DNA of 64,000 bases from Puniceicoccaceae bacterium 5H (GTDB lineage: Bacteria > Verrucomicrobiota > Verrucomicrobiia > Opitutales > Oceanipulchritudinaceae). The stretch is from contig WOUP01000001.1 of NCBI GenBank assembly GCA_009772895.1, positions 124,001 to 188,000 of the forward strand, given 5' to 3'. Shown piece by piece: positions 1 to 64,000 of the stretch. Numbering within the stretch: position 1 is the first letter of the stretch; each line of letters starts with the position of its first letter. The notes under the pieces are model-generated. The model was given only the letters and a program-made list of their open reading frames with translations, ran no database searches and had not been told where the DNA came from. The position numbers and the translations under genes were made by a program.

Positions 1-2007
1 CGCCACAAACTCGCCCAGATCCAGCTGCTCGAGCAAGCTTGCGCTCACGCGTGATGCGTGACGATCTCCCAGCAAAGTGAGGGTCGGCACGCCTTGATGG
101 AGCGCTTCGAGCGTAGTCGTGGTACCGTTGTAGGGAAAGGTGTCGAGGGCGACGTCCACTTGCGCATACAGCTCCAGGTGGGCGGCAATGTCAGGCGTGC
201 GCGGCAGCATCTCTATGCGGTTGCGACTCACGCCCAACTCCTCAAAGGTCTGCAACACCTCCTCCTTGCGGTTGGGGTGCATGTAGCCGCTGTTTTTCAA
301 GACGAGCCGGGCATCCGGAACCGCCACCAGCACGCGTGCCCAGGCTTCGACGACCTGCGGCGTAATCTTGGAGGAATTGTTGAACGAGCCGAAAGTCAGA
401 TAGCCATTTGCTTCCGCCGGCAGAGTCGAGACTTCGGGGGCTTCGCGCGGCAGGCGGAAGCAGTGAAAGCCCTCCGGCAGGCGCACGATCTTTTCGCTCG
501 AATAGCGGTCGGCCTCACCCTCCGGTTCTACCACCGCGTCCACCAGGCGATACTGCATCGCATCCAGGCCGGTCGTATTGGGATACCCGAGCCAGCTGAC
601 GCGCAGGGGCGCCGGGCGGCGCATGAACACCGGCAGCGAGTGGTAACCGGTATGGCCCGAGAGGTCGACCAGTACATCCAGTTCGAGTTGACGCACCAGC
701 TTGGCCACGTCCTCCGGGGCCCGCCCATAGATGTCGTGCCAGTGAGAAGCGTGGCTGCGCAGCAGCGCCGTCATGTTGTCCGGGCGGGAGACGTTGCTGA
801 GGCAATGGATCTCGACCTGACCGCCGTCAAACTGGTCCAGTAACGGCTCGAGAAAAAACGCTACCGAGTGCATCCGGAAGTCGGCCGAGATGATGCCGAC
901 CTGGAGTGTCCGGGAGGGATTCGGAGCGACGGACTGGGGAAATGCGGGCTCTTCGATCTGCGGCTCAAAGCGGCGGGCGAACTCGCGATGGGCTTCGTAG
1001 AGGCTCTTGGCGGTCTGCCGGTGGTCGTAGTTCAGGCTGAGCAGGTAATTGCTGTGATACAGCGACGATCCCGGCGAACGTTTGAGGCACTGGTAATACG
1101 CATCGACCGCGGCCTCGCTGTCGCCGAGAGCAGTATGGATCACACCGAGCATGTTGTAGGTGCCCGCGCGTTCCGGATGCTGTTGGCGTACGCGCTCCGT
1201 ATAGTGCAGCGCTTGGGTGTAATCGTTATGATCGCGGTAAAGCGCGGCCAGGTTGAGGGCTGCCTCCGGAAAGTCGGGACGCAACTCGAGCGCACGTTCA
1301 AAGCTTCGAATCGCCTCGTCCCAGCGCTGAACGCGATTATAGGTCTCGCCCAGGTTCAGGTGGAGCTCCGGCGTCTCGGGGGATAGCTCGACCGCCTTTT
1401 GCAGATGGGGCAGCGCTTGATCGGGTCGGCCCAGGCGCGAGTGCAGCAAGCCCAGATTGTTGTGCAGGCGGTAGCTGTCCGGTTGGCGCCGCAATGCTTC
1501 TTCGTACGTCTCCTGGGCTTCGTCGTAGCGCCGGCAAAGGTCGAGCCGGTGTCCCAACTGGGCCAGGTGCTCGACTTTGTCCGGATGGGCGCGCACCTGC
1601 TTCTGGTAATGCGCGAGCATTACCTCGATGGCGGCTTCGGCCATCGGCTCCTGCACGCCGCTCTGGTCCAGCAGCGTCACCAGGGCCTGCAGAGCCGCCT
1701 GGTCTTCGGGAGCTAGCCGGAGACCTTCGGCATATTCCCGGATGGCCTCCGCGAGGCGGCCCTGACGCTGCAGCGCCTTGGCGAGACCATTGTGCAGGTG
1801 GGCGCTGCGCTCCTGCTGGGTAATGGCTTGACGGAAGAGGCGCTCCGCGGCCTCCGGTTCGTCTGCCTCCAAGGTAAAATGGGCATCGATGGCCAAGGCT
1901 CGAACCGACTGCGGGTGACTCTGGCGGTAGCGCGCCAACGCTTGACGCGCGGCGGCCTGTTCTCCGCGCTCATGTTGCCGGAGGATGTTTTCGAGCGTTG
2001 GGTCCAT
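1..2007 (-). CDS. TPR / O-GlcNAc transferase-like (SPINDLY-type) glycosyltransferase, partial
   Basis: The gene is open at the left window edge, with 669 codons visible and no stop. It starts at an ATG 14 bases after the flaF stop. The first ~350 residues are TPR-like helical pairs (for example LHNNLGLLHSRLGRPDQA). From ~residue 385 the sequence matches the catalytic half of OGT/SPINDLY proteins, with segments such as VGIISADFRMHSV, DVLVDLSGHTGYHSLPVF, SWLGYPNTTGLDAMQYRLVD and FGSFNNSSKITP. Enzymes of this fold transfer sugars from nucleotide sugars to Ser/Thr. As the last visible gene of the flgF-to-flaF operon, it is best read as a flagellin O-glycosyltransferase. The fold assignment is firm; the flagellin substrate is inferred from position only. 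The last helix and C-terminus lie outside the window. Confidence 0.85.
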   Translation of the reverse strand, partial: MDPTLENILRQHERGEQAAARQALARYRQSHPQSVRALAIDAHFTLEADEPEAAERLFRQAITQQERSAHLHNGLAKALQRQGRLAEAIREYAEGLRLAPEDQAALQALVTLLDQSGVQEPMAEAAIEVMLAHYQKQVRAHPDKVEHLAQLGHRLDLCRRYDEAQETYEEALRRQPDSYRLHNNLGLLHSRLGRPDQALPHLQKAVELSPETPELHLNLGETYNRVQRWDEAIRSFERALELRPDFPEAALNLAALYRDHNDYTQALHYTERVRQQHPERAGTYNMLGVIHTALGDSEAAVDAYYQCLKRSPGSSLYHSNYLLSLNYDHRQTAKSLYEAHREFARRFEPQIEEPAFPQSVAPNPSRTLQVGIISADFRMHSVAFFLEPLLDQFDGGQVEIHCLSNVSRPDNMTALLRSHASHWHDIYGRAPEDVAKLVRQLELDVLVDLSGHTGYHSLPVFMRRPAPLRVSWLGYPNTTGLDAMQYRLVDAVVEPEGEADRYSSEKIVRLPEGFHCFRLPREAPEVSTLPAEANGYLTFGSFNNSSKITPQVVEAWARVLVAVPDARLVLKNSGYMHPNRKEEVLQTFEELGVSRNRIEMLPRTPDIAAHLELYAQVDVALDTFPYNGTTTTLEALHQGVPTLTLLGDRHASRVSASLLEQLDLGEFVA

Positions 2008-2021
2008 CGGCGCCGTTTCGT

Positions 2022-2420
2022 CTACTGCCCGCTGCTGGCACGTGCGCGCAGGCCCTGGGCCAGCGATTCGTTGATGCTGATAAAGGAGTTGAGGCGTTCC
2101 GGCCGGGGGTCCGCCCGCAGTTCCAGCCCTTGTTTGACCACAAACACGGCCAGGCTGAGCAGGTTCTGCCGGATTTCCTTCGGTAGGTGTGAGTCCGGAT
2201 TTTGCCAGTCAGCACGCAGCACATCCCAGATCCGCTTGTTGAAGTCCATGGCCTCTTCGGTCACGTCGTCCATCTTGCCGGATGTCATCTGGTTTTGAGC
2301 ACGGCGCAGCTTGAAGGCTGCCTTCTCCAGGACCGCTGCCTCGATGTCGCGACCCGACAGCGTTTGCATGCGGATCTTCTCGTAGCTCGAGGCGGCAGGT
2401 TTGCGAGCCATCGTCATCAT
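2022..2420 (-). CDS. flaF: Flagellar biosynthesis regulator FlaF
   Basis: A 132-aa protein resembling FlaF, with a conserved-looking core around IWDVLRADWQNPDSHLP and LLSLAVFVVKQG. In Alphaproteobacteria FlaF acts with FlbT in flagellin expression and secretion. The N-terminus offers two starts (MMTMARK), so the first residue is uncertain by three codons. It lies 36 bases downstream of flbT and 14 bases upstream of the OGT-like gene, in the same direction, and is therefore probably cotranscribed. The adjacent FlbT makes the identification much safer than the short sequence alone would. Confidence 0.8.
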   Translation of the reverse strand: MMTMARKPAASSYEKIRMQTLSGRDIEAAVLEKAAFKLRRAQNQMTSGKMDDVTEEAMDFNKRIWDVLRADWQNPDSHLPKEIRQNLLSLAVFVVKQGLELRADPRPERLNSFISINESLAQGLRARASSGQ

Positions 2421-2456
2421 CTTTGCTTACGGTTTAAGGTGTTCAAAGGTTAAGCG

Positions 2457-2870
2457 TTACGCCTGCGACTCTTGATCAGGGTGCAGGGCGCGATTCATGA
2501 GGGCCGTTTCGCGATCGATCAGGGTGTGTGCGAATTTCATGGCCTTGTAGAAGTCGTCGTTGAGCAGGGCTTCGCTGATGTCCATCACTACATCGGTCAG
2601 GCTGGGGGCCGCCTTCAGCAGATCTTTCACCAGGCTGAGGTAGGTGTCGTACTGCTCCTTGCTGCGGCGTTGATCGATATACATCATCTGCAACACAAAG
2701 TAGATGCGTTTGCTGGGAGAGTTGGCCATCTCCTCGGTCATGATGTCCTTCGAGCGCAGGAGCGTCACCTTGTTATCGATGGTGAACTCGGTGGAGTTGC
2801 GACCGTTGGTAATCACGGCACCTCCCAGGATGATGCGCTCGTGTGGCTTGAGCTTGATCTTCAATGGCAT
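2457..2870 (-). CDS. flbT: Flagellin expression regulator FlbT
   Basis: A 137-aa protein with the FlbT pattern: an N-terminal beta region (LKIKLKPHERIILGGAVI), then RIYFVLQMMYID and a helical C-terminal half. In Caulobacter crescentus FlbT acts post-transcriptionally by binding the 5' untranslated region of a flagellin mRNA. Here it lies 52 bases downstream of flgL and upstream of flaF, in the middle of an otherwise ordinary rod/hook operon. The flagellin genes of this window have hairpin leaders (near 17344, 18609 and 19882) that are candidate targets. FlbT is typical of Alphaproteobacteria, so its presence here is notable. Confidence 0.85.
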   Translation of the reverse strand: MPLKIKLKPHERIILGGAVITNGRNSTEFTIDNKVTLLRSKDIMTEEMANSPSKRIYFVLQMMYIDQRRSKEQYDTYLSLVKDLLKAAPSLTDVVMDISEALLNDDFYKAMKFAHTLIDRETALMNRALHPDQESQA

Positions 2871-2922
2871 AAAGAATCCTTTCTGGATAGATCGGGTAAA
2901 TGCGGGATGGTTTTGGTAAAAA

Positions 2923-3813
2923 TTAGAGGAAATCGACGAGCGAGAGGTTCATCGTCATGCTCGCGACCTGCAGGGAGGCCTGGTATGCCTGATTGACCTG
3001 GTTGAATTGCACGATCGCTTCCGTCACGTTGGCTTCGGTGCGCTGGTTGATGCTGTCCTGCCGCAGGTTGTAGCGGTTGTCTTCCGAGGTGCGCACCGCT
3101 TCGGCACGGGCCAGTTTGCCGCCCAGCTCGACCTGTGCGACCAGCAGGTTATCTTCGGCCGTGCCCAGGCCGTCGGATGCGGCGGTCAGCGCAGTGGTGT
3201 CGCCGGCGGCCACGGCATCGCGCAACGCGACGACTTGGTTAGCCCAGTCGGCCAGGCCCTGATTGGTCGTACCGCTGGTGCCGGCGCTGATTTGGGCGGT
3301 GGCGCTACCGGGTAGTTTCCAGTCGCCCGTGCCGCCTTCGTAAGTGAAGGAGGTGATGTTGCCGTCGGCGTCGCGGGTGGTGGTAAAAGGTGTGGTGCTG
3401 ACGCCGTCGGAGCCGAAGATCGTCTGGTCGTTGACCGTATCGTTGACCGTGGAATTGATCTGCTCCAGCAAGGCGTTGAGCGTCTCGACGGTGGCTTGTT
3501 GCTGACTCGCGCTGGGGTCGGCCTGATAGTTTTCAAGCAACCCCTGCGCCTGATCGTGGAACTGGTTCAGCATCGAGAGCTGCTGATCGCTCGTTTCCAG
3601 ATAGGTGATGGCGAGGTCGGCGTTCCGGCGATAGGAGACGGCTGCCTGTTGCTCCGTGCTCATGCGAGCGACCAGTGCGGCGTCGGCGGGGGCGTCCGAG
3701 GCAGTCGTCAGCTTCTTGCCGCTGCTGATGGTGCTCTGGAGCTGGCTCTGGCGAGCCTGCAACTGGTTGAGCTGGGGCAGGATGGTCGAAGTGGAATCGG
3801 ATGAGACGCGCAT
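2923..3813 (-). CDS. flgL: Flagellar hook-filament junction protein FlgL
   Basis: A 296-aa protein of the flagellin superfamily. The N-terminal D0/D1 helix begins MRVSSDSTSTILPQLNQLQ and continues with a flagellin-type SGKKL segment. The C-terminal helix pair includes YQASLQVASMTMNLSLVDFL. FlgL (HAP3) joins the hook-associated FlgK to the filament. The size and absence of a long variable domain match HAP3 rather than the 357-aa flagellins farther up. It follows flgK by 23 bases in the same operon. Confidence 0.9.
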   Translation of the reverse strand: MRVSSDSTSTILPQLNQLQARQSQLQSTISSGKKLTTASDAPADAALVARMSTEQQAAVSYRRNADLAITYLETSDQQLSMLNQFHDQAQGLLENYQADPSASQQQATVETLNALLEQINSTVNDTVNDQTIFGSDGVSTTPFTTTRDADGNITSFTYEGGTGDWKLPGSATAQISAGTSGTTNQGLADWANQVVALRDAVAAGDTTALTAASDGLGTAEDNLLVAQVELGGKLARAEAVRTSEDNRYNLRQDSINQRTEANVTEAIVQFNQVNQAYQASLQVASMTMNLSLVDFL

Positions 3814-3836
3814 TGTTCAGCAGGGATAAGCAGTGA

Positions 3837-5255
3837 TTAGATCTGACTCAGCAGGTCCTGTAACATATCGTCCATCGCCCGCATGACGCGAGAGGTGGCT
3901 TGGTACGAACGTTGAAACTGGATCATGCGGGCGACTTCTTCGTCGAGGTTGACCCCGATCTCGCTGTCGCGCTGCGTATTGAGATACGAAAGGATGGCCG
4001 ATTCGGCATCCGAGTCGCTTTGGGAGGCCTGGACACGAGCCCCGATCGTGACGGTCAGGTCCGTCAGGTAATTGTCCAGGTTGCCATCGACGACCTCACC
4101 GGCGGCAGTCGAAAACTCCCGCGTGGCGAGGGAGCCCATGGCGAGCGCCGCGTCGTTGCTGGAGGCGCTGCCGACGGTGTTGGCGCGCAGGGTCGTGGTG
4201 GTCAGGCCCGCTTCGAGCTCAATGGAGCTGGCGGTCTGGCCGGTAGCGAGGAAGAAGTCTTCACCCGCGGCGCCGGTTGGATTGTAGACGGCATTGGTGG
4301 CTTGCACGAGCTGGCCGGCCACGGCGTCGAGGGAAGCACGCGTATCCGCAATGAGACCGTTGCGGGTGCTCTCGATCGCCGCCAGCTGCCCGCCGTTGAC
4401 GCGCAGGGGGTTGGCGTCCGGCCCGCCGACCAGTTTGCCGTCTTGCCAGGAAAGTTTGAGCGTCGTGCCGCTGCCTTCGAGCAGGTTGAGGTTGGCGCCG
4501 TCCTCGGTGGTGACCACGAGGTTGATCATGCCGTTTTCCTGCGGCTGGGCGACAAAATCCATATGCTTGGCCAACTCTTCCAAGGCCTGCTGGCGTTGGC
4601 TCTCGAGTTCGTTGGCCTGCTCCTGTTGCTTCGGGCCGAGGCTGGAGATCTGCCGGTTGTATTGGGCGATCAGGCTCAGTTGCTCGTTCACGGTGCCGAT
4701 CTCGAGCTTGGCCTGATTGTCCAGATCGCTCTGCAAGTCGGCCAGCCGCTCATCGGTGCCTCGCAGGCTTTCGACCAACGTCTGGGCGTTTTCCAGCACC
4801 TGGGCCTTGGCAGAGCTGTTGTTCGGGGCGGCCGCCAGGGCATCCCAGGAGGAGAAGAACGCCTGCAGGTCACCGCGCAACCCGCCGGAGAGGGTTTCTT
4901 CGGAGGCACCTTCGAGGGTGGAGAGCGCCTCGGTGTTGCCGAGGGTGTCTCCCAGCAAGGTTTCGAGTTCGGAAAGAATTTCCGCCTCGCCTTCGTAGCG
5001 GCTGGCCACGCTCTGTTCGCGCACGATCTGGGCATCCAGCATCGAGTTGCGCACGTCACTGTAGCCAGTCACCGAAAGGCCGGTGGACTGGACGGAGCGG
5101 CCCTGGGTGTAGCTGTTGCTCGACCCGACCTGCACGACCTGGCGCGCGTACCCCTGCGTGTTGACGTTGGCAATGTTGTTGCCCGTCACTTGCAAGGCGC
5201 GCCCGTAGGTATTGAGGGCCTGCGCGTTGGTGGAGATGCCGTGGAGGAGGGACAT
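3837..5255 (-). CDS. flgK: Flagellar hook-associated protein FlgK
   Basis: A 472-aa HAP1 protein. The N-terminus has the rod/hook-family signature (MSLLHGISTNAQALNTYG, then VTGNNIANVNTQGYARQ). The C-terminus has the matching helix with VARMIQFQRSYQATSRVMRA and LQDLLSQI. FlgK forms the first layer of the hook-filament junction together with FlgL. The start is 5 bases from the flgN stop, so the two are translationally close. A long antisense ORF across this gene is a codon-composition shadow. Confidence 0.95.
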   Translation of the reverse strand: MSLLHGISTNAQALNTYGRALQVTGNNIANVNTQGYARQVVQVGSSNSYTQGRSVQSTGLSVTGYSDVRNSMLDAQIVREQSVASRYEGEAEILSELETLLGDTLGNTEALSTLEGASEETLSGGLRGDLQAFFSSWDALAAAPNNSSAKAQVLENAQTLVESLRGTDERLADLQSDLDNQAKLEIGTVNEQLSLIAQYNRQISSLGPKQQEQANELESQRQQALEELAKHMDFVAQPQENGMINLVVTTEDGANLNLLEGSGTTLKLSWQDGKLVGGPDANPLRVNGGQLAAIESTRNGLIADTRASLDAVAGQLVQATNAVYNPTGAAGEDFFLATGQTASSIELEAGLTTTTLRANTVGSASSNDAALAMGSLATREFSTAAGEVVDGNLDNYLTDLTVTIGARVQASQSDSDAESAILSYLNTQRDSEIGVNLDEEVARMIQFQRSYQATSRVMRAMDDMLQDLLSQI

Positions 5256-5260
5256 GGTCG

Positions 5261-5770
5261 TTAAGCCTTGACGCTCAGCGAGGTGCTGCGGCTGTTGGTC
5301 TTGAAAGCCAGGTAGCCGCGTTGGGTGTAAGTCGTCTGGCTTTGGGTCGGCTGCAGGTAGCTCAGCAGCTCCCGGGAGATTTCATTGGCGCGGGCCAGCA
5401 TGAGTTTGTTCTGACGCGAGCGGTTTTGCAGGCGCTCGGTGAGGCTGCGCAATTCGTTGAGCAGCTCCTCGAACATACCGCGCACCGGTCCTTCGATCAA
5501 CTCAATGAGCGACCGTAAGGTAGCCTGCTCGTCCAGACCGTTTTGCAGGCGCAGCTCTTGCGCCAGCATTTCGCGGTTGTTGCGCTTTTCGGCGGTGGTG
5601 CGGAGCTGCTCGTCGATGGAGTGCGTCAGCTCCGGAAACTCGGCGTAGTTTTGCTCGAGGATGCCCTTTTGCTGCTGCTCGAGCAGGCTGAGCAACCAGG
5701 CGTATTCCTGGGCCTCATTCCGCAAGGCGGTGGCAAGCGGCTGCCATTGAGCTTCGTCTAGAGCGATCAT
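5261..5770 (-). CDS. flgN: FlgN-type flagellar export chaperone
   Basis: A 169-aa, strongly helical, Glu/Gln-rich protein directly upstream of flgK and flgL, which are the known clients of FlgN. The pattern (LLSLLEQQQKGILEQNYAEFPELTHSIDEQLRTTAEK, split here for length: LLSLLEQQQKGIL then IDEQLRTTAEKRNNR) fits the long antiparallel helices of FlgN. Sequence conservation in this family is low, so position and length carry much of the assignment. It overlaps the flgJ stop by 4 bases. Confidence 0.8.
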   Translation of the reverse strand: MIALDEAQWQPLATALRNEAQEYAWLLSLLEQQQKGILEQNYAEFPELTHSIDEQLRTTAEKRNNREMLAQELRLQNGLDEQATLRSLIELIEGPVRGMFEELLNELRSLTERLQNRSRQNKLMLARANEISRELLSYLQPTQSQTTYTQRGYLAFKTNSRSTSLSVKA

Positions 5771-6111
5771 TGTGCGGTGGAATTCTCGGCCGGCTCAGAG
5801 CCGGTTGCGGGTTGCAATTGGTGTTGCAGCACGTTGCCCAGGCCAAAGACGCCGCGCTGGGCCATGCTTTGGGAGAGGCTGTCTGCGAGCAAATAACGGT
5901 AGAGGTCCGGTCCGGTGCCGGACTCGGAGATGGCGCCCTCGAACATCGGCTTCATCGCTTCTTCGAGGAACTGGCGAGCGAAGATCGCCTCGAACTGATC
6001 GGCGGCCATTTCGACTTCGCCGGCGCCCTGGCTGGCCCCGGCCTGTGCCAATTGCGCGCGCATTTGGCCGGCGTCGGTGGTCATCGGGCTGATGGCATTG
6101 ATCATGTCCAT
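5767..6111 (-). CDS. flgJ: FlgJ-type rod-binding protein (no muramidase domain)
   Basis: A 114-aa protein with the FlgJ N-terminal rod-binding domain. It shows AADQFEAIFARQFLEEAMKP followed by a Gly/Ser linker and LYRYLLADSLSQSMAQRG. The C-terminal peptidoglycan hydrolase domain found in gammaproteobacterial FlgJ is absent, as in many other phyla where a separate hydrolase works with the rod scaffold. It overlaps flgN by 4 bases and follows flgI closely. No partner hydrolase gene is visible in the window. Confidence 0.9.
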   Translation of the reverse strand: MDMINAISPMTTDAGQMRAQLAQAGASQGAGEVEMAADQFEAIFARQFLEEAMKPMFEGAISESGTGPDLYRYLLADSLSQSMAQRGVFGLGNVLQHQLQPATGSEPAENSTAQ

Positions 6112-6115
6112 GGCG

Positions 6116-7267
6116 CTATTGGATAATGAGTTCGGCTTGCAGGGCTCCGGCGGCTTTGAGCGATTGCAGGATCGACATCATGTCGCGAGTGGAGACCCCA
6201 AGAGCGTTGAGGGCAGAAGTTAGCTGGTCGAGCGTCGGCAGGTCGTCGATTACGCGGAAGCCGCCTTGTCCTTCGGTCACTTCGGTCTCCGTGTTGCCGT
6301 AGAGCACCGTGCTGCCGCCGGGCGCGACGGTTGCACCGTCGGGTGTCTGGGTGGGCTCGGCCCCTGCCGGCGGCGCCGGCGCCAGGGCGTTGGGCTGGCT
6401 GACGCGGTTGTTCTGGCTGATGCTGACCGTGAGTGAGCCGTGGCTGATCGCGACCTTGGAGATGCGCACATTCTGCGTCGCCACGATCGTTCCGGTGCGC
6501 TCGTTGATGATCACGCGGGCGGTGATGTCGGGCACCACCTCCAGCGAATTCACCACCGCCAGATAGTTGGCGAGCTGGGCGCGCATATCTTCGGGGATCA
6601 GCACATTCACTGCGGAAGCATCCGTGGCTTGGGCGACCCCGGGGAAGCGTTCGTTGATCGACTGGGCCATGCGGACCGCCGTCGTAAAGTCGGGATTGAG
6701 CAGCAACAGATTGAGCGCGTCGCGCGTCACGATGTTGGTCGGCACCTCGCGTTCCACGATGGCCCCGCCGGGGATGCGGCCGACCGTCGGGTGGTTCTTC
6801 TGCACGGTGGAACCGCCAGCGCCGCCGAGGAAACCGCCGACCGCGATCGGGCCTTGCGCCACCGCGTAGACGACACCGTCGGCGCCGCGCAGCGGGGTTT
6901 GCAGCAGCACGCCGCCCTGGATGGTCTTGGCGTCGGCGATGGAGCTCACCACCACGTCCAGGCGCGTGCCTTCGCGGGTGAACGCCCCAATCTCGGCCGT
7001 GATCATGACGGCGGCGACGTTGTCGCTCTTCACGTCCTCGGAGTCGACCTGCACGCCGAAGCGCGAGAGCAGGTTGGCAACGGATTGCAGCGTACCCTTG
7101 TTGCTGGTGCCGTCACCATCGCCCGCCAGGCCCACGACGAGGCCGTAGCCGATCAGCTGATTGGACCGACCGCCTTCCACGACCGTCAGGTCCTTGATGC
7201 GCGACCCATAGGCACAGGGCAGGGCGAGCAGCAGGACGATCAGGCTGATGATGTAGGTGCGCAACAT
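6116..7267 (-). CDS. flgI: Flagellar P-ring protein FlgI
   Basis: A 383-aa protein of normal FlgI length. A Sec signal peptide (LLLALPCAYG, then SRIKDLTVVEGGRSNQLIGY) leads into the highly conserved GLVVGLAGDGDGTSN motif, and the C-terminus is LKAAGALQAELIIQ. FlgI builds the P-ring around the rod in the peptidoglycan layer. Its presence with FlgH shows a diderm (outer-membrane) cell envelope. A Pro/Ala-rich insert (~residues 292-310) interrupts the C-terminal third. The gene follows flgH by 5 bases. Confidence 0.97.
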   Translation of the reverse strand: MLRTYIISLIVLLLALPCAYGSRIKDLTVVEGGRSNQLIGYGLVVGLAGDGDGTSNKGTLQSVANLLSRFGVQVDSEDVKSDNVAAVMITAEIGAFTREGTRLDVVVSSIADAKTIQGGVLLQTPLRGADGVVYAVAQGPIAVGGFLGGAGGSTVQKNHPTVGRIPGGAIVEREVPTNIVTRDALNLLLLNPDFTTAVRMAQSINERFPGVAQATDASAVNVLIPEDMRAQLANYLAVVNSLEVVPDITARVIINERTGTIVATQNVRISKVAISHGSLTVSISQNNRVSQPNALAPAPPAGAEPTQTPDGATVAPGGSTVLYGNTETEVTEGQGGFRVIDDLPTLDQLTSALNALGVSTRDMMSILQSLKAAGALQAELIIQ

Positions 7268-7272
7268 GGAGA

Positions 7273-7923
7273 TCAGAACGGGTTGACGCCTTCGATCATG
7301 CGGGTGAGCCAGCCCTTTTTCTGGGCGTCGCTCAGGCTGCCTTCGCTCATGAACTCGACATAGGCGTTGGCCACTTGACCGGAAGTGACGGTGTTGCTGA
7401 GGGTGACGTCTTGCGGGCGCACGACGCCGCGCAGGACTGCGTAAAGGCGCTCTTCGTTGATCGAGACGACCTTGGCGCCTTCGACGACGAGGTTGCCGTT
7501 GGGCAAGGTATCGACCACGGTCACGGAAACGGGGACCTGGGCGATGGACATCGTCTGGTCGTAGCTCGCGTCACCGCTGTTGTAGTCGCCGCGGAAAATG
7601 CTGGAAAGATCGACCTCGATCGGCTCGCCGCTGCTGTTGGTACCGATGTGGAGCGGGTGCAGGTCTTTCTCGTCGATCAGGCGGAAAATCTCCGACTTGA
7701 GCGAGGAGGTCTGATTGCCCTGTTGCACGTTCGGCCCAGTCGCGGAGATAGCCGCTGTCTCGCTCACGAGCACCGTGAGGATATCGCCGACCTTGGAGGC
7801 CGTCTGGCGGGTGTAGAGGCCGCGCTCGTCGTTGGTCGCCTTCTTCCAGAGCGATTCCGCGCTCAGAGGGGAGAGGGTCAGCACGAGGGCGAGGCTAGAA
7901 ATGGACTTGCACCAGGTTTTCAT
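7273..7923 (-). CDS. flgH: Flagellar L-ring protein FlgH
   Basis: A 216-aa FlgH. The core motif is KVGDILTVLVSETAAIS, and the second half carries VVDTLPNGNLVVEGAKVVSIN, split here as VVDTLPNGNLVV and VEGAKVVSIN, followed by GVVRPQDVTLSNTV. The protein ends with GWLTRMIEG. FlgH forms the outer-membrane L-ring. Unlike the enterobacterial protein, the signal peptide (ALVLTLSPLSAESLW) has no lipobox cysteine, so this copy should be cleaved by signal peptidase I and not lipidated. The start lies 29 bases inside the end of flgA. Confidence 0.95.
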   Translation of the reverse strand: MKTWCKSISSLALVLTLSPLSAESLWKKATNDERGLYTRQTASKVGDILTVLVSETAAISATGPNVQQGNQTSSLKSEIFRLIDEKDLHPLHIGTNSSGEPIEVDLSSIFRGDYNSGDASYDQTMSIAQVPVSVTVVDTLPNGNLVVEGAKVVSINEERLYAVLRGVVRPQDVTLSNTVTSGQVANAYVEFMSEGSLSDAQKKGWLTRMIEGVNPF

Positions 7924-8737
7924 CGATGACTTGGGCGGTGATGTCTTGACGACTTTGCAGGTTGCGCACGCGGATGACTTCGCCTTGCTGACCGTCTTGC
8001 AGGGCCACGGCAGGCACGGTGATCAGCAAGCCGGTATCGCGGGCCTGGGCTTCGACGATGGCGCCCTTTTTCACGAGCGGGCGGGTCGTCAGGTTGCGCC
8101 AGCCGAGCGGGCGGTTGGGTTGCGTGGGGAGCGCGAGTTCGTAATCCGAGAGGTCGATGCCGGCGTCTACCAGTTCGTAGTTCTGGCGCAGCGTATCGAC
8201 GCGCTCACGGATCAGGTCGCCCTCAAAAGGCGATTCGCCGCGGCGGGCGTGCTGGCGGGCCACGTAAACCTCTTGCCAGTGTTCGGCGCTCAGATGGAGA
8301 GCGCCGGTCGAGACCGGCTTGCCGTCACTCATGATCTGGTAACGCACAAAAAGGGAGCGGCTGATCGTCGAAGGGGCGGAAAGAATCTTCAGGTCGTAGC
8401 TGCCGCCGACTTCCACGCTGCGGATGGTTTCCTGCGCGTGCACCACCAACTCGCCTTCCAGGCTGTAGTAGTTCGTCAGTGCGGACTGCAGCAACGCCAT
8501 GATGGTCGTGCGGTCGAGCTCGAAGGTCGTGACGGGGGCTACGGGAGCTTGCTCAACGGGGGCCTTGGGGCGTGCGACAGGTGCGGCGGGCGCTTTGACG
8601 GTGGGTTCGACGACTTCCCGGGTCGCGATGGGGGCGGGTTCGAGCAGGGCCATGAGGCTGTCCATCTTCGCCGGTGCGGCGAGGAGGGCGGAGCCGAGGG
8701 AAAGGCTCAGGGCAATGGACTGCAAAAGGCGGGTCAT
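7895..8737 (-). CDS. flgA: Flagellar P-ring assembly chaperone FlgA
   Basis: A 280-aa periplasmic chaperone for FlgI. A signal peptide (LLQSIALSLSLGSALLAAPA) is followed by a low-complexity Ala/Pro/Val linker (~residues 35-70), then a SAF-like C-terminal half with LGWRNLTTRPLVKKGAIVEA and GQQGEVIRVRNLQSRQDI. The linker is longer than in enterobacterial FlgA. The start codon overlaps the last base of the flgG stop codon, giving tight coupling in the operon. Confidence 0.93.
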   Translation of the reverse strand: MTRLLQSIALSLSLGSALLAAPAKMDSLMALLEPAPIATREVVEPTVKAPAAPVARPKAPVEQAPVAPVTTFELDRTTIMALLQSALTNYYSLEGELVVHAQETIRSVEVGGSYDLKILSAPSTISRSLFVRYQIMSDGKPVSTGALHLSAEHWQEVYVARQHARRGESPFEGDLIRERVDTLRQNYELVDAGIDLSDYELALPTQPNRPLGWRNLTTRPLVKKGAIVEAQARDTGLLITVPAVALQDGQQGEVIRVRNLQSRQDITAQVIDENLVQVHF

Positions 8738-9519
8738 TAGCGCTTCAGCTGGTTGACGGTGGACATCATCTCGTCGCTGGTCTGGATGGCCTTGGAATTG
8801 ATTTCATAGGCCCGCTGGGCGACGATCATGCTGACCATTTCTTCGACCACGTTGACGTTGGACATCTCCAGATAGTTCTGGCGCAAGATGCCCATGCCAT
8901 CAGTCCCGGGCGTGCCGACGACGGCGGCGCCGGAGCCCTGGGTTTCCTGGTAAAGGTTGCCGCCGAGGGACTTCAGGCCGTTCGGGTTGCTGAAGCGGGC
9001 GAGCTGGATGGTCGGGCCCGGCACGATGCCGCCCGGTGTTTCAAAGCTCACCTCCCCAGTGGGGGCGATAAAGACGCCGGTCACGTTGGCCGGGACGGCG
9101 CCGATGCCGGTATAGACGAGGCCGTCGTTGTTCACCACCTGGCCAGTCGCATCGATCTTGAAGGAACCGTCGCGGGTGTAGGCGGTGGTGCCGTCGGCCT
9201 TGGTCAGCTGGAAAAAGCCTTCGCCGTCGATGGCCGTATCCCAAGGGTTATCCGTCTGGGTCAGCTGGCCCTGGGAGAAAATCTTGGTAGTCGAGACCGC
9301 GCGGCTACCGTTGCCCACCTCGATGCCTGTGGGGGTGGTGCCGCCGCCGCCTGCATCGCCGCCCTTGGGCGCCTGGCTTTGATACAGCAAGTCCTGAAAC
9401 TCAACCCTCGACCGCTTGTAACCGGTCGAATTCACATTCGCGATATTGTTGGCGATGTTGTTGAGGTTCAGCTGCTGGGCTTCCATGCCCGTCGCACTGG
9501 CGTAGAGGGAAAGGTTCAT
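8737..9519 (-). CDS. flgG: Flagellar distal rod protein FlgG
   Basis: A 260-aa protein of standard FlgG length. The N-terminal signature is LNNIANNIANVNSTGYKRSR, the middle has NPWDTAIDGEGFFQL, and the C-terminus has VEEMVSMIVAQRAYEINSKA. FlgG forms the distal rod. It lies between flgF and flgA in the usual order. Confidence 0.97.
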   Translation of the reverse strand: MNLSLYASATGMEAQQLNLNNIANNIANVNSTGYKRSRVEFQDLLYQSQAPKGGDAGGGGTTPTGIEVGNGSRAVSTTKIFSQGQLTQTDNPWDTAIDGEGFFQLTKADGTTAYTRDGSFKIDATGQVVNNDGLVYTGIGAVPANVTGVFIAPTGEVSFETPGGIVPGPTIQLARFSNPNGLKSLGGNLYQETQGSGAAVVGTPGTDGMGILRQNYLEMSNVNVVEEMVSMIVAQRAYEINSKAIQTSDEMMSTVNQLKR

Positions 9520-9538
9520 CGGATTACCAGGTCAAGGA

Positions 9539-10306
9539 TTAGCGGGTGTCGCCCAGCGTCTGGATCGTTTGCTGCAGACGCTGATCGTAGCTTTGGATGA
9601 TCTTCTGGTGAGTCTCGTAAGCTCGGGAGATGGTGATCAGGTTGACCATTTCCTCGATCGGCTTGACGCCGGCCTCTTCGACGAAGCCCTGCGCAATCTG
9701 GACGTTTTCCTTGGCCAGGGTCGTGGCGCCCGGATCATTGTCCGGATCCACCTTGAACGAGCCGCCGGCCGCGACCAGGTTTTGCGGGTTTTCGAATTGG
9801 GTCAGCTGGATTTGGCCGACCGGTTGCAAGCCTTGGGAAATCGTACCGTCCGCCGCGACCTTCATCGGTCCGAGCGTGGGGTCCAGCTCGATTGGGCCGC
9901 TGTCACCCAGGACGAGGGAGCCGTTGCTGGTCACGAGGTAGTTCTCCGGACTGATGTGAAACTCGCCGTTGCGCGTGTACATCGTCTCACCATCAGGGGC
10001 CTCGATGCCGAAGAAGCCTTCGCCAGTGATGGCGAGATCGTTCGGATTATCGGTCGAGCGGATCTCACCGCCGGTGAAGTTGCGGCTCTGATGGTAGGTG
10101 GGGGAGCGACCGTCCACGGAGTCTGCCAGCAGTTCGGAGTTGGTCGAGCCGGGCATCTTGCCTGCCAGGGTGGCATCGAAGGAACCTTGCAAAGGCTTGT
10201 ATCCCGCGACCTGGGCTGCTGCCAGGTTGTGGGACACCGCTTGCTGCCATTGCTCCAGGCCGTGCATCGCGGCTGCACTTTGCGCCATTCCTATGTTCAT
10301 GCCCAC
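9539..10306 (-). CDS. flgF: Flagellar proximal rod protein FlgF
   Basis: A 255-aa rod protein of the FlgF/FlgG family. It shows HGLEQWQQAVSHNLAAAQVA at the N-terminus, where the usual NN of the family motif is relaxed, then NPNDLAITGEGFFGIEAPDG and a C-terminus with PIEEMVNLITISRAYETHQK. It is the first gene of the visible rod-to-flaF operon. The 128 bases upstream separate it from the formyltransferase gene and probably hold the operon promoter, although none could be identified with confidence. Confidence 0.92.
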   Translation of the reverse strand: MGMNIGMAQSAAAMHGLEQWQQAVSHNLAAAQVAGYKPLQGSFDATLAGKMPGSTNSELLADSVDGRSPTYHQSRNFTGGEIRSTDNPNDLAITGEGFFGIEAPDGETMYTRNGEFHISPENYLVTSNGSLVLGDSGPIELDPTLGPMKVAADGTISQGLQPVGQIQLTQFENPQNLVAAGGSFKVDPDNDPGATTLAKENVQIAQGFVEEAGVKPIEEMVNLITISRAYETHQKIIQSYDQRLQQTIQTLGDTR

Positions 10307-10434
10307 GAATAAGCAGGCATGATGCCGTATGTTGTAAGTTGCTAATTAATAGCGTAATAAGTTTTTATCCGTGCTTCTGCCATTCGCTGCGGAAAGGCTT
10401 TCCCTACCTCTGGTGGAAGTCTTTTCCGCGTCGA

Positions 10435-11316
10435 CTAAAGCAGGGGGAGCCCCTCGGGCAACGCCTCGAGTGGACCTTCGACGCTCTTCAGCTTCAGGTA
10501 GGTGTCCCCGATGCGGACGAGCACGCGGTCTTCATAGACGAGCACGACCGAGCGGTCCGCATATTGGTCCCGCTTCGACCGCAGATAGCTGTTTTCGACC
10601 CATTCCACATCGCGCACGGTAAAACGGTGGCCGTTCGCCTCGAAGAAGGCAGGGCGGTTGGGGGTACTGAAGGCGCGAATGCGGCGGTAAATTGCTTCAG
10701 AATCTTCTCTGAAATCGATGCACTGGTCTTCCTCCGTCGCGACATAGTAGACCAAGGGTAGATAGGGCGGGTCAGGCACGACCTGATCTGGATCCAGCGG
10801 TTCGAATGCTCGGCGCATGGCCAGTTCGAACGCGTCTGCTTCTGCTCGGAAGCAGAGTTGGTAAAGCAGGGGAGCCTCGAGGTCGGGCGAATACGAGATG
10901 CGGATGCGGGCGATAACCGGCCCGGTGTCCACACCGTCATCCATCAGGTGGCAGCTGGCACCGCAATCCCTACCATACAACAGCGCGCCATTGATCGGGT
11001 GGGGGCCCTTGAGGTCCGGCAAATGCGACGGATGCAGATTGACGAAGATCCGGTGGGCACAGGTCTCTTGCAGGCGTGTAACGGGCAGGATGTAGGGACA
11101 GCCGTTGGAAACGACCACGTCACAATCGGACCGTGTGATGAGGTCCATCAACTGCCGTTTGCTGCGGAAAGGCTGATAAGGGACTTCCTCGGCACTCAAC
11201 GCGCGCTCCAGATATGATCCCTCGGCGGCGGCAACTTCGACGGTAAGCCCCAGCTCACGCATCCTCCTCCAGGTATACGTTCGGTTGCCGATGAGGAGGT
11301 AGCGCGCGCTTTCCAT
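10435..11316 (-). CDS. Methionyl-tRNA-formyltransferase-like sugar/amine formyltransferase
   Basis: A 293-aa protein whose central part is a formyl transferase domain. The catalytic Asn-His-Asp triad is visible as N93/H95 in FVNLHPSHLPDLKG and D130 in HLMDDGVDTGPVIA. It lacks the length and typical start of Fmt and carries a different C-terminal region. Enzymes of this type formylate amino sugars (for example on 3- or 4-amino groups) with formyltetrahydrofolate. It is the last gene of an operon that begins with a flagellin-like protein, so a role in building a formylated flagellin glycan is inferred. Housekeeping Fmt activity is less likely given the neighbours. Confidence 0.8.
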   Translation of the reverse strand: MESARYLLIGNRTYTWRRMRELGLTVEVAAAEGSYLERALSAEEVPYQPFRSKRQLMDLITRSDCDVVVSNGCPYILPVTRLQETCAHRIFVNLHPSHLPDLKGPHPINGALLYGRDCGASCHLMDDGVDTGPVIARIRISYSPDLEAPLLYQLCFRAEADAFELAMRRAFEPLDPDQVVPDPPYLPLVYYVATEEDQCIDFREDSEAIYRRIRAFSTPNRPAFFEANGHRFTVRDVEWVENSYLRSKRDQYADRSVVLVYEDRVLVRIGDTYLKLKSVEGPLEALPEGLPLL

Positions 11317-11325
11317 AGTACGAGC

Positions 11326-11979
11326 TTACAGTGCGGCCTGCGCAGGCGTTACGATCCCTTGCGGGGCATGGACGGTCGCGCCTGCGGGGAGGTGATGAGT
11401 CACGACCGCCCCCGGAGCGATGGCGCAGCTCGTGCCAATGCGCTTCTTGTCCGCTACGGTGGCGTTGATGCCCACGCGGGTGCCATCACCTACGGTGACG
11501 CTCGCACCCACCGCGGCCATGGAATCCAGCCAGCAGTTGTCGCCGACAAAAGAGTGGTGCCCGATCAGCACGTTGTTCCACACAAACACGTTTTTGCCGA
11601 GGCGGGCGCCCGGCTGGATCGCCTGGTGCTCAAGGATCAGGCAGTTGCTGCCAAAAGACAGGATCGACGGGATGCCGGAGCGTGAGCTGATATAGCTGAC
11701 CGGCTCATATCCCGCAGCCTCGACCAGCGCCAGCTTGCTTGCGCGTAGCTGGTTGTGCTCCTGCGGCCCCAGGGCCACAAAGATACGGTGTTCCTCTGCG
11801 CTGAATGTCTGCTGTGCCTCCTCCCATGCTACCACCGGGCGCCCGAGGAAGGACGTTTCCCGCAGGAACTCCCCGTCCACCACGAAGGCAGCAATTTCAT
11901 AGGGAGAATCCGACTTGAAGTAGTAGGAGACGACGTCGGCCACATTGCCGGCGCCGAACACAAGCAGGCGTTTGCTCAT
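11326..11979 (-). CDS. NeuD/PglD-like sugar O/N-acetyltransferase
   Basis: A 217-aa protein. The N-terminus is a small Rossmann-like domain (KRLLVFGAGNVADVVSYYF). From about residue 110 a left-handed beta-helix of hexapeptide repeats follows (CLILEHQAIQPGARLGKNVF, then GDGTRVGINATVADKKRIG). This architecture is that of the PglD/NeuD/PerB sugar acetyltransferases, which acetylate 4-amino sugars or sialic-acid-like sugars. It overlaps the upstream ligase gene by 4 bases and is followed after 9 bases by the formyltransferase gene. A sugar-modifying role is likely; the substrate is unknown. Confidence 0.8.
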   Translation of the reverse strand: MSKRLLVFGAGNVADVVSYYFKSDSPYEIAAFVVDGEFLRETSFLGRPVVAWEEAQQTFSAEEHRIFVALGPQEHNQLRASKLALVEAAGYEPVSYISSRSGIPSILSFGSNCLILEHQAIQPGARLGKNVFVWNNVLIGHHSFVGDNCWLDSMAAVGASVTVGDGTRVGINATVADKKRIGTSCAIAPGAVVTHHLPAGATVHAPQGIVTPAQAAL

Positions 11980-13532
11980 AGGGTCATCGCAGAGAGTTGG
12001 TGTCGATCCACCTTACCGTCCACATTCTTCGGCAGGGGTGAAAGTGAAATGATCTGGTGCGGCAGCATGTAGCTGGGCAAGCGGCAACGCAGGGCCGTCA
12101 GCATCACCTGATCGTCGAAGTCCTTCGCATTGACATAGGCGGCGATGCGGCCTTGCCCGTTGGGGTCGCGGTGGTAGACGACGCAGCATTCGGAGATGCC
12201 TTCGAGGGCACCCAGTGCCGCTTCGATTTCTTCCAGCTCGATGCGGTGGCCTTCGTGCTGGATCTGGTTATCCTTGCGGCCCAGAAACACGTAGTAGCCG
12301 GTCTCCGGGTCCTGGCGCACGAGGTCGCCGGTCCGGTACAGGGTTTCGCGGTAGTTCAGGCGCCAGGGATTGCGGATAAAGGCCCGATCAGTGCGGTCTG
12401 GGTCGCGATAGTAGCCCAGCCCAAGCCCCGGGCCGCTGATGCAGAGCTCGCCAATGCCGCCTTCGGGAACCTGCTGCCTTACTTCGTCGACCACATAGCC
12501 TTGAAAGTTTTCGCCCAGGTGGCCCAGCGGCAGGGGCTTTTCATCCACCAGATCGCGCTGCTTCAAAGTGTAGGCAGCGGCTATGCTGGTGGTCTCGCAC
12601 ATGCCGTAGACATTGATCAGTTGGATGCCGGCGCCCAGATGACGGGCCAGCTGGCGCAACGGCGCCTTGGGGAAGGTTTCTCCGCCAAATGCGACGGTGC
12701 CCAGGCCCCGCAGATCACCCGGACGCAGTGCCCGCAGCCGCAACAGGTAGATGAGCAACGAGGGTACGGAGAACCAGATGGTGCAACCCAGTTCGTTGAT
12801 AGCGTCGACGAGTTCGCGTGGCTGCGTCTGGATTTCGCGGCTGAAGGGGATCATGGCGGCGCCGTTGAAGAGGCTGCCGAAAAAGTCGAAGACTGCGTTG
12901 TCGTAGGCCAGCGGGTTCAGGTTGGTGAACACGTCGTCCGGCCCGATCAGAAAGCGCTCACGGACCCAGTTGCTGAAGTTGAGCACGTTGTCGTGCGTGG
13001 CGATCGAAGCCTTGGGATAGCCGGCGGATCCAGACGTAAACATCAGGTAGGCCGGATGCTGGCCTGTGATGGCAGGCGTCTCGATCAGCGCGTCACTGGG
13101 GTAGGCCATCACCTCCGTTTGCAGCAGCGGATCCTCAAAGCACTCGAGGCGGCAGCCCACCTGTTGCGCCAGGCTACCGGCCCGGGTCAGGTTGGGCTGG
13201 GCGGCGAGGATCAGGCGGGGCTCCACTTGCTGAAGCATGCGCAAGACGCGGGCGTCAGGGCTGCTCAGGTCGACGTTGGCATAGATGACGCCCACGCTCA
13301 TCGCGCCGAGCATGGCGGCAAAGGCGTCGAAGGACTGGTTGTGGAAAATGCAAAGCACGTCTCCGGCGGTCATTCCGCGGGAGAGGAGGAGGCGTGCGAA
13401 CTGGCGCGCACGCATCAGCAATTGGCGGTACGTGAAAGTATGTCCGGTAGGGTAGCGCAGCGCGATGCGGTCCGCGTGCTGTTCGGCGACGGCAGCGAAT
13501 TTCAGGCCCAGGTTATATTGATAGCTATGCAT
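11976..13532 (-). CDS. Adenylate-forming ligase (amino-acid/acyl activating, DltA/NRPS A-domain type)
   Basis: A 518-aa ANL-superfamily enzyme. The phosphate loop is TSGSAGYPK (residues 166-174), later motifs are VYGMCETT and YRTGDLV, and the catalytic lysine region is KNVDGKVDRHQL at the very end. The layout is that of a stand-alone NRPS adenylation domain or D-alanine ligase. No carrier-protein domain is fused, and no small acyl-carrier gene was found in the operon, so it must load a carrier in trans or transfer to another acceptor. It overlaps the upstream FemAB-like gene by 8 bases and the downstream acetyltransferase gene by 4, so all are surely cotranscribed. Confidence 0.85.
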   Translation of the reverse strand: MHSYQYNLGLKFAAVAEQHADRIALRYPTGHTFTYRQLLMRARQFARLLLSRGMTAGDVLCIFHNQSFDAFAAMLGAMSVGVIYANVDLSSPDARVLRMLQQVEPRLILAAQPNLTRAGSLAQQVGCRLECFEDPLLQTEVMAYPSDALIETPAITGQHPAYLMFTSGSAGYPKASIATHDNVLNFSNWVRERFLIGPDDVFTNLNPLAYDNAVFDFFGSLFNGAAMIPFSREIQTQPRELVDAINELGCTIWFSVPSLLIYLLRLRALRPGDLRGLGTVAFGGETFPKAPLRQLARHLGAGIQLINVYGMCETTSIAAAYTLKQRDLVDEKPLPLGHLGENFQGYVVDEVRQQVPEGGIGELCISGPGLGLGYYRDPDRTDRAFIRNPWRLNYRETLYRTGDLVRQDPETGYYVFLGRKDNQIQHEGHRIELEEIEAALGALEGISECCVVYHRDPNGQGRIAAYVNAKDFDDQVMLTALRCRLPSYMLPHQIISLSPLPKNVDGKVDRHQLSAMTL

Positions 13533-14487
13533 GGACAGGTGCGGGCTGAGAGTTCTTGACTAGGCTTGGATCCCGATAGGCGGGAAAGAAGCCACTCTCT
13601 AGGGCATCGGCACTATTTTGCCAAAGTTGATAGCGGGGGCGATGAAGAATTTTACCGACAAGGTATGTGGGGCGAGAAAAACTGGCCCAACCCTGTTTGA
13701 AGCGCGCCAGACCATCTTCTGGATCATCACGGAAGCCCGCACCGCCGCCGAGGTTGAGGTAACGATAGCCTTTGCGGGCGTATTGGTTGATGATCGTGGC
13801 AAAGAGAGCGAACGAGGCCTTGGACGCATAACCCTCGGCGTTATAGGCGCCCAGATGGTAGTGCGTATCCCCTTCGGCGTCGGCCATCAGGATCATGCCG
13901 ACAATCTGGCCACTCGCGTGGCTGCGCGCCGCAAAGGCCCGGCAGCCCGGCAGTGAAAGCAGGACGGAAAAACTGGCGCGCGAAAAACGTGTCAGTCCTC
14001 CGATTTCGTGGCGCTGAATCAAGATGTCATAGAGCGCACACCAGTCATCCAGGTAGTCACATGGTATTGAAAGCTCTTCCACGTGCACAGCCTTGGCGGC
14101 CGCTTTGGCATAGCGCCGGTGATGGCTGCTGAAGTGGCGAGTCGGCTCTGCTTGGAGGTCCACCAGGTGGTGTTGCTTGAAGGGGCGGCAGAGGTCGGAA
14201 AAGGTGCTGCTCAGCTGCTCTGGTGTGGTGTCAGCCAGCGGATCCACTACCGCGACGAGGCTGGTATAGCTTTCGCCGAGGTTCGCGAGGTCGGTGCTGA
14301 GGTATTGCCACTTGCGTAGCGACAACAGGGGGTAGGGCGCCATCAAATCCCAACCGAGCGCCTGCCATTGGCGAGCCAGCAAATAACCGCCCGCGCGCGG
14401 TAGATCCACCGGGTGCATCCACTCCCCGAAACTCTGGGCGTAGCCAGAGCTGCGGTAGAGATGGGGCGGATAGGAGGTGGCAGACAT
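13525..14487 (-). CDS. FemAB/GNAT-like aminoacyl- or acyltransferase
   Basis: A 320-aa protein resembling the FemAB-type GNAT fold. It has FSSHHRRYAKAAAKAVHVEE after a basic stretch, a central IVGMILMADAEGDTHYHLGA strand pair and a C-terminal YLNLGGGAGFRDDPEDGLAR followed by FKQGW, the usual FemAB ending. Such enzymes transfer aminoacyl or acyl groups, in classical cases from aminoacyl-tRNA to lipid II. Paired here with an adenylating ligase, it could use the activated acyl group. It begins 4 bases after the stop of the flagellin-like gene. The specific reaction is unknown. Confidence 0.7.
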   Translation of the reverse strand: MSATSYPPHLYRSSGYAQSFGEWMHPVDLPRAGGYLLARQWQALGWDLMAPYPLLSLRKWQYLSTDLANLGESYTSLVAVVDPLADTTPEQLSSTFSDLCRPFKQHHLVDLQAEPTRHFSSHHRRYAKAAAKAVHVEELSIPCDYLDDWCALYDILIQRHEIGGLTRFSRASFSVLLSLPGCRAFAARSHASGQIVGMILMADAEGDTHYHLGAYNAEGYASKASFALFATIINQYARKGYRYLNLGGGAGFRDDPEDGLARFKQGWASFSRPTYLVGKILHRPRYQLWQNSADALESGFFPAYRDPSLVKNSQPAPVHA

Positions 14488-14491
14488 CGAC

Positions 14492-16069
14492 CTAGTAGTT
14501 CATGACACTGGACGACAGATTGGCACTCGCGGTGCCGGCGGAGCCGAGCGTCGACAGCATTTGGGTGGCCGTAGCGTTCAGTTGTGAGGTTGCCGAGCCG
14601 CTGCCGTTGATCGCGCCGAAGATACTACTGTTGCCGCCCGCCGAGCCCAACAGGCCGAGCACGCTGGAAGAACCGCCCGCTGCGCCGAGCATGGCCGCGG
14701 CTCCGGCTCCGGCGCCCGTGCCGCTGGAGACGCCCTGCTGCAATTGCACGACTTCGGTCACTTGAGACTGAGCGTCCTCAAACACCTGCTTTTGTTCTGA
14801 GAGCACTTCGAGGGCTGAGTCAATCTTGGCGATGTAGTCCTGGAAGTCGAAATCGCGCTTGTATTGATCGGCGGCGGTGTAGTTGAAGGTTGCGTGCAGC
14901 GTCTTTTCGTCGTTCGGACCGTAACCGTTGTTTTCAAAGGTGAAGCGTACGCCCGTGCCCAGGTCGATGTCATGCTCGCCGTCACCAGTCAGGTCGATTC
15001 CTCCCACGCGGCTCTTGAGCATGCCGTCGGCATCGTAAAGCTCTACCACCGACTTCTCACCCTTATAGATGACCTTCATATTGTAGACGCCGGTGTCGAG
15101 TTCGGCCTTGTCGGTGTCGATGCCGTTCGTCTCGATGTCGAGCAGGTTGATGGCCGGGCCGGTATAATCGCGGGTGCCCTTGAAATTCCACTCCACGGAA
15201 CTGGTTTGGTTGGCAGCCTCTTCTCCGTCCTGCAATTCGTGAAAATAGACCTTCTGGTAATCGAGGTTGGCGTAGAGGGAGACGGGGCCGTCGTTCTCGT
15301 AGTCCCACTTGTCGTAAGACTGGAGCAGTTGCAGCTTGTCGATGGTCAGTTCGATACCCGAGTCGAGGGTGACCTTTTCCTGGCCGGAGCCGCTCAAATC
15401 TACACCTTCCTTGGTTTCGAGCAGCTTGCCGAATTGGTCGCGCAGCTCAATGGAAGAGCCCGGTCCTTCGTAAATGATCTCGAGCTTATAGGTGCCGTCC
15501 TCGAGTTCCGGCAAAAAATCGGTGCGTTCGACTGCCTTCGCGTCAGAAATATCAAGCCCGCGCAGCCCTGAACCCTGATTGCGGACCAACGTCGCCACAT
15601 CGTAGCCGACGGTCACTTTTGCCCCGGATGGCCGTTTGATCAGGTCCAGGGAGTCCTCGCCCGACAGATTCAGGCTGTTGACGTTGAGGTCGATTTTGCT
15701 CGAGCCCGTGTTGAGCACGATGTCGCGGCCATCAAAAAGTGCTTTTTCGTTGAAGGTCGTGGCACCGACCACCTGCTCGAAACCCGTGGTCAATGACCGC
15801 AGTGCCCCGTAGTACTCGTCGTATTTGTAGTCCGAGAGGCCGCCTTTGGCTCCGGCCACCGCATATTCCCGCATGGACTGCAGGTTGTATTCGAGGTCTT
15901 CGATTCGGCCAATGGCACCCAGGATCAGTGACAGCGACTCGTTGGCGCTGCTGGTGACGATCCGCTTCTCCCGCGCGGACTCGGCGGACGTCGTTTCCGT
16001 GGATCGCGTTTTGGTAAACGCCATCGGGTCGATGAATTCTCGGATCTGCGTTGAGCTGAGTCGCTCCAT
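14492..16069 (-). CDS. Atypical flagellin-like protein with a duplicated beta domain and Gly/Ser/Ala-rich tail
   Basis: A 525-aa protein with a partial flagellin plan. Residues ~45-118 match a flagellin D1 segment (RIEDLEYNLQSMREYAVAGA, then TTFNEKALFDG). Two copies of a beta module follow: ~191-273 (GTYKLEIIYEGPGSSIELRD) and ~325-397 (GVYNMKVIYKGEKSVVELYD), each continuing into a GVDLSGSG/GIDLTGDG turn. A C-terminal D1-like helix spans ~403-445. The conserved D0 ends of true flagellins are missing; instead there is a charged N-terminus and an ~80-residue Gly/Ala/Ser/Leu tail. It heads an operon with four modification-type enzymes. It may be a minor filament, cap or secreted flagellin-like protein. 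No good ribosome-binding site is visible. Confidence 0.65.
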   Translation of the reverse strand: MERLSSTQIREFIDPMAFTKTRSTETTSAESAREKRIVTSSANESLSLILGAIGRIEDLEYNLQSMREYAVAGAKGGLSDYKYDEYYGALRSLTTGFEQVVGATTFNEKALFDGRDIVLNTGSSKIDLNVNSLNLSGEDSLDLIKRPSGAKVTVGYDVATLVRNQGSGLRGLDISDAKAVERTDFLPELEDGTYKLEIIYEGPGSSIELRDQFGKLLETKEGVDLSGSGQEKVTLDSGIELTIDKLQLLQSYDKWDYENDGPVSLYANLDYQKVYFHELQDGEEAANQTSSVEWNFKGTRDYTGPAINLLDIETNGIDTDKAELDTGVYNMKVIYKGEKSVVELYDADGMLKSRVGGIDLTGDGEHDIDLGTGVRFTFENNGYGPNDEKTLHATFNYTAADQYKRDFDFQDYIAKIDSALEVLSEQKQVFEDAQSQVTEVVQLQQGVSSGTGAGAGAAAMLGAAGGSSSVLGLLGSAGGNSSIFGAINGSGSATSQLNATATQMLSTLGSAGTASANLSSSVMNY

Positions 16070-16165
16070 AGCGGGTAAGTTTTTCCGGTTATAGAAGTCG
16101 ACTGAAAGATAAGCATGCTTAGTGCCTTTTGCGCTGTTTACGGCGTAAGATGTTTATCTATAGCA

Positions 16166-16196
16166 AAAAGGGCAGACCAAAACGGTCTGCCCTTTT
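16166..16196 (-). terminator. Rho-independent terminator after flagellin 1
   Basis: A perfect 13-bp stem (AAAAGGGCAGACC paired with GGTCTGCCCTTTT) with a 5-base loop, 33 bases beyond the stop of the flagellin gene at 16229. The A-run on the plus strand gives the U-tract for minus-strand transcripts. It separates the flagellins from the flagellin-like gene. Confidence 0.9.
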
Positions 16197-16228
16197 CAAA
16201 TGGAGGAGACGGAATCTCCGCCGCGTCC

Positions 16229-17302
16229 TTAACCCACGAGGCTGAGGACCGACTGTTGGCTTTGCGAGGCCAGCGACAGCGAGGAGATACCGAGCTGTTG
16301 GCTGGTTTGCAGGGCCAGCAAGTTGGCGCCTTCTTCGTTCAGGTCGGCGAGGACCAGCTTGTCGGCACCTTCTTCCAAGGTGTTGATCAGGTCGTTGGTG
16401 AAGTCCTGGCGCAGCGACACGATGTTCACGTTCTGTGACAGTTGCTTCGCATTGTTCACCAGAGCCTGGTCGAAGGCCTCGAGGTCTTGCACCATCTGCT
16501 TCAGGTTGCCCTGATAGTTGTCGGCGTCGACGAAGCTCAGCGAGCCACCCGTGCCGTCCGCGTTCTGCGCGGCGCTGGCGGAGCCGGTGATGTCGGCCGA
16601 ACGGATACCCACGACAGCCGCATTGGCAGAGCCGGTGCCGGCGGAGGCGAGACCGGAGCTATCCGCATTCAGCGTGATGGCGTAGGTCTGGGAAACCGTG
16701 GCGGTGCCGACGGTGCGGGCGCCGGTGATGTCGGAGTTGTTCGCGATTTCACCGTTGGTGTCCGTCGTGACGCCGGCGGTGGAACCTTGAACGTTGACCC
16801 CGGTGATATCCAGCGTGGAGCCGCCGAAGTTTTCGTTGAACTGCACCGTCATCGTTTCGGTGCCGCCCGTGGTGCGGTCCGATTGCGAGGACTGGAGAAG
16901 GTTCACACCCTTGTAGGAGGCGTCGGCCGCGAACTGGTTCAACTGGACCATCAGTTCGTTGAACTGCTTGCCGGAGTTGGCGCGGTCGTTGGAGTCGGAA
17001 GAAGCGAGGGCTTCGTCCACAACACCCTTCATGGCGGAGACGATACCGCGCATGGCGGTGATGCCGTTGTCAGCCGCATTCAGCGTGCTGACCGCCTGGC
17101 CCATGCCGTCGAGGCGGGCTTCCAGCTGGGTGGCGCGGTCGTTCAGGTTGGACGAAGCAAAGAAGTTCGTCGGGTTGTCGATCGCGGAATTGACCTTCTT
17201 ACCCGTCGAAAGACGTTCCTGGACGGTGGTAAGAGTCTTGTTCGTCTGCTGGAGAGACGCGAGATTGGACCGCATACCTGCGGACAGCGTAATGTTGCTC
17301 AT
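16229..17302 (-). CDS. Flagellin 1
   Basis: A 357-aa flagellin. The N-terminal D0/D1 is MSNITLSAGMRSNLASLQQT, then GKKVNSAIDNPTNFFASSNL. The short variable middle (~150-255) is rich in Thr/Ser/Gly, and the C-terminal helix ends ISSLSLASQSQQSVLSLVG. The chosen ATG has a strong AGAAAGGTAG ribosome-binding site; a longer reading frame from 17356 lacks one. The termini, with the DNPTNFF motif and a QSVLSL end, resemble alphaproteobacterial flagellins. It is one of three tandem paralogues of equal length. A hairpin at 17344-17370 lies in its leader. The Ser/Thr-rich middle is a plausible glycosylation zone. Confidence 0.97.
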   Translation of the reverse strand: MSNITLSAGMRSNLASLQQTNKTLTTVQERLSTGKKVNSAIDNPTNFFASSNLNDRATQLEARLDGMGQAVSTLNAADNGITAMRGIVSAMKGVVDEALASSDSNDRANSGKQFNELMVQLNQFAADASYKGVNLLQSSQSDRTTGGTETMTVQFNENFGGSTLDITGVNVQGSTAGVTTDTNGEIANNSDITGARTVGTATVSQTYAITLNADSSGLASAGTGSANAAVVGIRSADITGSASAAQNADGTGGSLSFVDADNYQGNLKQMVQDLEAFDQALVNNAKQLSQNVNIVSLRQDFTNDLINTLEEGADKLVLADLNEEGANLLALQTSQQLGISSLSLASQSQQSVLSLVG

Positions 17303-17343
17303 GATACTACCTTTCTGGTGGTTTAGTGGTTTTGGCGGCTTCT

Positions 17344-17370
17344 GCCGCATCAGCATTTCTTGCTGACGGC
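17344..17370 (-). promoter_or_regulatory. Leader hairpin upstream of flagellin 1
   Basis: On the minus strand GCCG-TCAGCA pairs with TGCTGA-(TG)-CGGC around an AGAAA loop, a 10-bp stem with a two-base bulge. Its 3' end is 41 bases before the ATG at 17302. The flagellin 2 leader has an unrelated hairpin at exactly the same distance. It is a candidate target for FlbT-type post-transcriptional control. Placement within the transcript is assumed, since no promoter was mapped. Confidence 0.5.
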
Positions 17371-17440
17371 TTATAAGTCGGATGCCCTAGGCGCGGTTGA
17401 GGGAAATTTTTTCGTTTTTGCAAAAAAGTTTCTGCGCACA

Positions 17441-17471
17441 AAAAAAGCGCCCCGGGTGGGGGCGCTTTTTT
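17441..17471 (-). terminator. Terminator after flagellin 2
   Basis: AAAAAAGCGCCCC pairs with GGGGCGCTTTTTT around a short GGTG-type loop, 23 bases past the stop at 17494. A-runs and T-runs flank both sides, so it could work in both directions. Confidence 0.9.
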
Positions 17472-17493
17472 ATCTGGGTCGCTATCCGTGAGA

Positions 17494-18567
17494 TTAACCC
17501 ACGAGGCTGAGGACGGACTGCTGGCTTTGGGAGGCCAACGACAGCGACTGAATCCCGAGTTGCTGCGAGGTTTGCAGCGCCAGGAGATTCGCCCCTTCTT
17601 CATTTAAATCGGCCAGCGTCAACTTGTCGGCACCTTCTTCGAGGGTGTTGATCATGTCCGTCGTGAAGTCTTGTCGCAGGGACACGATGTTCACGTTTTG
17701 GGACAGCTGCTTGGCAGTATTGACGAGAGCTTGGTCGAACGACTCCAGATCCTTCACCATTTGCTGGAGATTGGTCTGGTAGTTGTCTCCATCCACGAAA
17801 CTCAGCGCATGGCTGGTGCCATCAGCGTTTTGGCTGGCGGCGGCGCTACCGGTGATGTCTGCGGAACGGATGCCCACGACAGCCGCATTGGCGGCGCCGG
17901 TGCCACCCGAGGCGATGCTGCTGCCGGCGATATTGAGGGAGATGGCATACTCCTGGGACACGGTGCTGGTGCCCACAGAGCGCGCGCCCGTAATATCGGA
18001 GGCGTTGGCAATTTCACCATTGGAATCGACGCTGACGCCGCTGGTGGAGCCTTGGACGTTGATGCCCGAGATAGAGAGCTGCGATTCGCCGAAGTTCTCG
18101 TTGAACTGCACCGTCAAGGTCTCCGTGCCACCGCTCGTGCGGTCAGCCTGGCCGGACTTCAGGAGATTGACGCCCTTGTAGGAGGAGTCGTTCACGAAGC
18201 TCTGCAGTTGGGAAATCAGTTCATTGAACTGCTGCCCCAGGCTGGCACGGTCGTTGGAGTCGGAGCTGGACAGCGTTTCGTCAACGACACCCTTCATCGC
18301 ACTGACGATGCCGCGCATGGCGGTAATGCCTTTGTCGGCGGCTTCGAGGGTGCTGACGGCCTGACCCATCCCGTCCAGACGGGATTCGAGTTGCGAAGCC
18401 CGGTCGTTCAGGTTGGAGGCGGCAAAGAAGTTGGTGGGGTTGTCGACGGCCGAATTCACCTTCCGGCCAGTGGCCAGACGTTCTTGGGTCGTGCCCAGCA
18501 ACTTGGAGGTTTGCTGGAGCGACACGAGGTTAGCGCGCATGCCCGCGCTGATGGCGATTGAGTTCAT
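17494..18567 (-). CDS. Flagellin 2
   Basis: A 357-aa flagellin paralogue of the genes at 16229 and 18768. It begins MNSIAISAGMRANLVSLQQT, has the VNSAVDNPTNFFAASNLNDR block and ends IQSLSLASQSQQSVLSLVG. The ribosome-binding region ACCAGAAAGGTAG is identical to that of flagellin 1, although the rest of the leader differs. The variable middle keeps the frame GINVQGSTSGVSVDSNGEIA. Three equal-length copies point to a multi-flagellin filament, as in Caulobacter or rhizobia, or to recent tandem duplication with selection on the termini. Confidence 0.97.
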   Translation of the reverse strand: MNSIAISAGMRANLVSLQQTSKLLGTTQERLATGRKVNSAVDNPTNFFAASNLNDRASQLESRLDGMGQAVSTLEAADKGITAMRGIVSAMKGVVDETLSSSDSNDRASLGQQFNELISQLQSFVNDSSYKGVNLLKSGQADRTSGGTETLTVQFNENFGESQLSISGINVQGSTSGVSVDSNGEIANASDITGARSVGTSTVSQEYAISLNIAGSSIASGGTGAANAAVVGIRSADITGSAAASQNADGTSHALSFVDGDNYQTNLQQMVKDLESFDQALVNTAKQLSQNVNIVSLRQDFTTDMINTLEEGADKLTLADLNEEGANLLALQTSQQLGIQSLSLASQSQQSVLSLVG

Positions 18568-18608
18568 TTTGGCTACCTTTCTGGTATGATGGAGATGTTC
18601 TAGCTCCA

Positions 18609-18633
18609 GGAAGACCCCACCGTGGGGCCTTCC
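18609..18633 (-). promoter_or_regulatory. Leader hairpin upstream of flagellin 2
   Basis: On the minus strand GGAAGGCCCCA pairs with TGGGGTCTTCC (one internal mismatch) around a CGG loop. The 3' end is 41 bases before the ATG at 18567, the same spacing as for flagellin 1. No U-tract follows, so a simple terminator is unlikely. It is interpreted as a structured 5' leader. Confidence 0.55.
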
Positions 18634-18682
18634 AAAGTCTCTAAAGGTAGCTCGGAAGGTGAGAAGGGGATGTCAAAGAACA

Positions 18683-18709
18683 GGCCGGAGCTGCAACGAG
18701 CTCACGGCC
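18683..18709 (-). terminator. Stem-loop downstream of flagellin 3, possible weak terminator
   Basis: GGCCGTGAGCT pairs with AGCTCCGGCC around CGTTGC, 59 bases past the stop at 18768, followed on the minus strand by TGTTCTTTG. The U-tract is poor. It could instead be part of the flagellin 2 promoter region. Confidence 0.4.
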
Positions 18710-18767
18710 GAAAATCTATAGGAGGACCGGAGGGCCCTCGGAAAAAAGAGAAGGAGGCTCCCGGGGC

Positions 18768-19841
18768 TTAACCCAGGAGGCTCAGAACGGACTGGTTGGA
18801 TTGAGACGCGAGCGAGAGGGACTGGGTGCCGAGCTGTTGGGCCGTTTGCAGGGCCAGCAGGTTCGCACCTTCTTCGTTCAGGTCGGCGAGCGTCAGCTTG
18901 TCCGCACCTTCCTCAAGCGTGTTGATGAGGTCGGTGGTGAAGTCCTGGCGCACCGTCACGATGTTGACGTTCTGGGCCAGTTGCTTGGAGGAATTCACCA
19001 GGGCCTGGTCGAACTTTTCGAGATCCTGCACCATGGCGCGGAGGTTGGCCTGGTAGGTGTCCGGGTCGACGAAGCTCAAGGTGTGGCCGGTGCCGTTGGC
19101 ATTTTCCGCGGCGGAGGCGGTGCCGGTGATGTCGGCTGCACGGATGCCCACCACGGACTGGTTGGCGGTGCCGGTGCCGCCCGATGTAAGGCCGGTGCCG
19201 TCTACGTTGAGCGTCAGCGCGTATTGCTGAGAAACCGTGCTGGTGCCGTTGGAGCGGGCACTGGTGATGTCGGAGGCGTTGGCAATTTCACCATTGGCGT
19301 CGAGCGAGACGCCACCGGTGGAGCCCTGGATGTTCACACCCTTGATCGAGAGGGTGCTGTCGCCGAAGTCTTCGTTGAACTGCACCGTCATCAGCGTCGT
19401 GGAGCCGGCGGTGCGGCCACTTTCGGCCGACTTCAGCAGGTTGATGCCCTTATAGGAGCCATCGCGAGAGAGGCCTTCGAGCTGGACGAGCAATTCGTTG
19501 AACTGCTTGCCGAGCGAAGCGCGGTCGCCGGAGTCGGAACTGGAGAGCGCTTCGTCTACGACACCCTTCATGGCACTGACGATGCTGCGCATGGAGGTCA
19601 TGGCCGTATCGGCGGCATTGAGGGTCGAGATGGCCTGGCCCATGCCGTCGAGGCGAGCCTCGAGCGCGGAGGCACGGTCGTTGAGGTTGGAGGCTGCGAA
19701 GAAGTTGAGGGGATTGTCGATGGCGCTGTTGACCTTGCGACCCGTGGAGAGGTGCTCCTGGGTCTTGTTCATCAGGTTCGACGTCTTTTGCAGCGAGACC
19801 AGGTTCGCCCGCATGCCGGTTGATAGTGCGATGTCGCTCAT
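18768..19841 (-). CDS. Flagellin 3
   Basis: A 357-aa flagellin. It begins MSDIALSTGMRANLVSLQKT, contains VNSAIDNPLNFFAASNLNDR and ends TQSLSLASQSNQSVLSLLG. It differs from the other two in small ways (NPLNFF for NPTNFF, EHLSTG for ERLATG/ERLSTG, SLLG end). Its upstream bases (AACCAGCTTCGGAATT) lack the AGAAAGGTAG ribosome-binding site of the other two, so it may be translated at a different level. It is the first of the three in transcription order and diverges from the asparagine synthetase gene. Confidence 0.97.
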   Translation of the reverse strand: MSDIALSTGMRANLVSLQKTSNLMNKTQEHLSTGRKVNSAIDNPLNFFAASNLNDRASALEARLDGMGQAISTLNAADTAMTSMRSIVSAMKGVVDEALSSSDSGDRASLGKQFNELLVQLEGLSRDGSYKGINLLKSAESGRTAGSTTLMTVQFNEDFGDSTLSIKGVNIQGSTGGVSLDANGEIANASDITSARSNGTSTVSQQYALTLNVDGTGLTSGGTGTANQSVVGIRAADITGTASAAENANGTGHTLSFVDPDTYQANLRAMVQDLEKFDQALVNSSKQLAQNVNIVTVRQDFTTDLINTLEEGADKLTLADLNEEGANLLALQTAQQLGTQSLSLASQSNQSVLSLLG

Positions 19842-20163
19842 AATTCCGAAGCTGGTTAAAGTGGAAGTTGAGTATTTGGTAGTTGAGTGATTCGCGATGC
19901 GGCGGCGGGCCGCTGTGTTCGCTGCCCAACTTTAAGCGGTACCGATGCCAAACAGTGTAAGTTGTTTGATTTCAGTTGGATAAAAAATAATGCGTGCCTC
20001 CGGCGAAATTGCCGGGCGACTGGGGGAAAATCTTTCCCCCAAGGAAACGACGGTAAGGGGGAAGCTTTTTCCGCCTTTGGGAGTGCGAAGCCGTCGCATT
20101 TACCTAAACTATGGTGAATTCGGGCCGACCCTTTACGTAGTTGTCGTCCCCCCCCTTTGATCT
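19842..20163. other. Divergent intergenic region between flagellin 3 and asparagine synthetase
   Basis: 322 bases without a gene. On the minus strand, 19882-19930 can form a three-part stem (GTTGGG with CTCAAC, GCGA with TCGC, GCGG with CCGC) ending 40 bases before the flagellin 3 start. This is close to the 41-base spacing of the other two leaders but weaker, with one G-U pair. Both divergent promoters should lie here. No convincing sigma-28 or sigma-54 box was found. Confidence 0.5.
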
Positions 20164-22152
20164 ATGTGTGGAATAGCCGGAGCCTTTGATGCGACCACCC
20201 GAGAGCACTTGCCTTTGGAGTGGGTGCGCGACGCCTCGGCCTGTCTGGAACGACGAGGCCCGGATGCTGAAGGCTTCGCCAACGGGCCGGGATACGCTTT
20301 TGCGCACCGTCGCCTCAGCATCATCGATGTGGAAGGCAGCCCGCAGCCCTGGAAAGACCCGCAGACCGGCGATGTGCTGGTGTTCAATGGCGAGATCTAC
20401 AACTTCCGCGAGTTGCGGGTGCTGCTCCAATCCGAAGGACACACCTTCGTCAGTCAGGGCGATACCGAGGTCTTGCTGCGAGCGTTGCAGGCATGGGGCC
20501 GCAAGGCACTGGGCAAGCTCAACGGCATGTTTGCCTTCGCCTTTTATCGCGCCCAGGAGCAGCGCCTTTGGCTCGCGCGCGACCATGCCGGGGTGAAGCC
20601 GCTCTATTATACCTTTGTCGGCAGTTGCTGCTTTTTCGGCTCGTCCATGGCCTCGGTGCTGAGCTTTCCGGGCGTGGAGCGCCAGTTGGATCTGGTCACC
20701 TTTTCGCACTATCTCTCCACGATCCGCACCACGCTGGGCCAGCGCACCCTGGTCGAAGGCGTGTCTACGCTGGAGCCGGGCAGCCTGCTCGAGCTCAGCC
20801 CGCGCCTGCCCAAGGCCATGCCCCTGCGCTACTGGCAATTGCCCGTGGTGCCGCCCGCCTCCAAGCGCCCGCGTGACATCCAGGATGCTGCGGAGGAGAT
20901 TCGCGCCGAAGTGCGAGCTGCAGTGGAGCGCCAGTTGGTGAGCGACGTCCCGCTGGGGGGCTTTTTAAGTGGCGGCCTCGATTCCTGTATCATCGCGAGC
21001 CAGGCCAGCCTTATTACCGGAGGACGCTACCACTGTTATACCGTGGGCTATGAGCGCGAGGGGACCTTCGGGCAAGCCTATCACGAGTTCCCTTATGTCG
21101 ATCTTGCGGCGGATGCCCTGCAGCTGCGCTGCCGGAAGATCGTGCTGGACGAGAAGGACTATCTGGACGACTGGCAATATTTGCTGGAGCAGAAGGGGCA
21201 GCCGCTCAGCACACCCAACGAAGTCGGGATCTACCGCCTGGCCCGCGCCTTGCGCAACGATTATACTGTGGCGCTGAGCGGGGAGGGAGCCGACGAGGTT
21301 TTTGCTGGCTATACGCTACCCTATGCTTCCGCCTGGGACTTTGAGCGCGCACATGAGCTCGAGCACTGGCCGCAGGCCGAGCGCGAGGCCTACGAGAAGT
21401 CGCTGCGCCGACTCTACGGCGTAGACCGCTTCGGCAATCTGACCGAACATTATTTCCGGCTCAATTCGTGGGTGCCGCTCGGGATGAAGTTCCAGATCCT
21501 CAACGAGCAGACCATTGAGGGCGTGCAGCAAGACGAACATATGTTCCTGCATTACCTCCGCGTGCTCGAGGGGTTGAGCGACCTGACCCCCATGGATCGT
21601 TACCTGCACCTGCATGCCCAGATCAACCTCGAGGGGCTGCTCAGCCGCCTGGATTCGAGTACGATGGCGGCGAGTGTGGAAGGGCGGGTGCCCTTTACCG
21701 ATCCGCGCCTGATGAGCATGGCATTCCAGTTGCCCGACGCGCTCAAGTTGGACTGGATCGACGACGAGGCGCGCAAGGAGGGCAAGACGCTCAACGCCCA
21801 GGAGCTGGACGCCCAAGGGCTGGTGCTGCCCAAGCGGGTTTTACGCGAAGGCTTCCGCAACGACCTGCCGCCGGAAATCCTGACGCGCCGCAAGGTTTCG
21901 TTCCCCACACCTTTCCAGGAAATGCTGGCGGGGCCGTGGCGGCAGTTCGCGCGCGATACGCTGCTCGGTTCAGAAATCGTCGATGAGCTTTGCCGGGGAG
22001 ATGCCGTTGCCTTCCTGCTCGAACGTTCCGGTGAGCGCGCCTACAACATGCCGTTGTGGCCGCTGCTCAATATCGCATTATGGGCAGAAACGTTTGACAT
22101 TCGCATGCCGACGGCTACTTCGACAGATGTCGCCTCGGTAACTACCTCATGA
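20164..22152 (+). CDS. asnB: Asparagine-synthetase-family glutamine-dependent amidotransferase (AsnB type)
   Basis: A 662-aa protein. The start MCGIAGAF exposes Cys2 as the N-terminal glutaminase nucleophile, and RGPDAEGF and VFNGEIYNF complete the class II amidotransferase domain. The ATP-pyrophosphatase loop SGGLDS is at residues 269-274, followed by a synthetase half with ALSGEGADEVFAGY and ASVEGRVPFTDPRL. By sequence it is a full asparagine synthetase. However, its stop overlaps the ATG of the FliS-like gene and it faces a flagellin, so a role in amidating a flagellin glycan precursor is possible. Plain asparagine synthesis cannot be excluded. Confidence 0.9.
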   Translation: MCGIAGAFDATTREHLPLEWVRDASACLERRGPDAEGFANGPGYAFAHRRLSIIDVEGSPQPWKDPQTGDVLVFNGEIYNFRELRVLLQSEGHTFVSQGDTEVLLRALQAWGRKALGKLNGMFAFAFYRAQEQRLWLARDHAGVKPLYYTFVGSCCFFGSSMASVLSFPGVERQLDLVTFSHYLSTIRTTLGQRTLVEGVSTLEPGSLLELSPRLPKAMPLRYWQLPVVPPASKRPRDIQDAAEEIRAEVRAAVERQLVSDVPLGGFLSGGLDSCIIASQASLITGGRYHCYTVGYEREGTFGQAYHEFPYVDLAADALQLRCRKIVLDEKDYLDDWQYLLEQKGQPLSTPNEVGIYRLARALRNDYTVALSGEGADEVFAGYTLPYASAWDFERAHELEHWPQAEREAYEKSLRRLYGVDRFGNLTEHYFRLNSWVPLGMKFQILNEQTIEGVQQDEHMFLHYLRVLEGLSDLTPMDRYLHLHAQINLEGLLSRLDSSTMAASVEGRVPFTDPRLMSMAFQLPDALKLDWIDDEARKEGKTLNAQELDAQGLVLPKRVLREGFRNDLPPEILTRRKVSFPTPFQEMLAGPWRQFARDTLLGSEIVDELCRGDAVAFLLERSGERAYNMPLWPLLNIALWAETFDIRMPTATSTDVASVTTS

Positions 22153-22469
22153 ATCGAAACGTGCCGGCCGCCTACAAAAAAGCTCAAGCTGCAGGCTCCA
22201 CTCCCATGGAACGCCTCCGCCATGTGACACGTCGTGCTTTGGAGCATTGCACCAAGCAGGAGAAGGAGCAGACGCTTGTCGGGCTTCAGCACCTCCGCAA
22301 CGGCTTGGACTACCAACGCATGCCGGAGATCGCACTGGGCCTGGGCCGCATCTACCAGTATTGCGAGACCGCGGTACAGGAAGAGAACTGGGGTGAAGCC
22401 GTGCGTATGTTAGCCGGTCTCGATGCAATTTGGGATCAGCTGGAGAAGAAAAAGCGGAAAGGTGCCTGA
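22149..22469 (+). CDS. fliS: Divergent FliS-like flagellin export chaperone
   Basis: A 106-aa helical protein. The N-terminal NVPAAYKKAQ matches the conserved AYKQ start of FliS. TPMERLRHVTRRALEHC aligns with helix 1, QTLVGLQHLRNGLDY with the LRxSLD region, and GRIYQYCETAVQEENWGEAV with the YDYM/LLEAN region. FliS binds the C-terminal helix of flagellin and prevents early polymerisation. It overlaps asnB by 4 bases and the zinc-ribbon gene by 1. The similarity is weak and the call leans on the flagellin context. Confidence 0.6.
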   Translation: MNRNVPAAYKKAQAAGSTPMERLRHVTRRALEHCTKQEKEQTLVGLQHLRNGLDYQRMPEIALGLGRIYQYCETAVQEENWGEAVRMLAGLDAIWDQLEKKKRKGA

Positions 22470-22684
22470 TGCAGACCTCTTCCGCAGGCCGCAAGTTTAT
22501 CGGCGCGCACTTCCAGCCGTGCAACATCTACGGTCGCCTCTATCTGAACAAGGAGGGCACCGCCTACGTCGGTAATTGTCCCAAGTGCGGTCAGTCACAC
22601 CGGGTCAAGGCCGGCCCCAAGGGGGCTGACGTCAAGATGGTCCAGATCTTCTGCTTTTACGGGGGCGCCCCCGGCCGCTATTGA
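22469..22684 (+). CDS. Small zinc-ribbon protein of unknown function
   Basis: A 71-aa protein. The start ATG overlaps the fliS stop (TGATG). One CPKCG knuckle is visible, in VGNCPKCGQSHRVKAG, with further cysteines near the start (FQPCNIYGRLYLN) and end (IFCFYGG). The family is not recognised. The tight coupling to asnB and fliS suggests it belongs to the same process. Its 3' end overlaps the convergent TonB-domain frame by about 50 bases. Confidence 0.65.
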   Translation: MQTSSAGRKFIGAHFQPCNIYGRLYLNKEGTAYVGNCPKCGQSHRVKAGPKGADVKMVQIFCFYGGAPGRY

Positions 22685-23181
22685 GCGGGCCAGACCGTTC
22701 TACTGCATCTGGAAGGAGAAGGCTTGTTCGCGGCAGCGTGAACCGATGCGTTACACGCACATTGACGGGCTCATCGCCGATGTGGGCTGGAGCGAAGTTC
22801 GCTTCCGCCAATGCTTCCAAAATGGCGCCTCTGAAGGACCAGTCATTTTGTTGCCTCGACCTCGAATCAGCCGACTCTGCCATCCGCGACTATCTCGTAA
22901 GTTAGGACGACCTCGGGCGTGTGACCCGCATCGGAGACAGGTACAGGCTCTTTTAGCCGAAGGGGTTCAAGCAGCGCAGGCTGTTGCGTGACCTCCGATG
23001 GTAGATAGACGTGGCCAAGGCCTCCTTCGGTTTGAAGTGGATAGGCACCGCCAGTCTGGACCTGGACCGGCTGGATTTCAACCGTTTGTGGCGTGGAGGC
23101 ACATCCGCTGGCGAAGATGAGAACCGCCAGCGGCATCAGGCTGAGGAACCAGAACCGAAACGGCGTGGCGATAAGGCGCAT
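22632..23181 (-). pseudogene. Frameshifted lipoprotein with a C-terminal TonB domain
   Basis: Reading frame 1, from the ATG at 23181, gives a lipoprotein signal with lipobox FASGC. It ends in VVLTYEIVADGRVG at a stop near 22867. The -1 related frame continues without a break (ADSRSRQQNDW, then GAILEALAEANFAPAHIGDE and VNVRVTHRFTLP). Joined at 22871-22872, the two frames make a complete TonB C-terminal domain (xxVLTYEIVADGRVADSR...VRVTHRFTL). Removing one base of a CC pair in the plus strand restores the frame. It is either a true inactivating mutation or a sequencing error. A TonB domain on a lipoprotein, away from an inner-membrane anchor, is itself unusual. Confidence 0.7.
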
Positions 23182-23249
23182 AAGGGTTAAGCCTTTACCA
23201 CTGCGCGGCCCAATACAAGCCAAACGTTATCCTGCGGACGGTTTGGGCC

Positions 23250-24176
23250 CTACACCATGCCTTCGAGCGTCATGGGCAGGCGCTTCAAGGTGCGGGTAAG
23301 GGACGCCATGGCGAGGTTGGCCTGTTGGCGCTTGCCGCCAAAGAGCAGCATCCAGCCCGGCTGTTCGTGCAGCTCCATTGGTTCGTCGTCCTCTTCTTCC
23401 TTCTCGACCGGTTCGATGTTCTCGATGCCGAAAATGCCCTCCTGCACGAGCATCTGGTCCGCGAGTTGAATCGCAGCGGCTGTCAGTGCGTAACGGCCTG
23501 CGCGGGTAGGAGAAAACTGGTGGGCGATGCCCTCGAAGATCTCCGCCTTGAGACGGTTCTTTTGCAGATAATAGGCGCCCATCTGGGCGTGATCCCAGCC
23601 GATGAGCCGGCGCTCCTCCTCGGCGACCTCTCGCGGTGATGTCCACGTCTGCTGATGGATTTGCACAAACTCATCTGGAAAGGCGGCCGCCATTACGATC
23701 TTGCCCACCTTGTGCAGTAGGCCGATCAGGTAGTCGGTATCGTCCTCGTAGGTGATGTCGGCCACGGCCAGAATCTCGCGCGTGAGCAGGGCAGAGCCGA
23801 TGCTGTGCTGCCATAGCTTGCGCCATTCGATGCCCTTTACGCTGCGCTGGATCTGCTCGAAGTCTTCGATCACGGGCGTGGCGAGCGCGAGTTCCTTGAT
23901 CTGGCGCAGGCCGAGGTAAAAGACTGCTTCCTCGATGTTGGTGATCTTGTGCGAAATCCCGAAAAAGACCGAGTTGACCAGTTTGAGCAGGCGCGAGGTA
24001 AGGGAAGGGTCGCGGCTGATGATCTCGGCAATCTGCGCGGTAAAGCTGTACTCCGTGTTGAGGAGGTTACTCAGGGCGTTGCTGATACTACGGAGGGAAG
24101 CCAGTTGGGGCACATTGTCGATGCGGTGCCGGATGGCTTCCTCGGGGCGGGGCATGGGCTGCGCGGCAGAGCTCAT
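23250..24176 (-). CDS. HDOD-domain signalling protein
   Basis: A 308-aa protein whose first ~220 residues form an HDOD domain: DNVPQLASLRSISNALSNLL, then IISRDPSLTSRLLKLVNSVF and AVFYLGLRQIKELALATPV. The HD metal ligands are partly degenerate, as usual for HDOD (LLHKVGKIVM). An acidic stretch VEKEEEDDEPMEL precedes the C-terminus. HDOD proteins act in motility and signalling networks without a fixed catalytic role. Its start overlaps the FlgM-like stop by 4 bases, which ties it to flagellar regulation here. Confidence 0.88.
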   Translation of the reverse strand: MSSAAQPMPRPEEAIRHRIDNVPQLASLRSISNALSNLLNTEYSFTAQIAEIISRDPSLTSRLLKLVNSVFFGISHKITNIEEAVFYLGLRQIKELALATPVIEDFEQIQRSVKGIEWRKLWQHSIGSALLTREILAVADITYEDDTDYLIGLLHKVGKIVMAAAFPDEFVQIHQQTWTSPREVAEEERRLIGWDHAQMGAYYLQKNRLKAEIFEGIAHQFSPTRAGRYALTAAAIQLADQMLVQEGIFGIENIEPVEKEEEDDEPMELHEQPGWMLLFGGKRQQANLAMASLTRTLKRLPMTLEGMV

Positions 24177-24451
24177 AGGCGAATGGCTTTGGCCAGGATC
24201 TTCGAAAGTTCGTCTACAATGTCAGCAGAGGGGTAATTGGCATCGCGGGCCAGGCGTTTGGCGAGTTCGGCCACTTCGTCACGGACTTCCGGCATGGTGA
24301 TCAGGCGGTCGACCATCTCACGGACCTGGTTCAGGGCCACCTGATCCGGCTCGAGCGAGGGCAGGCTGGAGGCGGAAGCACTACCGCTACTGCTGCCATT
24401 GCGGCGAACGGACTTATAGGAGGAGACTCGGCGATCGTTGTTGATCCTCAT
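24173..24451 (-). CDS. flgM: FlgM-like anti-sigma-28 factor (putative)
   Basis: A 92-aa protein with an MRINND start, a disordered Ser-rich N-terminal half (SSSGSASASSLPSL) and two predicted C-terminal helices. The second contains PEVRDEVAELAKRLARDANY followed by PSADIVDELSKILAKAI. This resembles the FlgM end, where an alanine/arginine helix is followed by a Y-x(2-4)-D-x-x-x-A-x-x-L helix. FlgM holds FliA inactive until the hook is complete. The family is short and weakly conserved; the flagellar neighbourhood supports the call. It overlaps the HDOD gene and follows the lipoprotein gene by 3 bases. Confidence 0.55.
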   Translation of the reverse strand: MRINNDRRVSSYKSVRRNGSSSGSASASSLPSLEPDQVALNQVREMVDRLITMPEVRDEVAELAKRLARDANYPSADIVDELSKILAKAIRL

Positions 24452-24454
24452 GGC

Positions 24455-25114
24455 TCAGTGGCGCTTGGGCAAAGTGTGGAAGAGGGATTGGGAAACGACG
24501 GCCAGGAACCGCCGTGGGCTGTAGCTGGCCCGTTGAGCAAAGGCTTCGACCGGGGCGTCGAGGTTGTCTGCTTCGGTTTTCTCAGCTGCTTCTTGCAGGG
24601 CTGGATTGCCTGCTGTCTCAGTATGATCGACGGTCCAGACGGTTTCTCCAGTCGAAATGTCGACCAACTGGGCCTTCATGGAAACTTCCATGGGCGGGTA
24701 GGGTCGAAAATGATTCAAGTCCACCAGCATCAAGCCCGTAGCGCCGTAATCGTCCAGGATGCGCTGGGGCAGGTCGCGTGGGAGTCGAGTCTGGCTGTTG
24801 ATCTGGGTATCGCCATACCAGTCACGCATAATTTCGCGCGGGATCGTGACGACTTCAAAGCGCGTGGATTCACGCAAGGCCTGGGCCACGACCTCGTCCA
24901 CATAATCGTCAGTGTAAGGCTGGTAGCCTTCCCAGTAGACCGGCAGCAGCGCCACCCGCTGAATGTGGCTGGGCAACTCATCGTCCACTTCATAGACGTT
25001 GTCGACCGGTACGCGAGCGTCTCCCGGAGCATGGCTCTGGCAGCCCCAGAAGATGGCGGGTATCAAGGCGATCGCCAGGCGCAGCAGGTAGACTGGGCGA
25101 GAATCGTGTTTCAT
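24455..25114 (-). CDS. Lipoprotein of unknown function in the FlgM-HDOD operon
   Basis: A 219-aa protein. A hydrophobic signal (LLRLAIALIPAIFWGC) ends in a plausible lipobox cysteine. The mature part has HIQRVALLPVYWEGYQPYTD, then ALRESTRFEVVTIPRE and GATGLMLVDLNHFRPYPP. This layout (ALLP strand, a helix, a 'fate of the partner' strand and an STGETVW strand near the end) recalls the CsgG/LpoB/FlgO-type lipoprotein fold, but no specific family was recognised. It is the first gene of the operon with the FlgM-like and HDOD genes, which may mean an envelope role for the flagellum. Confidence 0.6.
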   Translation of the reverse strand: MKHDSRPVYLLRLAIALIPAIFWGCQSHAPGDARVPVDNVYEVDDELPSHIQRVALLPVYWEGYQPYTDDYVDEVVAQALRESTRFEVVTIPREIMRDWYGDTQINSQTRLPRDLPQRILDDYGATGLMLVDLNHFRPYPPMEVSMKAQLVDISTGETVWTVDHTETAGNPALQEAAEKTEADNLDAPVEAFAQRASYSPRRFLAVVSQSLFHTLPKRH

Positions 25115-25263
25115 GAAAGGCCTCAGCGTTTATATCGGACAGCTGCAGGAATCCTTTATAAGAGAAGAACTTTTCTAATGAGAAACGCTTTTTTTAAAGA
25201 CGAGCAGCCGCAGACCGACTTTTTAACGCAATCTGACATCACCCGTCCATACCTTCTGATCGC

Positions 25264-27153
25264 GTGGCCACGGAACTTCCATTTATGGGCCGGGAGGCCG
25301 AGTTACAGACCCTCGTCGAGGGGCTGTCGATGCCCTATGCCCGTAGCAGTTCGTGCGTCATCGTCACCGGAGTCGAAGGCGTCGGCAAGACGCGGTTGAT
25401 CCAGGAGTTCGTCGATTATCTGCAAGGCAAGCAGCGTCCCGCCATCGTGGTTGAGTTGACCCGAGCGGACATGATGCAGAGTGAGCTAGGTTTGGTGAAG
25501 TTGGCCGCCAGCCGCACCGTCAGCCTGAAGCCGGAGCTGCAACGACTGGTGGATGCCTTCAAGGCTGCAGCGGACCGGCAGGAGCGGGAGGGCTCGGACC
25601 TGGCGGGGACGTTGATCGACCTTTTTGAAGCCCGCTCGAGTTCTGGTTGGAGCCCGCTGACCCGTTGCCTGTTCATCCTCGAGGATTTCGCCAGCTGGCC
25701 GGAGTTCAAGCTGCGGGAGTGGCGTTCTGCCGTCCGCATGTTGCGCTCCGACGAGTCCGACATTATCCAGCACCTCGACTTTGTGCTGACGGGGCGCGAT
25801 CCCGACGATACCGGCAATGCCTGGATGGATTACGGGGTGGGGGACCTGCAGCCGACGACGTTGCTGCTGCCTCCCTTGGGGGCTCAGGCTACGCAGGATA
25901 TTCTGACGGCCATGGGAGTCCCGCGCACGAGGCATCCGATGCTTCAGGCGCAGGCGGAAGGCAATCCTGGCCAGCTGATCATCCTGGGCGAGGAGGAGTT
26001 GGCGGCGCGCGCCCATGCCTCCCAGCAAGGATTTGCCGCCTCGTTGTTCGACCTCTTCCCCAAGGGCCAGCATCCGCTGCTGCATGGAACCTGCGCGCTC
26101 AACCAGTGCTGCCGCGACGGTCTCGAAATCTTGCTGAAACGCAAGGTGACGCAGGAAGAGTGGAAGGAATTCATCAAACAATACCAGGAGGTGCAGAAGC
26201 TGCCGGGCTTCCCCGGTTGGACGGAAGCGTTCCGCCAACAAGTCTGCGATTATGCCGAGCAGGAGATCAAACGCCCCCGTTGGCCCGACCACCTGCTGCG
26301 GGAGATCAACGATCTGTGCGAAATCTTGCCCGACGAGATGATCCGGCGCCAGATCGTCTATTTCGCTCCCTTCTTCTATTTTACAAAAGACCTGCTCAAA
26401 AACGTCTACCATTCCGTGCAGGCCGCTGCACTCGAGGCCATCATGAAGGCCCGCCCCGAGGCCTTTCTCGAGGTCGACGGCCTTTATCAGCTGTCGCCAG
26501 AGCTGCAGCGCCCGGTGTTGGCCTATGCCGAGTTGACGGGGTTTGACCGCGACGGCCATTTCCGCGCGCAAGTGCAGGAGATCTGGCGGCAGCGGCAAAG
26601 CACGCTCCAGCAGCAGGCCAGCGATCAGGCCAAGGAATATGAGGAGCTACAGCAGCGCCTGAGGCAGTGTGATCAGGAGCTGGACCGCCAGACCAAGAGC
26701 TACGATTCTCTGGTCGAGGCCGAACAGCGCCAGGTTGAGACCATTCGCACCACGCGGGTGGTCGAGACGCCCAGAACGTCGCGCGTTCATCGCACGCTGG
26801 GCGGGCTGGCGGCGGAGCTGTTGGGTATCTTCTTTCTCTACAACGGCATTATCTTCACCAAGGATTTCAACGTCGTCTACTGCACCATCGGGCTCGGCCT
26901 CGTTATGGCTGGCATCATGGGCAGCCTCAAATCCTCGCCCCAGCCGGTTTTTGCCCCTTCTTCGGCCCCAGCGACCCGCGAGCCGGTGAGGGAAGCGGGT
27001 GGTCGAGGATCACCCAGCCATGTGCGGCGCTTGCGCGAGTACCAGCTCAAGACGTTGAAGGAGCGCAAGCGTTCGCTGTCCCAGCGCCTCCAACGGATCA
27101 AGCGCGACCAGCAGGAAATCGAAAAGCAGCTGGAACTGGCCTACGTTTACTAG
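25264..27153 (+). CDS. AAA/STAND-like ATPase with coiled coils and two membrane segments
   Basis: A 629-aa protein. The start is a GTG at 25264 or an ATG seven codons in. Walker A GVEGVGKT lies at residues 36-43 after MGREAEL, and a Walker B-like CLFILEDF at 135-142, so the N-terminal ~230 residues are an AAA_16/STAND-type module. The middle is alpha-helical. Coiled coil is predicted at ~430-500 (QQQASDQAKEYEELQQRLRQ) and again at ~590-629. Between them two membrane segments (LGIFFLYNGIIF and TIGLGLVMAGIMG) face each other. No effector domain is recognised. It is transcribed alone, between flagellar and chemotaxis genes. Confidence 0.7.
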   Translation: MATELPFMGREAELQTLVEGLSMPYARSSSCVIVTGVEGVGKTRLIQEFVDYLQGKQRPAIVVELTRADMMQSELGLVKLAASRTVSLKPELQRLVDAFKAAADRQEREGSDLAGTLIDLFEARSSSGWSPLTRCLFILEDFASWPEFKLREWRSAVRMLRSDESDIIQHLDFVLTGRDPDDTGNAWMDYGVGDLQPTTLLLPPLGAQATQDILTAMGVPRTRHPMLQAQAEGNPGQLIILGEEELAARAHASQQGFAASLFDLFPKGQHPLLHGTCALNQCCRDGLEILLKRKVTQEEWKEFIKQYQEVQKLPGFPGWTEAFRQQVCDYAEQEIKRPRWPDHLLREINDLCEILPDEMIRRQIVYFAPFFYFTKDLLKNVYHSVQAAALEAIMKARPEAFLEVDGLYQLSPELQRPVLAYAELTGFDRDGHFRAQVQEIWRQRQSTLQQQASDQAKEYEELQQRLRQCDQELDRQTKSYDSLVEAEQRQVETIRTTRVVETPRTSRVHRTLGGLAAELLGIFFLYNGIIFTKDFNVVYCTIGLGLVMAGIMGSLKSSPQPVFAPSSAPATREPVREAGGRGSPSHVRRLREYQLKTLKERKRSLSQRLQRIKRDQQEIEKQLELAYVY

Positions 27154-27198
27154 CCGAGACCGCCATCACCGGCACGCAGGATCTCCTTGGCGAGGCAT

Positions 27199-27226
27199 AA
27201 AAAAGGAGCCGTTTGTCCGGCTCCTT
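27199..27226 (-). terminator. Terminator after cheA
   Basis: A 9-bp stem AAGGAGCCG/CGGCTCCTT with a six-base loop, flanked by AAAAAA on the plus strand, which is the U-tract for minus-strand transcripts. It lies 28 bases beyond the cheA stop. The upstream plus-strand ATPase gene ends 45 bases on the other side and may use it weakly. Confidence 0.85.
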
Positions 27227-27253
27227 GAAAAGTGATCTGTCTTGGGATTGTCG

Positions 27254-29449
27254 CTAGGCGGAGACCACGGCTCCGGCCGTTGCATTGTCCGGCAGGTCGG
27301 CGGCCGCCGCGACGATGGAGAATGGGTCGAGGATCAGTGCGATCGTGCCGTCGCCAAGGATGGCTCCGCCGGAGACGCCTCGCACGCGGCGCATCATCGG
27401 CCCAAGGCTCTTGATCACGAGGTTGCCCTTGGTCGGATCTGTGATGGCGTCCTCGATGTCGAACTCCTGGTGCAGGCGGATGACCGGTGCAATCTCGTCG
27501 CGCAGCACCACCACCTCGGCCTTGCCGTAGAGGGTGCGCATCTGTTTGGTTTCGGGGCGGATCGTCTGGCGGACGCTCCCGGTGGGCAGCACAAACTTCT
27601 CGTTGCCCACGCGCACGACCAGACCGTCGATAATCGCGGTGGTCAGCGGCAGCTTGATCTTGAAGGTGGTGCCCTGGCCGGGTTGAGACTCCACTTGCAC
27701 GGTGCCGCGCAGGGCTTCGATATTCCGGCGAACCACGTCCATTCCGACGCCGCGGCCCGAAATATCCGTGACCTTGTCGGCGGTGGAGAAGCCCGGCAGG
27801 AAAATCATCTGATAGATCTCTTCCTTGGTCAGGTCGCGGTTGCTGTCGATCAGGCCGCGCTCCAACGCCTTCTTCAAAATCTTTTCGCTGTTGAGGCCCC
27901 GGCCATCGTCGGAAAGCTCGATCACGATGGTCGAGCCCATCTGGTAGGCCTTGAGCGAGATATGGCCGGTGCCGGATTTGCCGGCATTGACGCGGTCCTG
28001 CTCGTTGGGCTCCAGCCCGTGGTCGATCGCATTGCGCACCATGTGGACGAGTGGATCGGCGATCTGCTCCACCACGCTGCGGTCGAGCTCCGTTTCTTCC
28101 CCGTCCATGTAAAATTCAACCTTCTTGCCAAAGGAGTGGGAGAGGTCGCGCACCATGCGGGCTACCTTCTGGAAGCTCGGCTTGATCGGCACCAGGCGCA
28201 GCGCCATCGACGTGTGCTGCAGGTCCTTGGTGATGCGCTTCAACTGGTTCATGATGCGCTGGAGGTGCTGGTTGGTGTTCACCACTTCCTCGCTGGCAGA
28301 GGCCAGTTGGCTCTCCACGATCACCAGCTCGCCCACCATGTCCATCAAGTTGCTGACCTTCTCATAGTCGACGCGGATGGTTGCGTTGCGTTTGGCGGAG
28401 GTGACCAGATTGTCGGACGAGTCCTTCAGCGCTTCGGCGGCGCGAGCCGTGGCCAGGGAGACGGGCGCATTGGCCACCTCCTGGATTTCCGGCTCGAGGG
28501 CTTCGGCAACCTCTTCCTCTTCGGTGGCGGCGTCCGGCTCTTCCTCGGCGGCTTGCGGTTGAGGCGTCGGAGCGATGGGTTCCGGTGCCGGAGCGCTTTC
28601 TCCCCGCAAGGCGGCCTGGGTTGCCTGCTTGACTTCTTCGATCAAGCTCCCGACGGGAATGACTTCGGAGGGTTGCTGGCCGCTGTGCAGCGCCTTTTCA
28701 ATTTGCTCGGTGAGCTGCAACAGGCGGTCGCGGGACTGCAAAATCAGGGTAATCAGGCGCTCGTCGAGGCTGATCGTATGGTTGCGTGCCAGGTCCAGCA
28801 GGCTTTCGACCTCGTGCGCGAGGTGCTGAATGGCCTCGAGCTGAAGGAAGCCGGCAACACCCTTGATCGTGTGGTAGGCGCGGAACACGGCGGCGAGGCC
28901 TTCCGCATCCTGCGGATCGTTTTCGAGCGTCAGCACTTGCTGCTCGACCACCTCCAGGTGTTCGTAGGCTTCGGAAAGAAATTCGGTCAGCAGCTCGGGG
29001 TCGGACTCGAGGTCGATACGCTGGGGCTGCTCTGCTTCCGGCTCAGACGCCTCCGGTGCCGTCTCGGGCGCTTCTTCGGCCACAGGCTCACTGCCGTCTT
29101 CAAAGCTGAAAGTGTAATTGTCCAACTCGCCGTCGACCGCGGTCGCAGCGTTGTCTTCGCACCACTGCAGCCACTGCTTCAGGTCCGTGATCGTTTCTGC
29201 CTCCCAAGGCTTGGCCTCATCCAGCAATTGGTCGAGGTGGCTCTTGGCCCGGTCGCGGGAACTCGTCAGGGCAGGGTGGACCGGGAGATCCAGATCCGCC
29301 CATTCGGAGAGTAGCGCGTAGACGGGGATCATCCCCTCGTCCTGACCGGCGCGGGCCAGCATGATCTCGGTTAAAAGGCGGTTCAGAAGGACTTCGAAGT
29401 CAGCGGCAGACATGGGCAGTTTGGAATAGCTGTGAATGACTACCCCCAT
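27254..29449 (-). CDS. cheA: Chemotaxis histidine kinase CheA
   Basis: A 731-aa CheA; an in-frame ATG at 29413 gives 719 aa, and neither start has a clear ribosome-binding site. The HPt domain holds the phosphorylated histidine at position 193 of the long form (FRAYHTIKGVAGFLQLEAIQ). An acidic/proline linker (~300-350) replaces a recognisable P2 domain. The P3/P4 dimer and ATPase part includes HMVRNAIDHGLEPNEQDRVN and GRGVGMDVVRRNIEALRG, and a CheW-like P5 domain ends the protein. No cheW, cheY or cheB gene is next to it. The methyl-accepting protein 700 bases away is the likely partner. Confidence 0.95.
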   Translation of the reverse strand: MGVVIHSYSKLPMSAADFEVLLNRLLTEIMLARAGQDEGMIPVYALLSEWADLDLPVHPALTSSRDRAKSHLDQLLDEAKPWEAETITDLKQWLQWCEDNAATAVDGELDNYTFSFEDGSEPVAEEAPETAPEASEPEAEQPQRIDLESDPELLTEFLSEAYEHLEVVEQQVLTLENDPQDAEGLAAVFRAYHTIKGVAGFLQLEAIQHLAHEVESLLDLARNHTISLDERLITLILQSRDRLLQLTEQIEKALHSGQQPSEVIPVGSLIEEVKQATQAALRGESAPAPEPIAPTPQPQAAEEEPDAATEEEEVAEALEPEIQEVANAPVSLATARAAEALKDSSDNLVTSAKRNATIRVDYEKVSNLMDMVGELVIVESQLASASEEVVNTNQHLQRIMNQLKRITKDLQHTSMALRLVPIKPSFQKVARMVRDLSHSFGKKVEFYMDGEETELDRSVVEQIADPLVHMVRNAIDHGLEPNEQDRVNAGKSGTGHISLKAYQMGSTIVIELSDDGRGLNSEKILKKALERGLIDSNRDLTKEEIYQMIFLPGFSTADKVTDISGRGVGMDVVRRNIEALRGTVQVESQPGQGTTFKIKLPLTTAIIDGLVVRVGNEKFVLPTGSVRQTIRPETKQMRTLYGKAEVVVLRDEIAPVIRLHQEFDIEDAITDPTKGNLVIKSLGPMMRRVRGVSGGAILGDGTIALILDPFSIVAAAADLPDNATAGAVVSA

Positions 29450-29615
29450 TAGATCGACGCATCTTCTGAGGAGTTTATGGACGATTTCATAAGAATACCG
29501 CCAAGTATATGATCTTTTTCACTAAAGTTTTTGATCTGTTGCACGAATTTTTAGGGAACGTTGCACTGCGTAGAAAACCCTAAGTCCAACCGAAGCTTTC
29601 CCTTCCTGTTTTAAG

Positions 29616-30137
29616 ATGAAAACCTCCATATTCGCGCTAACCTGCTTTCTCGCACTTACGTCCTGGGCTCAGGCCGGAGTCCAACTCACCATGGCAAGCG
29701 GTGGCACCGAAGACGCCGACATTATCCTGCTCGCTGGTAGCAAGGTCTTCTACCACGCGGCCGGAGAAGCCGATGACAGCCCGGTGGAGTCGATCAAGCT
29801 CAGTGATTTGTCGCCCGAAGGCCAGCAAGCCGTCCAGGATTGGGCGTCGGCTGATTCCAATCACCTGGCCGAGATCAAAGCCGACCAACCGCCGGAACCC
29901 ATTCATACGGTGGGCCCCGACCTCGATGGTCTGGATGGGATCAGGGGCGTCGTCTCCGTCGGCATCGTGATCGATTCCAAGGGCAATGTTTGCCGCTCTT
30001 TCGTGGCCAAGTCCACCGACGATCGCCTCAACTCCGCTTCGCTGGCGGCGGTTGAAAAGTGGAAATTCCGCCCCGGCAAGAAGGACGGTAGCCCTGTCAA
30101 CGTGATCGTGTTCGTGCCGATCCAATACAAATCGTAA
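29616..30137 (+). CDS. Secreted TonB C-terminal-domain protein
   Basis: A 173-aa protein with a Sec signal peptide ([15 protein letters not shown]) and no transmembrane anchor. The C-terminal ~85 residues are a TonB domain: [20 protein letters not shown], then [20 protein letters not shown] and [11 protein letters not shown]. Without an N-terminal anchor it cannot act as a classical TonB. Such proteins are common in Verrucomicrobiota and may act in the periplasm. It lies 19 bases upstream of the chemoreceptor gene and is probably cotranscribed with it. Confidence 0.8.
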
Positions 30138-30156
30138 TTTACCCCTGTTACCCCTT

Positions 30157-32259
30157 ATGAGCTGGAAGAATCTGAGTCTGGGTCAGCGCATTATCGCGCT
30201 CTGTGTGCTGGTAGTGGTTCTGGTCTGCGGTATCGCAGCCAGCAGCTACGTGGGTGTGGTCCAACTGAACAAGAGTTTCCACGCCGCCATTGCCAGCACC
30301 GAAGAGATCAACAACGTCAACCACCTGGAGGCGAAGATTCAGCAGCTGCGGGCGTCGACCAACGAGTATCTCGCGACCAACGCAGAAGAGAATCTCACCG
30401 AGGCGCTGAACCAGCACGAAGAGTTGCACCAGCGGCTGGCTGACCTGCAGAAGTCGAGCACTTCCAATCAGGAGGCACTGGCTCAGCTCGACGGAACGCT
30501 GCAGCAACACGCGGAAGTCTTTAACCAGATCGCCGAAACCAATCAGAAGATCGCCACCCTGCGGGACGATCAGATCGGCCCCCAGGTCGATTACCTGCAA
30601 AAGGAGATTGCCTCTTACCTCGCGGATGCCCGTTCAGCGGGTAACGTGGGGGCGGCGCTGTCTTCTGCCACCTCGCTGGGCGAACTCTATTCGGTCGAGT
30701 CATCGCTGAAGGAGTTCCTGCGCACGGGCGACCCTTCGATCATCGAAGGCGTCGACAAGCAGCTGGAGAAACTCGGCGAAGACATCGGAGAGCTCAAGGC
30801 CCAGCTGGAAGAGCTGCGTGAGCTCGATGAGACCCTTTTCGACGCCGAAGCTTACGCGCGGCTCGAGTCGTGGCAAACCCAACTCGTGGGGCTTTCTGCC
30901 GGGATCGCCGATCTTAATCAGTCGGTCGTTCTAAATAACGATTTGATTGCCAACACCTTGCGCCCACTGAAGGGTAGCTTTGCCGAGGGGATCGCCGCGC
31001 TGCAGGAGAGCGTGAACCGCGAGCAATCCCAGCTTAACGAAGAGGTCGAAGAGACCACCGCTTCGGGCAAGGTTCTGGTCACGGCCGTCAGTATCGCGGG
31101 TGTGATTGCGATCTTTATCCTCAGCTTCTTTATCGTGCGCAGCACGACCAAGCGGATCCAGATCGTGGCCAACCACATCTTCCGCAGCGCCAGCGAAACC
31201 CGCGACGCGTCGGGTCAGATCTCACGCAGTAGCGAAGTGTTGGCCGACGGCGCCAGTCGCCAGGCCGCCTCGCTCGAAGAGACCAGCGCTTCCCTCGAGG
31301 AAATGGCCGGCATGACCCGCAGCAACGCCGGCAATGCAGAAGAAGCCTCCCGTCTCGCGACGGAGGCTCGTAGCGCAGCCGAGGTTGGCTCGCGCGACAT
31401 GGAGGAAATGACGGGTGCGATGAACGCCATTCAGTCTTCCAGCGACAATATTTCCAAGATCATCCGGACCATCGACGAAATCGCTTTCCAGACCAACCTC
31501 CTCGCGCTCAATGCTGCCGTCGAGGCGGCGCGCGCCGGTGAAGCTGGGGCCGGTTTTGCCGTGGTGGCCGACGAGGTGCGCAGTCTCGCCCATCGCAGTG
31601 CGGAAGCCGCGCGTGAAACGTCGGCGAAGATCGAAGACAGCCTCCAGAAGAGCGCCAATGGCGTGCGTATCTGCAACAAGGTGGGCGAGAGCCTCCGCCA
31701 GATCGTCGATCGTTCCCGCGACGTCGATCAGCTGGTAGGTCAGATCTCCGCGAGCTCCAAGGAGCAATCGTCGGGCATTACCCAGATCGAGCGCGCGGTG
31801 AGCGACATCGACAAGCTGACCCAGGAAAATGCCGGCCTCGCCGAAGAAACCTCCAGTGCCAGCCAGATGCTGATGGATCAGTCCCGTTCCCTCGACAACG
31901 CGGTGCGCGACCTCTTCCACGTGATCGGCCTCTCGCAGGATGAGCAGATGAAGTCGTCTGCTGCTCGCCAGCATCCCGAGGAAGCCTCCTATGGCCGCCA
32001 CCAAAACGTGGAATGGGAAGAGCACGACAGTGACAATGACGACGAAGACGATGAGGAAGGCGACCGCCACGAGTCCTCGTTCTTCGGCGCCAAATCTTCC
32101 GAAGTGTCGCACAAGCGTAACGGCAACGGCCACCACGAGCACGATCTGAACGTGAGCGATGCGGAAAAGCCCAAGAAGGTGGAAACGCAACGCCGCCAAA
32201 AGGTCGAGCACAAGCCGGAGACGCCGTCGTTCTTCCGCCTCAACGGCCAGGACGATTAA
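30157..32259 (+). CDS. Methyl-accepting chemotaxis protein
   Basis: A 700-aa chemoreceptor. TM1 ([20 protein letters not shown]) and TM2 ([20 protein letters not shown]) bracket a ~270-residue helical periplasmic sensor domain. The cytoplasmic hairpin tip is [20 protein letters not shown]. The final ~90 residues include a strongly acidic run ([13 protein letters not shown]) and a basic tail ending [10 protein letters not shown], which is not a typical CheR-tethering pentapeptide. A terminator follows at 32284. The ligand cannot be predicted. Confidence 0.95.
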
Positions 32260-32283
32260 GGACCGCAAACTTTTCCGTTAAAA

Positions 32284-32318
32284 GACAACCTCCATCCGCA
32301 CGGATGGAGGTTGTTTTG
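32284..32318 (+). terminator. Terminator after the chemoreceptor gene
   Basis: An almost perfect stem ACAACCTCCATCCG/CGGATGGAGGTTGT followed by TTTTG, 25 bases past the stop at 32259. Confidence 0.9.
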
Positions 32319-32449
32319 TGAAGCGGGATGTTGTTTTTGACTAGGCTTCTTTCTAAGCCAGAATCACGCACGCTTCTGCAAGTCGTTGAAATTGAATCGG
32401 CTTTTTTGTTTTCGCCTGTCGAATAGCTGCGGATGGAAACGATTTCCGC

Positions 32450-33175
32450 CTAGGCTCCGGAAGAAATAGCCTCCGACCCACGCTTCTCTTGGCGGTCGGT
32501 GCGGCGGTCCAGCCAGATTTTGCCCCCAAGCACCAGCAAGCCTACGATGGAGACGACGAGCAGGCCCGTCTTCATGCTGTCGTTGCTTTTGCCGAAATAC
32601 GCGATCATGAGAGCCAGAGGCAGAATGCCGGCCAAGGTGGAGGCGAGGTAACGCCAGAAACCCATCTGAATGACGCCCGCGATAAAGCTGATGGCGTCGT
32701 TCGACAGAAAGGGCGATAACCGCGCCAGAATCACCGCCCACACCCCGTAGCGGTCGGCCTCTTTGGAGACCTTGTGCACGGTGTGTTCCCCGATCATGCG
32801 CTCCAGGGAGGCCTCACTCAATGCGCGCCCCAAGGCATAGCCGATCGAGGATGCCGCGACGATGGCCGTCACGTTGATGATAGTTCCCCAGACGGGGCCA
32901 TAGGCCATCACCGCAATGATCATCAGGAGCACCGTGGGCATCACGATCAGGAACATCTGCGCGACCATCGCGACGATGATCAATACCGGGCCCCAGAGCC
33001 CGTACTGCGAAACCCATTCCCGGATGCGGCTTTTGTCATCCGAAGTCAGCACCTCGTAGGCGTGGTTGAGCCATGACGAGAAGCTGTCGACGGAAAAATA
33101 GCCGATGATGAGTGCCAGGATCAGCGCGATCGAGCCGACCAGAAACCACTGGGATGGATTATGGGGAAGGCGCAT
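32450..33175 (-). CDS. TVP38/TMEM64 family membrane protein
   Basis: A 241-aa polytopic protein with about five or six membrane segments. The SNARE-associated/DedA-like core is visible in MAYGPVWGTIINVTAIVAAS, SIGYALGRALSEASLERMIG and ARLSPFLSNDAISFIAGVIQ. Bacterial members are thought to move lipids across the membrane. The N-terminal helix (VGSIALILALIIGYF) precedes a ~50-residue loop. It is the neighbour of a lipid-modification cluster, but no shared operon is visible. Confidence 0.88.
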   Translation of the reverse strand: MRLPHNPSQWFLVGSIALILALIIGYFSVDSFSSWLNHAYEVLTSDDKSRIREWVSQYGLWGPVLIIVAMVAQMFLIVMPTVLLMIIAVMAYGPVWGTIINVTAIVAASSIGYALGRALSEASLERMIGEHTVHKVSKEADRYGVWAVILARLSPFLSNDAISFIAGVIQMGFWRYLASTLAGILPLALMIAYFGKSNDSMKTGLLVVSIVGLLVLGGKIWLDRRTDRQEKRGSEAISSGA

Positions 33176-33210
33176 AACCCACTATGCCTGCAATTCCCGC
33201 GCCATCAACC

Positions 33211-33774
33211 TCATCGGTCCAGCAACGCGTCCCGGAAGTCCTCGTTGATGGGGTGCGTCCCGAGGTAAATGGAGAAATAGTGCCGGGCAAAATCGCGGCC
33301 CGGGATCGTGATGTAGATTTGACCGTTGTGGAGCAGGGTCGTGCCGTGCGCAGGTTGGTAGAGCAGGGCATAGCGATCGCCCGGCTGAACGGGTTGCAGG
33401 CTGGTGTGAAATTGCGCCAGTTGGTCCTGCAGTCGCCTGCGCTCGATTTTTGTCGTGTTTTCGTTGAATACCCGGCGACTCAATTCCTGGAGCTTCTCCA
33501 CGCTGATTTCTCGGTGATAGGCGAGCTCGAGCATAAAAGGGTCTTCCAGTTCGGGCCAGGAGAGCATCACACCGTCTACTGTATAGAGCGCCCCCTCGCA
33601 GACGGTGAAGAAAAGCCAGCGCAATTCGCCCTCAGTGGCTTTGCTGAGCCTGCAGCCCTGAATCTTCTGACGTTCCGAAAAAAAGAAATCTTCGGCCCTC
33701 GAAGTCGCTGGGGCTAAACCGCCCGCCAGCAGCATCCAACACCAAACCATCCGCCACCCATAAAAACCACTCAT
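33211..33774 (-). CDS. Chalcone-isomerase-like exported protein
   Basis: A 187-aa protein from the ATG at 33774; a longer frame to 33882 runs into the divergent SDR gene. A signal peptide (MLLAGGLAPATSRAE) precedes a domain resembling the chalcone-isomerase-like family: GELRWLFFTVCEGALYTVDG, ELAYHREISVEKLQELSRRV and ARHYFSIYLGTHPINEDFRD. Members accompany CFA-synthase-like, SDR and DUF1295 genes in membrane-lipid modification clusters of Gammaproteobacteria and Alphaproteobacteria, and the same set is present here. The catalytic role is unproven in bacteria. Confidence 0.7.
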   Translation of the reverse strand: MSGFYGWRMVWCWMLLAGGLAPATSRAEDFFFSERQKIQGCRLSKATEGELRWLFFTVCEGALYTVDGVMLSWPELEDPFMLELAYHREISVEKLQELSRRVFNENTTKIERRRLQDQLAQFHTSLQPVQPGDRYALLYQPAHGTTLLHNGQIYITIPGRDFARHYFSIYLGTHPINEDFRDALLDR

Positions 33775-33841
33775 GATCGGTAAATGTGCTGCCGACGGGC
33801 CGCCGTTGCAAAAAGCTTTGAGTCGACGGATTTTTACGGCG

Positions 33842-34600
33842 ATGAACGACGATTCAACGCGGAAAGTGGTCATCGGCGGCATCGGGGGCGGCCTCGGCAG
33901 TGCCTTGGCCTGGCAGTTGCGAGCGGAGGGTCATCCGGTTGCGGGGATCGCTCGACGATCGACGAAACGCGATGCCTTTGCTCAGGCCAATCCAGACGTG
34001 CCGCTGTTTGCGGCCGATGCCTTGGATGCGGACGCCTGGGCCACGGCGTTTAAGCAATGCCAGGAGGCACTGGAGGGCGTGGATGGCTATGTGCATACCA
34101 TCGGCAACATTGCGCTGAAGCCGGCCCACTTGATGAAGGAGGAAGAGTTCCGGAGCGTATTGGACGCCAACCTGACGAGTGCCTTCATCGCCTTGCGGAC
34201 CGCGTTGGAACCCATGCGCCGGCAAAAGCGCGGCACCATCGTCTTTGTGAGTTCGGTTGCCGCACGCAGTGGCTTGGCGAATCACGAAGCCATTGCCGCC
34301 GCCAAAGCCGGGATCGAGGGCATGGTCCGGGCGGCGGCTGCGACCTACGTGAACTTCGGGGTGCGCGTCAACGCGGTCGCTCCCGGGCTGATGGATACGC
34401 CGGCTGCCGGGCCGCTCCTCGCCAACGACACCATGCGCAAGGTCTCCGCCAGCATGCACCCGCAAGGGCGTATCGGTGATCCAGAGGAGGTGGCTTCGTT
34501 AATCCGATGGCTGCTCAGCGATCAGGCGAATTGGGTGACGGGCCAAGTCTGGAGCATGGATGGCGGGATGAGTCGCATCCTGCCCAAACCCAAGGTATGA
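33842..34600 (+). CDS. SDR-family protein with an altered active site
   Basis: A 252-aa short-chain dehydrogenase from the ATG at 33842 (the frame extends further upstream but into the divergent gene). The cofactor loop is GGIGGGLGSALA, and Ser138 (VFVSSVAARSG) is present. The YxxxK motif reads NHEAIAAAK, so the tyrosine position (151) is isoleucine while Lys155 is kept. The C-terminus (GQVWSMDGGMS) is typical. A subgroup of SDRs with NHEAIAAAK is known to me, so this is probably a stable variant. It starts the SDR-DUF1295-CFA operon. Confidence 0.8.
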   Translation: MNDDSTRKVVIGGIGGGLGSALAWQLRAEGHPVAGIARRSTKRDAFAQANPDVPLFAADALDADAWATAFKQCQEALEGVDGYVHTIGNIALKPAHLMKEEEFRSVLDANLTSAFIALRTALEPMRRQKRGTIVFVSSVAARSGLANHEAIAAAKAGIEGMVRAAAATYVNFGVRVNAVAPGLMDTPAAGPLLANDTMRKVSASMHPQGRIGDPEEVASLIRWLLSDQANWVTGQVWSMDGGMSRILPKPKV

Positions 34601-34606
34601 TAGGAT

Positions 34607-35437
34607 ATGAACCAGGCGGACCTCTGGACTTTACTCATCGGCTGGGCTGCGCTTTTCGTGGTCTACACCCTCCTGTGGATCCTGCAGTGGCGGCGTGAGG
34701 ATGCGACGGCAGTGGACGTGGGCTGGCCTTACAGTCTGGCCCTTTTGGTCAGTTTCTTTGCGCTGATGGCCGATGGCTCGCCGGATAGGCGGCTGCTGTG
34801 GGCGCTCATGCCGGGCCTCTGGGGCTTGCGGCTTGGCACGTTTATCCTCACCCGTCGTGTGCTCTCAGGGGAAGGCGAAGACCCACGTTACCGGGCGCTG
34901 CGGGCGTATTGGGGGCGCCACGCCCACCTGCACTTCTTCTGGTTCTATCAAGCGCAAGGCCTCGCAACCCTGCTGCTGACGGCTCCCATCCTGCTCTTGA
35001 TGCAAAATCCTCGCGGCCTTTCGGTTTGGGACGGCGCCGGTGCCGCGATCGTGTTGTTGGCCGTATTACTGGAGCGTGTCGCCGATAACCAGCTGCATGC
35101 CTGGAAGGAAAACCCGCGGAACAAGGGCATTACCTGTCGCAAGGGTCTCTGGCGTTACTCGCGTCACCCCAACTACTTTTTCGAATGGTGTCATTGGCTG
35201 GCTTACCCCATCGCCGGTGTGGCTCTATTCGGGACCTCTCTGGCCGCGTGGTGGCCGCTGACCTGCTTGGGCCCGGCGGTGATGCTGGCGATCCTGCTCA
35301 AGGGCACGGGGATTCCCTATGCCGAACAGCAGTCGCTGGAACACCGCGGCGAGGATTACCGTCGTTATCAACAAGAAACCAGCCCCTTCGTGCCTTGGTT
35401 CCCGCGCAAACCTGCACGTCCCATCCCTCAATCCTGA
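34607..35437 (+). CDS. DUF1295 / steroid 5-alpha-reductase-like membrane protein
   Basis: A 276-aa protein with several hydrophobic segments. The C-terminal signature is LWRYSRHPNYFFEWCHWLAY followed by GVALFGTSLAAWWPLT and GIPYAEQQSLEHRGEDYRRY. This is the DUF1295 family, related to isoprenylcysteine methyltransferase and steroid 5-alpha-reductase folds. Members occur in fatty-acid modification clusters. It begins 6 bases after the SDR stop, and the next gene starts directly at its stop codon. Confidence 0.88.
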   Translation: MNQADLWTLLIGWAALFVVYTLLWILQWRREDATAVDVGWPYSLALLVSFFALMADGSPDRRLLWALMPGLWGLRLGTFILTRRVLSGEGEDPRYRALRAYWGRHAHLHFFWFYQAQGLATLLLTAPILLLMQNPRGLSVWDGAGAAIVLLAVLLERVADNQLHAWKENPRNKGITCRKGLWRYSRHPNYFFEWCHWLAYPIAGVALFGTSLAAWWPLTCLGPAVMLAILLKGTGIPYAEQQSLEHRGEDYRRYQQETSPFVPWFPRKPARPIPQS

Positions 35438-36529
35438 ATGCTCATGTCGATTTCCCCTGGTTCCGAAACCGCGACGCCTGCCGCGCCAGCTCCCACTGAC
35501 AACCTGAACCTGACCGCTCTGGCCGAACGCGGCGTCTTTCCCGATTTTATGGTGCGCTGGGCCATCCGCCGCAAGCTGGCGGCGAAGCTGCGAGAAGAGA
35601 CGGCGCGTGGGCACGACGTGTCCATTGACGACATGGTGGCGGAGCTCGATGGCCAGCCGATTGCGCTGGCGACAGACAAGGCCAACGAGCAACACTACGA
35701 GTTGCCGAGCGCCTATTTCAGTGAAGCGCTCGGGCCTCGGCGCAAATACAGTTGCTGCTATTGGCCCGCGGGCGTGGAAAATCTCGAGGCGGCAGAGGTG
35801 GCGGCTTTGGAGCAGGTGTTGGAACGGGCGGACATCGGGCCGGGGCAACGGGTGTTGGAACTCGGCTGTGGGTGGGGGAGCTTCTGCCTTTTTGCGGCGG
35901 CAACCTTCCCTGAAAGCGAATTTGTCGCGGTCTCGAACTCCCGCACGCAAAAGGCCTACATCGAGGCGCAAGCCGTCGAGCGGGGACTGACCAACCTACG
36001 GGTGGTGACGGCCGACATGAACAGCTTCGCGCCGGAGGAGCGCTTCGACCGTGTCGTCTCGATCGAGATGTTCGAGCACATGAAAAACTACCGGCAGCTG
36101 ATGCAGCGGATCGCTTCCTGGCTGTTGTCGGGCGGCAAGCTGTTTGTCCACATCTTCGTGCACCATACCTTTGCCTACCACTTTGAAGACGAGGGGAGGG
36201 AAGACGACTGGATGGCGCACTACTTCTTTACCGGGGGCACGATGCCGAGCGACGACCTCTTGCTGCGATTCCAGGAGGACTTGCTTGTAGAGGGTCATTG
36301 GCGCGTCAACGGACGGCATTACGCCCGCACGCTCGAGGCGTGGTTGCATCGCCACGACCAGGCCAAGTCTCGGATTCTGCCGTTGTTTGAGCAAACTTAC
36401 GGCAGTGAAACTGAGGCGCGGTTGTGGTTCCAGCGCTGGCGGATGTTTTACCTCGCTTGCAGCGAGCTCTTTAATTTCAGGGATGGTTGGCAATGGCACG
36501 TCTCGCATTACCGCTTTACCCGCTGCTGA
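35438..36529 (+). CDS. Cyclopropane-fatty-acid-synthase-like SAM methyltransferase
   Basis: A 363-aa protein; starts at 35438 or 35444 are both possible. The SAM motif I is RVLELGCGWGSFCLFAAATF, followed by a CFA-type YIEAQAVERGLTNLRVVTAD and FDRVVSIEMFEHMKNYRQLM. It lacks the N-terminal phospholipid-binding region of the longest CFA synthases but has a similar core. The related UfaM-type enzymes methylate unsaturated fatty-acyl chains. The start is at the stop of the DUF1295 gene. Confidence 0.88.
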   Translation: MLMSISPGSETATPAAPAPTDNLNLTALAERGVFPDFMVRWAIRRKLAAKLREETARGHDVSIDDMVAELDGQPIALATDKANEQHYELPSAYFSEALGPRRKYSCCYWPAGVENLEAAEVAALEQVLERADIGPGQRVLELGCGWGSFCLFAAATFPESEFVAVSNSRTQKAYIEAQAVERGLTNLRVVTADMNSFAPEERFDRVVSIEMFEHMKNYRQLMQRIASWLLSGGKLFVHIFVHHTFAYHFEDEGREDDWMAHYFFTGGTMPSDDLLLRFQEDLLVEGHWRVNGRHYARTLEAWLHRHDQAKSRILPLFEQTYGSETEARLWFQRWRMFYLACSELFNFRDGWQWHVSHYRFTRC

Positions 36530-36802
36530 AGCGGCATCACGTCCCACTCCAAACGTAGAGGGTTGAAGCGGCTAACGTAGTAGAAGCTCCTAAGATAAGG
36601 AATGCTTATCAATTTACCACTGGGCTATAACCGGTTGGAGATATTCGATTTTTTGTTAGGATCGTGAATATTGAGGATTTGCGAAGGAAAGTTGCGTGAA
36701 AGTCACAATAAGGGGTTGCACTTCCGGCGCGAAACCTTTGGCTTAATAGCATAAGGCCCCGAACTACTTAAATGATCGGACCCGCATCTGCCGCTGGGGC
36801 CT

Positions 36803-36822
36803 TGGCAGGACGCCGGTCCTAC
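36803..36822. repeat. REP-like GGACGCCGG...CCTAC unit, copy 1
   Basis: TGGCAGGACGCCGGTCCTAC reads as an inverted repeat (AGGAC/GTCCT around GCCG). The same AGGACGCCGG...CCTAC frame occurs in copy 2 about 160 bases away. Short palindromes of this form are a known type of dispersed element, but copy number outside the window is unknown. Confidence 0.5.
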
Positions 36823-36964
36823 AAAAACCACCGATTATCTTTCGCCCAACACCAGACTATCGTGCCGCCCGCAGCGTTGCGAGCGACCGTAGCCGAGACA
36901 GTTTCCAATCTATTTGGAGGCTGAACCATCGTGGTGCCGGGGGTGAAGAGGTGGCCGTCAGAGG

Positions 36965-36996
36965 AGGACGCCGGCTGCAGCGGCTGGCCTACCTCC
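36965..36996. repeat. REP-like AGGACGCCGG...CCTAC unit, copy 2
   Basis: A longer palindromic unit with GCCGGCTGCAGCGGCTGGC at its centre, flanked by AGGA and ACCTCC. It shares AGGACGCCGG and CCTAC with copy 1. Confidence 0.5.
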
Positions 36997-37026
36997 TGTT
37001 ATATTGCCCGCTACGGGCATGCCTTG

Positions 37027-37046
37027 CCTGATCGTTTCTGATCAGG
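37027..37046 (+). promoter_or_regulatory. Inverted repeat upstream of the glycine/sarcosine methyltransferase
   Basis: A perfect 7-bp inverted repeat CCTGATC/GATCAGG around a six-base spacer, 34 bases before the ATG at 37081. It could be an operator or a transcript hairpin controlling betaine synthesis, for example by osmotic state. No ribosome-binding site precedes the ATG. Confidence 0.4.
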
Positions 37047-37080
37047 TGAGTAACGTTATGCTAAATAGCTGCTTGACCTC

Positions 37081-37911
37081 ATGAATCAACTTAGCTCAGA
37101 ACCTCGAACACATCAGAATTACGGCGATGATCCGCTGGCGGTGCGCAGCACCGATCACTACGTGGACGAATACGTCCACGGGTTCGTGGACAAGTGGGAC
37201 GACCTCATTGACTGGAAGGGTCGTGCCGAAGGTGAAGGCGCTTTCTTCATGGATTTGCTGAAGAAGCGCGGTGCGAAGAAGATCCTGGACGTTGCTACCG
37301 GGACTGGCTTCCACTCCGTCCGTCTCCTCAACGAAGGCTTTGACGTCGTCAGTGCCGACGGCTCGCCGGAAATGCTGGCGCGCGCGTTCCAGAATGGCCG
37401 TAAGCACGGTCATGTCCTGCGCACGGTCAATGCTGACTGGCGCTGGCTGAACCGTGACATCCACGGCAAGTTCGACGCCATCATTTGCCTCGGTAACTCC
37501 TTCACGCACCTGTTTTCGGAGCGTGATCGCCGCAAGGCCCTGGCTGAGTTCTATGCCGCCCTGCGCCATGACGGCGTTCTGATCCTGGACCAGCGCAACT
37601 ACGACATGATCATGGACGAGGGCTTCAAGTCGAAGCACACGTTCTATTATTGCGGTGACAACGTTTCGGCCGAACCGGAGCACGTGGACGAGGGCTTGGC
37701 CCGCTTCCGCTATCAGTTCCCGGATGGCTCGAAGTACCACCTCAACATGTTCCCCCTGCGCAAGGATTATACCCGGCGGTTGATGGAGGAAGTTGGCTTC
37801 CAAAAGGTCAACACCTTCGCGGACTTCCAGGAAACCTATCGCCAGGATGAGCCGGACTTCTACATCCACGTAGCAGAGAAGGCCTATCCGACGGAAGAGG
37901 AAAACGCGTAA
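37081..37911 (+). CDS. gsmt: Glycine/sarcosine N-methyltransferase
   Basis: A 276-aa SAM-dependent methyltransferase. The SAM motif is KILDVATGTGFHSVRLLNEG, then VVSADGSPEMLARAF and AIICLGNSFTHLFSERDRRK, which closely fit GSMT of the halophile betaine pathway. It adds the first one or two methyl groups, glycine to sarcosine to dimethylglycine. The next gene completes the pathway. The 5' side has a 550-bp intergenic region but no Shine-Dalgarno sequence, so a leaderless or regulated start is possible. Confidence 0.93.
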   Translation: MNQLSSEPRTHQNYGDDPLAVRSTDHYVDEYVHGFVDKWDDLIDWKGRAEGEGAFFMDLLKKRGAKKILDVATGTGFHSVRLLNEGFDVVSADGSPEMLARAFQNGRKHGHVLRTVNADWRWLNRDIHGKFDAIICLGNSFTHLFSERDRRKALAEFYAALRHDGVLILDQRNYDMIMDEGFKSKHTFYYCGDNVSAEPEHVDEGLARFRYQFPDGSKYHLNMFPLRKDYTRRLMEEVGFQKVNTFADFQETYRQDEPDFYIHVAEKAYPTEEENA

Positions 37912-37924
37912 GCCAAGGATACGA

Positions 37925-38764
37925 ATGAGCAATACCTCCGCACAAGAAGTCGAAGCAAAAGCTCGTCAGTACTACGACAGCAACGACGCCGACAATTTCT
38001 ACTACCAGATCTGGGGCGGCGAAGACATCCACATTGGCTGGTACAAGGACATGGAAGAGCCCATCTTCGATGCCAGCCGCCGCACAGTGGAGCGCATGGC
38101 CTCGAAGCTGAAGCAGCCTGAGGGCGCGCGTCTGTTGGATATCGGTGCTGGCTATGGCGGCTCCTGCCGCTACCTGGTGAAGAACAAGGGTTACGACTGC
38201 ACGGCGCTCAACCTGAGCGTGGTTCAGAACGACCGTGACCGCCAGATGAACAAGGAGCAGGGTCTCGATGACCGCATCGACGTCGTCGATGGCACCTTCG
38301 AAGATCTGCCGTTCGAAGACAATTCCTTCGATATGGTCTGGTCTCAGGATGCGATCCTGCACAGCGGTGATCGCAAGCTGGTTTTCAAGGAAGTGGACCG
38401 CGTGCTCAAGCCGGGCGGTGAGTTTATCTTCACCGACCCGATGCAAAAGCCGGACGTCGACGAAAAGCTGCTGGCTCCGGTGCTCGCCCGCATCGACCTC
38501 AGCTCCATGGGTTCCATCGAAGTATACGAACAGTATGCGAAGGAGCTCGGCTGGGAAGTCGTCGAAGTGGAGCGCGCGACCGAGAAGCTCGTGATGCACT
38601 ACTCTCGTGTGCTGCAAGAGCTGAAAAGCCGCGAAACCGAGCTGAAGGGCGCCGTGAGCGACGATTACATCGAGCGCATGAAGACGGGTCTCAACCACTG
38701 GATCCGCGCTGGCGAAGAAGGTGCCCTTTCCTGGGGCATCCTGCACTTCCGCAAGAAGGCCTAA
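37925..38764 (+). CDS. sdmt: Sarcosine/dimethylglycine N-methyltransferase
   Basis: A 279-aa methyltransferase. The SAM motif is ARLLDIGAGYGGSCRYLVKN, followed by DLPFEDNSFDMVWSQDAILH and VLKPGGEFIFTDPMQKPDV, as in SDMT. It carries sarcosine and dimethylglycine to glycine betaine. It lies 13 bases downstream of the GSMT gene with a good AAGGA site. Together the two make betaine from glycine with three SAM, the classic salt adaptation of halophiles. Confidence 0.95.
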   Translation: MSNTSAQEVEAKARQYYDSNDADNFYYQIWGGEDIHIGWYKDMEEPIFDASRRTVERMASKLKQPEGARLLDIGAGYGGSCRYLVKNKGYDCTALNLSVVQNDRDRQMNKEQGLDDRIDVVDGTFEDLPFEDNSFDMVWSQDAILHSGDRKLVFKEVDRVLKPGGEFIFTDPMQKPDVDEKLLAPVLARIDLSSMGSIEVYEQYAKELGWEVVEVERATEKLVMHYSRVLQELKSRETELKGAVSDDYIERMKTGLNHWIRAGEEGALSWGILHFRKKA

Positions 38765-38798
38765 GGCCCTTTACGTTTCAGCATTGCTTTCTGTTTTC

Positions 38799-38826
38799 GC
38801 CCGCCCCGATGAGGGGCGGGTTTTTT
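38799..38826 (+). terminator. Terminator after the betaine operon
   Basis: A strong stem CCCGCCCC/GGGGCGGG with a GATGA-like loop followed by TTTTTT. The T-run touches the stop codon of the convergent gene at 38826. Confidence 0.95.
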
Positions 38827-39890
38827 CATGCGCAGAGTTCGCGGGCCAGCGCATCCAGACGCTTGCCGAGAGGGATCGCGCACTGTTCCTTCTCGAGGGT
38901 CAAGTCCGGGTGGATATGCAGCCTGAAGACCTCTTCATCGTCGAGCTTTAGCTCGACTGCGTGCCCCTGCCGATAGCAGCTGCAAATAAGCTGAAGCAAC
39001 AGGAACACGGCACTGTGAGGATATCCGGGGCTGAAGAGTGACAGCAGGTTGCCCAGGATCTGTCGGCGCTGTCCATTCCAGTGGAGGGCGTTCTTGCCGG
39101 GGGCATGGAACTGGGGATGTTCGAACGAATCGCCGGTCTGCAGAGCCCAATTCGTCCAGAAAGTCTGGAATGCCGTTTCTATGTCCGGGGCATCGTCCAC
39201 CTGCTGGGCGATTTCTTTGAGTCGCTCGGCGACCGCGACCGTCGGGGCCAGCTCACGTTGCACGACCTGGCTTAAATCGGAAATCGTCTCTTCCTCTACA
39301 CTTGGCCAAAGTTGGCCCCATACGGGCACCGTGGCCCTCGAATACGCCAGCAGCGCGTGGGTCAGGATGGGCGTCTGGCCGTCGGCCGTGCGTCCCACCG
39401 CCACGAGCGTTTTCAAGCGCGCCAGAAATTGCAGACGCCGAATTTGATGGTGATGGGCTTGCTTCAGTTCTGTGCGTTCGCGCTCAGCCTCTCGAAATGC
39501 CAGGGCACGCCGCAAGGCGCTCCTCAATTGGCGCGCTTCCCACGGGTTACGGATAAAGTCAAAGTAGGAACCGTCCAGCACTCCGTCCACCGTGTGGTGG
39601 TCGTTTTCGTTGCTTCCCACGATCTGCAGGATCTGCGGATGGTGGTGACGGACGTATTTCAGGAAAGCCTTGCCGTTGCCCAATTGGAGTTCAGCCGGTG
39701 CCACGACGACGCCGACGCGCCTGCCTTTTCCTGTCAGAAAGGCCCCGGCCTCATCTACATCGTGGAGAGCCACAAGGCTGAACTCATCCGATAGCGCACG
39801 CCTCAACGACTCAGTGAGGGCCCGGTCACGGCTCACCAATACAACGAGCGAACTGTCTTCACGATCTACCTTCATACCTTGCGCAACCAA
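38826..39890 (-). CDS. Degenerate receiver-domain protein
   Basis: A 354-aa protein (an alternative ATG is at 39875). Residues ~15-135 look like a response-regulator receiver: a LVVLVSRDRALTESLRRALS start, a FLKYVRHHHPQILQIVGSNE middle and a FDFIRNPWEARQLRSALRRA end. The phosphoacceptor Asp is missing (VVVAPAEL, Ala64) and the usual Lys is Arg114, so it should not be phosphorylated. The C-terminal ~200 residues are helical, with a stretch like a histidine-kinase dimer/ATPase remnant (RRQILGNLLSLFSPGYPHSA). Its role is unknown. Confidence 0.7.
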   Translation of the reverse strand: MVAQGMKVDREDSSLVVLVSRDRALTESLRRALSDEFSLVALHDVDEAGAFLTGKGRRVGVVVAPAELQLGNGKAFLKYVRHHHPQILQIVGSNENDHHTVDGVLDGSYFDFIRNPWEARQLRSALRRALAFREAERERTELKQAHHHQIRRLQFLARLKTLVAVGRTADGQTPILTHALLAYSRATVPVWGQLWPSVEEETISDLSQVVQRELAPTVAVAERLKEIAQQVDDAPDIETAFQTFWTNWALQTGDSFEHPQFHAPGKNALHWNGQRRQILGNLLSLFSPGYPHSAVFLLLQLICSCYRQGHAVELKLDDEEVFRLHIHPDLTLEKEQCAIPLGKRLDALARELCA

Positions 39891-40007
39891 ACTGTGTCCT
39901 CCTCACCCGGGAAGCGTCGGCGGGACTGGAGAAACATCGGATCACTGCGAATACGCTGCCTGTCATTACGCTTGTAGTTTAGCATAGGGCTACAAGGATT
40001 ATGGGCA

Positions 40008-42200
40008 ATGGTTGGCCTTGCTTTCTTTTCTCACCGAAGTCTTTGGACTGGCTTGTTTGGGCTGATTATCATCGCGGCTCTAGGGTTGAGCGCCTGGTGG
40101 TGGCAGGTTGGCGGCGTTCCAGAGCTGCCCGCGCAGTGGGCGCCGATTGAGATGGCGAGTGCCGAAGGCGGCGGGACTTTGCCGGAATGGGCAAGCCCGG
40201 AGACGTGCGGCGAGTGCCATGCAAAGGCGTTACGCGACTGGCGTAACAGCCATCATGCAAAGGCAAATCGAAGCGTGTCTTCCGCCCAGGATGCGGGGGC
40301 TTTCAAGCGCGGCCAATCGGTGACCTTGGGCGGCATCACGTACGAACCGAAGCGCGTGGGCGGTCAGATGTGGATCATACCCCAAGACCGACCGGAGCTT
40401 ATCGAAGGGCATCCAGAAGCGGGCCCCTTGCCGGCGGTTGGCGTCATCGGTACCACACCTCTGCGTCAGTATCTCGTGCCGGGGCCGGGCGGTCGTTGGC
40501 AGACACATGCGGCTGCGTATGATCCGGCGCAAGAGGAATGGTTCGATGTCCAGTCCGGCGAACCGCGTCAGATTGGCGATTGGGGGCATTGGAGCGGGCA
40601 GGGCATGAACTGGAATGCCAATTGTGCCTGGTGCCACATGACGGATTATCGTAAGCGCTATGACATTGGCCAGGACCGCTATCGTAGTACGTGGCAGGCG
40701 CAAGCCATCTCCTGTATTCAATGTCATAGCGGGATGAAGACACATGTGGCGCAAGCCCGTGCGGGCGAAGTGGCGTCGGCTCAACTGACGGCGGTGCAGC
40801 ACATGGAGAACTGTGCCAGCTGTCATTCGCGCCGGGAAGAGCTGACCGTCAATGACTTCCACGCGGGCGAACGATATGAAGACCACTTTCGCCTCAGTCT
40901 GGCGGATCAACCGGGTGTCTACTTCCCCGACGGGCAGGCTCGGGACGAAGATTTTGTCTATGCCTCGTTTCGCTACAGCAAAATGGGGCACGCCGGCCTA
41001 ACCTGCCTGGATTGTCACCAGCCGCACCACGGTGGCACGGTGTTGCCCGCTCGGAACAACGCGCTATGCCTCAACTGCCACCAGACGGGCGCGAAGGGCG
41101 CCGTGATCATCGATGAAAGTGCGCACACCCACCACGCCAGCGGTTCGACCGGCAGCTTGTGCATCAATTGTCACATGCCGCAGCGTACCTATATGGATCG
41201 AGATCCCCGGCGTGACCACGGCTTCACAAGTCCCGACCCTACTTTGACGCGTGAACTGGGTGTACCGAATGCCTGTTCGCAGTGTCACGAAGATCAGTCG
41301 CTGGAATGGGCGGAGCAATGGGCAGATACCTGGTATGGGGCCGAGCGCCGAGGTTTCGAGCGTTTGCGGGCGCAGACCCTGCATGCGCTGGAGCAGGGGG
41401 ATGCGTCGGCCGTCGGATCGCTGCACGAACTGTATGCACAAGATCAGAATGCCTACTGGCGGGCAACCTACCTCGGCTGGATGCGCCAGTTGCCGATCGA
41501 CCGGCAGACCGTGCAGCAGGTCAGGCAAGCGTTGGCGTCCGATCTTCCGCTGGAGCGGGCGCAGGCGGTGACGGTGCTGGCCGAACTGCCTGGCACGGAG
41601 GCACAGCTAGGAGCCGCACTCGACGACCCGGTGCGCGTGGTGCGTTTGTCCGCGGCCCAAGCGCTGGTGGATCGCCAGATTACGCTTCCAGCGGCAGTAG
41701 CCGAGGAGTATGAGGCCTATCTGGAGGTGAATGCCGATCGACCGCTTGGACTCTGGCGCTATGCCCAATGGACGCAAGCGCACGGTGAGGACACGGCGAC
41801 TTTGGTCGGCCTCTATGAGCGTGCCTCCCGCTTGGACAACGATTCGCCGCAGATTGCCTATAACGCGGCGGTGGCGTTGGATGGGCTGGGCAAAGCGGAT
41901 CGTGCGGAGGCATTGTTGAAGCGTAGTCGACTGAAGCATCCCGACGCGGGGCTTACGGCTTTCGGATTGGGTTTGTTGGCGGCGGCCGAGCAGCAGTCGG
42001 AGGATGCGATCGCGTATTTCAAATTGGCTATTGAGCAGAATGGAGAGGCCTCGCCGGAGCGCTGGTATTACAATCTGGTCGTGGCCCTTATTCAGCAAGG
42101 ACGCATGCAGGAGGCCCGGCAGTGGCTCGAGCAGGCACTGCAGCAGTACCCACAGTCGCAGCATCTCCGCCAGTTGATCCGCTATCTGCCGCCCGCGTAG
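40008..42200 (+). CDS. Octaheme c-type cytochrome with HEAT/TPR C-terminus
   Basis: A 730-aa protein. One N-terminal membrane segment (GLFGLIIIAALGLSAWWW) anchors it. Eight CXXCH motifs are visible: CGECH (67-71), CAWCH, CIQCH, CASCH, CLDCH, CLNCH, CINCH and CSQCH (~423-427). After residue ~450 HEAT-like (LAELPGTEAQLGAALDD) and TPR repeats (IAYNAAVALDGLGKADRAEA) follow. It fits multiheme cytochrome/TPR proteins linked to electron transfer or nitrogen/sulfur compound reduction. No catalytic subunit lies beside it, so the electron acceptor is unknown. Confidence 0.85.
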   Translation: MVGLAFFSHRSLWTGLFGLIIIAALGLSAWWWQVGGVPELPAQWAPIEMASAEGGGTLPEWASPETCGECHAKALRDWRNSHHAKANRSVSSAQDAGAFKRGQSVTLGGITYEPKRVGGQMWIIPQDRPELIEGHPEAGPLPAVGVIGTTPLRQYLVPGPGGRWQTHAAAYDPAQEEWFDVQSGEPRQIGDWGHWSGQGMNWNANCAWCHMTDYRKRYDIGQDRYRSTWQAQAISCIQCHSGMKTHVAQARAGEVASAQLTAVQHMENCASCHSRREELTVNDFHAGERYEDHFRLSLADQPGVYFPDGQARDEDFVYASFRYSKMGHAGLTCLDCHQPHHGGTVLPARNNALCLNCHQTGAKGAVIIDESAHTHHASGSTGSLCINCHMPQRTYMDRDPRRDHGFTSPDPTLTRELGVPNACSQCHEDQSLEWAEQWADTWYGAERRGFERLRAQTLHALEQGDASAVGSLHELYAQDQNAYWRATYLGWMRQLPIDRQTVQQVRQALASDLPLERAQAVTVLAELPGTEAQLGAALDDPVRVVRLSAAQALVDRQITLPAAVAEEYEAYLEVNADRPLGLWRYAQWTQAHGEDTATLVGLYERASRLDNDSPQIAYNAAVALDGLGKADRAEALLKRSRLKHPDAGLTAFGLGLLAAAEQQSEDAIAYFKLAIEQNGEASPERWYYNLVVALIQQGRMQEARQWLEQALQQYPQSQHLRQLIRYLPPA

Positions 42201-42219
42201 GTGAAGCAGGACAAAAAAA

Positions 42220-42242
42220 GGGACCATCCTACCGATGGTCCC
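42220..42242 (-). terminator. Terminator between the convergent cytochrome and protease-like genes
   Basis: GGGACCATC/GATGGTCCC around CTACC, with AAAAAAA on the plus-strand side. It works best for the minus-strand gene that ends at 42268. Confidence 0.88.
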
Positions 42243-42267
42243 GTGAAAGAATGGACTGGAGCAATCC

Positions 42268-42945
42268 CTAGATTTCGATGCCTTCCTTCTCGGCTAGCTC
42301 GCGACCGTATTCGATCGAGACCGCATAGGAGAGGTGGGAAGCAATGCCGAGGTCCTCGGGCGTCTCCTGTTGCGTCACCTTGATCGGCTCGAAGCGGCCT
42401 TGGATGATGCCGATAATGCGCCCGTCTTCGGAGTTGACCAGCGGACCGCCGATCGTTCCGGGGTGGGTTACGGCATCGAACAGGAACAGCTTGGTTTCAT
42501 TGGGCGACAGCAGACGCGCCGAAATCATGCCCTGCAACACCATGATATTGTGGATGCGCAAATGGCCGAACGGCACGCCAAAGGTCAGGACATAGGTGCC
42601 TTCGAATGAGCTGTCCGGATTACCGATGATCTGGTCCGGTGCGGCAATCGGCTCGGATAACTCCATCTTGAGCAGTGCGACGTTCCGCGACTGGTCGATC
42701 TGGGCGACCTTGACCGGGTAGGGCGTCACCACCTCCATGCTGAAGGGCGTGAAGTTGCCTGCCTGCGCCGCCGGCACGACAACCAGTTCGTCGTCGGGGC
42801 TGAGCATGTGGGCTGCGGTAAGCAGGTAGCCTTCGGAGTGAACGATAAAGGCGGTTCCAATGTAGAGAACGCTGCCGCTGCTGCGCTTCATCAGCATCAT
42901 GCAGCCGTTCTCGTAGCGTTGGATCATGGTCTGGTGCATAAGCAA
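42268..42945 (-). CDS. Trypsin-fold protein with a broken catalytic triad
   Basis: A 225-aa protein with the trypsin-like peptidase fold. His46 is kept in LLTAAHML. The Asp position is Asn88 (SRNVALLKM, where active enzymes have DxALLK). The serine motif reads HPGTIGGPLV, so Ser is replaced by Ile165 where HtrA-type enzymes have GNSGGP. No PDZ domain or signal peptide is present. It is therefore most likely a pseudoprotease, perhaps a binding or sensing protein. It ends near a strong terminator and is transcribed toward the cytochrome gene. Confidence 0.8.
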   Translation of the reverse strand: MLMHQTMIQRYENGCMMLMKRSSGSVLYIGTAFIVHSEGYLLTAAHMLSPDDELVVVPAAQAGNFTPFSMEVVTPYPVKVAQIDQSRNVALLKMELSEPIAAPDQIIGNPDSSFEGTYVLTFGVPFGHLRIHNIMVLQGMISARLLSPNETKLFLFDAVTHPGTIGGPLVNSEDGRIIGIIQGRFEPIKVTQQETPEDLGIASHLSYAVSIEYGRELAEKEGIEI

Positions 42946-42993
42946 AAAGGGACGCTCCGCAGCTCGGCCGGGAACGCCGTTGGGTGTGAAAGA

Positions 42994-44697
42994 TCAAGTG
43001 GATGGATTGGAAGGAGGCGTTTGCGACTTGTTTTTGCCGCCGATCCGCACCCAAAGCTCTCGGTTGCCGGAGGTGGCGGGGGTCAGCCGACTGACGACGG
43101 TCTTCAGGCGCTCGCCTTTGTGATAAGTCGGTAAGGTGAAGCCGACCGTCGAGTCCTTGTAGTTGGCAAAGCCTCTATGCAGGCTCAGACACATCATCAA
43201 GAGCACGATGGCAAAAGGTAAGCCCGTCGCGATGGCCGCCGTTTGCAGTGCGGATAGCCCGCCGCCCAAGAGCAGGACTGCCGCCACGACGCCCTCCAGA
43301 ATCGCCCAGAACAGGCGTTGCGGGATAGGCGGATCGGGGTCGCCGCCGGAGGTGATGATGTCGATCACCATCGAGCCGGAGTCCGAAGACGTAACAAAGA
43401 ACATGACGATCGAGCAGAGCGCGAGGATGGAGGTCACGATCGAGAGCGGGAACTTTTCCAGCACGATGAACAGGGAGACCGGAATGTTTTCGCGCACCGC
43501 ATCGATGATGCCGCCAGAGCCGAACATCTCGATGTTCAGCGCCGTATTACCGAAGGTGGTGATCCAGAAAAACGTCACCAGCGTCGGCGCGAGCAGCACG
43601 CCCAGGATGAATTCGCGCACCGTGCGTCCGTAAGACACGCGGGCGATGAACATGCCCACGAAGGGAGACCACGCGATCCACCAGCCCCAATAGAAGACTG
43701 TCCAATCATTCTGCCAACTACCCGCGTCGTAGGTTTCGTTCCAGGTTGCCAGGCGCGGCAGGCTGTCGAGGTAAAAGCCGATGTTTTCGATGAACGCATT
43801 CAGGATAAACAGGGTTGGGCCCAGCAGAAGCACGAAGGCAAGCAGCGCCGCCGCGATCCAGAGATTGATCTCCGAGAGGAAGCGGATGCCGCCATCCAGG
43901 CCATTGACGACCGACCAGGTCGCGAGCGCGGTAATGCCAGCGATCAGCAGCAGCTGGATCATATTGCCTTGCCCGATGTGGAACAGGTGGTCGAGGCCGG
44001 CATTGACCTGTTGCACGCCCAAGCCTAGGGAGGTGGCGACGCCAAACAGGGTGGCGACCGTCGCCATGATGTCGACGACGTTGCCGATCCAGCCGTGGAT
44101 GCGCTCGCCAAAGAGTGGGTAGAAAACCGAGCGAATGGAAAGCGGCAGGCCGCGATTGAAAGAGAAAAACGCGAGTGACAGGCCTACGAGGCAGTAAATC
44201 GCCCAGGGGTGCAGGCCCCAGTGCAGGAACGTAATATCCATTGCCACGCGGGCGGCTTCAGGCGTTTCCGGTTCGGCGAGCGGTGACCCGCTGAAGTGGA
44301 AAATAGGCTCCGCTACGCCATAAAAGAGCAGCCCGATCCCCATGCCAGCACTGAATAGCATAGCCATCCAGCCCATGGTGGTAAACTCGGGTTTGGAATC
44401 GTGCCCTCCAAGGCGTATATCTCCGTACCGACTGATCAGCAAATAGAAGACAAATAGGAGGATAATGTTAGTCGTAGCGACGAAGAACCAGCCACCCATG
44501 GTAGCGATCCAGGACTGCATCGTGGAGAAGACATTGTCCATCTGATCGTGGAAGATCAGGGTAACGATGACGGTACCGATGATGATCGCGGCCGAGATAA
44601 AGAAGACGTAGGGATGCACGTCGAATCTCAACCAACCTTCTTTTTCCTGGTCGTTGTTCGGGTCCTGTCCTTGTTCTTTGGTGTTACTGCTTGCCAT
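42994..44697 (-). CDS. BCCT-family betaine/choline/carnitine transporter
   Basis: A 567-aa transporter from the ATG at 44697 (a longer frame to 44814 has no support). About twelve membrane segments, with the BCCT core MLFSAGMGIGLLFYGVAEPI and the Trp-rich block FYWGWWIAWSPFVGMFIARV. Na+- or proton-coupled uptake of glycine betaine or related compounds is expected, and the window also encodes de novo betaine synthesis. The hydrophilic C-terminus (IGGKNKSQTPPSN) is short compared with the osmosensing tail of BetP. Confidence 0.93.
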   Translation of the reverse strand: MASSNTKEQGQDPNNDQEKEGWLRFDVHPYVFFISAAIIIGTVIVTLIFHDQMDNVFSTMQSWIATMGGWFFVATTNIILLFVFYLLISRYGDIRLGGHDSKPEFTTMGWMAMLFSAGMGIGLLFYGVAEPIFHFSGSPLAEPETPEAARVAMDITFLHWGLHPWAIYCLVGLSLAFFSFNRGLPLSIRSVFYPLFGERIHGWIGNVVDIMATVATLFGVATSLGLGVQQVNAGLDHLFHIGQGNMIQLLLIAGITALATWSVVNGLDGGIRFLSEINLWIAAALLAFVLLLGPTLFILNAFIENIGFYLDSLPRLATWNETYDAGSWQNDWTVFYWGWWIAWSPFVGMFIARVSYGRTVREFILGVLLAPTLVTFFWITTFGNTALNIEMFGSGGIIDAVRENIPVSLFIVLEKFPLSIVTSILALCSIVMFFVTSSDSGSMVIDIITSGGDPDPPIPQRLFWAILEGVVAAVLLLGGGLSALQTAAIATGLPFAIVLLMMCLSLHRGFANYKDSTVGFTLPTYHKGERLKTVVSRLTPATSGNRELWVRIGGKNKSQTPPSNPST

Positions 44698-44958
44698 TCT
44701 GTATTTCAGGACATGTGTGAGCTGTAGCTCTACAAGTAGGAGAGACTGTAGAGAGTCGGAGCGGGGAAAGGGCGCATTGCCCGTCGCTCCCCGCGTGAGC
44801 GGATGATACACCACCTTCAGGTGCCACTCAAGCTAACGCAAAAATTCTTTATGCGGCACGGGGATAGACGTTTGGAAGTCGCCTTGCTACAGGGAGAAGG
44901 CGGCGAGGTCGACGCTCGCTGAAAGCCTCCCCATATCAGCCGAGTATAGCGAGCACGA

Positions 44959-46056
44959 CTACTCGTACAAACGAACCGAATTCGCCTTCATGACGAGGAA
45001 TATGTCGCCACCTGCGGTTAGTCCAAGCTCTCGGGCAGCATCCGGCGTCACTTCGGCCACGATTCGGGCCCGATCGGAGGTGTCGAGTTGGGTCGAGACG
45101 AGCACCAGATCCTCGGTCTGCTGTAGCGTTGCGATGCGGGCGCGAAGGCAGTTGCGCGCGGAGAGTGCACGGGGCCGCTCCCCCGCCAACAGGATCTCGT
45201 GGGCGGCTATGCCTACCAACAGGGATTGCCCCTCTGGTCTTTCACTCCGCGGAACGATCAGATGCTGTCCGTCCGCCAGCTTCAATGCGGTCGTCTGTCC
45301 GTAATGTTGCGCAATCGTTCCCCTCAAAAGGTTTTCAAAGCCCTGGCTCTCCGCCAGATTGAATACGTCGGGCCGGGAGAAAACGCTTTGGGGCTGGCCT
45401 TGGGCGATGACCGCCCCCTCTTTCAATACCAGCACTTCGTCGCACAGCGCCTGCAGCTCTACCGGGTGGTGGGAGACGATGAGGATCGGCAACTGGAACG
45501 ACTCTCGTATCCGCAGCAAAAAGGGCAGGATGCGCTGGCGCAGGCGCTGGTCGAGAGCGGCCAGCGGTTCGTCCAGGAGCAAGAGCTTGGGGCCGGAGCA
45601 AAGGGCTCGCCCCAGCGCGACCCTTTGGCGTTCGCCGCCGGAGAGATCGCGGGTGCGACGATGCAGCAGGGGACCGAGTTCAAGGATTTCCGTGACGGCT
45701 TCGAAGGTCTGCTGAAAGTCCACTCCGTTCATCTGCGCGCGTTCGCGGCCCGCTCTCAGATTGCGGGTCACGTCGTAGTGGGGAAAGAGCAGCATTTCCT
45801 GCGGCACGTAGCCGATGTCCCGGCGATGGCAGGGCACGTGGATACCGCGTTCGCTATCAAGCCAGGCTTCGTCGCCCAGCTGAATCTTACCCTTGGCGGA
45901 GGATCGCAGCCCTGCGATTGCTTCGAGACAGGTCGTCTTGCCGGAGCCCGAGACCCCGAACAAGCCCAGGATCTGGTGTTCGCAATGGTGGGAGATCTTG
46001 AGGGCAAAGCGGTCCAGCGGCACCTCCAGATCAAAGCTGAGGCGGGCCGGAGTCAT
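44959..46056 (-). CDS. modC: Molybdate ABC transporter ATP-binding protein ModC
   Basis: A 365-aa ABC ATPase. Walker [10 protein letters not shown] (~34-42), signature [15 protein letters not shown] and Walker B KLLLLDEP are intact. The C-terminal ~130 residues form a TOBE/MOP-like domain ([20 protein letters not shown], later [20 protein letters not shown]), as in ModC. It overlaps the ModB stop by 4 bases. The molybdate substrate follows from the family pattern; no binding protein is in the window. Confidence 0.88.
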
Positions 46057-46745
46057 GAAGCGCGGCGCGAAGGTTTATGGGTGGAGTCGGCGAGCCACTC
46101 CGTCAGAAACACTGCCATGAAGCCGATCGCCAGCGCGACCACCAGGAGAAAATTGGCCTGCTGATCGTTACCGGCCTGTTGGGCACTATAGATGGCGGAC
46201 GAAAGCGTCTGGGTCCGACCGGGAATGTTGCCGGCCACGATGACAGTTGCGCCGAATTCGCCCATCGCTCGCGTAAAGCCGAGCACGGCCGCCGCCAGCA
46301 AGCCCCGCCATGCCAGCGGCAGCGTAATGCGAAAAAACGTCTGCAGACGGCCATAGCCCAAGGTGTGGGCCATCGCCTCGTAGCGCGGGTTCACTTCCTC
46401 AAACGAGACCCGGGCGGTCCGAATGACCAACGGGGTTGACATGACGGCACAGGCGAGCACCACGCCCTTCCAAGTCAGCAGAATGTCGAGGCTGAACCCC
46501 AGGTGCTCGCGCCCCAGCCAGCCTTCGTCGGCCAGCAGGCTCAGCAACAGGTACCCGACGGCTGTAGGCGGCAGCACCATCGGCAGCGTTACGACGGTCG
46601 AGATTAGCTTCTTGCCGGGGAAGCGGTGGCGCGCCAGGGCATAGGCGATAAAAGCGCCGGGGATGAAGACAGACAGCGTGGACAGGGATGCCCACGTGAG
46701 GGTGGAGGTCACAATCGACCACGTTGCCGGCCAGGATGCTGCCAA
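46053..46745 (-). CDS. modB: Molybdate ABC transporter permease ModB
   Basis: A 230-aa permease with the ModB core: [32 protein letters not shown], the EAA loop [20 protein letters not shown] and [20 protein letters not shown]. The start is uncertain: a TTG at 46745 gives a length like E. coli ModB, while a GTG at 46712 is shorter. The periplasmic molybdate-binding protein ModA is normally encoded upstream, but the 200 bases before it hold no modA and the next gene is divergent. Confidence 0.88.
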
Positions 46746-46954
46746 AATTCTCTCAGCGATGGTGGATGGTGAGCAGGTTGGAAGCCCACACGCAGTTTCT
46801 GCGGCAACAGGAGTCGGCGCAAGGCTGCAAGGAAGCTGTGGTGCTGCAGGTAGCTGGATTCATACCGTCAGATGCCGAGATGCCTGCCGCTCTTGAGGTA
46901 AAAGCAGTAGGATCAGGGCGCATTAATGGCATAACCGAAACCCCCTCTATCCTT

Positions 46955-48322
46955 ATGAAGCTACCCCGTAGAATGTTGCTCCAGTTTGCGACCCTGGCGA
47001 TGTTGGCCAGTCCGCTGCTGGCATCGAATTTTGGCAAAGTCTACCCGTCTGAAAAACGGACGATGCACGACGAAAAGACGGGCGTCGAGATGATCGTCCT
47101 GACCGAAGGCCCGGCCAGCGATTCCAAGCCTTATCAGACACACACCACCTGGACGGTGGACCACCAGTGGATCATTTTCCGCTCCGACCGCGGCGACCAC
47201 GGCCGCCAGATCTTTCTCGTCAACCAGGACAACGGCAAGATCATCCAGCTGACGGATGAGCCCGATACCAATGTCGGCAGCATCAACCTCTCCGAGAAGT
47301 CGATGAAGCTCTACTACACACGCGGCGGCAAATCCGATCTCGTGAAGGAGGGCGAAGAGCGCCCCGAGGAGCTGGTGGAGCTCGACCTCGCGAAGTTGAT
47401 CCCCGACGCGCTGAAGGGCAACGTGAAGGACAAGTCGAACTATGAGCGCGTTGTCGTCGTGCTGCCCGAGGATTTGCACGGGTCCGGCGGCATGGCCCTC
47501 GACCCCGACGATTCCGCCATGTATTGGGGCGTCGGCTGGGCACCATCCGAAGCCGAGCAAAAGGCGCGGGCCAAGGAGCGCGAAGCCCTCATGAAGGGTC
47601 GTCGTGACATCGACCAGAGCAACACCGATCCCAACGCTTCCCGCGAGGCCGCGCGCAAGCGGTTTGAGCTCAACGGACGCGGTCCGGGCGGGATCCGCCG
47701 CATCGACATCAAGACGGGCGAGATCACCAAGGTCATCGACGTGGACTTCCGCATGGGCCACGTGCAGACCAATCCGTGGAAGCCGGGCGAGATCATTTAC
47801 TGCCACGAGACGACGGGCGACGCCCCGCAGCGTATGTGGATGGTCCAGGCCGACGGCTCCGGCAACCGCCCCGTTTACCCGGAAACCGAAGACGAATGGA
47901 TCACGCACGAGACGGTCTGCGGCAAGGACGAGCTGATGTTCAACATCATGGGCCACCTGCCGTATCTGCGCGAACGTCCGACCGGCATTGCGGTGGTCAA
48001 CCTGCGCACCAACTCGATGAAGATTCTCGGTCAGGTGGAAGAAGATCTGCCCAATGGCACGCAAGGTGGCTTTTGGCACAGCAATGGTTCACCCGATGGT
48101 GAATGGGCAGTGGGCGATACCTTTGAGGGCAATGTCTTCCTGATCGACCGCGACAATGGCAAGCGCACCCTGCTGACCACCAATCACCAGATGCGCCCCG
48201 ATCACACGCACCCGATCTTCAGCCCCGACAGTCAGTATGTGCTGATCCAGTCGGGCATGTTGAGCCAGGGCGAGAACCTGGACCTGATCATGGTCCCGGT
48301 TCCCGAAAAGGATCACGACTAG
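46955..48322 (+). CDS. ogl: Oligogalacturonate lyase (PL22 family)
   Basis: A 455-aa protein from the ATG at 46955. A signal peptide (LLQFATLAMLASPLLAS) suggests export, whereas enterobacterial Ogl is cytoplasmic. The PL22 pattern is clear: MGHVQTNPWKPGEIIYCHET, RMWMVQADGSGNRPVYPETE, DEWITHETVCG, and PDHTHPIFSPDSQYVLIQS, which holds the HxHP metal-binding site. The enzyme cleaves unsaturated and saturated galacturonate oligomers by beta-elimination. It starts the pectin-degradation locus. An extra ~60-residue charged insert (~165-235) is present. Confidence 0.85.
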   Translation: MKLPRRMLLQFATLAMLASPLLASNFGKVYPSEKRTMHDEKTGVEMIVLTEGPASDSKPYQTHTTWTVDHQWIIFRSDRGDHGRQIFLVNQDNGKIIQLTDEPDTNVGSINLSEKSMKLYYTRGGKSDLVKEGEERPEELVELDLAKLIPDALKGNVKDKSNYERVVVVLPEDLHGSGGMALDPDDSAMYWGVGWAPSEAEQKARAKEREALMKGRRDIDQSNTDPNASREAARKRFELNGRGPGGIRRIDIKTGEITKVIDVDFRMGHVQTNPWKPGEIIYCHETTGDAPQRMWMVQADGSGNRPVYPETEDEWITHETVCGKDELMFNIMGHLPYLRERPTGIAVVNLRTNSMKILGQVEEDLPNGTQGGFWHSNGSPDGEWAVGDTFEGNVFLIDRDNGKRTLLTTNHQMRPDHTHPIFSPDSQYVLIQSGMLSQGENLDLIMVPVPEKDHD

Positions 48323-48334
48323 CGTGAATGCGGT

Positions 48335-49420
48335 TCAGCGTTGGTCGCGCCGCGCGTCGGCCAACGCTTGAGCTTCCAGAGACAATTCAGCCGCCTTGAA
48401 CGCATGGGCCTGCGTCATGGCGGCTTCTGTTCGATTGAGCACGTCGAGGATCAGTTGCCCGAAGAACGGAAAGCCGACCTTGCCGCGGCAGTCGATCTCG
48501 TAAGTGTCTTTCTGATCTGCGAGGTAGATGCGGTCGCCCCCGTCTTCACGGCCCACGTTGATGTATTTGCGCAGCTCCATGTAGCCTTGGTCGCCGAGAA
48601 TGAACGTACGGCCGTCGCCCCAGATGCGTGAGCCTTTGGGGTTGAACCAGTCCAGACGACAATAGCCCGAGGCACCGGTGTCGAGGGTAACGGAGGCCTC
48701 CCCGTAATCCTCGAATTCCGGGTGGTCCGGGTTGCCGAAGTTTTCCACACGCGCAAACTCCACTGCGCCGCCGGTGGCACCCGCGTAGGCGAGGAATTGC
48801 TCGAACTGGTGGGAGCCGATGTCTGTCAGGATACCACCAAAGCGCTCCTTCTGGAAAAACCACTCCGGCCGACCCGCTGCCCCCAGATTGTGGGGAGCCA
48901 GATTCAGCACCTGCAGCACGCGGCCGATGACGCCTTGCCGGATCAGTTCGCCCGCCTGCCAAGCCGATTCATTGACCAGGCGCTCGGAGTAGCAGACCAT
49001 GTATTTGCGGCCCGTTTGGGTGACCGCGCGGCGGGCTTCGGCGAGCTGTTCCAAGGTGGTGAACGGCGCCTTGTCGGTAAAGTAGTCCTTGCCAGCCTCC
49101 AGCACGCGCAGGCCGATCTCGCAACGCAGATTGGGGATGGCCGCCGACGTGACGAGGTGCAGCTCCGGGTCTTCCAGCAGCTGCTCAAAGCGGTCGGCAA
49201 TCTGGATGCCGTGCGCGTCGATCAGTTCGCGCAGGGGCTCAAAGCGCTCCGCGTTAGGGTCGTAGAGGTATTTGCAGGTGCCTCCCGCCGCGATGAGGCC
49301 GCGAACCTGGTCGTAAATGTGGCCGTGGTCGAAGTGAGAAGCGCCGAAGACGAAGTCTCCGGGAGCGACCACTTTGCCAGGCAGTGATGCAGGAAGGTAG
49401 TCCGAGGCGTCATGGCTCAT
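48335..49420 (-). CDS. Gfo/Idh/MocA-family oxidoreductase
   Basis: A 361-aa protein. The N-terminal Rossmann domain (FVFGASHFDHGHIYDQVRGL) is followed by the family's LVTSAAIPNLRCEIGLRVLE and EAGKDYFTDKAPFTTLEQLA. The catalytic lysine region is in that DKAPF block (usually EKP, here DKAP). Such NAD(P)-dependent enzymes act on sugars and uronates; this one probably handles a pectin-derived sugar. No signal peptide. It converges with the lyase gene, separated by only 12 bases. Confidence 0.85.
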   Translation of the reverse strand: MSHDASDYLPASLPGKVVAPGDFVFGASHFDHGHIYDQVRGLIAAGGTCKYLYDPNAERFEPLRELIDAHGIQIADRFEQLLEDPELHLVTSAAIPNLRCEIGLRVLEAGKDYFTDKAPFTTLEQLAEARRAVTQTGRKYMVCYSERLVNESAWQAGELIRQGVIGRVLQVLNLAPHNLGAAGRPEWFFQKERFGGILTDIGSHQFEQFLAYAGATGGAVEFARVENFGNPDHPEFEDYGEASVTLDTGASGYCRLDWFNPKGSRIWGDGRTFILGDQGYMELRKYINVGREDGGDRIYLADQKDTYEIDCRGKVGFPFFGQLILDVLNRTEAAMTQAHAFKAAELSLEAQALADARRDQR

Positions 49421-49817
49421 GCAGGCACTATATGCCTCCTGGCGTGGATGGGGAGAGGGAAGTGCGTTCTGACTGTATGAAAGTCGGGCGGACGACGATT
49501 ATGGATAGGCTTAGGGTAAAGGGTTCGGTCATGGAGTTACGGTAAATTGCGCAGTCACGGTTCTTCCTACCGTCAGAATTGCAGGTCTTTGCACTTTGGC
49601 AATGTCATCGTAGTTTGTCCCTAGCTCAGTGCTACCTTGGAAGCGATTACCTCAGCTATGCATAGGGGAGCAGATTAAATACTTGGGGATTGGAATAGGT
49701 AGAATAAGCACACTGAAGCCGCTTCTTCATCGTTCCGATGAAAGATAGCCAACTAAAAATGCCGTCGATTCATTCGACGGCATTTTTAATCATTAAGGAA
49801 AGCCCTTTGGGGCGGAT
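49421..49817. other. Intergenic region between oxidoreductase and GH42 genes
   Basis: About 400 bases without a gene. It contains the GH42 terminator at 49755-49787 and presumably the promoter of the minus-strand oxidoreductase. No tRNA or repeat was recognised; a TAGCTCAGT string near 49622 is not part of a tRNA. Confidence 0.5.
49755..49787 (-). terminator. Terminator after the GH42 gene
   Basis: A perfect hairpin AAAAATGCCGTCGA/TCGACGGCATTTTT with a small loop, 30 bases past the stop at 49818. It could act in both directions. Confidence 0.95.
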
Positions 49818-51830
49818 CTACTGTAGTGCGAGGAAGCGCACGTCGAGCGGTTGCAGTTTCAACGAGCCCGTAGCGTTCTCACCCGATACAAGGTCGCGCC
49901 CCTGAAGGGTTTGCAAGTCGATCGCCTGCGTTTCGTCCGTATGGTTGAGTAGGCAGAGGAAACGCTGATCATCCTTTTCACGAACGCTGACTTCCACCCC
50001 TTCCGGGACAAGAAGGAAGGGCGAGATACCGGCGCTGTCCATGACCCGCTGCATCACCCGGTCGAGACCGGCGTCGTCGGGGCGGGTCGCCAGATAAAAG
50101 GCGTTGCCGTTGCCGTGCGAGTGCTGCGTAAACGCAGCCTGGCCCGCGAAGAAATCATCTTCGAATGTCGCCAGCGCCTCAGCCCCGTCCAGGTGTACGA
50201 TGTCGCACCAATGTTCAGCGCGTGCGGAGGGTTGGCCGTCTACGAATACCATGTGATTGAAGCGACCTTCTGGATACGGATGCCACTCCTCCACCCACAG
50301 GCCGAGCGTCGTTTGCAGAAGCGCCGGATAGCCGCCGAGTTCGACGCGATCATGCTCGTCCACAATCCCGGAGAAATAGGTCGTGAGCAGACTTCCCCCG
50401 TTGGCGGTGAACTGTTCCAGATTCTGGGCGTCGTCCTTGCTCAGCAGGTACAACGCCGGGGCGATGACCGTCGAGTAGCCTGAGAGATCGGCGCTGGGAT
50501 GTACGATATCGACCGCGATATTGTGACGGAAGAGCCAGCTGTGGAAGCGCTGCACCCACGGGATCAGATCGATCTGACCGGGCTTGGAGTCGAGTTCGAG
50601 CGCCCACCACGAATTCCAGTCGAAGGCGATGGCCACTTTGGGACGGATGGTGGAATCCGCGAGGGTGGAGAGCTTTTTGAGCTCGTTGCCCAAAGCTTTC
50701 ACCTCCTGGAATACCCGGCTTTTCTGCGGGCCGCAGTGCTGAACCAGCGCGCTGTGGTATTTCTCGGCGCCGGCGCGGGAGGCTCGCCATTGGAAGAACA
50801 TGACCCCGTCGGAGCCGCGCGCAACGCTCTGCAGGCTCCAGAGGCGCATCAAGCCGGGGCGCTTGGGCAGGTTAGTGGGGCGCCAGTTGACCGCCGACGT
50901 GGCTTGTTCCATCAGGACGAACGGCTTGCCCGGCTTGAGCGAACGCGTCAGGTCGTGCCCGATGGCGGCGGTCTCGCGGCCCGCTTGTTCGTCGACCGGA
51001 TCCGGGTAGCTGTCCCAGGACGCAAAATCCAGCTCCTCGGCCCACTTGAGGTAATCGAGCGGCTTGAAGAAGCTCATGAAGTTGGTGTTGACCGGGATTT
51101 CCGGCGTCACCTCGCGCACGATCGCCTTTTCCATCTTGAACAACTCGAGAAAGGCGTCGCTCGTAAAGCGCTTGAAGTCCAGTTGCTGGCTGGGATTCGG
51201 GAAATAGGGGGCCTTGCGCGGCGTAAAAATCTGCTCCCAATCGGAATAGCGCTGACTCCAGAAGTTGGTGCCCCAGGCGTCATTCAGCGCTTCGATCGTC
51301 TGATAGCGGTCCTTCAGCCAGGCCCGGAAGGCGAGGGTCGAGGCCTCGCTATGGCACTCGTTCATGTGGCAGGCATATTCATTGTTGATGTGCCAGGCCA
51401 CGAGTGCCGGGTGGTCCTTATACCGCTCTGCCAGCTTACGCACGAGGGCCGACGCCGCCTTGCGGTAACTGGGGCTGCTGGGGGAATAATGCTGACGCGA
51501 GCCGGGGTAGAGCGGCACGCCTTCGTCCGTCACCGGCAGCACGTCTGGGTATTGCTTCGAAAGCCAGGGGGGCGGGGAGGCCGTCGCGGTCGCGAGGCAG
51601 GCGCCAATGCCGTTTTCGGCCAGCAGGTCCAGCACCCGGTCGAGCCAGGCAAAATCATAGGTTTCTTCGTCCGGCTGAATACGGGACCAGGCGAAAATGC
51701 CGACGCTGATGAAGTTGACGCCGGCTTCGACCATCAGGCGCATGTCTTCTTGCCAGACGTCTTCGGTCCATTGCTCGGGATTGTAGTCACCGCCGTAAGC
51801 GATGCGGTTCGGGAGCTTGGGAAGGATCAT
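49818..51830 (-). CDS. Beta-galactosidase, GH42
   Basis: A 670-aa enzyme with the GH42 start NRIAYGGDYNPEQW. The acid/base is Glu151 in HINNEYACHMNECHS and the nucleophile Glu308 in KPFVLMEQATS. The catalytic barrel, a trimerisation domain (APALYLLSKDDAQNLEQFTA) and a beta C-domain (KDDQRFLCLLNHTDE) are all present at normal length. There is no signal peptide, so it should act in the cytoplasm on imported galacto-oligosaccharides, probably from pectic galactan side chains. Confidence 0.95.
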   Translation of the reverse strand: MILPKLPNRIAYGGDYNPEQWTEDVWQEDMRLMVEAGVNFISVGIFAWSRIQPDEETYDFAWLDRVLDLLAENGIGACLATATASPPPWLSKQYPDVLPVTDEGVPLYPGSRQHYSPSSPSYRKAASALVRKLAERYKDHPALVAWHINNEYACHMNECHSEASTLAFRAWLKDRYQTIEALNDAWGTNFWSQRYSDWEQIFTPRKAPYFPNPSQQLDFKRFTSDAFLELFKMEKAIVREVTPEIPVNTNFMSFFKPLDYLKWAEELDFASWDSYPDPVDEQAGRETAAIGHDLTRSLKPGKPFVLMEQATSAVNWRPTNLPKRPGLMRLWSLQSVARGSDGVMFFQWRASRAGAEKYHSALVQHCGPQKSRVFQEVKALGNELKKLSTLADSTIRPKVAIAFDWNSWWALELDSKPGQIDLIPWVQRFHSWLFRHNIAVDIVHPSADLSGYSTVIAPALYLLSKDDAQNLEQFTANGGSLLTTYFSGIVDEHDRVELGGYPALLQTTLGLWVEEWHPYPEGRFNHMVFVDGQPSARAEHWCDIVHLDGAEALATFEDDFFAGQAAFTQHSHGNGNAFYLATRPDDAGLDRVMQRVMDSAGISPFLLVPEGVEVSVREKDDQRFLCLLNHTDETQAIDLQTLQGRDLVSGENATGSLKLQPLDVRFLALQ

Positions 51831-51926
51831 AAAGGTGGGATCGGATAGATAGAGGTTTGCGCGCGTTCTGACTGTAAAGTCTTGGTAGCCCTCGCTTAGA
51901 CGCCAACGGGATGCTAATCAGACGGT

Positions 51927-52628
51927 ATGATTCCCAAAACAGGTATCTTGCTCGCATTGGGCCTGCTCGCCGGATGCGCCCCGCAGGACAATACTACCCC
52001 CGAAGCTTCGACGGATACAGACATGATTTACCAGAGCGATTTCGATGGCGACCTCTCGGATTGGGTCGTGGAACAGCAACCCGGTGGCCGCGTCTGGACC
52101 GAAGACAGCAAGTTGATCATCGCTGACGAAGGCGGTTGCTCGGTCTGGCTCAAGCAAAAGCTGGAGGCACCGGTCGAGATCACGTACGAGATTCGCGCGT
52201 CTTCCCAAGCGCGCGTTTCGGACATCAACTGCTTCTGGATGGCGACAGACCCGGACCACCCGGACGACCTTTTCGACCCCAGCCATGGGCGCGACGGCAG
52301 CTTTGCCTCCTACGACGGCCTGAAAACGTATTACGTCGGCTATGGCGGCAACTACAACTCCACTACGCGCTTCCGTCGCTACACCGGCACGGGCAAGCGC
52401 CCGTTGCTGCCCGAGCACGACTTGAGCGCGCCGGAATATATGATCGAGCCCGACCATACCTACCAGATCCGTCTGGTTGCGGCTGACGGCAGGGCGCAGT
52501 ATTACCGCGACGGCGAGCTGATCTTTGATTACGAGGACGATTCCTTCCTCGACGAAGGCTGGTTTGCCTTTCGCACGGTGCTGAGTCGCATTGAAGTCGA
52601 AAACATTCAGATCAAGCGCCCGGAATGA
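51927..52628 (+). CDS. Lipoprotein with a concanavalin-like (DUF6250-type) domain
   Basis: A 233-aa protein with a lipobox signal (ILLALGLLAGCAPQ). The remainder resembles a jelly-roll sugar-binding domain: YQSDFDGDLSDWVVEQQPGG, CSVWLKQKLEAPVEITYEIR and YYVGYGGNYNSTTRFRRYTG, with a C-terminal YRDGELIFDYEDDSFLDEGW. This looks like DUF6250 proteins of polysaccharide-degradation loci. It overlaps the next gene by 4 bases, and the two probably act on the same surface glycan. Whether it binds or cleaves is unknown. Confidence 0.75.
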   Translation: MIPKTGILLALGLLAGCAPQDNTTPEASTDTDMIYQSDFDGDLSDWVVEQQPGGRVWTEDSKLIIADEGGCSVWLKQKLEAPVEITYEIRASSQARVSDINCFWMATDPDHPDDLFDPSHGRDGSFASYDGLKTYYVGYGGNYNSTTRFRRYTGTGKRPLLPEHDLSAPEYMIEPDHTYQIRLVAADGRAQYYRDGELIFDYEDDSFLDEGWFAFRTVLSRIEVENIQIKRPE

Positions 52629-53707
52629 AGCGGCGCTACTTGTTTCCGCTTTTGTTGAGCACCGCCAGCTCGTTGTGGGCGGTCGATCGCCCCGATACCG
52701 AGTTCCCGATCTTCCAGTTTCCGGCCGATCAAATTCCTCGCATCGACGGCAAGCCAGATGACTGGGCGCAGGTGCCCGCGCGTTACATCATCGGCACGGA
52801 TGAACTGTGGGAGGATTCGGGCAAGCACGAGCAGGCGGACCCGGAGAACCTCGATGTCTCCGTGCGCGTCGCCTGGGTCAAGGGGCTCAACCGCCTCTAC
52901 TTCCTCTACGAAGCCTACGACGACTACTGGGACTTCGGCGGGCGTGACCTCAAGAACGACACCTTCGAGATTGTGGTGGATGCGGACCTCTCCGGTGGCC
53001 CGCTCATCAGCCGCTTTCGCGAAAACGAAACGGTCCAGAGCGATGCGCAGGCCTTTTACCGCATGCACGGCGCCCACGCACAGAACTACCACGTCTTCAC
53101 GCCCGCTCGGGACAAGGACTGGACGATGCTTTGGGGGCCGGCACAATGGCTGAAGCGACTGCCGTATGCCAATGCGGCTTACGATTACGACTTCGAGCCC
53201 GGAGAATCGGGTAGGCTGACGCTCGAGTTCTGGATCACGCCCTTCAACTGGGCCTCAGGCGAAGGTCCGGAGCATTCCGTGCAGGCCGAGCTGAACGAAG
53301 ACGACCTGATCGGCCTGAGCTGGGCGATTATCGACTACGACGATGCCGACAGCCCGCGTAACAATGGTTTCTGGATCCTCTCGCGTACACACACCATGTA
53401 CGGCCAGGCTTCTCAGTTGGTGGCGTTCCGCCTCATGCCGCTCGAGCCGGCGCTGCAACCGGGTCTTGATGCCCAATGGTCGGCTCAAATCGTGGACCGC
53501 GATCGCCGGGTGGTGGCCTTTCACGATGATTCCGCCGGGGAGCCCGAACGTTGGAAATGGGAATTCGGCGACGGTGAAACTTCGACCGAGCAACACCCGG
53601 TGCACCGCTACCAGGAGCCCGGCAACTACACCATCATTCTGACCGTGGAGAATGCGGACGGCAAGACGGCGACGCTCTCCAAGGTGTGGGAAGTCATGCT
53701 GCCCTAG
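52625..53707 (+). CDS. Secreted protein with CBM9-like and PKD domains
   Basis: A 360-aa protein with a signal peptide (YLFPLLLSTASSLWAVD). The first ~250 residues look like a CBM9/DOMON-type beta-sandwich (PRIDGKPDDWAQVPARYI, LNRLYFLYEAYDDYWDFGGR, NDTFEIVVDADLSGG). A PKD domain closes the protein (EFGDGETSTEQHPVHRYQEP, NYTIILTVENADGK). No catalytic residues were identified. It pairs with the upstream lipoprotein as a likely substrate-binding partner. Its stop codon TAG shares bases with the stop of the convergent ABC transporter gene. Confidence 0.8.
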   Translation: MKRRYLFPLLLSTASSLWAVDRPDTEFPIFQFPADQIPRIDGKPDDWAQVPARYIIGTDELWEDSGKHEQADPENLDVSVRVAWVKGLNRLYFLYEAYDDYWDFGGRDLKNDTFEIVVDADLSGGPLISRFRENETVQSDAQAFYRMHGAHAQNYHVFTPARDKDWTMLWGPAQWLKRLPYANAAYDYDFEPGESGRLTLEFWITPFNWASGEGPEHSVQAELNEDDLIGLSWAIIDYDDADSPRNNGFWILSRTHTMYGQASQLVAFRLMPLEPALQPGLDAQWSAQIVDRDRRVVAFHDDSAGEPERWKWEFGDGETSTEQHPVHRYQEPGNYTIILTVENADGKTATLSKVWEVMLP

Positions 53708-55467
53708 GCGCCCTGGGCCGACGCCAACAGGCGTTGGAAAGGGCCGTCGCGCTCGACCAGTTCATCATAGGAACCTTGGTCGATCAGTCGGCCCTGTTCG
53801 AGGATCAGGATGCGATCGGCGTCGCGAATCGTGCTGAGACGGTGCGCGATCGTGACGACCGTGCGCCCTTCGGCCAGCGTCTCCAGAGCGGCCTGAATCT
53901 GGCGTTCGCTCTCGTAGTCGAGGGCGGAGGTAGGCTCGTCGAGGATCAGCAGCACGGGGTTGCGCAAGAGGGCCCGGGCGATGGAAAGGCGCTGGCGTTG
54001 GCCTCCGGAAAGCTGAGCCCCACGTTCGCCGACCACGGTATCGTAGCCTTGGGGTAACTGTTCGATAAATGCGTCGGCTCGCGCGAGTCGGGCGGCGTCA
54101 CGCAGTTCGGCATCGCTGGCGCGCGGGTTGGCAAAGCGCAAATTGTCCGCGATGGTGCCCGAGAGAATGATGCTCTCCTGCAGGACGATGGCAGCGCGTT
54201 GGCGCAACCAGCGCATGTCCAGGTGCTCCTGCGGAATGCCGTCGACCCGGATTTCGCCCTCGGCGGGTTGATAGAGCCCGAGCATGAGGTTGGCCACCGT
54301 GCTCTTGCCCGCGCCGGAAGCGCCGACCAGGGCCACCTTTTCCCCGGGGCGGATGTGCAGGCTGAACGCGTCCAAGGCATCGCGGTCGGCGTCGGGATAG
54401 CGGAAGGTGACCCGATCGAAAAGGACTTCACCCTTCAGTGGTTCGGGGCGTTCACAGCCCTTCCACTGCTCGACATAGGGCGCCATCAGCAATTCGCGCG
54501 CACTCTTGTAGGCCTCCTGACCGAGGAAAAACTGGTCGCTGATGTTGGCAAACATCTGGATGGGATCGACCAGCGAGGGCAGGCCCGCCACAAACGCCAA
54601 CACGGTGCCGGTGCTCACTTGGCCGTGGATCGCCATGATGGCGCCCCCGGCCACGACGACGAGCGAGAGCATCTTGATCGCGCCATAGGAGAAAGAGGCA
54701 AAGCTGCTGGAGACGCGCACCAGCTCGACGCGGCGGCGCGCCACCTCGTCGTTTGAGACCTGCAGCATGCTCTCGGCCTGCCGCTCTTCACCGTAGAAGC
54801 GCACGAGCCGCAGCGCGGTAAAGAACTCGCTCGCGGTGCCAGCCATGTTTTCGTTGGCGACACGGCTGGCTTCGTTGCGCTGGCGGAAATTCTCGAAGTA
54901 GCGGTTGCGCATCAGCGCAAAAATGGGCAGCAACAGCACGACGACCATGGCCAGCTTCCAGTTGAGAAAGACGAGGATGGCCAACGTGGCGATGCTGTAA
55001 AAGACATTGGGCAGGAAGAAGTTGAGGATCGGCATCAGCACCGTCTCGATCTTCTGCGTATCGAAAGCGTATTTGGAGAGCAGGCGTCCGGTCTTTTGCT
55101 GGTCCAGATAGCCGAAGCTGAGGTATTGGATCTTCTGGAAGATCTGGCCGCGCAGGTCGAGAATCAGTTGGGCGACGGCTTTGCCGATGCGGGCCGCCCC
55201 CTGGATGCTGAGGATGTGATGGAGGATCAGCAGCACGACAGTCAGAGCCGACAGCTCGAGGATGCGCGCAATGTTCTCCTCCGGCATCAACTTGTCGATG
55301 ATGTGCTGGAAGATCAACGGCAGCGGCGCGATCGTGAGAATGCGGCAGAAGGCGAGCAACATGCCGGAGCGGAAGCGGCGGCGCTGGCTCCATAACCATC
55401 GAACCATATTAACAGGAAGCTCCACCGCGCGAACGGTGGAGCTTTGTTCTGAAGACGCTAAACTCAT
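53704..55467 (-). CDS. ABC exporter, fused membrane and ATPase domains
   Basis: A 587-aa half-transporter. Six membrane helices occupy residues ~30-320 and the ATPase the rest: Walker A GASGAGKST, signature LSGGQRQRLSIARALL, Walker B VLLILDEPTSALD. It resembles MsbA/lipid or multidrug exporters. In this locus it might export an oligosaccharide, lipid or antibiotic; no partner gene indicates which. It lies 8 bases downstream of the GH51 gene in the same direction and may be cotranscribed with it. Confidence 0.92.
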   Translation of the reverse strand: MSLASSEQSSTVRAVELPVNMVRWLWSQRRRFRSGMLLAFCRILTIAPLPLIFQHIIDKLMPEENIARILELSALTVVLLILHHILSIQGAARIGKAVAQLILDLRGQIFQKIQYLSFGYLDQQKTGRLLSKYAFDTQKIETVLMPILNFFLPNVFYSIATLAILVFLNWKLAMVVVLLLPIFALMRNRYFENFRQRNEASRVANENMAGTASEFFTALRLVRFYGEERQAESMLQVSNDEVARRRVELVRVSSSFASFSYGAIKMLSLVVVAGGAIMAIHGQVSTGTVLAFVAGLPSLVDPIQMFANISDQFFLGQEAYKSARELLMAPYVEQWKGCERPEPLKGEVLFDRVTFRYPDADRDALDAFSLHIRPGEKVALVGASGAGKSTVANLMLGLYQPAEGEIRVDGIPQEHLDMRWLRQRAAIVLQESIILSGTIADNLRFANPRASDAELRDAARLARADAFIEQLPQGYDTVVGERGAQLSGGQRQRLSIARALLRNPVLLILDEPTSALDYESERQIQAALETLAEGRTVVTIAHRLSTIRDADRILILEQGRLIDQGSYDELVERDGPFQRLLASAQGA

Positions 55468-55475
55468 GTAGAGGA

Positions 55476-57050
55476 TTACGGGTGCAACTCGAGCACCACG
55501 ATGGACTTGGCCGGCAGCGTCAGGGCCAGCTCATGATCCTCCAACGTGACGGCGCTGAAGGGCTTGGGCTGGACGTGCTCGGGGTCGTCGAAGGTGTTGT
55601 GGGCATCGATCGCGTCGGCGGTCAGGATGCGACCGTTCTTGACGGTCTTGCCTTCGAAGCCTTCCAGCTTGGCCGCGATCTTCGTCGCTTGCTCCGGGGA
55701 GGTGTTGACGAGGGAGACGTGGATCACACCTGTTTCCGGGTTGCGCGTCGCGGTGGCGGAGACTTGCGGGATCGACTGGCCGTTGTGCTCATACTCGGGC
55801 GAGTCGAGTTCGAGGCCCAGCAGATCCTCGTCCTGGTGGACCTTGTACATCTCGAAGACCCAGTAGGTCGGCGTCTTCACCATCTTGGGCCCGTCGGTCA
55901 GCAGCATTGCCTGCAGCACGTTGACGGTCTGGGCGATGTTGGCCATGCGCACGCGGTCCGCGTGTTTGTGGAAGATGTTGAAGTGCAGGGCTGCCACGAG
56001 GGCGTCGCGCAGGGAATTCTGCTGGTAGAGGAAGCCGGGGTTCGTGCCGGGCTCGACGTTGGTCCATACGCCCCATTCGTCGACGATCAGGCCGACCTTC
56101 TTGTCCGGGTCGTATTTGTCCATCACGGCCGAGTGGTTGGTCAGGATCTCGTCCATGCGCAGCGCATTGTTCAAGGTCGACATCCAGGCATCTTCGCCGA
56201 AGCCGGTAGCCGGGCCCTTGTCGCCCCAATTGCCGGTGGGCAGCGTGTAGTAGTGCAGGGAGAGGCCATCCATGTTCCGGCCGGCGCGATCCATCATCAC
56301 GTCCGTCCAGTTCAGGTCGTCTCCGTTGGCTCCACAGGCGATGCGGTAGATGTGATCGCCGTAGTCCTTTACGAAGGTGTTGTAGCGGCGGTAGACGTCG
56401 GCGTAATACTCGGGCCGCATGCTGCCGCCACAGCCCCAGCTTTCGTTGCCGACGCCGAAATACTGCACATCCCACGGCTCATCGCGGCCGTTCTCGCGGC
56501 GGAGGTTGGCCATGGGAGAGTCGGCATCGGAAGTCATATATTCGACCCAGTTCATCATTTCCTGGATCGTGCCGCTACCGAGATTGCCGGCGACGTAGGC
56601 GTCGGTGTCGAGTTGCTCGCAGAGCTCCATGAACTCATGGGTCCCGAAGTGGTTGTTTTCGGTGACGCCGCCCCAGTGGGTGTTGATCATGGCCGGGCGT
56701 TCTTCGCGCGGGCCGATGCCGTCCCTCCAGTGGTATTCATCGGCAAAACAGCCGCCGGGCCAGCGCAGCACGGGGATGTCGAGGTCGCGCAATGCCTGGA
56801 CGACGTCGTTGCGGATCCCGTTGGTGTTGGGGATGTCGGAGTCTTCGCCGACCCAGATGCCTCCGTAGATGCAACGGCCGAGGTGTTCAGCGAAGTGGCC
56901 GTAGATTTCGGGGTGGACGTGGGCTTCGACGGTGTTGGCGTCGATCTGGATATCAGTCATGCTGGGAGAGCTTTGACCGTGAACATAGGGTAGGGTGAGA
57001 AGCGCCGCGGTGCCGATCGCACCGCGTAACAGCGTGGTCATCGTTTGCAT
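55476..57050 (-). CDS. Alpha-L-arabinofuranosidase, GH51
   Basis: A 524-aa enzyme. A signal peptide ([14 protein letters not shown]) indicates export, less common for GH51. The acid/base Glu203 is in [11 protein letters not shown] and the nucleophile Glu325 in [13 protein letters not shown]. The N-terminal part of the mature enzyme ([40 protein letters not shown]) is canonical. It removes arabinose from arabinan side chains of rhamnogalacturonan I, consistent with the neighbouring PL26 and GH42 genes. Confidence 0.95.
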
Positions 57051-57241
57051 GAGGAGTCTTTGGGTAGGTTGAATCTAGATATGAGGTGCCTTGGGAGCAG
57101 ATCAATCAGAGGGGGGATGATGACCAACCTTGGCGGAAAGGAGTCTACAATGTCGCGCCTGCCTTTGGGGAGTAAAAAATCCTCTTTCGTGTGCGTTTGA
57201 GGGGGGGGGCAGTTCGCAAACGTTACCTTATGCCTGTTCTC

Positions 57242-58117
57242 TCATGCAGAACGGTAGTGTGCCTTGAGGGCTTCGAGTAAATCGTCGGGGACGCGGCAAA
57301 AACTGCCGTGGCGTGCGCCTTCGGGCATCGAGATCAGATCGGAAATATCCTCCCAACGATGCAGGTCGCGCGTGCGCACGGCGCCGTAGTGGCCCTTGGT
57401 ATAGCAATCGAAGAACACCGTGATCTCGCCGTCGCGCTCCAGCACTGCCGGCCCCTCAGTCCACGAATGGCTGATGGCGGGGCCAGGCTTGCCGTAGGGG
57501 CCGCGCAGGCGCGGAGCTTCGGCGACAAAGAGATGCTTGCGGACTGGCTTGAGCGTTTCGTCCTTGATGATCAGGCAATGCTGACCGTCTGGACCGCTTA
57601 CGTGAGTCGCGTCGATGACGTTGAAGCCGGGATTGTAAAAGATGTCCGCCGGGCTGAAGCTTTCGAAATTACGCGTCGTCGTGCACCAGAGCCGGTGGTT
57701 GTAGTTATTCTCCGTTTCACCCGCCGTCTCCGTGAATGTACCTTCGACGGTGGAAGCCCAGAAGATCAGGAACTCGTCCTTTTCTGGATCGTAGACCATC
57801 TCCGGCGCCCAGCAGTTGCAGACACCGCCGATGCCCTGCATGATCGGCAGGCGGCGCTGCTTGCTCCAATGAATCAGATCGTCCGACCAGGCGTAGCCGA
57901 TATCTTCGCTGTCCCAGTGAGTCGTCCAGATGAGGTGAAAACGGCCGCGCGGCCCCCGGTAGAGGTAGGGATCCCGCATCAGGCCATCCGTCGGAGCGAG
58001 GATCGGCTGGCCGTCATTGAGCGGCGTCCAGTTCAAGCCATCGGAGCTTGCGGCCAGATGGAGGCCGTCGGCTCCGTTACCGGTGAAGTAGGCGAAGATA
58101 GGGGTATCCTGGCTCAT
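57242..58117 (-). CDS. GH43-like five-bladed propeller glycosidase
   Basis: A 291-aa protein with the GH43/GH117-type propeller: GLMRDPYLYRGPRGRFHLIW (Asp49 is the likely catalytic base), CNCWAPEMVYDPEKDEFLIF and ISHSWTEGPAVLERDGEITV (Glu of TEGP is a candidate acid). No signal peptide, so it would act in the cytoplasm. Its substrate is probably an arabino- or galacto-oligosaccharide from pectin. Its start codon overlaps the stop of the symporter gene, so import and hydrolysis are coupled in expression. Confidence 0.85.
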   Translation of the reverse strand: MSQDTPIFAYFTGNGADGLHLAASSDGLNWTPLNDGQPILAPTDGLMRDPYLYRGPRGRFHLIWTTHWDSEDIGYAWSDDLIHWSKQRRLPIMQGIGGVCNCWAPEMVYDPEKDEFLIFWASTVEGTFTETAGETENNYNHRLWCTTTRNFESFSPADIFYNPGFNVIDATHVSGPDGQHCLIIKDETLKPVRKHLFVAEAPRLRGPYGKPGPAISHSWTEGPAVLERDGEITVFFDCYTKGHYGAVRTRDLHRWEDISDLISMPEGARHGSFCRVPDDLLEALKAHYRSA

Positions 58118-60561
58118 TCAGGAGTCGAATGCTGAGCGCGCAGGGTGTAGACGGTCAACCCTTGGATGCGGCGAGGATAGAAGGCGGTGGCGAGGCTTAC
58201 CAGATAGCCCACCGTGAAGGTCACGAAGGAGCCGATCGGTGCATAGAGCCAGAAGACCACGTCGGTGTATTCCTGGAGGTAAAACACCACGACCATGCCG
58301 GCGGCGAGGCCGACGAGGGCCCCGATCTCGTTCGCACGCTTGGTCAGCAGCCCGAGGCCGAAGAAGCCGACGATGCCATTGCCCACCAGGCCGGTGATGA
58401 TCAGGGCCAGGTCCCACACCGAAGGCGTCGAGGAGGTGGCCAGGAAGAGACCGGCACCGATGCCCAGCAGACCGACGAGGGCGGTCAGCACACGGGCGAG
58501 AATCATCGACTCGCGGTCGCTGACGTCGGACTTGAAGCGGCGGTAGAAGTCGTCCACGCCCAGATTGGCCACACTGCAAATGGCGCTGGAGATGGTGGAC
58601 ATCGAGGCCGCGAGCAGGGCGGCGATGACCAGGCCAGAGACGCCCGGGGGCAGGTGCTGCGCGGCAAAGAGCGGGTAGACCCCGTCGGTCTTCATCACCG
58701 GGTTCAACTGTTCCGGGTGCTGGCGGTAGAAGATGTAGAGTGCGGTGCCGAGGCCGAAGAGGATCAGGTTGATCGGCACGGCCACGGCCATTTGCGTTGC
58801 AATGGCGAGCTTGGCGTCCTTCAGGGTGGGCGTGGCTTGCACGCGCTGCACGTAGTTCTGGTCCCCAATGCCCTGCAGGGTGATGAATACGGTGCCGATG
58901 AACACCATCCAGACGGTCGGGTAGGTGACGTCCCACTGCCAGTCGAACATGTGGAACTTGTCGTTGGCTTCGAGCGTGGTCCAGATCTGGTCGAACGGCA
59001 TGTCGAGCTTGAACATGATCAGGACCAGACAGCCGAAGACGGTCACCAGCATCACAAGGCCCTGCACCGTATCCGTCCAGATAACCGCCGAGAGGCCGCC
59101 AAAGAACGTATAGAGGGTGGTGGTGGTGCCGATCACGAGGATCCAGATCCAGACGTCGATGCCCGTAATGGCCGACATGGCGATGGAGGGCAGCAGCATG
59201 ATCGGACCCATGCGGGCGAGGATCTGACCGATGATGAAAATGAGGCTGCCGACCATGCGGGCTACGAGGCCGAAGCGCAGTTCCAGATACTCATTAGCGG
59301 TCGAGATGTTCAGCTTGCGCACCAGCGGGGCCAGCAGGAACATCGAGAGCGGTAGGCAGATCACCGAATAGAGGCTGATGGCGAAGTAGGTCCAGTCCGT
59401 CGCGTAGGACTTGCCTGGCATGGCCATGAGGCTGATCGCGCTGGCGGCGGTGGCAAAAAGGCTCATCCCGGTCGCCCACCAGGGCACTCGCTGGCCGCCG
59501 CGGAAGTAGTCCTTGGTGTTCTTCTCCTTGCGGACGAAGTAGAGGCCCATTGCGACCATCCCGAGCAGGTAGAGCGCGACTACGATGTGGTCGACCCAAC
59601 CGTAATTGGTCTCCAGCGGCAGCACCTCGATACTGCGCATGGCGTGCTCCGATACGAGCACCAGATCGCCGTTGAGCCAAAATGCGCGCGGGTAGAGTGG
59701 CGGATCGTTGGGCCAATGGTCGACGGTGATCCAGGTGTCCGTGTAGGTGTGATAGGCGAGGATGCTGCCGTCGGAAGGATTGGCTTCGCTACTGCCGGGA
59801 AAAACGAAAATGTGGGACTCACCAAAGGGGATGGCCGTGGTGTTGGGCCCCCACATGGGCGGTTCGGCAATGGACTTCCAGCCACTGCGATCGTTGTAGG
59901 TGTAGCTGTCGCGGACCAGCTCGCCCGCGGCGTTTTCTCCCCCAAACAGGTAAAGGTTCTGAAGAGAGGCCACGAGGACGGCACTGTGGCGCGGCTGCCC
60001 CGACCATGCCGGCAGCTCTTCCCACTGGGCGTCCGCATCATACGGATCGATACTCAGGAAGTAGTTTTTCCCTTCGGCGCTGCCCGCCACATAAAGCCGG
60101 TCCTCCAGCATGGTGGCGCCCGGTTCAACCAGACCCACCGGGAGTGAGGACAGGGTTGAGGTGACGGCCTGTCCGTTTTCGAGGCGCAGGCGCGTCACCG
60201 TGTCGACCGGTTCTCCGTCGACGCTGCCGCCGATGCAGATGAGCCCGTCTCCTGTGCTGACGGCCGTTCCGCCGACGCGGGGCTGGTTGAGCTCACCGGC
60301 CGAAGCCCAGCTCTCACTGCCCTGCGCCCAGCGGTAGACTTGGGCGCTGGGCTCCCCCGTCTCCGTATCCCGACCGCCGGCAAGCACCAGCTCGCCTCCG
60401 GTTTCTCCGAGCATAAACCCTTGCAGGTTCTCCGGAGGACGGGGCAAGTCGTTGTAGTTAAACGAGGGCTGGGTGTTGATATCCGGCTGGGCGTGCGCGG
60501 TTGCACAAAGGCACCAGCTCAGAAACACGAGCAGGAAGGCGGAAGGAATACGGCGGAACAT
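58114..60561 (-). CDS. Kelch-domain/Na+:solute symporter fusion
   Basis: An 815-aa protein from the ATG at 60561 (a longer frame to 60756 is unsupported). A signal peptide (FLLVFLSWCLCATAHAQ) is followed by a periplasmic kelch-type beta-propeller (~25-330; GELVLAGGRDTETGEPSAQV, LYLFGGENAAGELVRDSY). From ~345 a full SSS symporter begins (KNTKDYFRGGQRVPWWATGM, SAISLMAMPGK) and runs to the end with about thirteen helices. The propeller resembles cyclically permuted mutarotases, so the protein may convert the sugar anomer and import it with sodium. Substrate inferred: rhamnose or uronate oligomers. Confidence 0.9.
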   Translation of the reverse strand: MFRRIPSAFLLVFLSWCLCATAHAQPDINTQPSFNYNDLPRPPENLQGFMLGETGGELVLAGGRDTETGEPSAQVYRWAQGSESWASAGELNQPRVGGTAVSTGDGLICIGGSVDGEPVDTVTRLRLENGQAVTSTLSSLPVGLVEPGATMLEDRLYVAGSAEGKNYFLSIDPYDADAQWEELPAWSGQPRHSAVLVASLQNLYLFGGENAAGELVRDSYTYNDRSGWKSIAEPPMWGPNTTAIPFGESHIFVFPGSSEANPSDGSILAYHTYTDTWITVDHWPNDPPLYPRAFWLNGDLVLVSEHAMRSIEVLPLETNYGWVDHIVVALYLLGMVAMGLYFVRKEKNTKDYFRGGQRVPWWATGMSLFATAASAISLMAMPGKSYATDWTYFAISLYSVICLPLSMFLLAPLVRKLNISTANEYLELRFGLVARMVGSLIFIIGQILARMGPIMLLPSIAMSAITGIDVWIWILVIGTTTTLYTFFGGLSAVIWTDTVQGLVMLVTVFGCLVLIMFKLDMPFDQIWTTLEANDKFHMFDWQWDVTYPTVWMVFIGTVFITLQGIGDQNYVQRVQATPTLKDAKLAIATQMAVAVPINLILFGLGTALYIFYRQHPEQLNPVMKTDGVYPLFAAQHLPPGVSGLVIAALLAASMSTISSAICSVANLGVDDFYRRFKSDVSDRESMILARVLTALVGLLGIGAGLFLATSSTPSVWDLALIITGLVGNGIVGFFGLGLLTKRANEIGALVGLAAGMVVVFYLQEYTDVVFWLYAPIGSFVTFTVGYLVSLATAFYPRRIQGLTVYTLRAQHSTPE

Positions 60562-60593
60562 GTGAAGGGTAGGGGCAGGAAGGAAGGGCAGGA

Positions 60594-63314
60594 CTAGCTG
60601 CGGGAGATGGCGTCGGGCACGAGGGCGAGGTTTTCGATCGCGGCGATACCCCACTGGGCGCTGTCGTTGGTGGAAACCCAGGCAGCTTCGTCGACAGGGT
60701 TCAGCACGTTGGGCCCCTCGATGTGGTGGGTCTCGATCGTCGGCTTCGGGCCCCATTCGTGGATGTGGAATTCCTTCCAGGCGCGTTGGGCCAGCTGCGA
60801 ATCGTCTTCTTGTGCGGCGGCATAGGCCGTGAGGCGTGAGTGGGCCACCTTGAGGCTGGTCCCGCGCAGGGTCGTGCCGAGCACCTCCTTTTGGCGTTCG
60901 GGAGAAGCGTTATAAAGCTCGCAGTACTGGAGCCAGGCTTGCTTGAACTCCGGCACGTCGATCAGCTGGATCAGCTCGGCGCACACCTCGACCAAGCCGA
61001 AGACCGCGTTGAGGTGAGAGACCCCGACTTCCGGGTTTTTCGGCGGGATGAGCTCCTTCGTCTTGATATTGAAGCCGTAGCCGCCGTTAAAGAAGCCGAT
61101 GGACATGCCACCGATGGTGCGCATGGCGTTTTCGAGCCACTTGCGGTATTTCGGGTCGTTCGAGCGTTCCCAGGCGGTGAGCCAGTTGGCGGCGACCGAA
61201 CCCCAGTCCGTGCCGACTCCGATATAGGCATCCGCGCCTTCCGGGGTCGGGATCTGCTCGGGCAGCTTGCGTGTCGCCTTCAAACCGGCCAGCGCGCGGT
61301 CGGCCTGGGCCACTTCTTCCAACACGTCTCCGGTGCGCTCGTCGCCCGTGAGGTAGTAGTGGAAGCGGCGATAGACCGAGGTGCTGATGCGCAGCTGCTT
61401 GGCGCTGCAACCCCAGTGCTGGACGTTGTGGCGGCTGCCGAAGCCTTGGAAGCGCCCCAAATGGTAGATATCGACATCGCGGTTGTGGCGCGTCATGGCT
61501 TCGGCGAGCCGGAACGTGCCGCGGTCGCCTGTGCGCAGGAATGAGAACCACAGCCAGAGGTCGGGTGAAAGCTCGGAGTTGTCCCAGGCGAAACCACCGA
61601 CATCGTAACGCCAGACGTGGCGGTCGGCATCGTAAGTGTGCATCACATCACCGTAGTTCCAGAAGCCGTACCAGTGGCGCTGCTCGACCTGATTGCGGTA
61701 GTAATCGATCGACCACTCGAGGCGGTCTTCGATCTTGGCCTTGGCCGGGTTGGAACGGTCTGGCAGGCTCCAAAGCCCGCCGAAAACGCCCGCCTTGAGG
61801 TAGTCTTCCGGACGCGCGGTCAGCACCGGAGGCAGGGCGGTCGCCTGGGCGATGTCTACCATGCGCTCGCGGCTCGGGGTCGCATCGAGAGCCCAGAACG
61901 TCAGATCCGTGGTGCGGGCCACTCCATGGGGGGTGCCAAAGCCCGGCTCATAGTCCTCATAGGTGATGTTGAGGGCGTCGAGTTGCTCCGGATAGTCCTC
62001 CATGCCCATGGTGTCATGGTAAAAGCGGATATCCATGGGCGGAGCGTCAGGAGAATACATCCACAGGGTCGCTTCAGCCGCATCGGTCTGGGCGTTGCGG
62101 ATGTCGATCTGCGTCGGATGCAACTCCCAAAAGTCGCGCATGCCAAAGGCCAGACCACCGGAAGCGCCGCCCACGTAGCCGACACCGGAAGCGCGGTGGC
62201 CCTGGTCGACGTCGATCCAGCCGAAGCCTTCCTTGGTGCGTTTGCGGATCTGAAAGCCGTTGGCCGAAAGTTGTGAAAGCGAAACGTCGCCCCATTGTGG
62301 CACGTATTGCAGGCGACTCGTCACGCGCTCGTCCCATTCGCTGAGCGGCGGCAGCTTCTTGCCGTCGATTTGGGCCTGGCGCACTTCCTTGCCCGGGTCA
62401 CGGCGCAGACCGGTAATCCCTTGCACCGCTTCGGCCCAAAGGCCTTCGCCTTCGCCAGTCAGACGGAGGTGGCGGTCATAAGGCTTGTCGCGCATCGGCA
62501 CCGTGAAACGCACGCCCAATCCGCGGATAAAGTCCTTCTGTTCGTCGCCGTCGTAGATGAAGGTGTGGCTGACGCGGATGGACTCGCCGCCCGCATAGAG
62601 GTAGACGCGCAGCGTAAAGGGCAGCCAGCTGACGTCCCCTTCGGTTACGTGCTGACCCGTGATCTTGACGACGCCGCGCACGGGGCCGTCCTGCTCGATC
62701 TCAACGCTCTGGACCTTACCCTGGAACTCGGAGACATCCGCATTGATGTCCGGGGATCCTTGAACCATGCCGATCAGCTTGCCGTCCTTGGCCGTGACCT
62801 TGCCGTTGCGCTCGAGGCTCTGGATGAAGACGTCTCCGCGGCGGGGCACCACACAACGCACCATGCCGTTGTCCAGCACGATGGCATCCCCATCGCGGAT
62901 CACCTTGACGGGGTTTCGCGGCTTGGAAGTCGCGCCGGGTTCTACGCTGTATTCACCTGCCGAAACTTCACCGGCGGGAATGGCGTGGGCGGTCCACTTC
63001 AGCGAGCCATCCGGCCAGTAGGCGGTCGGCCAGGTCTGCAACGGCAGTTTCTTGCCCTTGGCATCGGTGATGGCGAAGCTGGCATTGGCCTTGTGAGCGC
63101 CACGAGGCCAGGCCAGGCCCCAGGTGGTGCCGGGATTCAGCGCCGGTTTTTCTTCGAGCCATTGCAGGCGGGTGGGGCCGCCTTTGGAGAATGTGCGGGC
63201 GCTCTTGGCAGTCGGGGGCGTCTGGGCGCCGAGGCTGTGGGAGAGTTGCCAGGCAGCGGCTGCGGTTACAGCGCTGAATTTAACGAAATCGCGGCGGGAA
63301 ACGTTTTGCTTCAT
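60594..63314 (-). CDS. Exo-rhamnogalacturonan lyase-like protein (PL26 type, RIFT barrel)
   Basis: A 906-aa protein. The N-terminus has a twin-arginine signal (SRRDFVKFSAVTAAAAWQL), so it is exported folded. A beta-rich N-terminal domain follows (RLQWLEEKPALNPGTTWGLA, AYWPDGSLKWTAHAIPAG), then an alpha/alpha-type catalytic part with HNVQHWGCSAKQLRISTSVY and RRFHYYLTGDERTGDVLEEV. The pattern and length fit the YetA/PcRGLX group, which removes unsaturated galacturonosyl-rhamnose units from rhamnogalacturonan I. The gene lies 32 bases upstream of the symporter gene, with the same orientation. Confidence 0.8.
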   Translation of the reverse strand: MKQNVSRRDFVKFSAVTAAAAWQLSHSLGAQTPPTAKSARTFSKGGPTRLQWLEEKPALNPGTTWGLAWPRGAHKANASFAITDAKGKKLPLQTWPTAYWPDGSLKWTAHAIPAGEVSAGEYSVEPGATSKPRNPVKVIRDGDAIVLDNGMVRCVVPRRGDVFIQSLERNGKVTAKDGKLIGMVQGSPDINADVSEFQGKVQSVEIEQDGPVRGVVKITGQHVTEGDVSWLPFTLRVYLYAGGESIRVSHTFIYDGDEQKDFIRGLGVRFTVPMRDKPYDRHLRLTGEGEGLWAEAVQGITGLRRDPGKEVRQAQIDGKKLPPLSEWDERVTSRLQYVPQWGDVSLSQLSANGFQIRKRTKEGFGWIDVDQGHRASGVGYVGGASGGLAFGMRDFWELHPTQIDIRNAQTDAAEATLWMYSPDAPPMDIRFYHDTMGMEDYPEQLDALNITYEDYEPGFGTPHGVARTTDLTFWALDATPSRERMVDIAQATALPPVLTARPEDYLKAGVFGGLWSLPDRSNPAKAKIEDRLEWSIDYYRNQVEQRHWYGFWNYGDVMHTYDADRHVWRYDVGGFAWDNSELSPDLWLWFSFLRTGDRGTFRLAEAMTRHNRDVDIYHLGRFQGFGSRHNVQHWGCSAKQLRISTSVYRRFHYYLTGDERTGDVLEEVAQADRALAGLKATRKLPEQIPTPEGADAYIGVGTDWGSVAANWLTAWERSNDPKYRKWLENAMRTIGGMSIGFFNGGYGFNIKTKELIPPKNPEVGVSHLNAVFGLVEVCAELIQLIDVPEFKQAWLQYCELYNASPERQKEVLGTTLRGTSLKVAHSRLTAYAAAQEDDSQLAQRAWKEFHIHEWGPKPTIETHHIEGPNVLNPVDEAAWVSTNDSAQWGIAAIENLALVPDAISRS

Positions 63315-63347
63315 GGGGTTGGGGGAACGAGAGGGAAATAAAAAAGG

Positions 63348-63662
63348 CTACTCGAGGTGAAAGACCTCGGTTAGCGACTGGGAAACGGGACTATTGTCCG
63401 GATTGGCGGGCATGACGTCCGCCATGTGCTTCCACCACTTCTGACAGATTGCGGTCTGGGCGATCGCATCCCAGCGGGCTTCGTCTTCGACTTCGACGTA
63501 GCCGAAAAGTTGGCGGGTGTCAGGGTGGAGGAAGATGGAATAGTTGTGTGCGCCGTGGCTTTTCAGGGTGTCGGCCAGTTCTTGCCAGATGGGTGAGTGG
63601 CGGCGCTCGTATTCCGCTTCCATCCCCTCATTGACGCTCATTACGAAGGCTTTGCGTATCAT
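63348..63662 (-). CDS. rhaM: L-rhamnose mutarotase
   Basis: A 104-aa protein of the RhaM family. Its start is [20 protein letters not shown], the catalytic His is in [10 protein letters not shown], and [20 protein letters not shown] and [13 protein letters not shown] are typical. It interconverts anomers of L-rhamnose after uptake. It overlaps the upstream gene by 4 bases and precedes the PL26 gene by 33, which supports rhamnogalacturonan as the substrate of the locus. Confidence 0.95.
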
Positions 63663-64000
63663 GACGTTGCAAGTTCGGTAAGTTTGTAGGGTCGGATTGA
63701 TAACAACGCCGCATCCTGCTTCATGGCACGGTCCAGCACGTCGTCGAGATCCTTCACCACCGGGATCTCTCCCTGCTCCGGATTCACCACCTCGTGTGAG
63801 ATTTCCTCCTCGTCGAAGGTGTGGATCTGGAAGTTCTGGTGCAGGTCGGAGATCAGGTGCGTGTGGGGCAGCGCCGTCGAGGCATGACAGATGGGCGTGA
63901 CGCCATCCTGCAGGCGCGCCAAGACCGCGTCGAACATTTGTTGCCGCGTCTTGGCGTAGTCTGGACCGTCACGTCGTATCTCCGATTTGCCATTAGGTGC
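63659..64000 (-). CDS. C-terminal fragment of a gene running off the right edge, probably a Gfo/Idh/MocA oxidoreductase
   Basis: 113 codons to the stop are open at the window edge, so the gene continues beyond 64000. The visible end contains [40 protein letters not shown] and [20 protein letters not shown]. The YxxxRxxM and helix pattern resembles the C-terminus of Gfo/Idh/MocA sugar oxidoreductases, which often stand next to rhaM, but the family cannot be proved from the fragment. Its stop overlaps the rhaM start by 4 bases. Confidence 0.5.

Follow-up and report, generated by a model that had tools for sequence, protein, structure and literature searches.

Within the window, a stretch of 64,000 nucleotides from the genome of Puniceicoccaceae bacterium 5H (G000:C1:124001-188000), open reading frames place five genes in close succession on the minus strand (Table 1): those of a flagellin-like protein (FLL), a FemAB-like GNAT transferase, an NRPS-type adenylation enzyme (LIG), a NeuD-like acyltransferase and a sugar N-formyltransferase-like protein (FMT). 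Going from FLL to FMT, a gap of 4 bp is followed by overlaps of 8 bp and of 4 bp and by a second gap, of 9 bp; this is, down to the coordinates, the layout that the initial annotation had described as gaps of at most 9 bases or overlaps. Canonical flagellar genes lie on both sides of the unit. Upstream are three flagellin genes (19841-16229), the third of them 159 bp from the start of FLL; downstream, 128 bp beyond the end of FMT, come flgF, flgG, flgA, flgH, flgI, flgN, flgK, flgL, flbT and flaF. Of these flbT and flaF were named by Pfam, the others by their sequence and a matching order in relatives. The five genes may belong to a longer flagellar transcription unit.

The same contig carries, to the left of the window (L070, L075), what we judge by sequence to be flhA, flhF, fliA, motA and motB. 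Also to the left is the gene of a DegT-family aminotransferase, linked to the cassette, some 15 kb away, by the shared flagellar region. Between this gene and flaF-flbT are genes for a GT2 glycosyltransferase, a Sulfotransfer_3 (sulfotransferase-like) protein, a Sel1 protein and a tandem TPR-GT41 protein, the last of which straddles the edge of the window. These neighbours are conserved in the sister species (71-87% for the enzymes and 67% for the Sel1 protein). Three plus-strand open reading frames (58-843, 868-1386 and 1792-2298) were discarded, since all or most of their length runs antisense to the GT41 gene.

Table 1. Features of the flagellar region discussed in the text (positions in the window; negative values lie to its left)
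Feature	Position	Strand	Remarks
DegT-family aminotransferase, DesI/VioA-type	-5924 to -4782 (L070:14076-15218)		4.8-5.9 kb left of window
Tandem TPR-GT41 protein, N-terminal half	1..2007	-	1332 aa, two TPR-GT41 units; 1991 bp more left of window
flaF	2022..2420	-	PF07309, 1e-25
flbT	2457..2870	-	PF07378, 1e-39
flgF	9539..10306	-	Downstream flank of the cassette
FMT, sugar N-formyltransferase-like	10435..11316	-	PF00551 and PF02911 (C-terminal Formyl_trans_C domain)
NeuD-like (NeuD/PglD/VioB-family left-handed beta-helix N-acyltransferase)	11326..11979	-	TIGR03570
LIG, free-standing NRPS-type adenylation enzyme	11976..13532	-	AMP-binding, 1.5e-70
GNAT, FemAB-like	13525..14487	-	PF13480, 2e-7; candidate amino-sugar N-acyl/aminoacyl transferase
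FLL, D0-less flagellin-like protein	14492..16069	-	525 aa; D1-like helices, two beta modules, Gly/Ala tail
Flagellin gene 3	16229..17302	-	Likely glycosylation substrate; directly upstream flank of FLL
Flagellin gene 2	17494..18567	-	Likely glycosylation substrate
Flagellin gene 1	18768..19841	-	Likely glycosylation substrate
FliS-like chaperone gene	22149..22469	+	Overlaps asnB-like gene by 4 bp; FLL cognate by family context

In the sister species (G001), the only other genome available for the genus, the order asnB, three flagellins, FLL, GNAT, LIG, FMT and flgF onward is the same as in the window. FLL, GNAT, LIG and FMT are all open there, between the flagellins and flgF, and are 59-74% identical to the window copies. 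The five-gene order sought in other genomes is kept in this one with the exception of NeuD, which is missing from the sister locus and has no ortholog elsewhere in the sister genome (best match 23% over a fragment). For the shared genes tested, pairwise dN/dS between the two species is well below 1 (LIG 0.253/1.157), with dS near saturation, so that none of them behaves overall like a long-dead gene. We found the full enzyme set together in this genus alone, within the flagellar region, in a cassette carried by two genomes.

The flagellin-like protein and its usual partner

FLL had been described as an aberrant flagellin-like protein, and the profile comparisons agree. It matches Flagellin_N at profile positions 61-136 only (E=1.5e-5), the window protein leaving the first 60 positions, where D0 would lie, unmatched; none of 17 family members matches Flagellin_C, and the beta module is present in two copies. 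A profile of the FLL family finds flagellins, aligned over D1, with the Sphingomonas cell-surface flagellin homolog (PDB 2zbi) as the best match. A structure model is of low confidence (mean pLDDT 48.8, 4 sequences); its leading Foldseek matches are all to flagellin or FlgL, with low TM-scores. With these profile matches and this uncertain model, FLL appears to carry a D1 domain. Like the Sphingomonas protein it is a flagellin relative with a possible role outside the filament, and such relatives with possible non-filament roles are also described in Vibrio (PMC6692518). FLL differs from the Sphingomonas and Vibrio homologs in being without D0 segments, in its two beta modules and in its pairing with a FliS-like gene.

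Among 373 genomes of the order, 15 have a member of the FLL family (about 525 aa). FlgI occurs in 14 of these 15 genomes as against 91 of the 358 others (Fisher 1e-7, kinship ignored); within the window's own family the figures are 7/7 for FLL genomes and 0/10 for the rest. Since many flagellated genomes of the order are without FLL, the protein is best regarded as accessory. It was not found in viral contigs. Patterns derived from a six-member FLL alignment retrieved three named Opitutales/Opitutia MAGs, the 17-member alignment being too diverse for patterns. The sole FLL genome without FlgI is 74% complete and carries flagellin genes (L043).

In 10 loci outside the genus, FLL is directly followed by a FliS-like gene, which overlaps it or lies at most 70 bp downstream. 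PF02561 gives 28.3 bits for the FliS-like protein of L035 (cut-off 26.7) and 23.2 for the window copy, and the FliS-like profile matches the solved FliS 1ory at 1.5e-9. None of the FLL loci outside the genus contains the four enzymes (a 655-aa open reading frame in L032 matches LIG only over some 100 residues), and the company that FLL keeps with them is therefore specific to this genus. The initial annotation had seen FLL as a part, or as a possible target, of the enzyme system. FLL does head the run, with a 4-bp gap to GNAT, and directly precedes GNAT in the sister too; but the FLL of 13 other genomes has no such enzymes around it, GNAT is absent from all seven of these that were searched, and the usual partner is the FliS-like chaperone. 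That the enzymes modify FLL itself is thus extremely unlikely. Rather, FLL is probably a protein of the flagellar-export type, apparently of an undescribed kind, that stands beside the enzyme system but separate from it, and the locus exposes a lineage-restricted flagellin-like family with its own FliS-like chaperone.

The four enzymes and their relatives in the phylum

Matches to Pfam and TIGR profiles uphold the families to which the enzymes had been assigned (FemAB/GNAT, adenylating ligase, NeuD/PglD-like protein and formyltransferase). LIG scores 322.7 bits against TIGR01733, above the cut-off of the model, and the proteins of solved structure to which it is related by sequence are DltA and adenylation domains of NRPSs. 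Its motifs A3, A4, A5, A8 and A10 are intact in the window, A3, A5, A8 and A10 being intact in two outgroups as well; the sister has lost A3, A5 and A8. The A4 aspartate kept in the window species suggests an amino-acid-like substrate. It resembles the NRPS/DltA-type enzymes in its A3, A5, A8 and A10 motifs and departs from them in having no carrier protein nearby: no carrier protein gene was found in the flagellar region, the carriers being elsewhere in the genome. The operon contains neither a KAS nor an SDR gene. The NeuD-like protein reaches 149.7 bits with its TIGR model, just below the cut-off of 160.8. In FMT the Asn-His-Asp triad (N93-H95-D130) is conserved in the window, in the sister and in a homolog from another genome (L100). 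GNAT has no PDB match and no solved relative by sequence.

A first scan of the genome contigs with the GNAT query gave no match, and GNAT is absent from the other sampled families of the order except for one weak match. Full-length homologs occur in eight genomes, seven from a single other genus (g140) and one from family f94; all of them sit in polysaccharide-type clusters. In three of these eight cases (L058, L059 and L064) a DesI-type aminotransferase gene is close to the GNAT homolog, which amounts to two lineages, L058 and L059 sharing one genus; in L064 a NeuD gene directly follows GNAT. LIG homologs were found in polysaccharide clusters of two genomes (G480 and G646), and in G480 a NeuD homolog comes directly after the ligase (the pair at L098). 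A single FMT homolog (L100, as above) emerged among 378 genomes at E <1e-18; its cluster, again of the polysaccharide type, includes WbqC, and a DesI/VioA-type aminotransferase is encoded three genes away. Elsewhere, then, each of these enzyme types is predicted to be a polysaccharide amino-sugar tailoring enzyme.

The enzymes might accordingly be thought to tailor an O-antigen, capsule or exopolysaccharide sugar, their flagellar placement being due to chance, and homologs of GNAT, LIG and FMT in the polysaccharide clusters of other genomes would fit such a role. However, the cassette is kept between flagellin and flgF, with tight spacing, in both species; the aminotransferase, GT2 and TPR-GT41 genes beside flaF-flbT share the flagellar region; and the flagellar stretches that we read showed no gene for polysaccharide export. 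A dedicated role in surface polysaccharide is unlikely, but as single homologs do serve surface polysaccharides elsewhere, LPS or capsule could draw on the same product. The occurrence of the same set beside O-antigen or capsule genes, named beforehand as evidence against a flagellar role, is partly borne out, single homologs in the phylum lying in polysaccharide clusters and not in flagellar ones; the full set, however, was found among flagellar genes and in this genus alone. The locus offers an instance, open to test, of a flagellar operon recruiting enzymes of polysaccharide tailoring.

LIG itself has fared differently in the two species. At sites conserved in two outgroups it has 11 changes in the window species as against 31 in the sister (relative-rate p=0.003). 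The sister changes include T166D, S167I, G168E, S169A and K174T in A3, D211E in A4, G310S in A5, and R419S and D421R in A8. For GNAT, FMT, the aminotransferase and FLL, the changes are symmetric between the two species. The species that has lost NeuD is thus the one whose LIG has lost its ATP-binding motifs and, as LIG-NeuD adjacency recurs in G480, this suggests that LIG and NeuD form one acyl branch, albeit from one case in one genus. The two losses together constitute a natural experiment on which enzymes pair.

A probable flagellin glycosylation island

The aminotransferase indicates the kind of sugar that may be involved. Its best PDB match is DesI (2po3, 5e-57; the next is at 5e-37), and it scores 253 bits with TIGR04427 against 171 for PseC, 82 bits over the next model, the DesI equivalog cut-off of 650 not being reached. 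RmlB is present in both genomes of the genus. The only NeuB gene belongs to a capsule-like cluster of a different contig, and this cluster has no DegT-family aminotransferase gene. The DesI-type best match, RmlB and the location of NeuB point to 4-amino-4,6-dideoxyglucose, and not to a nonulosonic acid, for the flagellum. NeuD and PseJ-type formyltransferases do act in nonulosonic pathways, and a NeuB gene exists, so that a pseudaminic or legionaminic acid with acyl or formyl groups would be conceivable as the donor. We have nevertheless rejected this route as very unlikely: unlike in the known Pse/Leg glycosylation of flagellins, NeuB here is not flagellum-linked and has no PseC- or LegC-type aminotransferase with it, and the sole aminotransferase of the flagellar region scores best as DesI.

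Their location, their conservation in the genus, the nearby DesI-type aminotransferase and the FlmG-like TPR-GT41 protein make flagellin glycan decoration the best reading of the four enzyme genes. They probably provide the acyl/formyl tailoring in a flagellin glycosylation island for an N-acylated or N-formylated 4-amino-4,6-dideoxyglucose. RmlB would supply dTDP-4-keto-6-deoxyglucose, which the DesI/VioA-type aminotransferase would convert to dTDP-4-amino-4,6-dideoxyglucose (viosamine/Qui4N). FMT could then N-formylate the 4-amine; alternatively, LIG would activate an acyl group as its adenylate, and NeuD and/or the FemAB-like GNAT would transfer it to this amine. The tandem TPR-GT41 protein, a candidate flagellin O-glycosyltransferase, and the GT2 enzyme would place the glycan on Ser/Thr residues of the three flagellins. 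What was computed is which genes are present, in what order and how well conserved, their domain families, the integrity of their motifs and, for each enzyme family, the association with polysaccharide and DesI-type genes elsewhere; the sugar identity, the acyl group, the transferase that uses the LIG product and flagellin as the acceptor are what we infer. The earlier suggestion of an N-acylated or N-formylated sugar for flagellin thus stands with respect to the acyl/formyl sugar-tailoring enzymes and their flagellar context, its target remaining presumptive.

No description of flagellin glycosylation in Opitutae, Verrucomicrobia or Verrucomicrobiota was found in the literature searched. As a type, however, the system, which the initial annotation took to be possibly undescribed, is not entirely new: known flagellin glycosylation islands include acyl ligases, acetyltransferases and formyltransferases (PMC3927599, PMC4875605, PMC7874193). 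The viosamine island of Pseudomonas syringae and the glycosylation island of P. aeruginosa PAK put a modified 4-amino-4,6-dideoxyglucose on flagellin (PMC3927599). The present locus resembles the viosamine island in its VioA-type aminotransferase, its acyl-tailoring genes and, putatively, a VioB/NeuD-family acyltransferase, but it has an NRPS-type ligase, a FemAB-like GNAT and a formyltransferase, its aminotransferase is at a distance, and no ACP, VioS, VioR or VioT was recognised in its flagellar region or cassette. As it differs from the known systems in enzyme combination, tandem GT41 and phylum, and is without the ACP/VioS/VioR set of the viosamine island, it would be a variant that works like those systems and not a member of them. 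Enterobacterial and Aeromonas islands, too, have formyltransferases, acetyltransferases, AMP-dependent acyl ligases and carrier proteins in flagellar loci (PMC4875605, PMC7874193); all but the carriers are likenesses to our locus, which differs in phylum, in its position between flagellins and flgF and in its enzyme combination. With the flagellin O-glycosyltransferase FlmG of Caulobacter (PMC7591256) the TPR-GT41 protein shares a TPR N-terminal part, a glycosyltransferase domain and the presence of FlaF/FlbT, but it has two tandem units in one protein, and the donor is apparently not pseudaminic acid.

A bolder proposal, which we put forward as doubtful when taken as a whole, combines both parts of the locus. 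FLL and the FliS-like protein would be an undescribed flagellum-dependent export pair, in which the D0-less FLL, not polymerising in the usual way, coats or caps the flagellum or is secreted by way of it; separately, an amino-acid-derived acyl group would be added to a flagellar 4-amino-4,6-dideoxy sugar by the NRPS-type adenylation enzyme together with either NeuD or the FemAB-like transferase, a branch naturally lost in the sister. In the type B flagellin of C. difficile, the amine of an amino sugar is likewise capped, with amino-acid-derived groups, in a peptidylamido-glycan (PMC5207245); there, however, the sugar is Fuc3N and the enzymes are others.

Ligase and flagellin-like proteins

In the sister genome, the only other available from this genus, the free-standing adenylation enzyme retains an intact reading frame, but other residues have taken the place of its motifs A3, A5 and A8; judged by its sequence, it looks like a pseudoenzyme or a recently lost function. 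The D0-less flagellin-like protein (FLL) occurs as two diverged paralogs in each of three other genomes (L037/L038, L040/L041 and L044/L045 in G008, G012 and G015, respectively). The FLL C-terminal tails at L039 and L042 carry TQA(T/N)QTPEQLxSLQ motifs that, on visual inspection, look similar to the C-terminal D0 sequence of flagellin; no such motif is present in the window FLL. The FliS-like family usually lies directly after FLL in other genomes.

Genes near the flagellar loci

Features near the flagellar loci, with the sister ligase (L004, sister-genome locus; L070, contig stretch left of the window)
Feature	Location	Strand	Remarks
Sister ligase	L004:10951-12510		
Small FliS-like ORF	window 22149-22469	+	4-bp overlap with asnB-like gene
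Tandem TPR-GT41 protein	window 1-2007 plus 1991 bp further left	-	adjoins flaF-flbT
Asparagine-synthase-like amidotransferase	window 20164-22152	+	resembles XrtA/PEP-CTERM amidotransferase
Sulfotransferase-like protein	L070:16365-17249		adjoins GT2 and aminotransferase

The window TPR-GT41 protein comprises two glycosyltransferase units in a single chain, and GT41-like genes also occur in the flagellin neighbourhoods L033, L039, L042, L043 and L047. The amidotransferase adjoins flagellins in both the window species and its sister; at L043 such a gene lies close to flbT-flaF. The sulfotransferase-like protein, whose sister counterpart is 87% identical, could sulfate the proposed flagellin glycan.
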